The position numbers and the translations under genes were made by a program. From positions 1 through 64,000 of the forward strand of contig ML769399.1 of assembly GCA_009733575.1 (NCBI GenBank): a DNA stretch of 64,000 nucleotides. The letters are read 5' to 3'. This document shows, in pieces, positions 1 through 64,000 of this stretch; position 1 is the first letter of the stretch, and every line of letters begins with the position of its first letter. This DNA comes from Gymnopus androsaceus JB14. Taxonomy: Eukaryota; Basidiomycota; Agaricomycetes; Agaricales; Omphalotaceae. The notes below the pieces were generated by a model. The model saw nothing but the letters and a program-made list of their open reading frames with translations, did no database searches and was not told the origin of the DNA.

Positions 1-318
1 TCGACAGACCACTTCCTCTGGCATTCTCGATCACGAAGATACTCGTCGTAATAACGCTGGATCCATGAGGAAAGATCCTTGACTACTTTTACTAGTTTGC
101 TTGTAGCGTTACTGTAGCGTTACTGTCATATTTCCTAGTACTTACTGTATGTTATGTCTATGCTTCAGTATCACAAAATCTCAGCGGCAGTGAAATGTAA
201 CACCGGGCATTTACTTCTCCTCGGCGCCAATCGGCGCCTCTGGTGAATTGTAAGCATGCTGACCAGTGTAAGCCGCTTCTTCACAACTTCCATCTTCAAT
301 TTCTTCCAAACGAACGTC

Positions 319-1655
319 ATGTCCACTTCCAATACCTTTCGCCGCTGTTCTTCCTGCCAACTGGACACATTCCCTCGAGAGCTCGACCCAGCACATCGAG
401 ATATCTACGACGATCTCTGCGCGAAAAATCGCTCCAACGACATCCCGAATTCGGAGGTCGAGCGAGCCCAGCTGCAATCCCTCATCGAGCGTAACAGTGG
501 CGATCTCCAGAGATACGACGTCGCTATAGCTCGATTGCAGGACCAACGCAACCAGCTGGATAAAATTGTGCAGTATCGAAAGTCGTTGATTTCTCCCATC
601 CGAAAACTTTCACCGGATGTACTGGGAGAAATTTTTGAGCTCGTCACTGCCGACCAGTTCATTGAACTTGAAATCTGCCGCGATAGAGCTCGTGGCATTG
701 GTCGCGTCTTTAGATTGACGTGGATCTGCTCTTGGTGGCGGAAGCTCATTCTCTCCCGGCCCACTCTATGGTCGCGTATACATCTCATGCTGTTGCGTTC
801 CACAACTACTAATGCAGAGTCTCAGTTCACAAACATGATGGTGGAAGTCCTTCTGCGCTCTAGGACTACACCTCTGTGTCTTAAACTGAGGCGCGATGAC
901 GAGTCTGACTTCTCTGAGTTTCAGCTCAGTGTCCTAGATACTCTTGCAGGAAATACGATGTACCGATGGAAGGATTTGGATATCTGGCTGAAGAGCTTTT
1001 CAGAGCTAGACAAGCTGCACTCGAGCTTCCTAGTATCAAGCACCCACTTTTCGAGCTTATGAAGCTTTCTATCGTTATCCAGGACGCTTATCGCTTGGAG
1101 CCATCTAAATTTCTCGATCATCTTAACTACCCTCGTCTACGCACCTTGCGGAATCCCTTTCTCCGTCTAACAGATCCGGTAGACCTCACAAACTTAACGG
1201 ACTTGCGAATTGATGTCAAATACATCGGTGGCTACATGAGAGGCTTACTCGAAAGATGCCCTCTTTTGCAAAGCCTATGGGTATCTTCATTTCATTCCCA
1301 AAACGACACACCATCCTCTCTCGCCTCTGTTTGTCACACCCACCTGACAAGTTTGACTATCGTCTACAAAGACGTGCAGTTTCCCGACGGAGTTTGGGAC
1401 TATGTCCAGCTCCCTAATCTGACTTTTCTTTCAGTTAGTGGTGCTAATGTTCACGGTACATTCTTTGAAACGGGAAACTCATTCAACGAACTGAAAACGA
1501 TGTTAAAATACTCTTGCTGCATGTTGCAGAATATTGTCTTTGTCTTTGTTCCAGATACTGCCGTGTCGTTGTTCTTCCAAGACGTACCTGTTAGTCCAGA
1601 ATGTAGAGTTGAAGTTAATAGTAGGCCTTACCAAGTACCTATTCAGTCATCCTAG
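319..1655 (+). pseudogene. F-box protein gene, copy 1 (frameshifted)
   Basis: This is an intronless F-box-like gene whose sequence closely follows the intact copy at 16210-17547. The start was chosen at the ATG aligned with that of copy 2. The N-terminal half contains a coiled stretch (about residues 40-85) and an F-box-like segment with the core PDVLGEIFELV, then the Trp-rich WICSWWRKLILSRPTLWSRI block typical of Agaricomycete F-box proteins. Near 1010-1055 the sequence differs from copy 2 by small indels, and the frame then stops; the rest (966-1655) is open in another frame and still ends with the same C-terminus as copy 2. F-box proteins act as substrate adaptors of SCF ubiquitin ligases; the substrate cannot be read here. 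It is either a decaying duplicate or carries a sequence error. Confidence 0.75.
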
Positions 1656-2594
1656 ATTCGTACGTTTTTAATTATTCTCGACCTTGCATATGCACTTTTT
1701 ATGTAGCTGCCACCTCGACGCTCGAAGCTGAGTTTGATAGAACACTGTTTATAGTCATGCAATTCCTGAAAACAACGTTTCTTTGCTCTCTTTCTCGATC
1801 AACGACCCCCATATTTTTCGAGCATTTCGATAGCCCTCTGCAATGTCATAATATCTAGCCCAAGGTAGTAGCTGATATGGATCAAGCCACCCTCGATTTT
1901 CCCTCCAAAGTCAGATCCCCGAAGCACCAAACCAGCTGGATATTCTCGAGAGTCAGATATCCGAGCTGACGCGTCAAAGAGATGTACAACTTGAACGCGT
2001 CGGTATCATAGTATGTCGGATCCTCACACCTTCCGTCTAGTTCTGCGCCGCGAAATCCTTGTTGTTTCCTGTCTCCCTGATGTAAGTACGCTAATCACGA
2101 CATCATTCGCTATGCGACCACCACTTCTCGCGTGTACCACATAGCTTGGAGACATCCCAGTCTTTCCTGGTCTTCGACTCTAGGTTCAACTCTCCAGCCT
2201 TAACTAAAAAAGGCACTCGAGAAGTTTTACCGGAGGGGTTTGGTGTTTGAAAGAGCAGTGGGTTGGTCCCTGTCAAGTTCGTATGTTGGATTTTTACAGC
2301 TGAACACAATGATTTCCCAGAGTGGAGGTACCTATTGGAAAAATCTGATCTTTGGATTTTGCGGGTCTCCGTCGTCATCAGTGCTTCCTCTTCACAACTA
2401 CTGCTTCCTCTATTGAAGAAGTGTCTTTCGAGATTCACTTTGGGTGCCAGTGTACATGTTGACATGTTGTCTGGTCTCTTCCTTCCCTCACAGCGGAGAT
2501 TTTAAGGATCTGGTGCAAAGAGAGTACCCCTTGGACATCTCCGACTCAATTGCCGAGTTGCTCTGGGACATGTACAACCACTAGCATTGCCATA
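1656..2594. other. 3' flank shared with F-box copy 2; no gene
   Basis: Several blocks match the sequence downstream of copy 2 (17548-18010), so the duplication included the 3' flank. The block near 2095-2165 translates in pieces to a Trp-containing segment resembling the post-F-box region of fungal F-box proteins, which suggests an older F-box remnant, but no frame is continuous. No gene is supported. Confidence 0.5.
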
Positions 2595-2620
2595 TCAAAA
2601 ATTTTATTGCCATTTTTCTA

Positions 2621-2959
2621 GTGCCATCAGTGAATAAAAATCAGCTACCACACCTGCACCCCAACTTGCATTGCTCACGAAAAATGGGTAGGAAAAAAGC
2701 CCCAGCATTTGAGTGGCTGCTCAACATTGCTCAGAAGGCTGGATCTCTAAAGCATCAAACTCACCAAATGCATGCAAAATGCACAGTTTTTATCAAGCCA
2801 ACCACCACAGAATGTTTGGCAAAAAGGCAGAAACTGTATGAATGCAAGGTTTCATACAAAGCAGTGATTATGGAGGCCCACCAACAAATTCAACAGCTTG
2901 ATGCAGAGATCCAAGTAAAGTTTAATAACTTCAGCAAGGATAGTGTCAAGGTTATATGA
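2621..2959 (+). pseudogene. Fragment of an older repeat-borne ORF (5' part)
   Basis: An open stretch without a convincing ATG start contains a basic, Gln/His-rich peptide with a MGRKKAPAFEWLL segment. It sits just before the LTR element. A similar Lys/Glu-rich fragment follows the element (about 13955-14160), so I infer that both belong to one older repetitive sequence interrupted by later insertions. The family is not recognised with certainty; the downstream piece resembles the EExEExxA-type helical ORFs found in Agaricomycete repeats. Confidence 0.35.
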
Positions 2960-2981
2960 GTTCTATAAGATATATATGTAT

Positions 2982-3061
2982 CTGGTACAGAGCAACAGAG
3001 TCAATGAGTAGGTTATTCGTATATAGTAAAATGTTCATACCTGGTACAGAGCAACAGAGTC
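2982..3061 (+). repeat. Direct repeat pair, 21 bp
   Basis: The 21-bp sequence beginning CTGGTACAGAGC occurs at 2982-3002 and again, identically, at 3041-3061. It lies in the AT-rich flank just upstream of the LTR element. No function can be assigned. Confidence 0.8.
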
Positions 3062-3152
3062 GATAGGGGTTGCTCCATCCCAGGTCAGTATGTAAATCCG
3101 ACGGAAGTAAATAGGTATGGCCGAGGCCGGTTAACTATGACAGATAGAGTCA

Positions 3153-3157
3153 TCACG
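3153..3157. repeat. Target-site duplication (TCACG), left
   Basis: TCACG precedes the 5' LTR and is repeated exactly at 13811-13815 after the 3' LTR. A 5-bp duplication is the size made by Ty3/Gypsy integrases. Confidence 0.9.
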
Positions 3158-3341
3158 TGTAACGCCCCTAATACTTATTCCATACGGTTATGTCACTCGT
3201 CACACGGTATATACATTATGTCATGTCACATGGTTCATTTTCTCTTAGCTTAACCATTACCCATACCGAATACCTTGACAATATCAGTCCAGTTGTGTTC
3301 ACTTGGGTGTAACTAAGCTCTGACCTCAACGAGGTCTTATA
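3158..3341 (+). repeat. 5' LTR
   Basis: 184 bp, starting TGTAACGCCC and ending GAGGTCTTATA. It is identical to the 3' LTR base for base, and all its CpG dinucleotides are intact in both copies. The end is TA instead of the usual CA, but the flanking duplication fixes the boundary. Confidence 0.95.
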
Positions 3342-3462
3342 CTTTTTTGAACATCTCGCAATACTCATCGTATTTGGTGTTCCGAAAAATACACAACCAC
3401 ACTCAAAGCGTAACTTCGAGCAATCGAACCCTAAACCTTATTCCCTAAAACCGTTCAAACCC

Positions 3463-6400
3463 ATGACCGAACCATCCAGTGACGCTGAGAATCCATTCGA
3501 TTCTTTCCGCAACCGCAACAATGTTGCAAACATTGGTAACAAAGCAAACTTGCATGCTTCAGAGCATACATGGCAGTTTGACCAAGGTCAAACAAAAACT
3601 CGGAGCGTTCCTTCGGAACCTCCAGGCGTGAAAACGCCTAAATCTGCACAAGCTGTTGAATTCTATCAACAGTTGGAAAAGCTAGCCCGAGTTTGTGCTG
3701 AAGCACAAAAGAATAGCATGGTCATTGCTCGAGCTTGTGCTAGTGCACAAGAAACTAGCATGAACACCACCCTTGAGTTCTCAAAACTCATGGGATTTTT
3801 TGTTGATAGCTTAGACCAAGGAGGTGAAGAAGAAGAACCTCCAAAGTCTGATGCAGGTAATACATCTGTTGCAGGTTCTGTGTCCCCCCTAATGATTAAG
3901 CCTAGGGAGGATGTGAAGAATCTGAGTGGAAACAATGGAGAGACTCCAGACGTCAACAGTGAGACGGAGTCTATACCTCCACCCATCCGAAGGAGACGAC
4001 CCGCGACTGGATTAGCTCCAAAAGCGATGGATCCTCCACACACATCTTCGGGTGGATTCAACTCCACATCGGAGACTCAAGTAGCTACACCCATTGTTCA
4101 TGCGGGTGGATTTCCAGTAAACCGTTCCATTTATGCAATGGTTGGCGATACGGCAATGGAGAACTCCATTGGTTGTCTGGGACAAGTCCCAGTTCAAGAT
4201 TACGAAGAACTTCGTCGACAGCTAGCTGCATACGACGAAGAACAAGCCAAGGTAAAGGCCCTTAAGGATAGGATCCCCGATCCTACCCCAGTAAACAAGC
4301 TACCAGGGGCGTTCAATAACTCCCCCATAATAGCTTTTTCGCATACCACTACGGTACCAAATACCGTAGCTAATACGCTGCCTGCATTCCAGGCTAACAC
4401 CAACGCTGACCCTGTTGAGGAACCTCACGTAGAGACCCAACAGGAATGGCAAAACTGAGTTGCTTTACAGCGTCTCAGAAATAGTGACCTCCGAAACTCT
4501 GGAGTGTCAACATACCCTGACCAGGGTATTGGTTTCAACATCGATGGGTATCCTGTCAACAAAGCTACAATGCCCCGCAAAGTCTGGGATAGGGGATCAG
4601 CTACTGATCCTCCCCGAGACGGCGAGGAAGTGGGAGACAATCCCACTGATCGACTAAATACAGTCGAGAATAGGTCCCATGGAGGTTCGGCTAGCCGAAA
4701 CTCCAGACACGATCCTCACGAGAGCGAGGATGGAGAGCAGGAGAGGAGGAGTTCCTCAAACATGGGGGGTGGACCTCCAGATGATGATGGAGATGATGAC
4801 GGAGATGGAAGGGATGACAGAAGTCGTAAAGGCAAAAAGCCTTCCCGTCGTCGCCGCATGCCATGGGATGATGATTCATCCTCTGGTGATTCTCCACCGT
4901 CCCCTCCCCATTCATCGCCCTCATCATCGTCCTCCGAGGACTCTTCGTCGTCGGATGACAACTGGTTTGGGACTTTTGCTTCTAACAACAATCTTGATAA
5001 GAAATCTCGTCACAAATTGCGAAAGAAAACTATCAAGAAACTCCGAGCCAAGACTGAGGACGACAAACATCGCGAGTCATGGCTCAAACATATTCTTCAT
5101 GAATACAAAAAGCAGATTAGGCACTACTGCGACCGAGAACCAGTCCAGGGAGCTGAAATGCCCAAAGGCATTAAGGTGCCTAATCCCTCCAAATTCATGG
5201 GCTCAAAAGATGTCGAAGAGTTCGACACCTGGCTACTAGCCCTGCTCCGATGGATCGTGATTTCATGATTAGTCGGAAAGGTCAACAATGACCAATGCGT
5301 CCAAATTGTAGGGAGCTACCTTGATGGTGACGCTCTACGATGGTATAATGACGAAGTCACAGGACTTCATCGTTCTCGATTGGATTGGACTTTTGAGGAA
5401 GTCATCCTGGGGTTATTTACCCGTTTTGTGCAAGCGACGACAATGCACGTCGCAGCTGAGAAATTCGAGGCTACGGTCTATGACCCTGAAAAGGGTGTCA
5501 GAGCGTATAAAGCCAAACTACAACGTTGGGGGTCGAGAATGACCCAAACACCCAACTCCTACGCCCTCAGGAAGAAATTCCTGGATGGGTTACCTACAAC
5601 TCTCATTACTAAAATGATAGAACGAGGCGCCGCACCAGATATCTCAAAATTGAGTAAAATGGTGAAGACGCTGGAGCGTATCGAGGGCAATAAAGCCCTC
5701 ACAGACTACTACATTGCGTCTAGTAAAAAGACACAAAAGGTGGAGTCACCCTACTTCAACAAAAGGTTGAAGAAAGAACGACAAAGTTGGAGCACCCAAC
5801 TTCCGCGACGCGCTGAAGAAGGCGCTACTATCAATGTTGATGGTAGACGCTTTGAATACAGGCACAAATCGGGCGAACGCCCTAGAAAGTCCTACGACAA
5901 GGACAAAGGTCATAAATATACTACCTATAAATCCAAAGTGACTACCAGTACACCTGTAGTAGTTAGTAAACCGTCCCAAGATGGGAACAATAATAATACA
6001 CCGAGTAAACTCTGCTACTCGTGCGGTAAGCCAGGTCACTTCGCAAATGACCCGAAATGCGAACGCTATGGCAAACCTCGACTATTTGCCATCCACGAAG
6101 ATGAAATCTTCGAAACCCCATCCGAATTGCCTTCTCAAGAGAAGGAAGACCAGGATAACGATCAAGTCCCCAATCTACAAGAGACAGACTCATTGGATGA
6201 TGAGAGCTCTGCCGGTGAGTGGGCAGAACTAGAAGATTATGACGAACCATACATGGGTCGTCTAGCCAGAGATGACGACTTCTTTGGCTGTATCTGCGAA
6301 ATACTTCCTCTACAGGAGGAAGACCCACTTGAAGGAGCAGATCCTCCTATTCTGATTGAGGAAGACTACAATGAAGGAATGTTTCCTTCATTAGACCCTC

Positions 6401-9400
6401 AGAATCATCCGTATAAGATGGATGATGATCGTGTAATGACAATGGAAGAAAATCCATTGTTTGGAGAGAAATCTCCAAAAGCCCATTATAGGGTTCGCAA
6501 ATCTAGCAAACCCATGGATAGACCAAATCAAGGCGATCCTAAGGACCGCCAACCAATAACTGTCCTGATGGACATCGGTGGCCAAATGGCCCTCATGCTA
6601 ATGGACTCGGGCTGCACTATAGAAGCGCTGAGCCCCGCTCACATCCAACTGACTAATGGAAAAGTCCATCAGTTGAAGGACCAGCATTCACTACAATTGG
6701 GAACCGTCGGTAGTCGTGCCAAATTCAACTACGGCACAACGATAAAAACCTCCTATGGAGGTATTATTGAAGATGTCTACTTCGACATCGTTAACATCAA
6801 CAGATATGATGCCATTGTAGGTATGTGTTTCATGCGTAAACACGGCATCCAACTCGACTTCGATAAAGGACAAGTCCTTATTCGAGGAAATCCCGCACCT
6901 ACTTTATCAGTGGGGGAGGACCACGCCGAGTTTCTAAGATGCTCGTCAATGAGACGAGATGCCCAAGCAGAAATATTCCGCAGAAAAGACTCTGAATCGA
7001 GTCAAAATTGACTATCGAATCGGGGTCCTGACGACCCCGATGTCAACAAAAACGTAACAGTCGAGACTGTTATTGATGAGGAATACCTACGAGAGGAACT
7101 GATACGTTCTGCTCGAAGTTTCCCTCAGAACTTCCCAGTCATCCTCGAAAGCTTCGACGAGGATGATCCATCTGTATCTCCAAAGATACAAAAATTCTCA
7201 CTAGACGATATTGATAAATATATCGGAATCGTCCAAGAGTTCTCTCGGGAACGATTCCCAAGAGAAGTCAAATGTCAAGCAGAGCTTAGAGCTATGCAAG
7301 ACGTGAACCAAACCGAAGCAGGAACTGCTTCCAATACGCCAACAGAAGAAGTAGCTTCTACCTCTTCACGCCCTTCAGTAACTGAAGGAAAACTACCGAA
7401 GGTCAAAGTGTCCTTCGAGAAATTCAAACCTAGGAGGAAATCTCCTCCCAGAACCAGCACAAACCGCAAGGGTTTGCACAAACGTTCCCGATCCCGGAAA
7501 TGTTCACAGCGAAGGCACAATTATGTACCTTTCCTCAAAATTCCATTGGAAGAGATTCCAATAGAGCAACTGTATTCATTCGCAGAAGATGTTGCGCCCG
7601 AAACAGAAAGACTCACGTCCATCGATGACTCGGAAAGCGTTGATTATTCAACACTTCCTGAGTCAGGCCCATATCTGGAGAGCCAAGTTCCCCAGATACG
7701 GGCTAGAATCCTTCACCAATACTCAGACATGCTGTCTGGTACACCAGAGGTACTACCTCCACTCCACGAGGTGAACCACAAAATCACCTTAATCGATGAG
7801 CAACGTAAATACCATTACTACATGCCACATTGCCCAGACGGCCTGAAGACTCAACTTAGCGATAAATTGGGTTGATATACGCGTGCACAATGGTGGATTC
7901 GTGCTAACACAGCACAAGCGGCCCCCATGTTGTGCATCCCTAAGAAAAATGGTACGTTGCGTACCATTGTTGACTATTGTCAACGAAACGATAATACGGT
8001 GAAGGATGTAACTCCTTTTCCGGATCAAGAGCATATCCGAACGGATTTCGCTCGACACAAGTATTGATCTAAACTCGATATGAGCGACGCCTACGAGCAA
8101 ATCAGAAATGAGCCCGCAGACGTCTGGAAGTCCGCATTCGTGAACGTATTCGGTATGTTCGTTAGCAATGTTATGGTACAAGGGGACTGCAATGCCCCCG
8201 CAACTTTCCAGAGAGTTATGACTCTCACATTCCAAGATGTCATTGGGAGATATGTCCATGTATATCTCGACAACATCTTCATCTTTAGTGACACTCTTGA
8301 AGAACACGAGCGTCATATTAAGGTCGTTCTTGAACGCCTTCGGAAACAGGCTTTATACCTCAAAGCCGAAAAATGTGAATTATTCACAAAATCAGTGGAT
8401 TGCCTAGGTCATCTGGTAGATGACCATGGCATACATGCGGACAAGGACAAAATGTCCAAAATCCGCGACTGGCGCACACCGCGCGACTTCAACGATGTAC
8501 AGCGATTTCTTGGACTAGTCCAATATGTCGCTCCGTACATGCCCAATGTAACTAATTACACCGGGCCCCTCAGCATCATATGTAGGAACAACGTTCCCTT
8601 CATATGGATGCCTTCACACCAGTCATACTTCGAGCACATCAAACGACTCGCAGTATCAGCCCCAATACTGCAACCAATAGACCCCCGACACGAAGATCCA
8701 ATATGGATCATTTGCGACGCATCTGTGTCGGGAGTAGGCTGTATGTACGGCCAGGGCCCTACGTGGCAAACATGCAGGCCAGCCGGCTTCATGTCTAAAA
8801 AGTTCACTGCAGCTCAACACAACTACCGGGTGTTCGAGCTGGAAACTCTGGCTATTCTGGAAGCTCTCCTCAAGTGGGAAGATAAGCTTCTGGGATATCG
8901 AGTTCATGTGGTCACTGACCACAAAGCATTGGAGTTCTTTTAAACTCAATGCAAATTATCGAGCTGACAAGCTCGATGGATGGAATACCTATCCAGGTTC
9001 GACTTTGATATACGATATATCAAAGGAATCACAAACAAAGTTGCAGACGCATTATCGCGTTACTACGAATCCAACACGTCCGAGGACGTGCATGGTGTCC
9101 ATGAATATGTCAATGCAGACATTCACATTGACAAAGATCACGACAACCTACCCATAGGTTGTCTCGAAGAACTAGCCAATGATCACCTCATGGCTTTGCG
9201 ATGCTCTGAGCGTCTCCAAAACAAACAGCATCCAGTCCGCAAACCTGTAGAGGCCCGAGACTGTGAAGCTGCTGAACTTCGAGAAAACGTCAAAGAACCG
9301 GAACCTATGGTTCCAACTCCTACTGAAACTGAAGAAGATATTACTATCTTCTACTCTCATCCCCAGGGGGAAAATCCCATGGATATTCACCAGGAACGAG

Positions 9401-10911
9401 ATACATTCATCGAGGATGTGAAGCATTTATATGCCTCCGATCCTCTATTCGCTAAAGTGTTTCTCCATCCAGAGAAACATCCTGCATTCTCGATAGAGAA
9501 TGATTTAGTATTCTCCACAAATCGTGGAGGAGAACAAGTCCTATGTATTCCCCGAGGAAAATCTTCCAGCGGGAAAAGTCTATATGGCATTATTGCCGAA
9601 CAAGCTCACGAAGTGCTAGGGCACTTCGGTGGTCAGCGAACGTCTGACTACGTCCGTTGTTGGTACTGGTGGCCATGCGTAAATGGCCACATCGAGGAGT
9701 TCTGTAAGACATGCGAGACATGCCAACAGGCGAAAACCTCGAATAAGAAACCAGCGGGTGAACTTCACCCACTTCCGATCCCCACCAAACCTTGGGAATC
9801 GATAGGAATGGACTTTATTGGTCCCTTCCCTGAATCCCAAGGATACAATTACCTCTGGGTGGTAGTCTGTAGACTTACATCCAGGGTACACATTATCCCA
9901 GTGACTACGTCAACTACCACGGCGCAGTTGTCGTGGTTATTTGTTAAGGAAATAGTGAGACTACATGGTCTCCCAAAATCCATAGTCTCGGATAGAGACT
10001 CCAAATTCACATCTCACTGGTGGCGAGAAGTTCACCGTATCCTAGGAGCAAAGCTCCTAATGTCCACGTCTTTCCATCCGCAAATGGATGGCGCTACTGA
10101 ACGAATAAATCGTTCCATCGGGCAGATACTCAGGTCAACTGTAGATGCCGACCAGAGGAACTGGGTCAAGAAATGCCCAATGCTCGAGTTCGCAATAAAC
10201 TCGAGTATCAGCGAATCCACGGGATTCACACCTTTCGAATTGGACGGAGGATACATGCCCTCCATGATTTGCGAATACCGGGTAACATCTGATGTACCCC
10301 CTGGCGTTCGCGAATTTGCAGACAAAGCTCTGCAAAATCTCATGGATGCCCACGATTCCATCATAGAATCGCAGACAATCCAGAAACACTATGCCAATAA
10401 ACGACGTAGTAAAGAACCTGAGTTGAAGGTAGACTCGTTGGTATACCTATCAACCAAAAACCTATCTTTACCAAAAGGCAGAGCTACGAAGCTGCTGCCC
10501 AAATTCATTGGACCTTATCCAATAGTTGAGGCCAATTCGATTACATTGAATTATAGAATCGGTCTTCCAACCGAACTAGCAAAACGTGGAATTCACGACA
10601 ACTTCCACGTTAGTCTGCTAAGGAGACATCATCCTAACGATGATGCTCTCTTCCCGCTAAGATCGATGGCTGAACCATACGATTTTGGAGAACCATCCGA
10701 CATCGAATGGCTTGTCAATGAAATTACCAGTCATCACTGGGATGGCCGCAAACTTATGTTCCACATAAAGTGGAATCTCGGTGATGTTACCACCGAACCT
10801 TACAATACTTGTAAGGACTTAACAGCTCTAGATAGATATCTGGAACTTCAAGGAGTTTCCGACTGGCGGAAACTATCACGCGACGACCCTGTGAGAGAAA
10901 TGACGCGTTAA
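3463..10911 (+). pseudogene. gag-pol polyprotein of the LTR element, seven internal stops
   Basis: One reading frame runs through the whole span with internal stops at 4456 (TGA), 5266 (TGA), 7009 (TGA), 7873 (TGA), 8065 (TGA), 8941 (TAA) and 8965 (TGA), and no frame change. Visible parts: Gag to about 6000; a zinc knuckle at 6013-6060 with spacing C-x2-C-x4-H-x6-C (two residues longer than usual); aspartic protease with MDSGC near 6600; reverse transcriptase 7800-8350, whose catalytic box reads YLDN instead of YxDD; RNase H with CDASVSGVG near 8716 and TDHKALEFF near 8917; integrase with an H2C2 zinc site (9607-9723) and D, D, E residues near 9810, 9990 and 10100; and a chromodomain-like end at 10690-10860. 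Gag and Pol share one frame. The stop positions fit loss of CGA arginine codons. Confidence 0.92.
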
Positions 10912-11009
10912 CGCGTACGCGAAAAAACACCGCCATGAGTCACGTGGTCACCGATCTCACTGAATCTCGATTCAATTGAGAATTTTCTCAGAGTTCTTAA
11001 GTTTAAACT

Positions 11010-13388
11010 TTGACCATGGCCGAACGTGAAAATGAGAACACAAAAAATAACGAAGACCAGATCATGGCTGGGATTCAAAATGCCACCAGTGGCACTACGA
11101 ACAACGGTGGACCTAGTCCACATTTCAATCCAATAAGGAGTGGCGTTGCGCCACAACCACAATTCCAATTCCCCCAATTCCCCCAATTCCCGTCCAATCC
11201 TTTTTCCTCGAACTCTGGTTTCAACAACCAGGGCTTTCCTACGCAAAACCAAGGATTCCATCCTTCAGGCCTTGCGTTTGGTTCAATCCAGCCTCCAGCT
11301 AGTTCGAACCCCGCTTTTGCAGCTGGGTACAACCTAGCACCAATGACTGGCTCCGCCACGTCATCCTTCTCGCAAATGTCGCCGTTTGGGCAAGGCCCAA
11401 ACCCGACTATGCAACCTCTACACCCTGGAGGCTCCACAGCGAGCAGATGGGTTTTCAATCCGAACTTGAGTACCATGCTACACACACGGAACACTTGTTC
11501 TACATGCGAGGCAACTCGCGCACACGTAGTGTCAGCATTCGCTGACAACAATGTTTCTTTCACCGCTGCCAACCAGGAGCGTGTCGATCACATTCGACAG
11601 ACTGCCCTGGGTGGCAACTCCAATGGAGAAGACGTCACGTCTCTCAAATGACAAATTGGGGAATTAAACACCCAACTTAATGTCGAGCGGGACGCATACG
11701 ACAGAATCCGTGACAATTTTGACGAGGCCAAACATGACCTCGAACGCATTCGAAAAGAACGCGATAGTACTCGCACTGAACGCGACACGTTCAAATCAGA
11801 AGCTGAACAGCTCTGAGAAGAAATCTCGCAACTACAAAGTCGCAACCAGGAACTTGCTAGTCAAGTTCCCAAAGCAAACTCCCCAGCCCACCTAGGAAAG
11901 CGCAAGCGGACCGAGGCTAGGCCAACCACATCCACTGCGGTTACTTCGTCCCAGCACGAAGACACAGAGATGGCAAACCTCTCTGATGACGAATCTGTCA
12001 ACATCATCGTGGGGACAGTTTCCCAACCTACGCCTAGGTTCACGCCGATCGTGTGTAACCCAGTAACTCCAGAGGACCTGCCTGACGGCGGGTACCGTAC
12101 AAAGGAGGACTTCATCCTCTATGGAAATGATGCTGCGGATGCTCGACACAACGAGCAATTGGGTGTCCCTATCTCACACGGGGGAGGGATTGACCACATC
12201 AAGAAAGCTGCTAATATTACTACGGTTCTTGAATATATCGGGCTGATGCGGACATTGCAAAACATCAATGACTCCGGTAACAACTTTGAATGGAGGCACT
12301 GGTTCACCTTCACGGCAGCCAGGGATCGACACCGACAGGCAGTGAATACTGCAGTAGACCAGCGGAACGACCTCGATCATACCGCCATCGCAAACTTCTT
12401 CAAACCACGATTTGTAGGATACACCTATGACCAGAATGCGGCGAAGAAGGATAAAGGAAAGGGTCGGGCACCACCCAAAACAGAATTTGAAGACCCATCA
12501 TCCTATACGATAGGGAGTCTACCAACTGCCTCGATGGGAGGTCAGTCATCCTGGAAGGTGGAACCTTCCATGGATAATACACAAGGGGAGTCGTCCAGTA
12601 CGACGACAAGGTCGGGAATGCGACCCCCCACCCACAACGACACGCCTGAGTACTGGGCGCAGTACCACTTCTTTTACCCCACCAAAAATGGTGGTATTCA
12701 ACGTGATGCGAACAATCACGTCTCACTATGAAGCATACGAGGACGCTTCCTCACTACTCATAGAGCTCCGAAAATGCCACCAGGAACGCCCGCGTCAGAG
12801 CGGAACCGTTTCATGCTCCTATCCACTGAGTTGTTCGCAACTCCAGGACTATATGCCCAGTTGATTGCTTCAACGGGTTCAACAATCGCCTCGGGAGTCA
12901 CGGTGTCCCGATTCCCGGCACCAGACGTCTGTAACGCTATGCTGAATAGCGTAGCAGCGTTTTATGCCTCTCAAGGCATTACGATTTTGATGGGAGAAGA
13001 CACCTCAGTCTTTGCCCTTGAATGGATCACTACTTTCCACTCTAGGGATAGTACTTCAAACAACAATGCTTGTGCAGCACGAGATCGAATTGAGGCATTG
13101 TTGTCCAGGAGTGTGGTACCTCCAGGACTAAACGAAAATGTCTGGACCGCAGATGGATTGGTCATCCGTCCTAGCATTCCAGTGCCGGGAACGGTGTACT
13201 TCCCCGTTCAACCCCCACCAGCCCCGGACAATAGTCTATCTTACGGCAGCCCACTTCACGAGGGAGAGTCGAGTAGTGGTGCAGCGGTAGACTCTGGCTC
13301 CTCCTCCTCTAATCCCACGCCCGTACAGGCCAACACGTCCGATAACACCCTCATGGAGGGTGTAAATGATCATTCACCACTGATGTGA
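11010..13388 (+). pseudogene. Second long frame downstream of pol, three internal stops
   Basis: A single frame of about 790 codons starts at an ATG roughly 100 bp after the pol stop and reaches almost to the 3' end of the element, interrupted by TGA at 11649, 11814 and 12729. The N-terminal 200 residues are rich in Asn, Gln, Pro, Phe and Gly (repeated PQFPQFP-like units); a CSTC pair lies near 11500; about 11650-11870 encodes a Glu/Arg-rich heptad-like coiled coil followed by a basic KRKR patch; the rest is unrecognised, with a compact C-terminal part (12774-13180) and a Ser-rich tail. It is not envelope-like: no signal peptide or membrane segment is visible. Ty3/Gypsy elements normally lack an ORF here, so its role (perhaps a capsid or nucleic-acid-binding accessory protein) is unknown. 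Confidence 0.8.
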
Positions 13389-13393
13389 GCTTC

Positions 13394-13563
13394 GGAATGA
13401 ACTTCAACGCGCTGTTGAAGTTGATTCCAAAATGTTGATGTCCACTACACGCTGTTGTGGATGTCGATACTACTATTTGCTTTGAGTTTCATGACACGCT
13501 GTCATGGACCTCATTATTCGACTATCCAATATATTGGTCAGGTGTTCACGATACGCTATCGTG
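13394..13563 (+). repeat. Four spaced hairpins with a CGC loop
   Basis: Four inverted repeats lie in a row: 13394-13428 (inner arms ACTTCAAC/GTTGAAGT), 13441-13461 (TCCAC and ACA arms with one T-T mismatch), 13490-13506 (CATGACA/TGTCATG) and 13547-13563 (CACGATA/TATCGTG). The last three have CGC at the apex, the first has GCGCT. The stem sequences differ while the loop is kept, which suggests a structure conserved by compensating changes. The sites lie in the non-coding interval between the second ORF and the 3' LTR, so they would be near the 3' end of the genomic RNA. Confidence 0.7.
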
Positions 13564-13614
13564 GATGCTTGGTCTTCAGAATAATATATTTGATTGATCC
13601 TGTGGATTCAATCT

Positions 13615-13626
13615 GGCCGGGGAGGG
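13615..13626 (+). promoter_or_regulatory. Polypurine tract
   Basis: GGCCGGGGAGGG ends exactly at the first base of the 3' LTR. The purine run GGGGAGGG is in the expected place and of the expected type for plus-strand DNA priming in LTR retrotransposons. Confidence 0.75.
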
Positions 13627-13810
13627 TGTAACGCCCCTAATACTTATTCCATACGGTTATGTCACTCGTCACACGGTATATACATTATGTCATGTCACAT
13701 GGTTCATTTTCTCTTAGCTTAACCATTACCCATACCGAATACCTTGACAATATCAGTCCAGTTGTGTTCACTTGGGTGTAACTAAGCTCTGACCTCAACG
13801 AGGTCTTATA
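13627..13810 (+). repeat. 3' LTR
   Basis: 184 bp, identical to the 5' LTR. It is followed immediately by the second TCACG target duplication (13811-13815). Confidence 0.95.
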
Positions 13811-13815
13811 TCACG

Positions 13816-14155
13816 GATGTCTTTCAAATCTCAATCAAGACAACTCAAGGACAGCTCAAAGAAAGTTAGCTGCTACGCTGCCTTTACCAGTAATCAGATG
13901 AAGGTTCTTAATGCAGGTATGCCAGGACTCACTAAATTTATTGAACTAAACTAATATTCAGACAAAACAGAGACTCCCAAAGGACAACCCCACCAAAAAG
14001 TCAACCAACTGTTGAAGATGATTGCAGAAAAGTGGGGCAAGATGACAGAGGAGGAGAGGGTTGCAGCAACAGAAGAGGATTTAGTGGCTCTCACCATCAT
14101 AATGAATGCAAACAGGGAGGCTGTAGTTATGGCTGGCTGCCCCTGTAAAAAGTGC
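13816..14155 (+). pseudogene. Older repeat-borne ORF fragment (3' part)
   Basis: From about 13955 this encodes a Lys/Glu-rich helical peptide with KWGKMTEEERVA and then a CPCKKC cysteine cluster. The frame is cut by the hAT element at 14164 and appears to continue past it at 15679 for about 25 codons. I read it as part of the same older repeat as 2621-2959. No start codon or full domain is visible, and the family is not identified with confidence. Confidence 0.4.
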
Positions 14156-14163
14156 AGCAATGC

Positions 14164-15670
14164 TAGAGATGGGCATGAATAGCAAATATTTGTGAATATT
14201 CATGAAATTTTTATATTTGTTACTCACAAATGGAGTAACATTTTTCACAAATATATTCATGGCATACTTACTCAAGTGCCAATAACAAAATCAAGTCAAG
14301 AATATTTGAGGTATTTTATTCATGAATATTCGCAACTACTTGAACTTTAATTAAACTCAAACATTATCGATTAATTATGCACACATGGGTGCCTTGGCTA
14401 GCCACCCACTGACTAATTTCCTCTAAGACCAAACAAACAAATAAACAGTGCCGCCCTCTTTCTTCCACAGCCTGCCCAACAACCAAGCCCACCTGAATCC
14501 ATTTTGGTGGTGCTTAGTAGCCTGATTTCCTATTGGCTACTCATTTTGAACATAACTTCAAGTGTGTTAGGCATTCTGTACCTTGGTGTCCCCATAACTT
14601 TGTATTCAGGCAGTAGGATTCTTGAGCTCTTGAGCCATCTACTCAGTCAGTGTGCCAGTGTGTCCTAAAAATTATCCACTCTTTCTTATGTTGATGCATT
14701 CTTTTCAGCAATTTCACTGGTAAGTTTTCATTTTTCATCTTTCTATTTGCTTTCTGACTATATGTTTCAACTGTATCCTCAACATAACTTCATGTTTGCT
14801 GCTTCTTGTCACTGTATAACTATGCATTCAGTGGCATTCACAATAGTACCCTTGTTGTTGCCATGTAACTATGCATTCATGGAGTACTATCATTTGTGGA
14901 CATGGCTCCTGCTCTTAAAGGCAAAGCATCCAACTTGTTAAAACCCTCCTTGAAAGCTTCATCCCAATGCCTGCCCAAATGCCCATCCAAATGCTCATCC
15001 AGAGCTCCTGCCAGATCCGGAAAGCAGCCCATTGAGTTAACTACAGACAGTGATAGTGACAATGATACTGCTCAAGCCTTAAAGACCAAATGCAGTTGGA
15101 AACAGTGCAGTCCATCACAATCAAGCTCTGATAAAGACATTGAGGAGGAGCAGCCAAGGAAGAAGCAGAGGCAATGAAAGGACCTGCTGATGCTGGCGAG
15201 TCACCAGAGGACTTCAGCTGGGTCAACAGGCAAGATACTCCGCTTCTGGCTGAGGACAAACCTGAGGTGGGCATGCTGGCATGGCATGAGTGGGATCTTT
15301 TTAGGTTTTTTCATTTGCTCTCCACACTCCCATGGCACTGACTGAACTATTCCTTAGCACAGCTTAAGGCTTCAAAATGGAAGGTGGACATCTATAAATA
15401 TTTCTGACATACTTACATCAACAAAATCTTACCACTACATTTGTTTTTTTTGCTTACTTCAACTTACTATACATTCTACAATACATTTAATGTTAGTGTT
15501 TTTGATGACAAATACTCGAGTATTTATGCACGAATATTCATAGTATTCATGCATATTTGTATTCGAGTATGTGTAAGTAAGAAATATTCAAATAAATAGT
15601 GAATTTTCATCTCAAATATCTGTGGCACGAGTGACGAATATATTCGAGTACATATTCATGCCCATCTCTA
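14164..15670. mobile_element. hAT-superfamily DNA transposon, non-autonomous (1507 bp)
   Basis: The ends are perfect 18-bp terminal inverted repeats (TAGAGATGGGCATGAATA) flanked by the 8-bp duplication AGCAATGC at 14156-14163 and 15671-15678. An 8-bp duplication with TAGAGATGGGC ends is characteristic of hAT. Subterminal regions are crowded with AT-rich palindromic motifs related to GAATATTC and ATTCGAGTA, as expected for transposase binding. No hATC dimerisation domain or full transposase is encoded, so it depends on a transposase elsewhere. It is inserted into the older repeat. Confidence 0.92.
14902..15177 (+). pseudogene. Short basic ORF inside the hAT element
   Basis: A 91-codon frame starting MAPALKGKAS encodes a Lys/Ser/Cys-rich protein with regularly spaced CLPKCPSKCSS and an acidic DSDSDNDT segment, ending in a basic PRKKQRQ. 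It most likely represents the N-terminus of a deleted transposase; disordered basic and acidic N-termini are common in hAT transposases. It may also be a captured fragment. No catalytic part is present. Confidence 0.4.
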
Positions 15671-15678
15671 AGCAATGC

Positions 15679-16082
15679 TGGCATTCCCCGAAAGAAAAGA
15701 GGCAGTAAAAATGCTCAGGTTGTTAGTGGGGGAGAGGTGCTTAATTAGGGTGACATGTACTGTTTTGTTGAAAAATATAGATATATTTTATTTAAATCTT
15801 AAGCATCTACTGCACTCAGAAACTTGGGAGGGCGGGAGGCGCTGGGCGGGCTTTTTAGCGCCAGTGGTGAGATGCAAGTGCTTGTTCGGAATTCGGAAGT
15901 CAAACGGATTGACGCCAGATGATTGCACGCACTTAAACGACTCATTCCCGAAGGTTTTAGAACGCTTATATCATGAGTGTTTCTAGAGCCTTTCTATTTT
16001 GGGGATAAGCCAACGCCTATCTAGGGGTATAGCCCTGGTTAATACGGGTCTATGTTACTTAGATACCGTGATGTCGAGGTGT
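15679..16082. other. Repeat remnant and 5' flank of F-box copy 2
   Basis: The first 75 bases continue the older repeat ORF after the hAT insertion. The remainder shows no gene. Similarity to the 5' flank of F-box copy 1 begins near 16083 (matching about 165), which marks the left edge of the duplicated block. Confidence 0.5.
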
Positions 16083-16209
16083 CAGTACCACAAAATGTTA
16101 GCGGCAGCCTCCCGCGCATTCACCAAGAAGGCTCTAAGTAAGCGCGTCAATTTGCGGACCACTTCTTCACATTCAACTTCCATCTCCCATTTCTTTCCAA
16201 ACGAACGCC

Positions 16210-17547
16210 ATGTCGATATTCAATACCCTTCGACTGTGTTCTTCTTGCCAGTCCGAAATGGACACATTTCTTCCAGAGATCGACCCCACACGTCGAGATA
16301 TTTACGACGATCTCTGCGCGAAAAGTCGCTCCAACGACATTCCGAATTCGGAGGTCGAGCGAGCCCAGCTGCAATCCCTCATCGAGCGTAACAGTAGCGA
16401 TGTCCAGAGATACGACGACGCCATAGCTCGATTGCAGGACCAACGCAACCAGCTGGATAAAATTGTGCAGTATCAAAAGTCGTTGCTTTCTCCCATCCAA
16501 AAACTTCCACCGGATGTATTGGGAGATATTTTTGAGCTCATCACTGCCGACCAGTGCATTAATCTTCAAATCCACTTTAAAGCTCGTGGCATTGGCCGCG
16601 TCTTTAAATTGACATGGATCTGCTCTTGGTGGCGGAAGCTCATTCTCTCCCGGCCCACTCTATGGTCCCGTATACACCTCACGCTGGGGCGTTTCACAAC
16701 TACTGATGCAGAGTCCCTGTTCACAAACATGATGGAGGAAGTCCTTCTGCGCTCTGGGACTACACCTCTGTGTCTTAAACTGGAGCGCGATGACGAGCTT
16801 GACTTCTCCGAGTTTCAGCTCAGTGTCCTAGATACTCTTGCACGACATACGATATCCCGATGTAAGAATTTGGATATCTGGCTGAGGAGCTTTTCAGAGC
16901 TGGAAAAGCTGCTAGATGTATGCTACTCGAGAGGAACCCACTTCGAGTTAATGAAGCTTTCTATCGTTATCAGGGACACTTATACCGCACCTAGATTCCT
17001 CGAGCATCTGTCACTTAACTGCCTTCGTCTATGCACCTTGCGGATTCCGTTTCTCCGCCCAACAGATCCGGTAGACCTCACGAGCTTAAAGGTCTTGCAA
17101 ATTGATGACAAAAATTTCGGTGGCTACATGAGAGACCTACTCGAAAGATGCCCTCTTTTGCAAAGCCTATGCGTATCTTCATTTCATTCCCAAAATGACA
17201 CACCATCCTCTCTCGCCTCTGTCTGTCACACTCATCTAACGAGTCTGACCGTCGTCTACAGAGACGAGCAGTTTCCCGATGGAGTCTGGGACTATGTTCG
17301 GCTCCCTAATCTGACTTTTCTTTCAGTTAATGGTAGTAAAGTTTCGCGTACATTCTTTGAGACGAGAAACTCATACAACGAACTCAAAACGATGTTAAAA
17401 TACTCTCGCTGTACGTTGCAGCATGTTGACTTTTTCTTCGTTCCAGATACCGCCGTGTTGTCGTTCTCCCAAGACGTACCTGTTAGTCAAGAATGTAGAG
17501 TTGAATTGAATAGAAGGCCTTACCAAGTACCTATTCAGTCATCCTAG
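16210..17547 (+). CDS. F-box protein, copy 2 (intact, 445 aa)
   Basis: An uninterrupted frame without introns encodes 445 residues. After a Cys-containing N-terminus (CSSCQ) there is a coiled coil (about residues 35-80), an F-box-like core LPPDVLGDIFELIT (about residues 98-112) and the WICSWWRKLILSRPTLWSRI block; the remaining 300 residues are leucine-rich with several L-x-x-L-x-V units, as in LRR-type F-box proteins. Such proteins recruit targets to SCF ubiquitin ligases; large F-box families are typical of Agaricomycetes. Copy 1 at 319-1655 is its close paralog. The start follows a short leader with the ATG in the context AACGCCATGT. Confidence 0.85.
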   Translation: MSIFNTLRLCSSCQSEMDTFLPEIDPTRRDIYDDLCAKSRSNDIPNSEVERAQLQSLIERNSSDVQRYDDAIARLQDQRNQLDKIVQYQKSLLSPIQKLPPDVLGDIFELITADQCINLQIHFKARGIGRVFKLTWICSWWRKLILSRPTLWSRIHLTLGRFTTTDAESLFTNMMEEVLLRSGTTPLCLKLERDDELDFSEFQLSVLDTLARHTISRCKNLDIWLRSFSELEKLLDVCYSRGTHFELMKLSIVIRDTYTAPRFLEHLSLNCLRLCTLRIPFLRPTDPVDLTSLKVLQIDDKNFGGYMRDLLERCPLLQSLCVSSFHSQNDTPSSLASVCHTHLTSLTVVYRDEQFPDGVWDYVRLPNLTFLSVNGSKVSRTFFETRNSYNELKTMLKYSRCTLQHVDFFFVPDTAVLSFSQDVPVSQECRVELNRRPYQVPIQSS

Positions 17548-18276
17548 ATTCGTACATTTTTAATTGTTCTCAACCTCATATATGCACTTCTTATGTAGCT
17601 GCCATCTCGACGCTCGAGGATGAGTTTGGTAGAACACTGTTTATGTTCATGCAATTCCTGAAGACATCTTTTATTTCCGCTGCTGGAGATTCTCAAGAGT
17701 CAGATATCCAAGTTGACGCGTCGATGCGCATTGCGCTATCCCAGCTTGTCGGATCCTCACGTTCCATAAGAGAAATCCTTGTTGTTTCCTGGTCACAACG
17801 TTTAGTACGCTGACCAAGGCTTCATTCGTTGTGCGACCACCGTTTCTCGCGTGTGCATAGCTTGGAAACAGGCCTCCCTTGCGATCCCTTGACTTTGGTC
17901 TAACCTAACCTTCACCTTAACCGAAAAAGGGAGCCGAGAGGTTTGGTGATTGAAAGAAGCAGTGGATCAGAATCGTACATTTGATATTTGTACCTCGATT
18001 TGTACAGTTGAACACAATAATTTGAGCTCATGAGAGCTCAGAGGTAGCGATGCCAGCTTTAGCGAATGAAGGGATGAGAAACATAGAGAGGGAGAGACAT
18101 GTCAACAGTGCGAGCCTAACTCTAAGCAGAGATGATAGGATGAGCTAATCAATATCGAAGAACATTATTTCGTGCACATTAGAGAGGGCAGAAATAAGTG
18201 AAGTTGCTGGATGGATCATCGGGTCAACGGTCTCCTTCACCCGACCGGACATAACTCTGATTTTGTCTAAGCCACC
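17548..18276. other. Intergenic, duplicated 3' flank of the F-box gene
   Basis: The first 460 bases share blocks with the flank of copy 1 (around 1656-2300). No open frame of note and no RNA gene is visible. Confidence 0.6.
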
Positions 18277-19537
18277 CTACCATTTGTTTAGTTCCACCAC
18301 CAGCTTCCCCGACCCCTTCAAAAATGGAAGCTTCCCAATGAGCAGCTCCCTAACACCACTGGGAATCACTGAATCACAGGCATTGATACGCCTTACCTGA
18401 AAATTCACCGTCCCAAGTGAAGCAAACTCTGGCTTCTCAAGCAGAGCGTCGATAACAGGCCACTCATCCCAATGATGAGTTTGCAACGGGTCATCATCCT
18501 CCACAAAAGCAAGGCTAATGGTCAAATGTTGCAGTGGAAATGTATTTCCATTTGGGTTCAGGAGAGGTTCGAAGAGGGCTTGGATGATAGCGGTGGGGGT
18601 AGGTTCATCCCCTTGGTAAAGACCGCCCAAGTGTAGCTTGCGCAGGTTGGGTGTGAATTCAAGATAACATTTGTCTAAACAATGAAAGATGTAAATAGAA
18701 GTGATAAAAATATAGTTGAGTCGCACCTTCCCATCCGAAACTCAGCAATTCCAACTCTCGGAGGTTTCTGCCAACATACTGTACAAAGCTAACCCTCTCT
18801 GGAGATGGCGAGCCCTCAATGTGCAATGAATGTAGATTCTGAATTTCAATTGGACATGAGTCGTGCTGAAGCCAAATTCCCAGTGCAAAAACCCCATTTT
18901 CATCGAGCTCTAATTGTTCGAGCTGTATAGATTTTGGAGTAGTACAATCTTCTGGAACAGAAGAACTTGTCATATCCCAATTTTGGCAAACCAGATCGGC
19001 AGCATGCAGTGCCTTCAGATGCTTCATACGGCTTAACAGTGATGCCAGCTCAGCGAATGTAGAGATATAAAAATGAGAGAGGGAGAGTTGGGTCAGAGAG
19101 GGGGCAATGAGCATATCCGTCAAGACTAGCTTAAGAGGAGGGGACAGGATGGACCAATCAACGCGGGTAAAGATTATTTCGCCCACGTTAGACAGCAACT
19201 GGACAACACTAGCCGTAACAGCATGCAATTCTTCCAAGTCCTCCGGCTTGCTCAACTGCAAAAACGTATGAAGCTCCAGGGAATGGACATACGAAGCCAG
19301 ATGAGGATTTTCAGAGAGCGATGTAGCAAGAGCCCTTGTGGCCTTCATAATACCATCGATGTGCGCCGGGAAGGCTATAGGCCATTCAAGAATAATATGT
19401 CGGAAGATGCCGCGTTGTGAAGAGGCGACCCAAGCTCTTTCAACAAGCGCACAGTTGAGAAGTGTAGCTGTATCAAAAGAGAGGTTGTCGAGGATACAGT
19501 CTACAAGCTCGTTCGGCAACATGATGGTGGAAGTCAA
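18277..19537 (-). CDS. F-box/LRR-like protein, 2 exons
   Basis: Two exons, 19537-18727 and 18674-18277, are joined over a 52-bp intron (GTGCGA...TTTAG) that restores phase. The product has about 402 residues. It opens with MLPNELVDCILDNL, a canonical F-box start (P-x-E-L-x-x-x-I-L), followed by ALVERAWV and FRHIILEW; the remainder contains leucine-rich stretches (LTQLSLSHFYI, LEQLELDENG, LHSLHIEG). This is the common Agaricomycete F-box layout. A possible SCF adaptor; the target is unknown. An upstream in-frame ATG five codons earlier (MTSTIM) is used as the start here. Confidence 0.8.
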
Positions 19538-19685
19538 GGTGGAAGTTAAGTAACGATTTGGCGCCCATGATGTTTTGACACTTCTCGATTGAGTTAAGAA
19601 TAAATAATATAAATCTTCCAGTATCGCAGTCAGTGGATAGTAATCCCCGCTGCATTAATCCCTCAGCCCGGCCTTCAATCTGCCT

Positions 19686-21910
19686 CTAGCTAGTGTTCTT
19701 GTGTCGCGGTCGTCCACTGATAGCTATTACACGGTGACTGCTACCTTGAGACTGTGAAGTTGACGACAATGTACTGTCGCTATCACTGGCAGTATCTGAG
19801 ACATTATACGAGGATAGCCATTTCTTCATGTAACCCAAAGCACTTTGTTGAACCTGGGCAATCGTATCGTCGACCAGAGCGTTTTCCGTGTCCAGATCCG
19901 AACAATGGAAGCCATCACTCGACTCTATGGGTCTATCATCGGTACTCATAACATTTGAGGAAGCAGCCGAAAGAGTTGCTTGAAGCCAAGGGTCCCCTGC
20001 AACTTCCATTCAGTATGTGTATGCCACAGAAGCGGCAGAACAGCTCACGTTGTCCAGTTGCGACGAAAAGCCTTGTTGCATTAACATTCCATCCGCCGAA
20101 TGTAGAAGTTGTGTCTACTACATCGGGGCCTGGGTAGCCTCGAGAATAAGTATCGGGGAAGCTAAGCCTACAAGCAAGCTACGTGCAACCAAATGAGTTC
20201 CTGAAAGACCTTTGGGCATATTATCAACGCACCTTGCTGTTGCTGTACCCGTTGTATTTCGATACGATTCCGGATATGCTAGAATTTTTTGGGGGACCTG
20301 TTTGAAACCAGCCAACCTCCTGGCATCTACAAAGAATGAGAAAGGATCAGCGACATGCTTGCATAGTCTGAAGAGCTACCTACACCATCCAGTGCCAAGA
20401 TCTGTCAGCTTGGTCGACAGAGGTGTTCACTTGACTGTATTGCGCCTCCGTTCCAAAGCAGTCACTGAGGAACGTGAGATTTTGGTTTTAGTGTATCGAC
20501 ACAGGGAGCTTACCTCACGCTGAAATCGCCACAAGCTTGTGGATAGCGTCAGTTTCAGTACTATTGGCTTCCAAGATAACACTCACTGGAGTTGATATAT
20601 GAATTTTTGTAATAAGATCCCCATGCGTTTAAAGCTTCCTTTAGCCCCCAGCCAGATGTGTGAGCAGCGCGGTCGCCTTGAACTTCAAGTGCATCGCAGA
20701 ATTCATAGAATTCCCCGCTCATATCTGCTGGAGACATATCCTGCCAACTATTCAAAGGGTAAGATACTTAATCGTATGATTGAGCTTATAATTTACATAA
20801 ATGAATAAAACGCGCTTACGTGCATGAGCAAAGTCTGCTGCACGAGTCAGATTTCCTAGACCAAAGAATTCCTTGAGCTCTTCAATTTCCGTAGTGTTTC
20901 CTGCGTCAAGGACCGAGTCGACGAGAGCTATTACCGCGGTGACGTCCGCAGAGCAATTCTGCGGCATATGCGCTTGGATAGGCTCATAGTACTCCCAGAA
21001 ATGACTAGGAGAAGGTTAGAAAGCCAATGTAACTCGATTTAATAATTGACGCACGTTATAGGTTGCACCACTCCTGAGGACGAGTAGCCGGCCCAGAATA
21101 TCTCGGGGTGCCTATATTATGATTCAGTGAGAGCTTAAAGATCGATACAAGGATGAAACTCACTTTGCAACCGTCCATGCAGTGAGAGCACCTGTTATTC
21201 TATCAGACCATTCCTAATCACGAAACAAAAATAATAATCTTGAACGAACCCGCATAGCTTCCTCCAATCAAGATCCAAGGTGCTTGTCCCGGCGCTACCA
21301 TATCCCCGCCAGGCATCGATAGATTCGACGTTCTGCGCAAAATATACCAGGTCATCCATCGCCTGCTGTATGGTTAGGTATGCCAGGCTCGTCTCTGTGA
21401 GATTAGGATAGGGATTGGATAGACCGAAGAAACGATGTTCCAAGACAATAGTAGCGCCGCTTTGCTGCTGAGCTATTTGGCCGTTTATGCTCTGGTTTGT
21501 GAGGTCTCCATAAAAGCCTGCGAGGTCATGCATGAAGTAGTTTGTTACATTTTCAAGGTGGAGCGCGTACCGTCCATACTTTGTTCTCCTGGCGTCGTCA
21601 AAATTATGGGACCACCTTAGCTGGCACAATAATCATCAAGAAAGAAACTTGAAGAACTTGGGTAAATCATACCTTGCTGGTACCACTCCCAAGTGTGATA
21701 ATACCGCTGTTTGAAGGTGCCCAGATCAGGATTTTGATGGTCAATTAATTGGTCGAAATAATAGATTGTATCATAACTGGGCAGAGAAGTGCCATTGATA
21801 TCTGTTGGGTCAGGCTGCTGAGAGAGGTCTAGAGTTTTCTTGTGCTTCACTCCATTTGCTCGATGGAGGGTTAAAGAAAGAGTGAATAGTAGAGCAATGA
21901 GGTAGAGCAT
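19686..21910 (-). CDS. Serine peptidase, family S28 (prolyl carboxypeptidase/DPPII-like)
   Basis: Eleven exons can be laid out: 21910-21673, 21615-21580, 21517-21250, 21191-21164, 21111-21055, 21004-20820, 20766-20583, 20464-20384, 20326-20233, 20178-20049, 19996-19686. The protein has about 536 residues with a signal peptide (MLYLIALLFTLSLTLHRANG). Diagnostic S28 features are TPGEQ, VLEHRFFG, the nucleophile in GGSYAG, the aspartate in GQRDPW and the histidine in DGFHCSDL. It should be a secreted or vacuolar acidic peptidase cleaving after proline. One extra base at about 21317 breaks exon 3 between QNV and MPGGD, and the summed exon length is one more than a multiple of three. This is either a sequence error or an inactivating mutation. 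The C-terminus is Ser-rich. Confidence 0.88.
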
Positions 21911-22505
21911 CAGCGAGTGAATGTGAATGAGGGAAGCAAAGTCCTCCTCTTTATATCAGCCAGGCTGAGACAGCGCCAGGGCAGCGCCCATATATATATG
22001 AAGTTTTGAACACTGCCATGTTTTGTCGTCGAGTGACTCACGGGTAGCGGGAGAACTGCTTTCGATCCGTTCGGCCTCCTTGGACTCATGCTTCTTGTTC
22101 TAATTACCCTGGTCCGCACGCTTTGAGATCGACCAAGAGGACTGGGGACTGAACTGGGATAGTGCTTGTATGCTCGTTTATCCAGGGACGTGCCGTGCAA
22201 TACACTTCCGTCCTTCAGTCCATCAGATGGACCCTCGGTAGGCCTAGGAGACAGTAACAACAATCATTGGAGGCTTGCTACCAAGCTGACTCGCCACATT
22301 GCTGGATTTTTAAGTCAAGTTTGCAAGAAGGGTAACGAAATACAGAAAGAAATATAAAGTCTGAGAACATTCATAAACCATCGAAAAATTAAGAGCTCTG
22401 TGAGAGCTGAAAGAGGAAGATGATTTGTCAAAAAGTGATGCATGATGCGTCCAGCCACTTAAGCGCCCTAGCAACTCATCCGCTTCTTCCGCTTTCTCTC
22501 ATGCG
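21911..22505. other. Divergent intergenic region
   Basis: The 595 bp between the S28 peptidase and the CENP-C-like gene, which are transcribed away from each other, should hold both promoters. A TTTATATCA box lies about 40-50 bp upstream of the peptidase ATG on the minus strand side. No other gene is seen. Confidence 0.5.
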
Positions 22506-23753
22506 ATGGCTTCCTCGAGCGAAACCACTGTTGTTCCTCATCGGCTAGAGATAAATACGAGCGGAGAGTCGTTCGCTTCTTCATCCAATACAGGCCAGGA
22601 GGAGAAATCTGACGAGGCATCAGAACATGAGCCCGACACGCCTACTTCACCCAGTTCTGCTTCAACGAGTTCATTTACCACTGTAACGGCAGATTTGGCT
22701 TCTTCTTCTTCTTCTATAACTGAAATGGGCGCACGTAAATCCTACAATGACGCTACATTAACCATTTCAAGTCCCAATTCCTCTATGATCACCTCTGCGG
22801 CACCTAAAGTAGACGAACCTCCAACACCACCCAAAACGACGAGACGGAAATCCAAATTTTCTAGCTCCTCCAGCATTCAAGGATGGGATGTCAACACTCC
22901 GACAGATGGGAATGTAATGGACTTTCGTACAGAGCAGCTAGTGTCTCGTCGTGAGTAATCCTCACAATCTACTTGGCGCTGCTCCAGATTCTCATTGTTG
23001 CACAAACAGGTGTTACACATACGGAAAAGCTCATAACGCAGTCTTTGCGTGTGGCATACGAAGGAAAATGGTCATTCTGCAAAGTGTTTGGCGACGGTAC
23101 ATTTCTGGCGTCTGGCTACATTCATCTGTTACCTGGAGGGAGAAAGAGTGCAAAGAGTGTCAAGGATAACACATACGTGCGTCCGCTCTTTCAAGTTCTT
23201 ATTTTACTCTGGACTAAACCTCATCTTCCAGATCTTCCATGTTATTGAAGGTGCTGTTAATGTCAAAATACATGACACAGCTTATATCGTTGCACAAGGC
23301 GGTTCTTTCATGGTTCCACGAGGTGCGTTGCCTTGCATAATTCTTCCCTCGATAATATCTCAAACTTAGGCAACTCTAGGGAACGTCTATTTCGTTGAAA
23401 ACATCTGTGAAACGACAGCAAAGCTCGTGTTCGTGCAGGCTCGAGAAGTCACTGCCGGTGAACAAGATGATCCTTTACGACTCGTACGTGGTCAGCCGCC
23501 GCCAAAACTTCTTCCCGCACTCCCCAAATCGAAGCTGTTCGTCCTGGCTGGATGGGTGATCGAGCGCCTGTTCAAGCGTTTTATCAAGTACCGCAAAGTC
23601 ATTTTGACTTGGTACTTGAAAACGGCGATGCAGGTCGGAAGCCATGTTAAAGGACCGAAAGCCTACCTTGCCTTCTTCGTCCTTGGATTCCTGTTCAGGA
23701 GTTTGGGTCCGTCGAGAAGCCTGACTGCCGAGGGTGAACGTGCAAGTTATTAG
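22506..23753 (+). CDS. CENP-C/Mif2-like cupin protein
   Basis: Four exons (22506-22950, 23010-23176, 23232-23322, 23380-23753) keep phase and give 358 residues. Residues 1-145 are Ser/Thr-rich and disordered. From about 175 the sequence matches the Mif2/CENP-C C-terminal cupin: FCKVFGDGTFLASGYI, LPGGRKSAKSVKDNTY, FHVIEGAVNVKI, GGSFMVPRGN and FVQAREV. In Mif2/CENP-C this cupin dimerises the protein at the inner kinetochore. The usual CENP-C motif (Arg-rich, ending P-x-x-[FY]W) is not clear; only a TRRKSK...GW trace precedes the cupin, and the protein is short for the family. The last 85 residues are hydrophobic and may be read in the wrong frame. It could be a divergent paralog or a fast-evolving Mif2. 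Confidence 0.8.
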
Positions 23754-24065
23754 GGGTTGACTGGACTGTTTCATACTGTATTGTATTGGTTTTTGTAGCT
23801 CGATTTGCGCAGATTCTTATCTGCTTGCGGTCATTTTGTATATATGTAGCATGTAGAAATTTGGGTTGAACTGGCTTTGAGACTCGTGAAAAACATCATT
23901 AAGGTTGTAAGTAGTAAGCTCTATGAAGCGACTCCCAGTCCGCTCGTGTCCGTGAACTATACCATTCTCTAGATCACCATTATTACATTCCTTGGCCAGC
24001 TATCGAAAGCTTGGGCTTGTGCTCGGTTCTCTGCGCGCGGGTATCGAAATAAAGCGTTCAGTGAA

Positions 24066-25464
24066 CTATGAAAGCCAGCTGGACACAGCTCCAAGCAGCT
24101 TAAAGAATCCAAGCAGACATCCTCCCGAAATAATGGGTAAAGTAAGGTTGTCGTCCCACGAGCCAAGGTCTAACGGAAAAAGGTCAGATATTATTTTCAT
24201 GAACCGCTCCTAAAGAATGACCGACTCACCCAGCGCTTCCGCTACTCCACTTACTAACCCTGCAAACACTGCCAACAAGCTAAGCCCCAACCAGCCACCG
24301 AATCCTCCAAAGGCAGGACTGTCAACTCCGGTAGGACGAACACCACCGTCCCAGAACCACGTCACATCCCCTCCTTCTACACGCCTTGGTATCGGCGCAA
24401 GCAAAGTCCAAAAACCCACTGCGATACAGGCGCCCGTTACGCATGCGGCTATGAAACCAGCGAGCGACTTCCTCGGTGCTAACGGGAGACGCAAAACGGG
24501 AGTGCGAGAGGGAAGACGAGGCGTATACGAGCCCCACAATCTACCAATGGTAGACGCGGCTGTGTCGGCCCAGGAGAGACTAGTCAGAGGAAGTTAGATG
24601 CGAATATGAAATGATTTAGTGGCTGATGATAAGGAAAACCTACATTAGGATAGCGACAGTAGCAATATCAAGGGGATAAAACGTCAGTGCAAAATTGACT
24701 CCGATGATATACCAAATGACGCCGTTGGTAGATTTCTAGAGATTTGCTTGTTAGAACAACAGGATGAGCAAGAAGGATGATTAGAGTACCTTTTCGCTTT
24801 CTCGCATCAAGAAACCCAACCAGCGTTCATATACCCGTGCAAATGATGGGGATGTCAGCCGGAGATAGTCTGCAGGTGCAATGATAGCCAGAGCAGTCCA
24901 CAGAACGTAGACGACAGCCTTGGCTGATCCACGGGAAAGGTATAGGTATATAGTGAAGAATCCTGCAGAAAAACATTAGAAAGAACGTGGTTACGAAAAT
25001 AAAAGCGTACCGATAGACGAATGCAGCACTTTTCTAGGAATTTCCCAATCTATTTTCTTTGGTTTATTCACGCCATTCACTACGCCATTTCCATTGGCAA
25101 GTAATAGCTCCTTCGCGACTTCTCTTTCCTCCTCCTTTCCAGTATCCCGTTCATGCTCTTCCTTCTCCCGCTCGCTGTCGTTCTCCTCCTCATTCATCTC
25201 CAGAATATCCAAATGTACAAATCCTTCCAATGTTTTGATAACTTTGCGTGTGATATTCTGTACGCCGGTGCCTTTGGCGCTTGGTTCAGGAGAAAGGGAG
25301 GTCTTTGCTGTGAAAACTACGCGGGTGGGAGTTGGTGAAGAAGAAGAAGCAGTAATATTCGTGTTAGTCGTGGATTTCGTTACTGAAGGTGACTTTGTTC
25401 TTGAGCGTGCTGAACGTCTTCGGTGTGGACGGTCAACAGAAGAGACCAAGTCCGGCGAGGACAT
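24066..25464 (-). CDS. DGK1: CTP-dependent diacylglycerol kinase, Dgk1-like
   Basis: Five exons (25464-25011, 24962-24790, 24735-24644, 24579-24230, 24169-24066) add up to 1173 nt, 390 residues. The first 130 residues are Ser/Thr- and Glu/Arg-rich and cytosolic-like. The membrane domain contains WEIPRKVLHSSIG, then several hydrophobic helices, SWADTAAS, the block WGSYTPRLPSRTPVLRLPLA and the final DNLTLPIISGG, which together identify the dolichol kinase/Dgk1 family (yeast Dgk1 makes phosphatidate from diacylglycerol with CTP at the ER and nuclear envelope). It ends close to the convergent cupin gene. Its 5' end was copied in the tandem duplication next door. Confidence 0.88.
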
Positions 25465-27909
25465 GAGGAATCGATTTTTGTTCGTAATTTCGGTCAGCAA
25501 AAGCTGAAATACGTGACGATGGAAGATGGGAACAGTGGGAAGATGGGAGTCCGAGAAAAGGGGCCTAAGTATTTCGGCAGCACAGGTCAAGATGTTGCCA
25601 TTTCCTTTTTGGGCGAACAGCGCGCAGACTCCAACCATCCCAATTTTGTTTACCTACGATGAGCAAGGAAATGTACTCAAGATCAAGTTAATCCGGAGCT
25701 AGAAGTCAAACCAAATAATAATACTGTACTGTCAACGTTGAACTATGGGCTTCTGACACGAGCATTACAGCCGCAATGAAGTGCTCGGAGCCGCTATAAG
25801 CCCAACTTAAAAGGCCAAGTAGCTCAAGCTGTCCTTATCAGTACTCTTGAGCATGTTCCATATTGTCATCTTCAGCTTTATTCTGGTTGCTCTTGCAATT
25901 ACCCTTCAAATTCTTGGACAAACATTTCGACATCCGCTGAGCCGTTTTCCTGGTCCTCTACTCGCAAAGTGGACGGTATTTTACAGAGCCTATTATGACC
26001 TGTGCAAAATTGGCGGATGGCTGAAGCATTTGGAGGTGCTTCATGCAGTCTATGGTAGGTATATCTGGCTTATCAGAACTCGTTCCACTAACTGTGCATT
26101 CAGGACCGATAGTGAGAGTAGGGCCGAACGAGGTCAGTAGTCAGTACTATCCATGAATTTCTATCTTACAGATCTGACATGCACTGGAACAGTTGCATTT
26201 CAATGATCCTCGCGCATACGGCGAAATATACGCCCCTGGTTCTCGCTTCCACAAAGATCCTGCCTTGTACAGTCCCTTTGGTGCTGCCACGACGGTTTTC
26301 ACTACCCACGACCCACACGATGCAGCAGTAATGAGGAATATCTTTGCCACTTTTTTTTCGCGGCGTAGCGTCATTCGTCGAGAAGCTGCTATTCGAGACA
26401 AAGTTCGTGATCTATCTATAGTGGTCACTTTTCAATCAGGCTTACAACCTCACACTTTACAGATCGTTGAATTTATCTCTCGGCTGAAATCTTTCAACCT
26501 TGAATCTGGGACAGCAGCCAATTTGGATAATGCTTTTCCATCGATGGCATTAGATGTTCTAACTGCACTGATGTTCTCTCAGCCGTTCAACATGCTCTCC
26601 TCACCAGCGTTCGACCATCCCTTTGTGCGGCGTAGGAAACCACCTACGCTGAACCTGTGGACTATGAAATATCTTCCTAGTCGTAACGCACCTATTTTAG
26701 GAGCTCTCTCGCGTTTCATGAGGAGCATGAACCCAACGGCGGCCTTGATAATGGCTCAGGCCGAAATAATCAAGGACGAAATCACCTCCACTTTGAACCG
26801 ATTCGACCTAAATGATGTTCGCGATCGTATTGAAAACATCAATGAATTCAGCGCAGCGGCTGCACCAGAATCAGACGAAACGGATATCCCGTTTTATCCT
26901 TTCTTTCTTGAAAAGATTCAAGAGCCTACTCGGAAGCAAGCGAGCTCTACCGAGAAAACAAACCGCTTGAACCTCCTTAACCTTCGTCGACTTATCGACG
27001 AAGGTATCAACATACGTTTCGCGGGAACGGATACTATTGCAAACGCTTGTTTGGTTGGGGTCAAGTATTTGCTCACCCATAAGGATATTCTAGCACGCTT
27101 AGTAGCTGAGCTCGATGAGGCATGGCCTGCAAACGGTGAAATCTCTTACGAAGAATTGGAGAAATTGCCGTATCTGGTGTGCTTGTTCTTTTCTTCAATT
27201 GGACCTCATTTTGACTGAAGAGCTCTAGACTGCAGTAATCAAAGAGAGTCTTCGTCTATCTCATGGTGTGGTCTCGCCGATGGGTAGAGTAGTTGGTCCG
27301 GGAGATGCTGTTATCATGGGTGAAGCTATTCCAGCTGGCGTAGGCAGTCCAACTCATGCATCGGATGTTCATCCAACTGACTCGTCGATTTCAGACAACC
27401 ATAGGAATATCAGCCACTTTCGTGCATTTGAACCCCGAGCTGTTCCCAGAACCTACAACGTTTTCTCCTGAAAGATGGTTGAAATCATCATCATCAGTGG
27501 ACGAGAAGAAAGATTTTAGTTCAGAGGTTAACTCTGACAAATACCTAGTGAGCTTCAGTCGAGGACCGCGGAGCTGCGTTGGCATCCAGTATGAATTTAC
27601 CATGCTTCTCGGTATTGTTATACTCAAGCTAGTCCCATTTCATTCTAGTCTCGCTCGGTTTGAATTGTACATGCTATTTGGATTCCTTTTTCGAAAACTG
27701 GAGCTGACTCCTACAGCTGAGCAAGATCCAAAGCAAGTTGCCCTCATGAATTGCTCGGAGATTACGCTAATTTGATGACCTTTCTTATAGTTCTTCTCTT
27801 TACTTTGACGATTTCTTTACCCCACTATACACAGACGATCCACTGTGTGTTTTCACCAAAGAAAGAGTCGGGTAAATCTCCTACTGTAAAGCAATAGTTG
27901 TGTTCCGTA
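25085..27909. repeat. Tandem duplication, unit 1
   Basis: This 2825-bp unit holds the 5' part of the diacylglycerol kinase gene, the shared promoter interval and the whole P450. It is followed directly by unit 2 (27910-30758). Both units begin CCATTTCCATTGG and end TGTTCCGTA. The two are nearly identical across coding sequence and introns, so the event is recent. Confidence 0.92.
25853..27775 (+). CDS. Cytochrome P450 monooxygenase, copy 1 (intact)
   Basis: Seven exons (25853-26054, 26104-26132, 26193-26402, 26463-27176, 27229-27339, 27395-27588, 27649-27775) total 1587 nt, 528 residues. An N-terminal membrane anchor (IVIFSFILVALAITL) is followed by FPGPLLAKWTVFYRAYYDL, VGPNELHFNDPRAYGEIY, the I-helix FAGTDTIANA, the K-helix KESLRLSHG, the PERW segment and the heme-binding loop FSRGPRSCVGIHL. 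The N-terminal pattern resembles trichodiene-oxygenase-like (CYP58-type) P450s of Agaricomycetes, which are ER-bound and often oxidise terpenoids; the substrate cannot be inferred. No terpene synthase or other core biosynthetic gene lies in the window. It is divergent from the kinase gene, with about 390 bp between the starts. Confidence 0.9.
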
Positions 27910-28285
27910 CCATTTCCATTGGCAAGTAATAGCTCCTTGGCGGCTTCTCTTTCCTCCTCCTTTCCAGTATCCCGTTCATGCTCTTCCTTCTCCCGCTCGC
28001 TGTCATTTTCCTCCTCATTCATCTCCAGAATATCCAAATGTACAAATTCCAATGTTTTGATAACTTTGCGTGTGATATTCTGCACGCCGGTGCCTTTCGC
28101 GCTTGGTTCAGGAGAAAGGGAGGTCTTTGCTGTGAAAACTACGCGGGTGGAAGTTGGTGAAGAAGAAGCAGAAGTATTCTAGTTAGTCGTGGATTTTGTT
28201 ACTCTGAAGGTGACTTTGTTCTTGAGCGTGCTGAACGTCTTCGGTGTGGACGGTCAACAGAAGAGACCAAGTCCGGCGAGGACAT
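27910..28285 (-). pseudogene. Truncated 5' copy of the diacylglycerol kinase gene
   Basis: This is the first third of the kinase gene, created by the tandem duplication. It keeps the MSSPDLVSSVDRPH start but a 2-bp insertion (near 28203) shifts the frame to a stop after 28 codons. The duplication boundary at 27910 removes the membrane domain entirely, so it cannot make an enzyme. Confidence 0.9.
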
Positions 28286-28701
28286 GAGGAATCGATTTTT
28301 GTTCGTAATTTCGGTCAGCAAAAGCTGAGATACGTGACGATGAAGATGGAAGATGGGAACAGTGGGAAGATGGGAGTTGAAGAAAAGGGGGAGGGGGGGG
28401 GGGGCGTCTAAGTATTTCGGCAGCACATGTACTACACTCAGCCTGGCCAGTACAGGTCAAGATGTTGCCAGCCATTTCCTTTTTGGGCGAACAACGCGCT
28501 GACTCCAGCATCCCATTGACGACGAGCAAGGAAATGTATTCAAGATCAAGTTCATCCGGAGCTAGAAGTCAAACCAAATGCTACTGTATCGTCAACCATG
28601 GGGCCTTTTGACAGGAGCATTTTCAGTACTCGGAAGCGCTATAGGCCTTATTTACATAAAAGACCGAGTAGCTCAAGCTCTCCCTGTCACTACTCTTGAG
28701 C

Positions 28702-30624
28702 ATGTTCCATGTTGTCATCTTCAGCTTTATTCCGGTTGCTCTTGCAATTGCCCTTCAAGTCCTTGGACAAACATTTCGACATCCGCTGAGCCGTTTTCCT
28801 GGTCCTCTACTTGCAAAGTGGACGGTATTTTACAGAGCCTACTATGACCTGTGCAAAAATGGCGGATGGCTGAGGCAGCTGGAGGTGCTTCATACAGTCT
28901 ATGGTAGGTATATTCTATTAGTGTATCAGAGTTCGTTCCGCTAACTATGCATCCAGGACCAATAGTAAGGGTTGGACCAAACGAGGTCAGTACTACCCAT
29001 GAATTTGTATCTTACAGATCTTTTATTGCACTGGAACAGTTGCATTTTAATGATGCTCGCGCATACGGTGAAATATATGCCCCCGGTTCTCGCTTCCATA
29101 AAGATCCTGCCTTGTACGCCTTCGGTGCTACCTCCTCGGTTTTCGCTACCCAAGACCCACAAGATGCGGCAGTGATGAGGAATATCCTCGCCATGTTTTT
29201 TTCTCGGCGTCGCGTCATTCGTCGAGAGGCTGCTATTCGAGATAAAGTTCGTGATCTATCTATAGTGGTCACTTTTCACTCAGGCTTACGAACTTCACAC
29301 TGTCGACAGATCGTTGAATTGATCTCTCGGCTGAAATCTTTCAAACGTGAATCTGGGATAGCAGCTAATTTGGATAATGCTTTTCCATCGATGGTATTAG
29401 ATGTTCTAACTGCACTGATGTTCTCTCAGCCGTTCAATATGCTCTCCTCGCCGGCGTTCGACCATCCCTTTGTGCGGCGGATGGAATCATCGTCGCTGAA
29501 CCTGTGGATTATGAAATATCTTCCTAGTCGTAACGCACCTATTCTAGGAGCTTTCTCGCGTTTCATGAGGAGCATGAACCCATTGGCGGATGTGATAATA
29601 GCTCTGTCCAAATTAATCAAGGACGAGATCACTTCTATTTTGAACCGGGTCGACCTAAATGATGTTCGCGATCGTATTGAAAACATCAATGAATTCAGCG
29701 CAGCGGCTGCACCAGAATCAGACGAAACGGATATCCCGTTTTATCCTTTCTTTCTTGAAAAGATTCAAGAGCCTACTCGGAAGCAAGCGAGCTCTACCGA
29801 GAAAACAAACCGCTTGAACCTCCTTAACCTTCGTCGACTTATCGACGAAGGTATCAACATACGTTTCGCCGGAACGGATACTATTGCAAACGCCTGTTTG
29901 GTTGGGGTCAAGTATTTGCTCGCCCATAAGGATATTCTAGCACGCTTGGTAGCAGAGCTCGATGAGGCATGGCCTGCAGACGGTGAAATCTCTTGCGAAG
30001 AATTGGAGAAATTGCCGTATCTGGTGTGCTTGTTCTTTTCTTCAACTGAACTTCATTTTGAACTGAAGAATTCTAGACTGCAGTAATCAAAGAGAGTCTT
30101 CGTCTATCTCATGGTGTGGTCTCGCCAATGGGTAGAGTAGTTCGGTCCAGGAGATGCTGTTATCATGGGTGAAGTTATTCCAGCTGGCGTAAGCAGTCCA
30201 ACTCATGCATTGGATGCTCTTGTAACTGACTCGTCGATTTCAGACAACCATAGGAATATCAGCCACTTTCGTGCATTTGAACCCCGAGCTGTTCCCAGAA
30301 CCTACAACGTTTTCTCCTGAAAGATGGTTGAAATCATCATCATCAGTGGACGAGAAGAAAGACTTTGGTTCGGAGGTTAACTCTGACAAATACCTAGTGA
30401 GCTTCAGTCGAGGACCGCGGAGCTGCGTTGGCATCCAGTATGAATTTACCATGCTTCTCGGTATTGTTATACTCAAGCTAGTCCCATTTTATTCTAGTCT
30501 CGCTCGGTTTGAATTGTACATGCTATTTGGATTCCTCTTTCGAAAGCTGGAGCTGACTCCTACAGTTGAGCAAGATCCAAAGCAAGTTGACCTCATGAAT
30601 TACTCGGAGATTATGCTAATTTGA
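28702..30624 (+). pseudogene. Cytochrome P450, copy 2 (frameshift before the heme loop)
   Basis: All seven exons align with copy 1 (28702-28903, 28957-28985, 29040-29246, 29310-30023, 30077-30188, 30244-30437, 30498-30624). Exon 3 lacks one codon. Exon 5 has one extra base, a C at 30143 (GTTCGGTCC against GTTGGTCC in copy 1), which shifts the frame between the K-helix KESLRLSHG and the PERW/heme-loop exons and leads to an early stop. The total of 1585 nt confirms +1. Without the heme loop the product would be inactive. If the extra base is a sequencing error the gene would be an intact paralog differing at scattered residues. Confidence 0.85.
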
Positions 30625-30758
30625 TGTCCTTTCTTGTAGTTCTTCTCTTTACTTTGACGATTTCTTTACCCCACTATACACAGACGATCCACTGTGTGTT
30701 TTCACCAAAGAAAGAGTCGGGTAAATCTCCTACTGTAAAGCAATAGTTGTGTTCCGTA

Positions 30759-31268
30759 GGCGTCCGTAATTATGAATTTATGAATTTAGAGCTTGTGCGA
30801 GCGTCCGGAGGTAGTGCGGCGCGGAGAACTACCGGAAAATGCTCATCACTTACGTAAGTCATTTTGTGAATGCAGAAAAACTTCAACAACTTGGGCGCTC
30901 ATGTCTTAATTCCCCTCTTCAGGATTTCCTCTCTTCCTTCAGGGCTGCCTCCTCAAAAACGTTTCTCGAGGTTAAACATTCATTAGACGGCTTCTGACGC
31001 GCTACCAACTTGCTAGTCCCTTGGTTTCGAGATCAAAACTAGTTCGAACGTGATTTTTTGGCCAGCTTTCACTGTAAGTATAAGGCTGTCCTCTAGTAAA
31101 CGGTTGCTCACCGCAAGCTATTCCTACTCCAGACGCTACCTGTATCCAATCCCCCCTAATTTCTGCTTGTTCTTCCGAGGAATTCTGTAGGTGTTCTTTG
31201 CTCTACATGCAAGGGACTGAGACTTGACATATCCCACAGACATCCATTAATATACTCTTATATCCAAA
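30759..31268. other. Intergenic
   Basis: There is no gene. Unique sequence begins here after the tandem duplication; it presumably holds the promoter of the next gene, but no clear TATA box is visible close to its start. Confidence 0.5.
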
Positions 31269-32449
31269 ATGGGTCGCGCACTGTACTCTCAATCATACGC
31301 ACCAGCTATTCGCGAGCCTTCGCCATCCCCGTATGAAAAATGGGGTATCAACAACAACATTTTTGACCCAGACTCTGAAGAGTTCTTCTCAGGTACGTGG
31401 TCGTTTTCCAGTCAATCTTCCCTCGAATCTCATTCAACGTCGAAGACGCCCAGTACGAAGCTTTTCTTCCCACTCCTACAAATGACACGAACGACGTCTC
31501 GAGTTCGCCGCCGAGAACGTACATCAGTACAACTCGTACTACCGCTACGCCCGAGGGGAACCTTGTAGTCAGGCCCTCCAGAGTCAGGATATCGAGCGAA
31601 GATCCTACTTCTATCATTCCGACTGCACACTCTGACGCAGCACCTCCTACGTCTTCTCCACCTCTACTTCCTGACTTGTCTGCGGACGTGGACTCGTCTA
31701 GGCCTGCTCCTAGTCCCATGGCAGCAGATTCCGACTCTGAAGATCCCATGCGGATTCTGGCAGGGTTCATGAATAGCACCGCAGAGGGGGAGGGAGAAGC
31801 ACAATTGAACGTGTCTGACATATTGAGACACTTGGACGAACAGTGGAGGAGAGAGCTGAGGGAGAGTCAGACTCAAGAAGATGGAGATCGGCCGCATAGA
31901 TACCTTCCGCCGCTCTCTTACCCCTCGTCCTCGTCCAGTTTATCCTCCTCCCGCTCCGATTCGCCGTCCTCGCCCATGTTCTTCCCTTCTCCGCCGTCCG
32001 ACGCGCGTCCCTTGCCCCCACAGATGACCAGGCAGTACGCTCAATCAGGTACCTTCTTGCCTGCTGCAGAGCCGTCTGATGACCTTGCATTCCATTTCGA
32101 CGAGGAGTTGGCTCAGGTTGAACGGGTGGACTTGATTAGACGGCTTGAAAGGACTGAATCACTTTCTGCACCTCTATCTGACCCTGTCCCAATCCCAACC
32201 GAGTCTTCCATTCCGATATCGCAAACTCCTCCTCGTGCTATACACCGCACTCCCAACAGTCTCGGATATGATGTTGGATTGGACATGTCTCCTCCGCCCT
32301 CAGTCTCACCTCGCTTGTATAACTGGTCTCGAAGTAGATCAGAATCCCACCTCCGCCGCGATCCCGTCTCTGCTTCTCCCACTCGGTTTTTGGGCCGATC
32401 TGGCTCTGTTAGAGGGACTATGATCCCAATCACCGAACGGAGTTTCTGA
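31269..32449 (+). CDS. MGRxLYS-family protein 1, disordered (375 aa)
   Basis: Two exons, 31269-31392 and 31446-32449, are joined over a 53-bp intron (GTACGT...GAAG) with phase kept. The protein starts MGRALYSQSYAP and has DPDSEEFFS just before the intron; the second exon encodes a long Ser/Pro-rich, low-complexity region with acidic SDSEDPMRIL and a predicted amphipathic stretch ILRHLDEQWRRELRES, then repeated SPSS and RSRSES-like segments. No known domain is recognised. The N-terminal motif and the position of the intron are shared with the gene at 58797-59794, and the first seven residues with that at 34383. I propose a lineage-specific family. Function is unknown. Confidence 0.7.
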
Positions 32450-34274
32450 ACTTGGGCAGACCTAGGTTAAGGTGTAAAAAATGCTAACAGCATCTGACTG
32501 ACATGCAAAACAAGACCAATGGACTTGCCCTTCTGTATCTTTCTGGTTTTCAACATTTGGTTTATTTATCCTCTGGCTCTGGGTACACTTGTATGCTTAC
32601 TTGTTGTCACATTTATCTGAGATGTACTTATTCTTTATTTGCTCGATGCTTATGTGTATTCAAGGGATATATTACTAGTATGGAGTATATGTGCTTCCTC
32701 TTTCAAACCGCTGTCAATTCTGTGCGAGCGCTCAGTAAGTCGGTTGCATTCAAAGCGCCAAAATCGCGGTCTTGTCTTCCTTCCACCTGGCTTCCACCGC
32801 TTATGTGTACTTTTAAACATCCACGAATTATTATAGGTATGTTTGGATACCATACACGCGTGCCGATTGGCAATACTCGCGTTGATGAAGCGTTTAGCCA
32901 GGACACGCCCCTTTTCTTTCACTCCCAAAGGCATCTATCAGCGGGTCCGACTGGTAGATACTTTTCTCTCCAGCTGGACTAGCAATTGCTAAACTGCTCA
33001 CCTCGGCGACTCATCCTGAGTCGATATCACTATGCGTCTTGTTATTTTTCTTTCAACTTTGCGCAGTTTCTCTTGCATTTGTGTGTGAAGTCCAAGCGAC
33101 GATCCAACGCCAAAGTCACAATAAATCTTCTAGTGACCAGACTCGTCATCGATTCATCAAAAAAAAAAAGCCTCCAAAAGTTGGAAGAAGCGCTGTCAGA
33201 CGCTACATTATACCAAGCACAGGAAGCACACATATCAAGATAGATCGTATTACTGCTATATTTTAGTTATCCTGTATCTAACTAGGAACTCTTCAGCTTC
33301 ACGAACTATTTCCTCCCTACTGAGCCGTTTGATAAAACTAGTCTTACGACATTTCCAAATTAAAGTTGATTCTTAATGAAAATTCACTGCCAAGTGTGCC
33401 ACCGAGTTGGAATTCTGCGAAGACGCGTAAGCAGATGCGTGCGTTTTCAAGTTCACTCATACAATACTAACGTACTCTTGGTCCCCACTGCAAGAGACTG
33501 ATCCTACGATTGACCTTTGGTATGTTCATTGTCATGCGCAGATACTTGTCGCTGGCTTACCAGAAACAGTACTCAATAATAATTTACAGTCAGTGCGGGT
33601 CGCAGCCTTGAATCGATTGGATTGATACTGATCAAATCTTCAATAGCGGTACGAATGCCATCGACGAGAAGAAATATAAGTGGATTGGCAGCAATCACGC
33701 TAGGAATGGTCGGGTTCTCAAGAACAATTGAGCAGACTTCATCAGTACAGCTAACCAGATCAAGCTCAAGCAGTCTCTTCCCAAAGCTGACGCCAACAAC
33801 GCGGAGGGGAACAACGCACCGGCTCTTGTGACAAGAAACGCAGGCGAGGCGAAGAAGGATAACATGGAGCCGATCAGGGAACCTCCTCCACTCGCCACGA
33901 CGAATAACGCAGAAAGCTATGCGTTGGCCGCCACTGGTTAGAAGTTTTCTCAGCTGTAGCTTATCTGTCATATCTATGCTAACAATATTTTTTTTGTTAT
34001 TTATGCACCGAGAAGCATACATTCTTTTCAAGGTCTTCATTTACACGCTCGCGTGTATCATACTTTGCAGCTTGGACTTTAGCTAGCCTTCTTTCATTTT
34101 GCTTGATTTACAAACAGATGAAGCTGGCTTCTACAGCATCGACGCAAAAGGATCCGGCGTATCGGGAACTTTATTGTTCTCTCAATCGAGTCAGCGTACA
34201 GGCCACTTTGCCATGGAAAACCTAATGTGCTCCTCCACTTGTTCTTATGTATCCTTGTGGCCACAAGAATCGTG
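32450..34274. other. Intergenic, no supported gene
   Basis: Several short open stretches on both strands overlap each other and lack splice-consistent continuation or recognisable protein features. A run of ten A residues lies near 33160. Nothing else stands out. Confidence 0.5.
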
Positions 34275-34283
34275 TATATAAAA
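34275..34283 (+). promoter_or_regulatory. TATA box of the gene at 34383
   Basis: TATATAAAA lies about 100 bp before the ATG, followed by a CAACCAACCACCAACATC leader typical of fungal 5' untranslated regions. Confidence 0.6.
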
Positions 34284-34382
34284 GGGACCTCAGCTCAGTC
34301 AACCAACCACCAACATCTAAATCACATATCCTCTGACTGACGTCTATACACTCTTGGTCCACACACCTTTGCTGCATAAATC

Positions 34383-34901
34383 ATGGGCCGAGTGTTATAT
34401 TCAATCCAGCTCGCTGCCGAGTCTCAGGGTGAGGAACGCCGCAGCGAGGCTGTCGCTGCCGAAAGGGCAATTTCTCGAAATACAACTAGCTCGGATGCGC
34501 GACCTGCCTTGCGTCATACTCTTTCAGAAATTCGCTCCACCGCCACCACGGAGGAGGAGAATGGGAGCGAGCTCGATGATAATGAGGACGAGGATGAATC
34601 ATTTGGAGGATCGAGCAGGTTGACTCGGACCCGGAGCGTTCAATCGATAAATATTTCGAGCTATCATCCGCCCTATTATTGGCGGACTCCACTTCGTGAT
34701 CTCGCTACTGGAGCACTCATTTACCCCGATTCGGACGAGGAAGAAGAAGAAGACGAGTATTACTCCAGTGAGGAACAGGAGGAGGGGCATCTCTCTTCTG
34801 AAGAAGAAACAGAACAGGAAGATGAGCAATGTGAAGCGGACGACTCTGCTAAATCACGGGAGGAGGAAATAATCAGGCTTTCTGGAAATTACTCTGCTTG
34901 A
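34383..34901 (+). CDS. MGRxLYS-family protein 2, acidic (172 aa)
   Basis: An intronless frame with a good upstream TATA box starts MGRVLYSIQLAAES, the same N-terminal signature as the genes at 31269 and 59794 (minus), but lacks the DPxSEEFF segment. The rest is polar: a Ser/Arg region (RSTATTEEEN), a short ordered-looking SYHPPYYWRTPLRDLATGAL and a very acidic C-terminus with runs of Glu and Asp. No known domain is seen. The role is unknown; the three related genes may be a lineage-specific family of disordered proteins. Confidence 0.65.
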   Translation: MGRVLYSIQLAAESQGEERRSEAVAAERAISRNTTSSDARPALRHTLSEIRSTATTEEENGSELDDNEDEDESFGGSSRLTRTRSVQSINISSYHPPYYWRTPLRDLATGALIYPDSDEEEEEDEYYSSEEQEEGHLSSEEETEQEDEQCEADDSAKSREEEIIRLSGNYSA

Positions 34902-36011
34902 GTAGATACCGAGACAATTCTTGTACATGTACCTTGTATGTCTGAGCACTTACTTGAACTCTCTTCTATTTGGTGTACTTTTATCTTGATTATAGCAGAT
35001 ATGAATCCGACAACCGTCGTTTCTTTGAAGTTGAGAAGAATAGTCAGGGTTGAGTGAACTGCGTTCGTTCGTACAAGCATTGAAACCTGATGCGCCACAT
35101 AGGGCGCGTAGGTTACGCTGGGTTACTGGGGCAACGTCGGAATATTTACCGTTAGTAGTGCGCTAGTGGGTATGCCTGGGTTATCAAATCTATGAACGCC
35201 TCCAGGCTATGTACTCTAGGAGTCTAGTAGTTGTATAACTAGCAGGGTCTCGAGCCCAATCCATTCAATAGTACGACCACCATTTTCGAATAATTAATAA
35301 GACTTTGAGAACACCGTTACATACCTTATCCTTTTCAAGGTTATGGAAACCCAAGCAGTGGAAAGAAGGGTCGTTCCTCCGACTAGAAAGAGCATTGACA
35401 AATATACTTATTGCAGGCCCTTGAGACGCGTACATAGATTGAGCACATTGACGAAATCCTCCGACTGGAATGAGCATTGACAAAGATACTTATTGCAGAC
35501 TGAACTACAATGGTAGTACTAGTGACCCTGACAGGCTCTTTTCAATATGGATGATGGTCATTGATATAACGATATGCATGCTTCCTTCAGTGGGTATATG
35601 CACATTATACATCGTTGTATCACCATCTGCATTAAAGATACAGAAACCAAAGGGGACGAAGGAGACGAAGGGAGTGGCCATACCCGAAACGACCGAGGGC
35701 TTCTTGTGACTCAGGCAAGACTCAGGTATGCGAAGTTAATGATCAAGCTGAAGGCAAGTGTGGGTTATATTAACATAGCCCAGGAAGTGATACACACTAT
35801 GCACACGGTACAGATGAAATAAAGGAGATCGGTAGATGCGAGCTGCGATAGCAATGTGCAGTATAAAGGAGTGTGCGTTGGAATGGAAACGAGACAAAGC
35901 GTCTCTCAGGAATCATGCTGGAACAGTCCAAGAGCAAAAAACTAAGCGGATATGGCGATGAAGCGTAGATAGATAACCGAATAAAATCCTGATCGTTAAA
36001 TGTCTCTGGAA
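34902..36011. other. Intergenic with a direct repeat
   Basis: No gene is supported. A 41-bp imperfect direct repeat (35376-35416 and 35458-35498, containing AGCATTGACAAA and ACTTATTGCAG) is the only structure found. Confidence 0.5.
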
Positions 36012-38892
36012 TCATTGTGTTGCAGTAGCGATAGAAGCAGGCAAAGGAGTTGTGGTCGAAGTGCCTGTGGTGATGCCTGTGCTTAGAGAAGTGGTGGTCG
36101 AAGTGCCTGTGCTTACAGAAGTGGTGCTGCCTGTGGTAGGTAAGGTAGCGACGCCTGTAATCAGTGAGGTAGTAACACCTGCATCCGGTGAAGTCGTAGC
36201 GGTCGCTGCAGTAGCGCCGCCGCCACACAAAGTTAAGGGAATAACGGCGTTAAGGGCATCCCAAGCATCAGGGTAGGTACAGCCTGCAATCGCAGTAGGG
36301 GCGCTCATGGTGTCAGAAGGATCGAACCACCCATCTCCTACACTTATGCTTTTGGTAGTGCCAGTCAGCGTAGGTGGTGGAAGGGTATTCACCGTGGCAG
36401 TGGGCAAATAAGTTGGAAGGAATGGCATGTCCTCCACTAGGACATTCGATATCTGCGCAGGTGGATATTCCCCGAAACTCTGCAGTGGCAGTTGCAGCAA
36501 TAGTCCCCGCGCCTGCACCACCGGTCTGCCAAGATAAGAATGTTCCATTCCATGGATTGCTCACACCGAGAGCAGCGCAAGTACCCGTTGCCGTTCGAGG
36601 ATCGGTCGGAATCCAACCGTTCTCCAAACCGAGTTTGTATGACCAAAGGGGAGACTCGACGCGGTTGCTAGCTGATGAGTTACCTATCTGCCATGTCCAA
36701 AAGAACCAGTTTTGATTGGCGTCCATGCTAGCGAGGGCAAACTCCATGAGACCAGCCTTGAGCCTTGAATTAGCTTCCTCTGCCACAAATAATACTCATG
36801 AAGCCCACCTTGACCGTCTCATTCCATGACGACGAGTCTTGCCAAAAACTGCAGTCGCCGCCATAGCTTGTAGTACCGTTAACACCCTCCACGTACAGTC
36901 CACAGTCATTGTATCCGCAGGAGAATTCCCCAGCAATAGTGACTCCAAAGTCCTCACGAGAGATGTTCATAGACGGACCCCATGCATTACAAGCTTGTGA
37001 CGGCCAAACACCACCTGCATCCGTTCCAGTTCCAGTGGCAATAGGAGAGTCGTTACTTCCTCCATCGAAAGCAAAGTAAGCTGTCCTCAAATACTCAGAC
37101 CACGGACTGTCATACGAAGGAACAACATACGATGGGTGTCGAGCATGATACGATCTGAGCCAGGGAGGAAGTCTGCCCAGCTGTCCACACCGATAAAGCC
37201 ATCATGGATTGAAATGAACGGCCCATGTCCTTCTCCAAGTCCGGTGATTCCGCGTATCATGTCGTGCGCCTCGAGGTAACTGAAGAAAGTCTTGCATTAG
37301 TAGCATTCGTGAAATTCAATGGGTGGGCAGCGATATGGAGAGGAGGTCAGTTCATTCACTCACAACGCCGACAGCTGGTCCTGCCCAATAGTCGTCAACA
37401 ACGGCTCGTTGATGATTCCAAACACTGGGACAACGGGTAGATACTCTTCCTGCGTGATAAACTCGGTAATAATCCTGTTATAAGTCGTTCAACATCGTTC
37501 GTGCTCAAGATTGCAAACAGCCTCACCTAATGTAATTCAACATTCGTTGGGCATTTGCAATGCCCATCACGCCGTTCAGGAAATCAGTGGGTAGACAGTG
37601 ATAAGTATCAGATAGAACGGTAAAGTTGTGGAAGCATACTCACCGACCTGGCCAAGTTTACCAGAGTGGTTATAACCTAGAATAATAGCATCAGAAGGAA
37701 CTCAAATGTTGGGAAAGGATATTCACCGTTCTGCGAGCCCGGGGCAGTATGTAAATCCAAATTAACACGGAGACCATATTTCCTTGCCCAACCAAGAATG
37801 CGAAGGATATACCTGAAGAGTGTATGTTAGCTCCGCGACTATAAGTGAGACATTACACCTACTTCCAGCTAGTCTTGGCTAAGAATGGCTCACCTGGCCA
37901 GACTTCGATTGCCCAGTAAGGAATAGGGAGCCGAATCCAATTCAGTCCCGCCCCAGCGATCTGCGCAATATCTTGTTCGACCTATGAAGAGCATGTAAGT
38001 CGACCTGTATTAAGCAAACGTACGACGCGAGACACACGATGAAAGTGTTGTAATGGTCTTCCAGCTGGCTCAGGCCACCACCGGGACTAGTATCAGCAGC
38101 CATAGCTTCACTGAGAGTCCACTCATCGACAGCGGTAGGGTACTTTTCGAAAAAAGCTGGCGTGATAAAAGGTTCAATAACGAAAAGACCGCCAAGATTA
38201 ACACTGCATAAAGAATATTAGTCTTGTTCATGACAAGATACGTGGGCGACGCACCCATAGATTCTGTCATTTTCAAAGTCCCAGCTGGTGTTAAGTGCAG
38301 GAGTCCAAGAATTTGGTCGAGCATCGTTGTTGAATGGATCATTAGGATCATAAACCCCTATTAGGCAGAGTTAATGCAGAGTTAATAGAGCAAAAAGAAG
38401 CGAAAAGTTGCAGTAGACTCACAGTTTCCTCCGAAATTATTAATGTACGTGAATGTAACATTAGTGTCAGTGATAATCTGAGAGCCATTGCCACCCGACG
38501 TGGCACCGGTAGGACTTGCAGGATTTCTGGTACCAGAGCCAGTGGCGGCACGATCTTGCTTGTCCTGCTTCGGTTTAATTACCTTGAAATAAACCGGAAG
38601 AATGACTGCAAGAACGACGACGGCTAGAATAGCTAATCCTGCGAGAGCAAGGACTATTGGCGCCGCCTTTTTTTCGTCCCACTAGGAGTCTCCTGTCGTC
38701 CCTGCTCAAAGCCATCGTTTTCAGCTTTGCCAGCTAATAAGGTGATGAATTATTGGGGGTGGACTCGAAATTGACTGAGTTCGCGGTATTTGAATCAAGG
38801 AAAGATGCCCTTGGCTGCTCCAGAAATCTATCTCCTTCTCCGGCGGGAAGTGGCGTGCCTGGTGCTCCTTCCTCCACAGAATGTCCCTCCAT
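36012..38892 (-). CDS. Exo-beta-1,3-glucanase, GH5, type II membrane protein
   Basis: A multi-exon gene encodes a GH5 (subfamily 9-like) glucan 1,3-beta-glucosidase. In order: a cytosolic N-terminus, a membrane anchor ([20 protein letters not shown], about 38665-38600), a Ser/Gly-rich linker, [43 protein letters not shown] (acid/base Glu), [20 protein letters not shown] (nucleophile Glu), [12 protein letters not shown], then a Ser/Thr-rich tail with TTSTGT-like units. Enzymes of this type trim cell-wall beta-glucan. Introns fit GT-AG, for example the one between VK and AGLMEFA. Two problems remain: an extra base in the run of four C/G at 36470-36473 breaks the C-terminal part, and the first exon (start placed at MEGHSVEEG) does not join cleanly to the anchor near the A7 run at about 38670. 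Confidence 0.8.
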
Positions 38893-41301
38893 TTTCCGGC
38901 TAAGACTCTACTCCAGTACTAGCGAAGAGGAAGTTGAAAGCGGAGAGAGAGAAAGTGGAACGTGAGAGCCAGGCTGCTCGCTTCCAACCCCACATTCAGC
39001 TGATTATCGCACTACGTAACACAGTAATTCAAATAAACTTGCCGCCTTCTTTCGGACTGCAATGACCGCAAACTTTATCTTCCAGCTATAGCCCAACTAT
39101 AGCCTATTGAACCAATATTGAACCTTGTTCGAGCTTGCAGCGTGCAGCGTGCTGTGCAGCAGTGGGCCATATCCTGTGCTATAGGCTAAATGCAACGGTA
39201 CTTGCGCTGCAGTACTGTTTTCGAAATTACTGTTTCTTTCCCATGAGGATGGGGAAAAATGTGGAGACGATATTTTTAGCCTGGTTCAAGCGTCATCTGG
39301 TTCTCCCTCTCTAGAATCTTCAAGCTTCAGTATCGTTCCCAATCACTTCATTGTGCGAGTAAGCGCATTATCCAAGCCACCTCTCAGGATTAGATCGTTT
39401 CCGCCCTGGGGTTTTTGCGTGAAGTCGCTCACCTTTTCCTGCTTGCGCAGTCCCTATATAATTCCCCTTTTACAGTATCATGATGATCGATGATCACCCA
39501 CGGAGGAGTGGGAACCTCAACTTCAACTCAACTTCGCTTTCTACTTCCCAGTGCGCTCTAAAAAACAAAACTCCTCTGAAGAGTAGCATTCTCCGTAAGA
39601 GTTCTACCTTTCAACAGTGCTGTAGACTTGCAGAGAATAACGAGGAGGCATTGCAAAACTCAATTATTGTTTGCAATTGAATAAGCCAGGAACGATAATT
39701 CGCAATCTTGATGTGTAGAGAGTCATGTCCCTTATGTCCCCAAGAGCATTTACTTAACTTCTTCTAGGGCCCGAAGACATCTTTAATTAGTACTTCACAC
39801 ATCGCCCTTGGTAAAGAACTGGGAAGTACTCGGGGAAATAAACGCTCCGCGGTAATGGAAAAGCTGCTCGGCTGATTTGTCCACGAGAAACAAAAATCGG
39901 CAAGTCCTATTGGAAGCTAGTAGACAGGAGTTGAAGACACACCCTGCAGGAACACATTAAACTACTTGAAAACTCTTTCCTACTTGCTGAAAACAATTCA
40001 ACTTCGTTCTAGACTCCACTAGACCTCTAGCAACTGCATCCGACTCGGATGCAGAGAGACAGTGGAGGTGACGGGTTTCAAACATCTTGTTTTTTCCTAA
40101 TCCAGGATTAATGAGCGTATCGATGGGACGCGCCGACGAACGCTAATTTCTCGATCACGTGTCGACCTGCACCTTGCCGCTTGCGTTCACTACGGAATCT
40201 AAGACTCAGAGCTTCCGGAATCCGGAGCCCTTTTTACAGTACCACGCGTGTTCTCCATACATTCCGATTACATCGACAGCTTCACAGCTACAGCCCCACG
40301 AAAATCATCACCCTATCGTACCCTATCCGTCAAATCCTTGAAACAGAATTATCTCAAACAGGATTATCTTGTACCTTCACTGGCATACCCTTGCTGAATC
40401 CATCATATCCGATGTAACAAGAACAAAGGGTCGCTCGCATTGGGTACTTAGTACAATCCCAGCTCTGCTCTTGTACTATTCTCGGATTCGATGAAGATCT
40501 TCAATCAGCGACATGCTTCCAACAGGCTGACCTCTATCCTTGGCAAGTGTCAACCATACCTGTGGTTCTCGGCGATGCCGTGTCTCATAGGTTCGTCTTA
40601 TTCCGATCTCTCTGGATTTTCTGAACCTTATCTCTTCGTCCCGTCAACCTAATGCCAGCGCTTCTTTTGTTTTCTCCGTATGTGCATCATTTTCCGATAA
40701 TTAGGTCACATTTAATTCATGTCACTTCCTCCTGACTTGCTTGGTCTGTATCGCTGGTTCAAGGCTTCAAACAAAGGCTGAAGATGGAGGACGTCTGTTT
40801 CCTTGAATCAAGAACAAAGCATTGCTTGGATATACATTCCATCTGGCCAGGTACAAAGCGATGAGACTCGATAGAACCAGCCAATCTCTTCCGAGTACCG
40901 TATCGGCCAAAGCACATCCCGATAATGTGGCGATGTCACGAACTGGCATGAGAACTAATGATAATTGCAGGCACGTATGTACGATTTGCGCTTATCCGCT
41001 GTGTAAAGAAAGATTGAACATTGTATTCTATGTTCTCCTAGATCACGTCGAGTTACATATTATACGAAGACATCGCAGGAATCACCACTTATCCGAAAAT
41101 ACACCTGAGAATATCGAGCCTTCCTTCATCGCCCCCATTCGGCTATTATTGTTTTTCGAGGCCCTGCGCTCGGCGGCTACTGACATTTTACGGTCCTTGA
41201 ATTCTTACGAGAAGATGGAATCTGAAAGTGGTCATTTTCATCTGTCTTCCGAGGAAGGCTTAAGGTTATTCAACAATCAAAGTAGGGTCGGTACTCACAC
41301 C
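38893..41301. other. Intergenic, 2.4 kb, one doubtful small ORF
   Basis: No convincing gene. A 66-codon frame at 39480-39680 (start MMIDDHPRR) follows a TATATAA box at 39455 by about 25 bp and may be a small gene or chance. A 186-codon open stretch ending at 41379 lacks an ATG-led, protein-like reading and overlaps the promoter of the TEA gene. Confidence 0.45.
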
Positions 41302-41313
41302 TTATTTAAAAGG
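41302..41313 (+). promoter_or_regulatory. TATA-like box of the TEA gene
   Basis: TTATTTAAAAGG lies about 50 bp before the ATG of the TEA-domain gene. Confidence 0.45.
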
Positions 41314-41362
41314 ATCGCCGTACCATCTCCATCCTCCAACCTCCTCCCCCTCCTCTACTGCT

Positions 41363-42974
41363 ATGGCATACTTCCCTAACTCACGCTACGATAGTGACGC
41401 CTCGAGCTCATCATCATCAGCATCTTCTCCTACTCTTGATAACTGTTTGGTGATGCCTGGTTCTCCAACTCTGTATACTGCAGAGTCTGGAACAGATGAT
41501 GTCTTCCGGGACGTTGTCAAATGTCGAAAAAGTTGGAAAACACTCAAAGGTGGAAAAGTTGTGTGGCCGTTACATTTGGAAAAGGCATTACTTGAAGGTC
41601 AGTGTATACATCCATTCTCATGTCTCTAAACTTACATTGAACTGCACAGGCCTTGCTCTATATAAACCCGATAACTCTAGAGAAACGTTGTTGCTTGGTC
41701 GGTATGTAGCAATAGTGGCGGAGCTATTTATTGGTATAGCTAATACTTCCATTCTCAAGGTTCCCCATGCGTAATAGGTTCATCTCCGAGCACATTCTCC
41801 GGACAACAGGAGAGAAGCGCAGCGCAAAGCAGGTCGGGAGCCGTTTACAGCAACTTCGAGATACTTGCGGAGGCGGAGGGAAATGTAAAACACCATACTT
41901 TCTCGTAATGTTAACGCGCTAACTTCAGGATAGTGCAGAGACTGTTATCTCCGTGTCTTGATTCTGGGGCTTCTATCTCCCTTCGGTCGCGCAATACACT
42001 CAGCCATCATGGTTCCCGTTCAGCCATGTGCAATACTAGTTTAGCCTCGGCTCCAGCATCCCCCGCATCTGACGAACGAGAACTTCCGTGGAATCTACCA
42101 ACGGTGTTCTATATCAACATTGAAGCTGACAGTAATGTTGCCCGAGAATGTTCTACCGAACAAGACTATTTGAACTCTGTCGATGCTACCATAGGATCAT
42201 CACCCGAACCTCGACCTATAAAAGCCATCAAACCATCTCTGGCGTTCGTATCGACCCTCTGGCTCTTCCTTAACAGCGAGTTCGTTATTCATGGTTTATC
42301 ATGGCGACGCGGTATATCATGACGAGTCTCCAATGACGGCTGTTGACCAGTCTTCACATGAAGGAGGAGTCTTGTATACATGCGATTTCGTCCCCAATTA
42401 CTGGAATATGATACTGTAACAGTTCAAGTAGGTGCTTTCGATACCGTTCATTCGGTACATAAGCTTATACTTTTTTACAGACCCTACTGAGTTCACCATC
42501 CAGCATAACATTATCCGCTATTCGTCCGAATCTCCAGATATGTCAGCCCCCCTCTTCTCCGCGACATACAAATTCCGCTATATGCCAGAAAAAGCACGTT
42601 CTACTACCGTAAATTCTGGCATCAGTGCCTTCCAGGAGATCGATGCTGCCAACATTCGGGAATATAACGGTCTTGGTTGTTTCAATACGGGGGATATTTC
42701 CGAGTTTTCGTCGGGCTATGATAACAAAAATTGGCAAAATTGTTTCGATACCCTTTCGCTCACCGAACAGCGAGGGTATTCTTCTCTACCCGCCACACCT
42801 AGGTGTCAGTGGGATGAATACAGCTCTCCAAGTATTGGTGATAGTTCCTCAAGTTCTTCTTCACCAACGACATCGACTTTTCCTCCACATTCTCCATTTG
42901 TGAGTTACCTTACTTATCTTCATGTCAAAGGTTATACTCACTCAACCATTCAGTACCCGTCGCACCAAGTGTAA
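41363..42974 (+). CDS. TEA/ATTS-domain transcription factor (AbaA/Tec1-like)
   Basis: Exons 41363-41597, 41650-41701, 41760-41884 and 41934 onward, then 42481-42899 and 42954-42974, are supported by GT-AG signals and phase. The TEA DNA-binding domain spans the first three exons: RKSWKTLKGGKVVWPLHLEKALLEG, LALYKPDNSR, LGRFPMRNRFISEHI and KRSAKQVGSRLQQLRDTC. In fungi such factors (AbaA, Tec1) control development. The downstream part contains PVFYINIE-like and FVPNYWNMIL segments seen in basidiomycete TEA proteins. One extra base near 42293 (CATGGTTT) breaks the frame between FVIH and VYHGDAVYHDES, and the join after FVPNYWNMIL is unresolved. It is short and may be incomplete at the C-terminus. 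Confidence 0.82.
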
Positions 42975-43278
42975 CACGTATGATAGAGAATTTCCGGGCT
43001 AAAACTTATTAATTTATCAGTATATTTATTTTACGTACTATACTTCATAGACAAGCTCAGTCAGGTATACCCGCTGGCATAATAAGTAGTTTAAAGTCGC
43101 TTATTGTAATTCATGAGCTTTAAAAGCGGCCTGAATATTTGTATCTATGGCTTCACTGAAGAACCTAAATCAACTTCGAGCTCAATATCGCCTCGGCTTG
43201 TCTAGTTTCTTCACTTCCGGAACCATAGATTTTCGGAAAAACTAGAGTTATGAAAAACAATCAATCAACTTGGAAAAA

Positions 43279-43773
43279 TCACGCCAAGGAAATCAATGAG
43301 TACTTACGACTCTTCAGGCACGATATGATCTGAATTTTGGCAGTAAACTCTCTCGTCATCAAAGAATAGTCTGAGTTCTGGTTTATCCCTCGCACAATCC
43401 CCCGGGCGATGATATCCTTCTTCGAGCTCTGAGGGAGTTTCACGAACGTGTTCGCGAGAGTATCCACCCATGTACGCATAGCCATTCCCCCGCCCAGAGC
43501 TTCCCACTTGCTCATCTCCAGAATCATGTTTGTAATTCCGCCAACCAATACAGCTAGTTCGAGTTCCGTCTTCCCTACGGCCTCCAAGCCGATCCTAGTG
43601 CTAGGGAAATGCTTCTGGATTGTGTTCAAGACGGGAGTGTATGATACTCCGTCCCCGCTTATCCAGCCTTTGCATTGGTCAATTGCAGTATAGATGTCGG
43701 ACCTCAGCGTAGGGGAGATCGACTTCTGTTCAGCGGAAGAGGTGCCACCAACTTGAGTTAGTCCTCGAAACAT
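43279..43773 (-). CDS. Hypothetical protein (about 164 aa)
   Basis: An open frame from an ATG encodes a mixed alpha-helical protein with TQVGGTSSAEQ near the N-terminus and VGGITNMILEMSKWEALGGG in the middle. A GTAAGT donor after the codon for SC (43311) suggests a further exon that I cannot place. No family is recognised. It lies between the TEA gene and the ceramidase and is transcribed with the latter. Confidence 0.45.
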   Translation of the reverse strand: MFRGLTQVGGTSSAEQKSISPTLRSDIYTAIDQCKGWISGDGVSYTPVLNTIQKHFPSTRIGLEAVGKTELELAVLVGGITNMILEMSKWEALGGGMAMRTWVDTLANTFVKLPQSSKKDIIARGIVRGINQNSDYSLMTREFTAKIQIISCLKSRKYSLISLA

Positions 43774-44077
43774 CAGTAGTTCTACTGCGACGTTGTATGA
43801 GGAAGAGGGATTTCAAAGAACGTGTTCGTAGTGCTTTATTAGTCCTGACTCATGGGAACCTCGAGGCTCGAGGCAATGATGGACTTCGGAAAACGGACCG
43901 CGAAGACTCGAGTCAGGCCCACGGTAAGCAATGCCTGTGATGCTCGTTGAAATGGACTTGGGCCTTATTACTGTCACAGCCTGAATTGCGCGAAGGATAA
44001 GAGATATTCATGAAGCACATGTCATTCAACGGAAAAAATACAATGAACTGTCACGTTTGAGCTCAAAATCCCCCAAA
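43774..44077. other. Intergenic
   Basis: About 300 bp without a gene, between the hypothetical gene and the 3' end of the ceramidase gene. Confidence 0.5.
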
Positions 44078-47000
44078 TTATGACACCGTGAAGCTGGAAG
44101 ACTGGCCAGTGAAAGCAGTAATATCACCGATGAGCGGCTTGAAATCACCGAAGTAAACAAAGCGATACGTCCCGGCTACAAGGAGACATAGTAAGCTTTA
44201 TAGCCAGGTATAAACAGTGAATGAACTTACATGGTGTACCGTCCTCGATTGTCCTGAGGGCAAGGTAATTAGTTGGTTAGGTTAAAAGCGTTGGAAAACG
44301 AAGCTTACCAAGTAAGGTTGACTTGACTGGTTCCAAGAATCTACAGGGTACGGTCAATCAATTTGTACTCGCATATTAACTTTGTACCGAATCTCACCGT
44401 GCTGGTTTGAACCCACGAATAGGTAGTGGATGGATGAGAGTCCGATCTGTACATCACCCATGCGCCGTCAACAAGTTGGTCGACGCTCAAAAATGTACCC
44501 TCCAGCCGAAGGTCGTTCTGAAACGCAAAATTGCAATTGTTTGAGCCCCCCAGGGGCAGAATAACAACGTTTCACTCACTCTAGGGTTTGCACCGACGAA
44601 AGTCGCAAAGACTGTTTGACCGGCGGCGTATGGCACGGCAGTGCTAACGTCTGTCTGCACATCGCCAAAGCTTGTAAAGATCGGAGCCGCATCGAAAACG
44701 ACGGGAGTCTAAAAAGTGATGTAAAACATGTATCAACTACGGTTCAGTGGAGGTAGATAGATGAAATCTAATTATACCTGAAGAGAGATGGCCATGGAAG
44801 TCTGTTCGGCGGGAGCAGCATCCGAAGCTGGGGTACCCGTAACTGTATCTGCGAGGAAGGGGACGAGACTGGTATATTTATCGATGTAGGCATCGAGGGT
44901 ATCTGATTTGGGAGAAAATTTATTAAATTAGTAGCCACTCCAAAGGGGCGTCAGAAATGGACTTACATTGACCGTAAATCGTCGATGCACCTTCGTATCT
45001 CTGTACGCTGTACTCCTCCAAAGTGGCTACATAGTGACTGTACGTGTTAGCAGGCCCAGCGATCACAACATAAGCGTCGTCGTCGAGAATGCCAGAGGAT
45101 ATCAGTTCAGTTCGGACGGCATCTCTGAGGAGGGAAAATTTAAAGGAAGGATGATCGGGAGAGACCCCGTGAGCTCGAAGCACTTCCGTCATATAATTAA
45201 CGGAACAAACCTAATTCTTCTCCCGGACATGGTCGTTAGTTCACCTAAGAAAAAAAAAGTTGGTTCCACCGAAAGACACATTTGTGGCAAAATCGCACCT
45301 GGAATAACGAGGATGACTAGCTGTCCTATACGGAACATCTGTATGTCAACCGTGCTGGGAGACCACATATAGGGAAGGTTCGCATATCCCTGAAATTGAT
45401 TGTTAGACGAGAAATGCGAAAAGAACAAAAACGACGCGATTGAAGCGCGGAAACATACCGTGTTCAGGAGAATAGGCTTCGGGAATTGACAAGCTATCTG
45501 AGCTTCTGAAGGGGCGGGAGTGACAAAATCTGTACAACATTAGACGCCTGGGTCTACATTGAAACATAAACAGACCTTTCACGATTTCCCAGAAGGGGTT
45601 CCTGGAAAAAGGTTAGGGGAGGAATCAAACGTTATTCGGAGCAGCGGGGCTTACTGAGGATCTGAAGAGTTATCGCCCTGGATAAAGTCGAATGCACCCG
45701 GACCATCACTACAAAGGAGGTTTGTAGTGAGATTTCCCATCGTATTCATATAAGAAAGAGGTATGCTAACGTGGTTCCACCGGCAAACGAGAAACCTGCA
45801 TAAACATTCATATCCATATTCACGATTTCCACAAACAGATAACGCAGAGCTTACCCATAGCAGGGGGACACGTCTGGACTGTAGTTCCGTTCGGTAAAGT
45901 GAATGTATGATTATCCCTAAAAAGGTTCAATGAGTTTTGTAAATATAACACATATGTCAAAAATCATCTTAATAAACTTACATGTCCATGTAAATGTGTA
46001 CACTCCTCACAGAACCGCTGACAGTAGTGCGGTTATCGCTGTTCATCACTGTCTGAGCCCCTTCCATTTGAAGTTGTCCAATTATCATGTTTGAAGCAAA
46101 GTCCGAGATGAGGAATCCGGGACCGCTGAAAAATGAATAGAAATTACATATTTTACCATAGGGGATCGACTTTTTTTACTTACCGTCCGTGACAGTCCTC
46201 GACAGTCCCGCCACATGTCGAAGTATTGAATGCGCAAGGCATGCCGTCGTAGGGTTCACCAGGGCTCTCGCAGAACGCCCCAAGACTATTCAGAACATGT
46301 CCAGAACACGGTCAAAAACCGAATAACCGTAAACGTGCACAACTCACGTATTAGGAGTGGTATCACCAACGTTGGCTAGAAGCGCGATATGTGAGCAATT
46401 GAGAGATTAATCTAACATACGAAAATAGCAGACCTTGAGTAAAACCAGCGACAAAAGTAGTGTTTCCCGGCATGGCATCTGGTTCCATCATATCTAACCA
46501 GGTCCAATGTTTTTAGTAGAATGATTCAACTGCATTGGTTTTCTCACTCTCATACAAATATGCCGCCATCCCCTTATTATCACCACTGACTAGTGTATTG
46601 TTCTGCATCAGGAAAATTCGTTAACCGTATTACCTCGGAAAGATAGACATACGCACCTCATAGAGACTCGTACCATGAACGGGGTAAAAGCTGAGGAATC
46701 CACGGGGGTTGCCAGACGTGTCATCGAATCTCAACAGAGACAATTCCTTGTCAGTGTCGAATTCGTACATGGCCCGCTCCTCTGCAGGGTTCGCCAGATA
46801 CGCAAAAGGCGAGCGGTTGATGTTACCGTCTACGATAGTTGTGTTACCTAAACTCAAGCTTCCGGATGCCATGTTTTCATGGGCTCTCTGAACAGCGAGG
46901 ACAGTGCCTTCGATGATGGCGTTGGCCGTTGCAGCGACGTAGCCTAGCGAGGTAATCTGGGGTAGGAGGTCTTCCAGGTACCCGCCAACACCGGAGTGTT

Positions 47001-47723
47001 GATGTGTACTTCCTAGTGCAATATTATCGTTGGTAAACTCGGGATACGTAGCGGTTATGTTGGCGACGATTGAGCGGCGGACGCCGGTATCTCCCATAGC
47101 GATATCTGACGAAAACAGTCGATCAGTACTTGGGTTCAACAAGCCAATGAGAACAGTCTATCTCCATGTATCTCGGCGAGAGAAATGAATAAGTGGATGG
47201 AATTCTCATGGATCCAATGAGAGGAGTAGATCGTCAATCATCCATGTGCAGCAGTATCGCAATTGACGAAACGTCGAACAGTGACTCACCAGCATTAATG
47301 AAAAGGACACAGTTTGAAGGATTAGCCTCTTCGGCAATGATGAAAGCGCGACTTCGCTGACGCATGTGCAAGCCAGTATCAGTTTGGGCTAAACTGGCGT
47401 ATCCCTAGATAATAGTAGTTGTAATTAAGCAATTCGAGTTGAAGGAAGCGACTACGACCATCATATTAGTCTCTACGACCGGGCTAGGACGAATGATTAG
47501 CGCGCCACTTGGGTGCTTGGAAGCTTTGGGTCATTACCCAGTAATGTCGCCAATTCCTGGATAATGTTCCGAAAAAATCAGACTAAATTCTTGAATTCGA
47601 CTTTAAAGCTCACCTAGACCGAGAATATATTGTCCAACTACACCCTTTATCCCGTCATTGCCTGGAAGGACCGTGCTCGATCGCGAGAAAAGCAGTAAGA
47701 TAATAGAGCGCGAAGCCCGTCAT
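44078..47723 (-). CDS. Neutral/alkaline ceramidase
   Basis: A gene with many short introns runs from ATG at 47723 to TAA at 44078. Exons spell the neutral ceramidase fold: YILGLGIGDITGPVVETNMMGYASLAQ-type N-terminus, QRSRAFIIAEE, ADIAMGDTGVRRSIV, LGSTHQHSGVGGYL (catalytic/zinc region), NINRSPFAYLANP, FLSFYPVHGTSLYENNTLVSGDNKG, TPNTLGAFCESPGEPYDG-type block, ELTTMSGRRIR, VVIAGPANTYSHYVATLEEYSVQRYEGAST and the C-terminal beta domain ending GQSSSFTVS. It hydrolyses ceramide to sphingosine and a fatty acid, usually as a secreted or membrane-attached enzyme; the N-terminus looks like a signal peptide. The first exon needs one base removed near 47696 to join MTGFALYYL to the mature protein; an alternative upstream start was not found. 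Confidence 0.88.
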
Positions 47724-49844
47724 GGTGCCTACAGAGATAGAAGTCCTTAGGCAAGATGAGGCATTTTGATATGATAAACTGGTGCTTTATGTGCTCGGTA
47801 ACATGCGCAGAAGCTGCAATGAAGATGAGCACATGCAAATGAAAATCACAAGCAACCTCGTATATTAGCAGTTCTTCAAACGGTACTGAGACAGCTGATG
47901 AAGAAGCGAGAACGACGCGTGCATTGTCATTGGCAACGCGTGACGCGGCGCTTATTCAAAAACAATTCTCACGATCAGTAGTACTAATTGCTTTTCTTTC
48001 GCTCTCGAGCCTTCGGACTCTGAAGTTGCGTTCCCAGTAACTGTCCAGCCGTGTACGACTTGAGGCTCAATTTTGGATTCCTCTCATCTCTCATCATTCG
48101 CTCTCGCAGCACATGGACGCCAGCCACGGGAAACGTCGAGACAGCTATAGCATCTGCTAGCATTATCAAATATCAATAGCGCAGAGAGTCACCTGGAAGA
48201 CCCTCTTCAACGGATTCTATTGCCAGTGATGACCCCAAGAAACTGAACTTGAATAGCATCAATAATCACGAGGCTCTTGTCGTCGAACGAGCTCAAATGG
48301 GAGTTTGCAAGAACCGAAGCAAATACTAAATACTTCTTCCATTTTTCCTGATTGCACATGCCTCAGTCTCACGATTCCTGTTTAAGAGAAACGTTCTCGA
48401 AAACAAGAAACATCGTCGAAGCCTCCAAATACCCCTGAACTATGCCGAACGAATTCGAACGTGCTCTTAAGCTTGAAAATCTCTCGAGGAACAACCTGGA
48501 CCTGAGGCTGGAACTGGAAAGCGGCGATTGGAACGTTTCAATGATGGCTTAAGCTCGAAATCAACCACATTTGAAAATATATAGGAACTGAAATATATAG
48601 GATAGCGTCCGAGAAGGAAGAGCTTGAGCTTAATTACGATAAGCGCTTCCAAACCCTCGACTGACCGAATCTGTTTGGATAATTGGACAGCATACCAAAC
48701 GGTCTCGTCCAACTAATCCTCTTATAATATATGCCACGCTTTCTGTGTTTTCCTGCGCTTGCAGAGCGTTCGGATCTATTGTCCATACGTCGTCCTAACT
48801 CCATGACAATTTCTTCATCCTGGTGCCCTTGAGTCTTTGTACAGTTTCTTTCTCTTTGTCAATTGGACTTTATTATCTTTTCTTGCATGCTAAATCCAAC
48901 CAACCAACTGAGCTCAAACTTAGAGAGCTTGTGCGATTTAGCGACTGTAGATATCAAGACCGTGTACTTTCCGTCGATTCAAAAGCAAATCGCCGCTAGC
49001 TTCCGCCTTGCATTGGCCCGATTCTATTTTGTTGTAATCGTGCTGCAGTCGACGATACTTCACCATTGCCATCATAGCAAGCCACGAAGAGTGTCGCACC
49101 GCCGACCGGTCAGCCGTCTCCCGGTGCAATACCTAATAGTAACCCAGTTCATTTCAAAGATTATCGTTCGTTGAACAATTCAAAACTATCTTCACATCCC
49201 TGTTGCGGCTGGGTCGCAAAGCCTTCTGGTCTTTACTCCGGCATCCACTCTTCCTTGGGATGACGTTGGCCCACCAATCCCCTGCCGATTCAGGTCTTTT
49301 AATTAGAGCGAGATTGGCAGCTGGACGATCCTCTTGTTGCTGAATATGGCTGGTCTAGTTTAAGGACCTCTGATGAGGAAAATATCGTCGTCATCCAATA
49401 CCTGCTGGTTATATTCTTTTGAATTTGATTGCAAGGCGGTGTTTCTTGGAGTTGGATTTGGGACGGTTCTTGCGCTTTCTTTTGTTAGTTGTGTTTGTGG
49501 GAGCATTGGTTCTAAGCAAGGATAATCACGCTTGGTCTAATAAACAAATTCAACTGAATCCCTGTGAGTGAGTCGGCTATCTGGTTAGAACCTAGAATCG
49601 AAATGCAGTGCATATGCATATACGCGACAAAATTTGCTAAAATCGTGTACTTTATTACAACTCAGTGAGTTCAACGTCGACAAGCAAAACGTCAAAGTTC
49701 AATCCAAGTTTCAAATTTCAGGATGAGCTGGTGTTCAAAGAACATATCTATCTATCTAAACTTTAGCCATTCCTGTCAGAACTAGACGATTCTTCTACTC
49801 TTGTAAAGTGGCCCTCCTGAGCCCGATTCCGAGTCACTGGCAAA
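47724..49844. other. Intergenic, 2.1 kb, no supported gene
   Basis: A 36-codon frame at 48442 (start MPNEFERALKL, helical, Leu/Glu-rich) resembles the beginning of a coiled-coil protein but ends after SMMA; the following sequence gives no continuation. It may be the decayed start of a gene. No RNA gene or transposon end is visible. Confidence 0.45.
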
Positions 49845-50463
49845 CTACTCTCGAGGATAACCTAGGCTCTCCATATCCGACCACTCCCCCACTTGTACAT
49901 CTGGACTCTTTGCATCGTGATGAGCGCGGTCTTCACCTAGTTCTTCCTCTTCGGATGCCAAGTGTGTTTCTTGTGCATTGATATCTCCTACACCAAATTC
50001 TGTATACGGGGTAATTGCAGGGGACAGGAGGTGTTGTCATGCACCCTCTTAAAGTATGGCATGCTGAAATAGAAAGGACCGATACTTGGCCCCTGAAGGT
50101 GAATCTGAATAGCGCGATAACTCCTGCCAAATCCCAAATTCCACCTCATCAAAAGGATCGTCGGGTAGTATGTCCTGGTATGTCTCGCTGATTACGACCC
50201 TGGTGAACTTCTGCAAGAGCGCTCCCTGCCCATTGAATCTGGGCTCTGCTTAGATGACCCTGATGTAGATAGGGCATTTGGAATTGCAGGTCTTCATCTT
50301 GCGAGTCAGACTCGTCGGATGGAGGGTGTATCGGCGGCAACTCGTCATCAGATCCCAAATCTGATTCAGTGTCACTGGACGAAAAGTATCGCTTGTTGTA
50401 CTCTGAAGGGATGGGTAAAACGCGGCACGCAGCGCCTGAGGTTTGTCGTCTGAAGTTGGCCAT
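49845..50463 (-). CDS. Hypothetical acidic protein
   Basis: From ATG at 50463 the frame starts MANFRRQTSGAA and continues through an acidic Ser-rich stretch (SSSDTESDLGSDDELPP) into a region that reads protein-like only after a one-base shift near 50220 (then FTRVVISETYQDILPDDPFDEVEFGIWQELSRYS, given here in part as a guide: ILPDDPFDEVEFGIWQEL). A final exon ends with SPDVQVGEWSDMESLGYPRE before TAG at 49845. The intron(s) between about 50110 and 49990 are not resolved. No known domain is recognised. Confidence 0.45.
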
Positions 50464-51386
50464 TTGGGAGAAACGAGTGGGATGGTTGTCGCGATAGATA
50501 TTACTAAGGGTGCATTATACTACATCAGGCTCCTACCATAAACAGTGCGTCGTAACGTTGCTTGTAATCAGCCTCCTTTTAATTTTCTTAACAAGGACGT
50601 CGCAGAATAGTAGGTATAAGGAACAAATATGCCATGATGGATAGCGCTTCGGTTGTGCGAAAGAATAAACATGGCTTTGCTGGGACCTTGCCAGAGCAAC
50701 TTTGAGCGAATCGACTACGGTTGTTAAATTCATCTCTGTTATAATAGTCGAAATACAAGTACATCAGAGCACAAGATGGTTAAAGTAAATAATACCACAG
50801 TGTACTACATCTCGTCAAATACAAGATACGAGAATTGCTCTGGTACGCGATCGTCTTCCATATGGCTCACGGGATATCGAATCCAAGATTTTCGCGTTAA
50901 CATTTAACAGTTAGTCTTTTTGTTTTACTGTACAAGTATTTACCAATTTTGGGAGCAAAATTATGCTTTATTGCAAGGTCTAAGTAGAGCTCAATATTAG
51001 GAACCGGGTTTGCGGGAACTAGAATGGCCAATAACGGCGTTGATTCGACAAGGTTAAGCTACGAGAACATGAGTATTTGAGTGTCAAAATTAAGTCAATA
51101 GAAGGAGATGTAAGTCTAGATAATCCGAAGGTGACTAAGACCTTGGTGCACGCGTATATATATAAAGTTTGATCCTTTGAGGCGAGAGGACGGATACATG
51201 TGTTAGGGAGCGAACGGGATGTCGGCGGAGGTGAGGGTAAGGATGAAATCCTTACACTCAACGGCAATGAGGGGATTGAGAAGAATAGTAACCGCACAAA
51301 TAAATTAAGAGCATCTCACAGATGGAGTAAATAGTAGGGGTATAATGCTATCTTGGGCTAGTCTCGAGCTCCGTAAAATCCTTACT
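50464..51386. other. Intergenic
   Basis: About 920 bp without a supported gene. The short frames on both strands are not conserved-looking and have no splice-consistent extension. Confidence 0.5.
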
Positions 51387-52391
51387 CTACTTGGGATCCA
51401 TAGGCAACGACTCCATATCCCTGGGGACCACTTTCGGTGGAACAACACCCGGAATCAGATATAGGAAGACACACAGTATTTCCGGAACTGCCACGAGAGG
51501 ATACCAAAAGTGCTCGTTATTGGCTTTCGTGTTTCCGACCGTGGCCAGGGAAAAGACACCACGGATGAGCAAGAGGAGGGAGATGGCACCAAAGACGACC
51601 GAAGCGTGCCGCGCGCCAAATGTAGAGGAGGTATATTTGAGGGAGCGTTTGTCTAGGAGGGCGCATGAGCCATGCATACTTCGATTTAAGATTAAAGAGA
51701 TATTCCTACCATCGTGCTCGGTTTTTATGAGTAACAGAGTCTGAATTAATTGGAAGATAGTAAGAACAAGGAACACGGCTGCGCTGACTTTCCGTAGAGT
51801 AAGACCAATGCTCTCCTCGGGATGCTCCACACTCTCATCAAGACCTGCAATGCTCAAGCCTATAGGAACCGTCATAACTATACGGAAAATCCTAGAGTTA
51901 CGGGTTATTGCCAGGAAGTTTTTGACGAGTGGGTTGGAGGATTGTTCCGTCTGGCAAAGCTCGTATCTGTAAAAGATCAGAGTCAGAAAGGAAGTAAAAG
52001 GGAGCTTCGGGAAGTAGCTCACCTTGCCACAACCAAAATAAATGCGCAGAAAAGCAGACCGAAAAAACCGACTGAGAACAATGTTTCCGTCGCGACGACA
52101 AATCCCAAATTCTCTCCATCGCTGACCATCTTTGTTGCCACAGCACGCATGATAAAACCTGTAATCCGAACTAGAGAAATGGCCAATGAGTTTTAGAAAA
52201 CAAGTTGGAAGGAAATATTCCTTACATGCACAGAATACAAGAAGGGAAATCAAGATCCACCTCCGCTGTTTTAGAACCCTGAACAGAAAGAAACAGAAAA
52301 GAAGAGTATACAGGGCGGCAAAAACTGCTGCTGCCGCAACGGAATCAAAGCCAAAGAATGTAGCGTAGTTGATGGCTTCTGTCGAGGACAT
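51387..52391 (-). CDS. DUF7702-like seven-helix membrane protein
   Basis: Four exons (52391-52226, 52170-52023, 51966-51710, 51652-51387) total 837 nt, 278 residues. The start is the ATG of MSSTEAINYATFFGFDS. Several hydrophobic helices are visible (AAAAVFAALYTLLFCFFLF, LLFCAFILVVAR, AAVFLVLTIFQLIQTLLLI, VVFGAISLLLLIRGVF, PEILCVFLYLIPGVVP) with FRITGFIMR after the second helix and ANNEHFWYPL before the last, a pattern found in Agaricomycete DUF7702 membrane proteins. The function of the family is unknown. The first intron lies within the sequence that an unspliced reading would translate, so earlier models may be too long. Confidence 0.75.
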   Translation of the reverse strand: MSSTEAINYATFFGFDSVAAAAVFAALYTLLFCFFLFRVLKQRRWILISLLVFCACKEYFLPTCFLKLIGHFSSSDYRFYHACCGNKDGQRWREFGICRRDGNIVLSRFFRSAFLRIYFGCGKVSYFPKLPFTSFLTLIFYRYELCQTEQSSNPLVKNFLAITRNSRIFRIVMTVPIGLSIAGLDESVEHPEESIGLTLRKVSAAVFLVLTIFQLIQTLLLIKTEHDGRNISLILNRSMHGSCALLDKRSLKYTSSTFGARHASVVFGAISLLLLIRGVFSLATVGNTKANNEHFWYPLVAVPEILCVFLYLIPGVVPPKVVPRDMESLPMDPK

Positions 52392-52962
52392 GTTGGGATA
52401 GGGTTGGCTAGTATTGGCCACACCAGAATATGAACCCCTTACTTATATAGAAAAATTCCTAGAGAGGTACTTGGCAGAAGCCATCCACGAATCGAATAAG
52501 TTTAGTAAACCAACATATAATCATTGAATGATTGGCAGTGTACCTGTGAGAATACCAAAGGTTTTCCGTCGGGGTGACAAGTCGCTTTGACCTTTTGTTC
52601 CCTCGGTTGTCATACACCTTTACAGCCACTTGCGTCAAACGACAAATGCATGCTGCAGAAGAATACCAGTCTGACTGCGGGAGGTGGATGGTACGAGGAG
52701 TTGTGCTGTGCCGCAGCACGTCGATTAAGTGCTTAGCAGGTTCTTCGGCGGTCCTTTTCCGGGAAAGCTAATGATCCTTATCCCCTTGTGCTTCCCTCTA
52801 TTACGCGCCTCTCTGAGCCCATGCAACCCGCATATTCAATGATTTCGATAGCTGCATTAGCCTGAGTAGGCCCCAAGTTATTCATGATCAAGAACTCGAG
52901 AGTTGCACTGCACGAAATGTTTACTACAGCAGCGCTTATTTCAGCGCCCACAGGCTGTAATT

Positions 52963-54760
52963 TCACGCTCTACTCGGACTGAAGATGAAAGTAAAAAGAA
53001 TTCCAGGCTTTACGCTCTCCAGTTTCCACCCGGATTCCCGTCCTAATTTCGCGAACTCGTCTAAAGTTCTCTCTTTGCCATTGAACAGCGCTAACATCTG
53101 GTACCACAACTCAATCAGCATTCAGCATCCAAGGTTAGGAACAGCAATATACATACATTAAGATCCAAAGCAGTGAAGAAGCTTTGGCCAAGGTTTGCGA
53201 GCAATGGGTACGGCGCTTTCTGGAGAGAAAATCTCTCTAAACACGCATCTTCACAGGTGTATCGAGCCAGAGATTCAAAAATAACCAGCTTGGAGGATGG
53301 TCCTGCAGCGTCTCGTAGATGCGCAAGGATGATGTGGGCATCTTTATCCGGCCAGTCATGTAGAATGACTCGAAGGAAGTAGATGGCAGCGTTCTTGACT
53401 GGTTGCGGATCGAAAAAATTGTGTACTGTGAGGCTTTAGTGAGTTCTTCCTCGAGGCAGCTTTATTTATCTTAATAAAATACCTTGCAGTGTGACCCGGC
53501 CGCTCTGTAAAGTCCCCGGACTTTGCACATCCCAGAACTGGAGGATTTTTAGAGCAAACTGAACGAATGGACCAAGACTTAGACTACGCGCAACGCACCT
53601 CTTCACCGGATGGCATCACCGTATCAAGATCCTGAACTACGTACCTCAAGTTTGGGAATGCACGAAGCAGAGTCAGTGTGACTGTGCCAATACTGCCGCC
53701 AACATCAACCACTACGTCGTCTGGCTTTAGAGCGTTTCCGTCAATACCTGAACTCAGTTGCGTCAGTGGCAACCCATCTCTGGCGGACGACTCACCACCC
53801 GTAAAGATCTGGGGCGGAAACATATCACCATTAGCCTTCATTGATATAGTGAATCGGCGCAATCGCCACTCGTTCCCGGGCTCCTCGTACCACTCCCACA
53901 ACTTCTTCGGGGTCCTGTGCGCGATATTGAACGGAGCCTGGGCTTGGTCCGGATTTCTCAGATACGTCGAAAAGTGCACCGAGCTTGCCAATAATTCATC
54001 TGTACTGCATAAATCCGCTACATATATTGTTCAGATGAAAAAGCACATTGCTTACGCCATATGTAAGAAGGAAGTAAATGGAGAGTTGTCGAATCTTCCA
54101 AGTGGACTATATATGACAAGTGAGTTAGGATAATCCATCCGATAGAAGCTATTGCACTCACTCTTTTTCCAGTTCTTTGACAGATTTACCTTTGGACAGT
54201 AAACTAGAAATCCGATTGTTGGTGAACACGCTGGGTGTCACCTCTCGGAAGATATGACGCGTCGCCATGTAGCGCAATACGCGTGCTAGAGCTCCAATTC
54301 GGTAACCCGATAACAGAGTACAGTTGCACTCGCACCTAGGTAAGACTCTTCTACTCCCGTCGCAGCAGAGATATCTCTAACATGAAGCCCCTGTCATCCA
54401 GAAATTAATCGCCATCCATACGTTCTTGCTCAGCAAAGTTGCACCCACCTGCGGACCCGCCTCCATTAGGATCTCCGGAATGTTCACATCCATCACGAAC
54501 CCCAGTGTCGCGGGCTTGAACATCGCCGGGGCTGCATCCTGCAAAAACTCGCTCGGAGGCTGCACTGTCGCTATGAGCTGTGTAGCAGCAGCTACAATGA
54601 GTTGCCGCGTTCGCACCAGGGCGGGATTGAGAAGGTCTGCTACGGGATTAAAAGGCTCATCGAGGGAGGGAAATTCTGCTTTATGCGTCTCGTATGCGGT
54701 TAGGAGAGCGGTTGTTTCTGTCGTGATGATATCCACAAGGGCTTTTAGAGCTTCTGCCAT
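52963..54760 (-). CDS. SAM-dependent O-methyltransferase (plant COMT-like)
   Basis: A gene with several introns, from MAEALKALVDIITTET at 54760 to SPSRA and TGA at 52963. N-terminal helices (dimerisation) are followed by a winged-helix part (VRDISAATGV, ARVLRYMATRHIFREV, FTNNRISSLL), then FNIAHRT and EWYEEPGNEWRLRRF, the SAM-binding motif VVDVGGSIGTVTLTL (a Ser in place of the third Gly of the common VDVGGGxG) and VVQDLDTV, the catalytic-region ILHDWPDKDA, and the end FAKLGRESGWKLESVKPG. Fungal members methylate phenolic or polyketide hydroxyl groups; the substrate is unknown here. No biosynthetic core gene is adjacent. Confidence 0.85.
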
Positions 54761-55548
54761 CGGGGAATAGCGATACGGGGTTGGTTTCGAAGGTTGTATT
54801 TAATGTAGATTTTAGGAGCGGTCGTGATTTTCATGTTCGATGCTCGGGCTCTCAGGATGGAATGTTTGTACCGACAAATGTATACGGAGTTCGAACGTTA
54901 TCGAACGTGAGTGCTCCCTGAATTAGCTGTCCTGATGCTGCAAGGCCTAAGGACCTCGCTTGTAATACATTTCCTCGCATCCTCCTTGCCAATCCGTGAC
55001 CTCGCGCGACGCTCTTTTCTTGGATCGGTGCAAGAAGGGGCTACTTGGCTTAAACCTTTCCACGCGCGTCGCAAGAACAGCTTGCGAGCATCGCAAAACG
55101 GCCGATTAAAGAATTGCACGATAAGGCTAAGAACTGAGATCCTTCAACGTCAAAAATGATGCAAACTCAATATATGTTCTGAATACTGCAATACGAAGCT
55201 AGAACGGAACAAAGAATACACAAGGAAGCCTTGTAAGTAAGTTACACATGAAGAAGGGGTAAGTATAGATACACAGAGCCAATAAGTATATACATACATG
55301 GCATTGGTCTAAAATAGAAGGAATTCGTAAAGTAATAAGTAACTCGAGAATAAAAAACCCATACACGGCGTCGGTCTAATTTGGTCTAAATAGGAATTCA
55401 TACTAATAGAATGGTAGCTTGAGAATAGAAAACCCATATGGTAGGGTGTGGGTAAATGAGAGCAAAACCAGAGTTCATGCAGAGTTTATGAATGCAGTCT
55501 AAGCAGAAATCAGTACCAGAACATAGTCAGGACAGCCAAAAACACCCC
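54761..55548. other. Intergenic
   Basis: Nearly 800 bp without a gene. Two related short blocks occur near 55340-55440 (each with GAGAATA.AAAACCCATA), an imperfect direct repeat of about 60-65 bp period. Confidence 0.5.
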
Positions 55549-58199
55549 TCATCCATGTCTCGGAACCTTCCTTGGAACCGGACTTGGGGATACCTCTCTA
55601 TCTCCAGGCAATTTCGGCTCTACTCGACTTGCAGACCGAGTTACTCTTCCAGGAGACACCGGCCTGTCGCCAACCGCCACTTCATCCTTCCCATGATCAT
55701 CATGAGTCCTATCCCTCTTCTTTGAACGGGGCTTGATCGGGCTACCATGGTTTTTATCGACAGTCAAGAACCTATTTTCGGTCGTGATTCGAGGAGTAGG
55801 GGCTGAAATACGAGGACTCGAGGATGCTCCCGGGGTAACAAAAGAGGGTGACGTGCTAGCGATTTTCGGACTCGGTACTAACGAGCCTGCTGTAGCAGCG
55901 GTTGAGATAGCCCCCGATGGGGTGCGGTCGAGATTCATCATACTTGCTGTAATGTGCCTGGAGAGACTCTGAGTTGAGAGAGGTTGTGAAGAAGATGGTT
56001 CCGTTGGGTTGTTGTTGTCAGAGGAGGCTCCATCATCCGGAAGACCACGTTCAGTTACGGGAGGGCTCATCGGGACATCCGAGTCAACCGTTGGAGGCAT
56101 GGAGGATGTATCGGTGTTGGCTTCGATAGGTTTTCCGCCTTCCGCTACTTCGACATCAACTGTGCTCGGGGCGCTCTGAGGGGTATCGAGGTCAGGGATC
56201 CTGCGGTAACCGGCCTGGATGATTCCATGAAATCTACAGTACCGATGTTAGGAATAAAATCAGATAAGTGCGTTGAGACATACTGTTTCTTCTTGGTAAA
56301 GACTCGAAGCAGAACCTCCGCGAACACAAACGGGCGCAGCGTCGAATAGTCCCCATCGTTCGCAGTATGGACTTCTTTGAGAGAGGTGAGATACGAAAGA
56401 CACGCTTAGCATGAACAGAACTCACGATTCGGGTTCAATTTGGAATAGAACTTGACTTTGTCGATGGGATTCTTCTCTTTCATCCCGTAATGGAGTGTCG
56501 AGTGCTCAACCTTGATATCATTGACCGTAAGGTTGTCAAAAGACAAATCATCTTCAGCCCATCCCGCGTCCATATCTACTCTCTCTTCGTCAGAGAGCTG
56601 GTCGTAAGCCTCGCGAGCACATTCCCAGATACGCTGCGGAGTGACAAGTTGCTTGTAGGTGTGTCGTTCCTCCCATTTCACCCACTTTTTGTCAACGCAC
56701 TTGTACAAATCACGGTTTGTTATCGGTCAAAGATTTTCTGCGCAGGTTCGAGTTTCTATGTCCAAGAATTAAAAGAACATCATTTGTGGGTCTAGAGATG
56801 AAACGTACTGGATCTCTCGACTTCTGAATCTCTTGCATCAAGTCGTCGGTAAGCCAAAGAAATTCCTTGGGATCCTTGATCCTCTCCGCTATGTTCAGGT
56901 AAGGCTCAGCGAGCATCAAGGCGTCAACAATCATGTACTCTATCGCTTTCGCTATGACACAATCTTAAGAGTCGTATCAAGAAGAAACCAACAATAAGAA
57001 CACATACCCGTCTTGTGGTTATAGAAGTTCTTGTGAAGTTTATGCCGAGTCTGGAAAACCTCAAAGACCTTGTCGAGGTCTTTATATTCGTAGCATATCT
57101 GCTTCTCTATGACGCGCGCGGATTCAATCAAGCTACACGTATAAACTGAATACATACATCTCATGACAGACGTCTGTGAAAAACGTACCGAGAAACTTGA
57201 AGCTTGATTGGGTCACCGATGGCAAGAGAGTCGCGTTGAATGTAATCCAACCTAAAACATTCAAACAGTTAATAATTACAAGGATGTAAGGAAGGTAAAA
57301 GGATCATGGTCGTACTTGTCCACGTCAAGACCGTTACGCTTGTTCGCAACGATGTCGAATAGGAATGCCTTTTCCGTCCTAGGACCCATTAGCTTAGCAT
57401 CAAAGGAGTTGGGAAAGATACTTACTTGCACCTGTCATGATCACCAGCGATCAACGCCTTGATAAACACGACATCCTTCGGCGGAATGACAATCTTTTTC
57501 TGAGCGATGAGGAAGTCCAGCATCATCTCTGAGCCTTCTTCATGCGTCCACTTTGAGTTCGGTCTGAGAGAGAACAAAGAGTGAGAGGACGTATAAAACT
57601 CGAATATGGATAGCATTACAAGACGTGCGGGATGAATACGCCATCCCATACATGGCTCCATGGTCCATGTCCAAGGTCATGACACAGACCCGCTAGAGTG
57701 ACGCACTGGACATCCCGGTCAGTTATCCTAAGCTCTGGCTGGCTTCGTTGAAGGGCCTGTGACCAGCAGTCTGGCGAGATGAGCGACACCTATGGGTGTA
57801 TAGGTTCATTAAAGCTACAAAGATGATAAACAGCAGCCGCGTACCTATGCAGTGTTCAAATCGGTTGTGCGAAGCACCTGTCCAGATAACGTTTCATAGT
57901 AAAAAAACCAATCCGCGGATGCAAAAAAAAATCATTACCTGCCCAGACATAATAAGTCGTGCCTAGCTGTTTTATCGACCGCAACCTCTGGAAAACAGGC
58001 CTACGAAAGAATCAGAATCAGGCTATTAGATGAATTCAAGGACGTACGAGTCGATAAACTTGGCCATCATCGTAGTGATAAGAACTGCGCCAATCATGCG
58101 TTTCCCGTTCAGTGGTGCCACTGCTGCGATTCCAAATGACTACTACTCACTAAGATCGTGGACCGGATCCTTGATGAAACGAGGGCTGCTTGATTCCAT
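55549..58199 (-). CDS. SAMHD1-like HD-domain phosphohydrolase with disordered tail
   Basis: A multi-exon gene, start [15 protein letters not shown] at 58199. The HD domain is complete: [30 protein letters not shown] (His), [17 protein letters not shown] (His-Asp), [15 protein letters not shown], and [15 protein letters not shown] (final Asp). Then come [22 protein letters not shown] and [17 protein letters not shown], as in SAMHD1 homologs, which are dNTP triphosphohydrolases lowering dNTP pools in the nucleus. The last exon adds about 230 Ser/Pro/Thr-rich residues with a basic nuclear-signal-like [11 protein letters not shown]. No SAM domain is visible. One extra base in the GGG run at 57753-57755 breaks the frame between [12 protein letters not shown] and [14 protein letters not shown]. 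Confidence 0.87.
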
Positions 58200-58222
58200 G
58201 GGGATGACCGAAAAGGCAAAGA

Positions 58223-58303
58223 GACAAAGAACGAAGGTACTGTAGGTGGAAGTTGGGACAAAGAACGAAGGTACTGTAGGTGGAAGTTTGGGACAAAGAA
58301 CGA
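58223..58303. repeat. Short tandem repeat, 34-35 bp, about 2.3 copies
   Basis: The unit starts GACAAAGAACGAAGGTACTG; copies begin at 58223, 58257 and 58292 (the last partial, 12 bp). It lies about 25 bp upstream of the start codon of the HD-domain gene, in its 5' leader or core promoter. Confidence 0.85.
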
Positions 58304-58796
58304 ATTGAAATTGACCACGCGAGAAGTGTCACGTCACCTGCCCGTGATTTAAGCTGCGCGTCGGATTCCCATTCGCGTTTGAATGTATGATTAGTTAGCA
58401 GGTATGGTATGGTAGCTTTGACTGGAATGTTCATCTAGCTCAAATATACGGCAGTAGGTCAAATCAAAAGAAGCGAAGATCCCAAGCAACCTTATTATTG
58501 TCTTGGAGTCGAATGGATATTCCTGATAGAATTCTACTCAACTGTTTCTAGAAATATGTATAGGCAGACATTTTGATATTTCTCGGATGGCTACATAGTA
58601 TGCATAATATGTATAGAGCTGGTATAGAGGGAATACGATGGATACGGGCCATGAATAAATTCCGATAGAGTACAAATGCTACGATCCTGTTGTACACGAC
58701 ATACAAGTAAAGGCGTCTAAGTGATACAAACTGCAGTCAAAAGAACACCGATGAGAGTAGACATCATATTTTGTTTTGATAGTTGGATGCAGGGAC
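58304..58796. other. Intergenic
   Basis: Almost 500 bp between the HD-domain gene and the 3' end of the next gene, with no gene visible. Confidence 0.5.
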
Positions 58797-59794
58797 CTAG
58801 GGTATCAGTGGATTGCGATTCCGTGAAGCCTCGATCTCTCTGAGTCTCTGCCTTCGAAAGACAGATCGAGCAATCTCCACAGACCTCCGAATTTCTTCAT
58901 CCGACCCAAAGCCTGATGCTTCGGGTGCGCTCGCGGAGCCGGTTGCGGAGGAGCTTGGAATAGGCGAAGAGTTACGGGATCTCAAGGTAGAGTAGAGTAA
59001 CTCGCGCCTCGTCCTCGACGAGGACAATGCTGCTGAGCGATTAGCGCTATGACTCGACACTTCTTCTCTTCGCAGAGTCTGGCGGTCCGTAGCACTACGC
59101 AGTTGCCTCTCCATCTCTCGTATACGCTCCCTGTCCAATCGTAGAATGTCTACAAGGCGTCTGCGACTGCCCTGGAGACGATCCTGCACATTACGAATCC
59201 TATCGCGGATTTCAGAGGGCTCGAGATTGGCAGCATAATTTCGGTAGGACGTAGGCTGTGACTGAGGTTCGGAAGAAGAAGTAGCGGCTCTTGGAGGACG
59301 TGCAAGAGAGTCTGGGTCTGCAAAGCGCATTATACCATATAGGTCGTCTTCACTATCCGAGTCGCTACTGAGGGATGAGATGGGTCTGAGTGGAGCTGAT
59401 AGAGCAGTAGCTGTGGACGACTGAGCTGTTTCGTCGTGCAGAGCCTGTCTTCGATATTCGTTTGCTGCACGAACTCTCCTCCTGATTGAATCTAGGACTT
59501 GAGTTCGACGAAGGTCAGATGACATTGCGGCATCCCAGTCGAACGCTGAGGAAGAGCTCGTGGCGGGCGCGTCTGTGGCTGCTGCCTCATGTGATTGGAA
59601 ATTCAATCTCTGCGTCTGCGTATAAATACTACATTAAATATACTGGAACCACACACTAAGTACTGTGTAGTCACACCTTTAAAGAACTCTTCAGAGTTTG
59701 GGTCTGGATGGTCGGGATTCCATCTTCCAGGGCCTTTGGAGGTGGATTCCGGTGTAAAAGTGGGATATTTGGTGGACCATAACGGGCGACCCAT
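58797..59794 (-). CDS. MGRxLWS-family protein 3, helical and Ser-rich (312 aa)
   Basis: Two exons, 59794-59675 and 59615-58797, give 312 residues. The N-terminus MGRPLWSTKYP and the segment DPNSEEFFKG just before the intron match the gene at 31269 in sequence and intron position. Exon 2 has an Arg-rich helical region (RRRVRAANEYRRQALHDET), DSDSEDDLYGIMRF, a coiled-coil-like stretch (IRDRIRNVQDRLQGSRRRL, DRERIREMERQL) and a basic Arg/Ser tail. The acceptor is a tandem CAGACGCAG, so two-codon variation is possible. No known domain. It could bind nucleic acid or act as a scaffold, but that is only inference. Confidence 0.7.
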
Positions 59795-60429
59795 TTCAGC
59801 GAGGATCAGAGCCACCGCCCTTTGCGAAATGGCACGCTCTTAACGCTAGAACAGTCGAAGCTGTATCGAAGTGGTGGAAGAGCGGCGCAAGAGCGGGCGT
59901 CAAACAACTGACCAACAAAAATATCGCGGCAAAGCACGTGAATTAGTTCAAATAAGCGCTTGAGCTTCTGTTCCTCGAACGCGTTACTCGGTCTGCAACT
60001 GTCGTGAACGCGGACACAGTACAGGACTACAAGATCTAAGGGATCTACACATCCTCACAATCATGCTAGAACATGCGTGAGCCTCATGTCATTATTCCCT
60101 CTTTTGTTGTTGACAATTCTTGTTTTCCTTACAAGGTCTTTTTCATCGCATGGTAAACCAATCCAAGAAAGCTGTCAAACATTATTTCCTTTTCCGCTGC
60201 TGCTTGGACCATCCGATTCCCTTCAAAGGAGATTATCGAGTGCCACTCGAGGGCGCGTCCTATATAAGGTAGAAAACCGAATTGCTTCGCACACCAATCC
60301 ACCCATTTTTGCAAAGCGGTTATAATCCCGCCAATTCGACCATGCTCCTCCTCATCAAGCAGCTTCCGCCGTCTCCTGAATACACTTCCCTCGCTATACC
60401 ACATCTTAGGACTCAATAGCAGCCTCAAG
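59795..60429. other. Divergent intergenic region
   Basis: This separates the MGR-family gene 3 (minus) from the zinc-finger gene (plus) and should hold both promoters. A CTATATAAGG box at about 60259-60268 lies on the plus strand 165 bp before the zinc-finger ATG. No gene seen. Confidence 0.5.
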
Positions 60430-61688
60430 ATGCCCCGCGTAACCTCTTTGGTTGGTGTTCCTTTCTTCACCTTATGCCCAGCCTCACTAACGCCTGTCAT
60501 AGAAATTTATCAACGAGTCTACTTGCCAGTGTATCGAGTGCGGTCTCGTACTCGCTCACCGCATTACGACCTGCGCAGACACATGCGCACTCACGGGGTC
60601 GGGATGGCACAAGTGTGAGTGATTATCATCTGGTCCAAGCTCTGCGTACTGATGTCATCCTTTCCTAGGAAATATCAATGTTCGTGGACCGATTGCTCCT
60701 TCGAGACCCTTCAAAAGTCCAACCTCAACACCCACTATCGTACTCAGTGAGTTTCCACTATACAACTTTGTATAGTCATCAATCTAATGTCATTCACAGC
60801 TCGCAAGACAAATCTAAAGTTTGCCCCGACTGCGATTTCAGGACATGCGATCCAGTTCGTCTCTTACTCGTCATCGCAAGAGAATCCACCACTACGTGCC
60901 CAAGCCACGGAAGGCTCGAGCCTCGAAGAAGGATAGTTCAGCGGACTCTCCTCCCCCATCGTCCTCCGATATCGCCGAACTTCCATCTCCCACTTCGACA
61001 TGCGTCCCCATCTTGGACTTTCCACCCTACCCTCGAGTCCAGACTCCGAATCATCCACTATCGACACTATCTCGGAATCTGTCGCGAAGCTGTTCTTCTC
61101 CAACGGTCCTCCCTCCAACTTGGATGATCTCTTCTTTGAACCTGATTTTATGTATCGCCGTCAGGATCCCGAATTCAAGTGGGACGAAATCCGCCGTTCG
61201 CCCGAGCCACGGCCTCTTTCCCCTGCTGTGGAGAGTACACCTCCGCTGGAAAGGTTCAGAGCCTTCCATTCGCTCGAGTCTGAACTTTCTCTCCTTCTCG
61301 GGAATCACCCAACTTCGCCGATGACACTCCCGTACATCGACAGTCAAGGCCCTTGGGATTTATGGCAGAGTAGTAGCAGCATTGATGTTGCTCATACCCA
61401 GTTTCCTGCTCAGCAACTACCGCCTACCCCATATGATTCTGCTCTAAAGTGTATGGAGGAGCTGGAGCCTACGATTCCTGTAACTATCCCGGAAACGGAT
61501 TTTCCGAAATATTTTCGGTCTCGACTTACGAGAATTTCCTTGAACGATCTGCGAGGCCTATGTCTCCGTGGTCTAGCTCGTCGAGCTCCTCTGGTTCCGC
61601 TAGCCCTTTATTTCCGTCTTCTTCGCTGTCGCCTCCGTTATTTACTGGGTCTTTGCTGTCCGAGTTGTACACTCCTCTCGATTTCTAA
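60430..61688 (+). CDS. C2H2 zinc-finger protein, three fingers, frame interrupted
   Basis: Exons 60430-60450, 60503-60614, 60669-60746 and 60800-61688 fit GT-AG signals. Finger 1 begins CQCIECGLVLA and ends DLRRHMRTHGVGM; finger 2 is KYQCSWTDCSFETLQKSNLNTHYRT with its last His spliced from two exons (written here as CSWTDC...NTHYRTH); finger 3 begins KVCPDCDFRTCDP and ends LTRHRKRIHHY. The C-terminal half is Ser/Pro-rich with DLFFEPDFMYRRQDPEF and ends LLSELYTPLDF. It is probably a DNA-binding transcription factor. To read both halves of fingers 1 and 3 and the C-terminus, the frame must change near 60555, 60855 and 61505, each consistent with one missing base, so either the gene is decaying or the sequence contains errors. 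Confidence 0.65.
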
Positions 61689-62111
61689 ACTCGATTTGCG
61701 ATGATTGTATTCTGGACATTTTACTTACTTGTGTATATCTATCTACAGGAAGGATGTATTCTTATTCTTTATTTATCTCTACCTTGGCTCTTTTGTTTTT
61801 GTATCACTCGTAACAAAGTAGCTACTAGTAATGCTACAGCTCATGTATTGGCGCCTTGATTTCTGACGCCACTGCACATCACGTCTCTGCAGCAGAGAGT
61901 GGTTGTGCTATTAGTGAGCTCGTCACGTACCCGGAGTTTATGGAGGTAAGACTCTGAGCGGGTCTGTCGCTAACGGAGATAATAATGGAGGTTAACGGAT
62001 ATAATCACCACCATAAGAGGCACGGCCTCAATGGTTATCGCCAGTGGATCCAACCTCTATATTTGACGGCCATATTCGAACACAACCATCCATCTCTTTC
62101 AATTCCACCGC
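61689..62111. other. Intergenic
   Basis: No gene. Presumed 3' end of the zinc-finger gene and promoter of the nucleotidase gene. Confidence 0.5.
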
Positions 62112-63445
62112 ATGTCTCTACCATTCGCCGCTGAAAAACAATTTGCCATATCTGCAGTACGAAGAGCATGCACCTTGACTTCATCCGTATTTCAACAAAC
62201 TAGTCAAGAATGAAACTCTGACGAAAGGAGACAAGTCCCCCGTAACTGGTGAGTTTTCCTTAATTCTACAATTGATTCTTAAAGGTTCTAATGCAAGTAT
62301 CCTACTACTACTTAGTTGGCGACTTTTCCGCACAAGCATTGATCAATATCATGCTTCACCATGCATTCCCGGCAGATCTTATCGTCGGTGAAGAAGATGC
62401 CGCTGATCTACGCGCAGAAACTGGACTTGGCCTCCGCAACCGCATCGTTGAGCTGGCTAATGAAGCTCTGACTGGAGAACTCGGTCAAGGGGATTATGCT
62501 GAATGGGGAATTGGGCCTGGGTCTGAGCAAACTGCGGAGCAGCTGATGGATGCGATCGATAGAGGGAATTATCAAGGTGGAAGGTCTGGCAGTACGTGTA
62601 TATACTACGTCTCGTGTTACTGCTTCGCGATCGATTAACTTGTGCGTGGATTAGGAATGTGGACGATTGATCCTATTGATGGAACCAAGGGGTTTCTACG
62701 AGGAGAGCAATACGCTGTCTGTCTGGCTTTCCTTGTCGATGCAAAGGTTCAAGTCGGTGTCCTTGGTTGCCCAAATCTGCCTATAGACATGTCAAAACCA
62801 GATGGTGAAAAAGGATGTTTATTCGTCGCTGTCAGAGGCCAAGGCGCACAACAGGTAATTCCTCTTCATCTTTCTTTCTTTAGGTGCGACCTACGTTGAG
62901 ATTCCTTATCCACAGATCAAACTCTCCGGCGCCGACCCCATACCACTATCAATGCCACCATACTCCCCCTCGACATTCAACTTTCTTGAATCCGTCGAAG
63001 CTGCCCATGCGTCGCTTTCCACCAACGACAAGATCTCCAGCTTAATGGGTATCACACGACCCCCTATCCGAATGGACAGTCAAGCCAAATACGCCTGTTT
63101 AGCTCGTGGAGACGGCGGGGCGTATATGCGGATGCCTACTGGGGTTGGTTACAGGGAGAAAATCTGGGTATGTTGTATAATGTATTTCTCCTTTTAGTGA
63201 TAGTATTTGACCATTGAATCGACTTGCTTTGTGACTGCCAGGATCACGCTGCCGGATCCCTCATCGTCGAAGAATCTGGTGGAATAGTCAGTAATTCACG
63301 AGGAGAACCTCTTGATTTTGGATTGGGGAGGACGTTGGGAGAGAATTATGGTGTTATTGCTACTGTGAAGGATGCGCATGCTAGGTTGTTAGAAGTGGTT
63401 CAGCAGGTTACTGCTGCTGATGTATCTGTTCATTCTAAAGCATAG
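62112..63445 (+). CDS. MET22: 3'(2'),5'-bisphosphate nucleotidase (PAP phosphatase, HAL2/Met22)
   Basis: Five exons (62112-62248, 62316-62591, 62655-62854, 62916-63167, 63242-63445) encode about 355 residues. The inositol-phosphatase-fold motifs are present: GEEDAADLR, WTIDPIDGTKGFLRGEQY and WDHAAGSLIVEESGG, the last joined exactly across an intron, and GGRYA-like KYACLARGDGGAYMR. The enzyme removes the 3' phosphate from PAP, a by-product of sulfate assimilation; HAL2/Met22 is inhibited by Na and Li and so affects salt tolerance. Exon 1 has one T too many in the TTT at 62190-62192 (needed to read VFNKLVKNETLTKGDKSPVT), and the summed exon length is one above a multiple of three, confirming the point. 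Confidence 0.88.
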
Positions 63446-64000
63446 CACTGTGGGGATGGAGCTGTAGTCTGGTGGAAAAAATGTAAGAGCAACTCAAGTT
63501 GCTGTGAAAATTTCTGGAGCAGAAAATGGTGGTAATATGTACAGTTTGTTTAGCTTAAACTCACAAAGTGCTCAGCAAGATACATGTGAGTAAATTCCCA
63601 TTTTGATTAAAATATTCCGAGGAAGAACATTTCGAAACAATCTTGTTGACATCATTTGTTTGTCCAATATTCTCGGAATAATTGTTTGGTCACCTATTCT
63701 AGACCTGAACACTGAACAGCCCATCATTGTATTATTCGAAGAATCAAAACTGAATCAAAATAGAAATTCAGTTGCACACAATTCTGTAAGCAAAGTATTG
63801 TTTTATTTTTGAACAAGCTTTCCATCGCCCCACTCTTTTCTGGTGCAGTAAATTACACAGCAACCCAGTGAAATCTGGCATTTATCTTAAGTGGACTATA
63901 GTGCAATCCCCGCAGTGTAGACTGCTGCAGTTGGTTGATCAATGCAAATAGACTTCAATAACGATTAAATAAGCGCTCAGCTGGCCCCTTTCTTCCATTC
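63446..64000. other. 3' flank, no gene
   Basis: AT-rich sequence after the nucleotidase gene. A 69-codon open stretch at 63603-63812 lacks an upstream start context and shows no recognisable feature. Confidence 0.5.

What the first reader, a model, noticed from the sequence alone, without database searches (positions are those of the whole stretch)
3158..13810. Retrotransposon with identical LTRs but ten premature stops, nine of them TGA
The two 184-bp LTRs are identical and the TSD is perfect, so this copy inserted recently. Yet its two long frames contain ten stops (4456, 5266, 7009, 7873, 8065, 8941, 8965, 11649, 11814, 12729) and no frameshift over 10 kb. Nine are TGA, at positions where CGA arginine codons are plausible (for example in the segments before SKLDMSDAYEQ and before QARWMEYLS). 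The RT catalytic box YLDN also fits a CpG transition (GACGAC to GACAAC). The LTR CpGs are untouched. The simplest explanation is that an already dead, CpG-deaminated copy was mobilised in trans, with reverse transcription regenerating equal LTRs.
Basis: partly seen in the sequence, partly recalled or inferred. Interest (0 to 1): 0.75.

Follow-up and report, generated by a model that had tools for sequence, protein, structure and literature searches.

The report
Retrotransposon with a programmed readthrough stop
A mobile element in a small mushroom looked full of accidental stop signals; nine look like ordinary decay, but one is probably a deliberate leaky stop that lets the element make a little of its copying enzymes behind a lot of its coat and protease.

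Summary
The ten stops are not one class. The TGA at 7009 is TGA in all 11 relatives compared, always UGA-CUA, a known leaky context, with a stem 8 nt downstream (two compensated pairs). It sits between protease and reverse transcriptase. No in-frame ATG follows before 7294 in 12 copies, yet 7012-7290 of the window copy diverges from relatives as coding DNA. Two more distant families here have UGA-CGG at that junction, and Gag-protease proteins of other Agaricales mostly end there. Best reading: programmed readthrough, Gag-PR | RT-RH-IN; inferred, not measured. The other eight TGA face mostly arginine in relatives and fit CpG deamination on both strands; the TAA faces leucine in 10 of 10. Trans-mobilisation of a dead copy is possible but weakly supported: a rough clock gives P about 0.035-0.07 for unchanged LTRs, no sibling copy was found, and stops are not shared preferentially by close relatives. 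Separately, a covarying hairpin array lies just before the 3' LTR.

The parts
3153..3157 (.). target site duplication, left copy (TCACG)
3158..3341 (+). 5' LTR, 184 bp, TG...TA ends, 6 CpG
3342..3375 (+). leader segment next to the 5' LTR, nearly unchanged in the 7 relatives that cover it; no TGG-type primer site and no clear self-priming match
3463..7011 (+). Gag-protease frame from its ATG (zinc knuckle; DSGCT protease motif), ended by the conserved TGA at 7009; two decay stops inside (4456, 5266)
   Evidence: protease motif by eye and by homologues
7009..7011 (+). conserved UGA followed by CUA: proposed programmed readthrough stop
7020..7040 (+). stem-loop beginning 8 nt after the UGA (7 core pairs, two compensated)
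7055..7072 (+). second conserved hairpin downstream (7 pairs, nearly invariant, so no covariation test)
7012..10911 (+). Pol frame: RT, RNase H, integrase; decay stops at 7873, 8065, 8941, 8965; first in-frame ATG at 7294
11016..13388 (+). ORF3 from its ATG, no Pfam match; decay stops at 11649, 11814, 12729
13436..13570 (+). array of three hairpins with a common ACGCT apex (13436-13466, 13483-13513, 13540-13570)
13619..13626 (+). polypurine tract-like run (GGGGAGGG) next to the 3' LTR
13627..13810 (+). 3' LTR, identical to the 5' LTR
13811..13815 (.). target site duplication, right copy (TCACG)

Best explanation
The element belongs to an Agaricales Ty3/gypsy lineage that expresses Pol by programmed stop-codon readthrough. 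Ribosomes translate Gag and protease and mostly stop at UGA-CUA (7009); a minority, helped by the context and by the stem 8 nt downstream, insert an amino acid and go on in the same frame through RT, RNase H and integrase. Gag and protease would thus be made in excess over the enzymes. The other eight TGA, and the lost second Asp of the RT box, are decay of methylated CpG in a copy that is now dead; the TAA is an unrelated mutation. Shown: conservation of the stop and its context, the stem, the coding character of the DNA after the stop, the protein ends in other species. Inferred: that ribosomes pass the stop, how often, what is inserted, and that CpG methylation is the cause of the decay.
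For: TGA at 7009 in 12 of 12 copies and TGACTA in all; the 11 relatives have UGA-CUAG. 0 of the 8 other TGA are followed by CTA or CGG. Stem 98.8% paired over its 7 pairs with two compensated pairs; fold z -3.9 for window 7009-7048 and -4.95 for C87. No in-frame ATG before 7294 in 12 of 12. In 7012-7290 the window differs from C87 at 13/9/33 sites by codon position (p 1.2e-4), against 7/6/7 in the pol-ORF3 spacer, and the third position leads against all 11 relatives (27-35 sites; the relatives share ancestry, so these are not independent). In 7057-7290, 21 silent and 13 replacing codon differences in frame, 5/30 and 2/32 in shifted frames. Families at C78 and C141 have UGA-CGG at the same junction, with 8 silent and 4 replacing differences in the first 22 codons after it. 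In other fungi, 15 of the 18 hits that carry the protease motif (of 25 hits) end 120-151 aa after it, and 1 of the 120 best-listed Pol homologues (of 814) carries a piece of protease. UGA CU(A) readthrough was shown by reporters in the fungus Ustilago maydis (PMC4207609, passages), and UGA followed by CUA or CGG is a recognised class (PMC4132726, passages).
Against: No translation data. The stem rests on two compensated pairs, each in one sequence, and shuffles reached the observed covariation in 18 of 500. The C78 stem is not more stable than its shuffles (z 0.27; C141 -2.65), and one decay stop (8965) also has a stable fold after it (z -3.77). Pairs of relatives show no third-position excess over the first in 7012-7290 (summed 493/242/477; C87-C164 7/3/5), as expected if most of their differences arose after death, but not support either. 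The first 15 codons after the stop vary freely in protein (2 silent, 8 replacing, window against C87). C141 has another in-frame stop 33 codons before the junction. Pfam does not recognise the protease in the window piece itself. The Mycena protein P0028 joins a protease end to RT. DNA of other species could not be read, and ends of predicted proteins can be errors of gene models. The Pol search admitted only proteins of about 489-1555 aa, so full fused polyproteins were not eligible. In Tca2, a UGA junction alone did not give readthrough in yeast (PMC2194720, abstract).
Confidence: 0.75

Rival explanations
1. All ten stops are mutations of an already dead, CpG-deaminated copy that was mobilised in trans; reverse transcription then made the LTRs equal. 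The part about the nine decay stops could hold even if 7009 is a readthrough stop.
For: Nine decay stops against zero LTR changes; expected LTR changes 4.2 (95% 1.7-9.1), P(0) 0.035. The window LTRs keep 12 CpG together, against 5-8 in the six relatives with both LTRs.
Against: The 7009 stop is in every relative compared. No dead sibling was found. In the six relatives with both LTRs, stop fraction and LTR changes rise roughly together, as after insertion. Stops are not shared preferentially by close relatives. On four relatives P(0) is 0.07.
Confidence: 0.2
2. The nine decay stops arose after insertion, and the LTRs stayed equal by chance or by gene conversion between them.
For: Same CpG signature and similar stop numbers in relatives that do have diverged LTRs; the LTR pair holds only 12 CpG.
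Against: P(0) only 0.035-0.07.
Confidence: 0.6
3. The stop at 7009 is removed by splicing, so that Gag-Pol comes from a spliced RNA.
For: 22 frame-keeping GT-AG pairs spanning the stop have both ends kept in at least 9 of 12 copies, including donors GTAGGT at 6817 and GTATGT at 6821 in the window copy.
Against: 11 of the 22 (donors 6817, 6821, 6836) would remove the conserved protease end; the other 11 start at GTCCTT, GTGGGG, GTTTCT, GTCAAT or GTCAAA, poor donors by general knowledge. The AG at 7014 is missing in the window copy. By eye no acceptor lies at a shared place in C78 and C141. Splicing would not explain UGA-CUA and UGA-CGG.
Confidence: 0.1
4. Pol is made from its own start, by internal initiation at the ATG at 7294 or from a separate transcript.
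For: The ATG at 7294 is in 12 of 12 copies; in Tca2 a promoter lies in the gag-pol junction (PMC2194720, abstract).
Against: DNA between the stop and 7294 evolves as coding sequence in the Pol frame in the window copy; in C78 and C141 the protein is conserved almost from the stop onwards.
Confidence: 0.1

Closest known systems
Fission-yeast Ty3/gypsy elements Tj1, Tcry1, Tosmo1-3
   Same: In-frame TGA followed by CTA or CTG; in Tj1 the Pol frame lacks an AUG and the stop is needed for transposition (PMC10085805 and PMC4600332, passages).
   Different: There the stop separates Gag from PR-RT-IN. Here protease lies before the stop, so it would be made at Gag level. This element also has an ORF3 and a stem after the stop.
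Viral UGA-CUA / UGA-CGG readthrough signals (alphaviruses and others)
   Same: Same stop and context (class described in PMC4132726, passages); here too a stem after a short spacer.
   Different: Host, genes and proteins are unrelated; no readthrough measured here.
Ustilago maydis and animal metabolic genes with UGA CU(A) readthrough
   Same: Same core motif, shown by reporters in a fungus (PMC4207609, passages).
   Different: There it adds a peroxisomal tag; here a whole polymerase polyprotein.
Candida albicans Tca2
   Same: UGA between gag and pol with a possible pseudoknot after it (PMC2194720, abstract).
   Different: The Tca2 junction alone did not direct readthrough in S. cerevisiae; other element group (copia type, recalled).
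Retroviruses: murine leukaemia virus; alpharetroviruses
   Same: Stop readthrough helped by a 3' RNA structure makes Gag-Pol in the first (PMC4132726, passages); protease on the Gag side of the recoding site in the second (recalled, from no call).
   Different: UAG before protease in the first, frameshifting in the second (both recalled).
CpG-type decay of transposons in basidiomycetes
   Same: C-to-T mutation at CpG (PMC4352252, passages).
   Different: Classical RIP of ascomycetes prefers CpA; not seen here.

Membership tests
Ty3/gypsy LTR retrotransposon | Domain order protease, RT, RNase H, integrase | tested here: met
   RVT_1, RT_RNaseH, Integrase_H2C2, rve, SH3_Tf2-1 in order. Protease upstream: motif by eye, RVP_2 above cut-off in homologues P0021 and P0024 aligned to it; no Pfam protease match in the window piece itself
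Ty3/gypsy LTR retrotransposon | LTRs with TG...TA ends, 5-bp duplication, polypurine tract | tested here: met
Ty3/gypsy LTR retrotransposon | Recognisable primer binding site | tested here: inconclusive
   No TGG site after the 5' LTR (read); longest complement to the LTR 6 nt, duplex no better than shuffles (60 of 200 as low)
Programmed readthrough of the UGA-CUA/CGG class | UGA followed by CUA or CGG, conserved | tested here: met
   12 of 12 copies UGA-CUA; two further families UGA-CGG
Programmed readthrough of the UGA-CUA/CGG class | 3' RNA structure (frequent, not universal) | tested here: inconclusive
   Stem in 12 copies with two compensated pairs (18 of 500 shuffles as high) and z about -4 in the window; C141 z -2.65, C78 z 0.27
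Programmed readthrough of the UGA-CUA/CGG class | Downstream frame is translated without its own start | tested here: met
   By divergence pattern of the window copy; pairs of the decayed relatives are uninformative
Programmed readthrough of the UGA-CUA/CGG class | Measured extension product | not testable with these tools
   needs a reporter, ribosome profiling or peptides
Ascomycete-type RIP | CpA preference of C-to-T | tested here: not met
   NCA sites 0.05-0.07 against NCG 0.28-0.41
5-methyl-CpG decay | CpG to TpG and CpA on both strands | tested here: met
   e.g. C164-C645: 188 of 278 differences are CpG transitions, 88 C/T and 100 G/A; TGA 81 and CAA 115 at CGA-type sites. Methylation itself not testable here
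Strand-biased cDNA editing | Excess on one strand | tested here: not met

The most novel reading that the evidence does not exclude
A large Agaricales Ty3/gypsy clade separates Gag-protease from RT-RNase H-integrase by a leaky UGA-CUA or UGA-CGG stop, so that protease is made at Gag level; and its RNAs also carry an array of covarying ACGCT-apex hairpins before the 3' LTR, a candidate binding site for Gag or another partner. I saw no listing that describes the readthrough in agaric elements nor the hairpins (one broad search, 8 of 97 papers listed); only open-licence papers are held.
Probability: 0.6. Interest if true: 0.65.

Novelty: new variant of a known kind. Interest (0 to 1): 0.55.

Why it matters
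Automatic annotation, and here a careful reader, takes in-frame stops in transposons as death. In this clade one stop is probably part of the machine, and many predicted proteins from Agaricales end there. The arrangement differs from the fission-yeast readthrough elements in putting protease on the abundant side, which bears on how such particles balance structural and enzymatic proteins. The rest is a clean example of CpG-only decay in an agaric, with a rough check of stops against LTR age.

Tried and rejected
Sequencing error as the cause of the stops: rejected for 7009 (12 of 12 copies) and unlikely for the rest, since relatives show the same CpG spectrum; read data were not available. Strand-biased editing during reverse transcription: rejected. 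Ascomycete-type RIP: rejected. Shared stops as proof of inherited death: 28 shared pairs within and 30 between subgroups; re-dealing gave means 21.6 (148 of 2000 at least as high) and 18.9 (8 of 2000); the window copy shares 8 against 7.7 expected. The excess between subgroups suggests hotspots rather than descent. Private-change tally: too few CpG columns are unanimous (17 for the window copy) to be useful; the pairwise tally was used instead. Scans of viral contigs with the RT piece and with A2 found no relative. The loose pattern search gave fewer hits than its control (104 against 148) and was dropped. Self-priming and tRNA primer: no clear site; no tRNA gene in the window by the bacterial-mode finder. 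Rfam: no match in 3000-14000 at gathering score. Only copies with the RT region were aligned; solo LTRs and copies without it (for example C87:69483-71306) were not. In one search, 18 of the 26 hairpins were aligned; the 8 dropped lie outside the 3' region (shuffled sequence gave 5.8 on average).
Full report
What was checked. The element is as described: LTRs 3158-3341 and 13627-13810 identical over 184 bp, TCACG on both sides, ten in-frame stops at the listed places, no frameshift. Pfam places RT, RNase H and integrase in order after the stop at 7009 and a zinc knuckle before it. The protease is read from its DSGCT motif before the stop; Pfam does not recognise it in the window piece, but two aligned homologues that end at the same point score as RVP_2. 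The window's own genome is held (83 Mb, 934 contigs). Contig lengths of 223702 and 242804 (C87, C76) equal those of proteins named Gymnopus androsaceus JB14, an agaric of the Omphalotaceae.

Relatives. Besides the window copy, 11 copies with the RT region were fetched and aligned piecewise. The window copy is the only one of its subfamily found: its best full-length LTR match is 83% (a 97-bp piece reaches 91%), the RT region 88%, the longest 3' match 74%. Ten relatives fall in two subgroups, 92-98% alike inside each in three regions compared; C219 is further out. Six have both LTRs, with 1 to 11 substitutions between them; their flanks, read by eye, show six different 5-bp duplications, one of them (C133) with a mismatch.

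One stop is not decay. At 7009 all 11 relatives read TGA, followed by CTA in all 12 copies; the relatives have CTAG. None of the eight other TGA in the window copy is followed by CTA or CGG. Eight bases after the UGA a stem begins; its seven core pairs hold in 98.8% of cells, with two compensated pairs, one in the window copy and one in C219; shuffles reached the same covariation in 18 of 500, so this alone is modest. The fold is more stable than its shuffles (z -3.9 and -4.3 for the window, -4.95 for C87, -2.5 for C219). Among the eight decay TGA z runs from 0.6 to -3.8, so stability alone does not single out 7009.

The DNA after that stop is translated. None of the 12 copies has an in-frame ATG before 7294 (on window coordinates), yet in 7012-7290 the window copy differs from C87 at 13, 9 and 33 sites by codon position (p 1.2e-4), against 7, 6 and 7 in the pol-ORF3 spacer. 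Against each of the 11 relatives the third position leads, 27 to 35 sites. From 7057 to 7290 there are 21 silent and 13 replacing codon differences in the Pol frame, 5/30 and 2/32 in shifted frames. The first 15 codons are freer (2 silent, 8 replacing), where the stem lies. Pairs of relatives do not show the pattern (493, 242 and 477 summed), which fits differences gathered mostly after death but adds no support. Ribosomes must enter this stretch from upstream, which leaves readthrough, splicing or a non-AUG start; readthrough fits the stop context best.

Other families and species. In the same genome, families at C78 and C141 (63% and 55-76% identical in the RT pieces) have a stop at the same junction, here UGA-CGG, with the protein conserved almost from the stop on (8 silent, 4 replacing in 22 codons). 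C141 has a further stop 33 codons earlier, where C78 has none. C539 and C181 report the same open-frame length for protease and RT matches (1265 and 1092 aa), so they seem to keep both in one frame and the split looks like a feature of one lineage. Of 25 homologues of the Gag-protease piece, 18 hold the protease motif or a close variant, and 15 of these end 120-151 aa after it; they come from Marasmius, Lentinula, Collybiopsis, Pleurotus and unnamed sources. The other three are P0004 (marked partial) and P0007 and P0015, which end earlier. The seven without the motif are mostly G. androsaceus gene models that lack this part. Of the 120 Pol homologues listed (of 814), one, P0028 of Mycena chlorophos, has part of a protease. 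The length filter of that search kept out longer fused polyproteins. DNA of these species could not be read, so the stop codon used there is unknown.

Decay. The other eight TGA face Arg in 52, Gln in 10, Cys in 5, Ser in 1 and a stop in 8 of 76 readable cells. Between relatives, C/T differences reach 0.28-0.41 per site before G and 0.05-0.10 elsewhere. At 64 CGA-type sites, TGA stands in 81 cells and CAA in 115 across 12 copies, so both strands are hit. This is the CpG pattern reported for basidiomycete transposons (PMC4352252, passages). Overall CpG of the window element is ordinary (observed/expected 0.89, rest of the window 0.90); the relatives run from 1.04 (C32) to 0.16 (C219).

Was a dead copy mobilised? 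For the six relatives with both LTRs, stop fraction and LTR changes were used as a joint clock; it predicts 4.2 LTR changes for the window copy (95% 1.7-9.1) and P(0) of 0.035, or 3.3 and 0.07 on the four less decayed. The window LTRs are also richer in CpG than the relatives' (12 against 5-8). Against it, no sibling was found in this assembly, stops are not preferentially shared by close relatives, and an assembly in 934 contigs may have lost or merged young copies. I leave trans-mobilisation at about one in five.

Known parallels. Tj1 of fission yeast and its kin have TGA with CTA or CTG between Gag and PR-RT-IN, and Tj1 needs the stop to transpose (PMC10085805, PMC4600332; passages). UGA CU(A) readthrough was shown by reporters in Ustilago maydis (PMC4207609; passages). 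UGA followed by CUA or CGG is a named class (PMC4132726; passages). What differs here is the place of the protease. Four searches of the held papers for readthrough in fungal or agaric retrotransposons listed none on agarics; that covers open-licence papers only, and I read listings, not all papers.

A second structure. Between ORF3 and the polypurine tract lie three hairpins, each 31 nt, with a common ACGCT apex and stems of different sequence. Eighteen such hairpins (16 distinct) from the window and eight relatives show changes on both sides at 10 of 14 pairs, 28 cells against 9.8 in shuffles, 0 of 500 as high. They were chosen by having at least 8 pairs, which favours paired cells; 8 other hits of the same scan, outside the 3' region, were left out. 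A ninth relative (C133) had none. A pattern of one form of it occurs 57 times in the genome with at most one mismatch, against 0 for the control. It has no Rfam match. A binding site used in packaging or RNA handling is a guess.

Noticed in passing
13436-13466, 13483-13513, 13540-13570: Tandem hairpins with a common ACGCT apex and strongly covarying stems just before the 3' LTR; also in 8 of the 9 relatives whose 3' ends were read, and 57 pattern matches in the genome against 0 for the control.
   Followed up: partly
11016-13388: ORF3 with no Pfam match and a charged, coiled-coil-like stretch around 11652-11860 (by eye); its middle piece has four homologues, three named G. androsaceus and one unnamed. 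Function unknown.
   Followed up: partly
3342-3375: 34-nt leader nearly unchanged in the 7 relatives that cover it although the DNA after it differs, without an ordinary tRNA-type primer site or self-priming match.
   Followed up: partly
13402-13420: A further inverted repeat with CGC in its loop directly before the three-hairpin array.
   Followed up: no
2979-3064: Two 27-nt copies, 93% alike, 59 nt apart, just left of the insertion.
   Followed up: no
L062, L063 (C219): One relative is extremely CpG-poor (observed/expected 0.16) with 8 TGA and 10 CAA at 30 CGA-type sites.
   Followed up: no
window 9040-12000 against relatives: Members of the two subgroups (C219 left out) are 90.7-94.2% alike across subgroups in 7555-9029 but only 76.4-79.5% in 9040-12000, which suggests exchange of 3' parts between lineages.
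   Followed up: no
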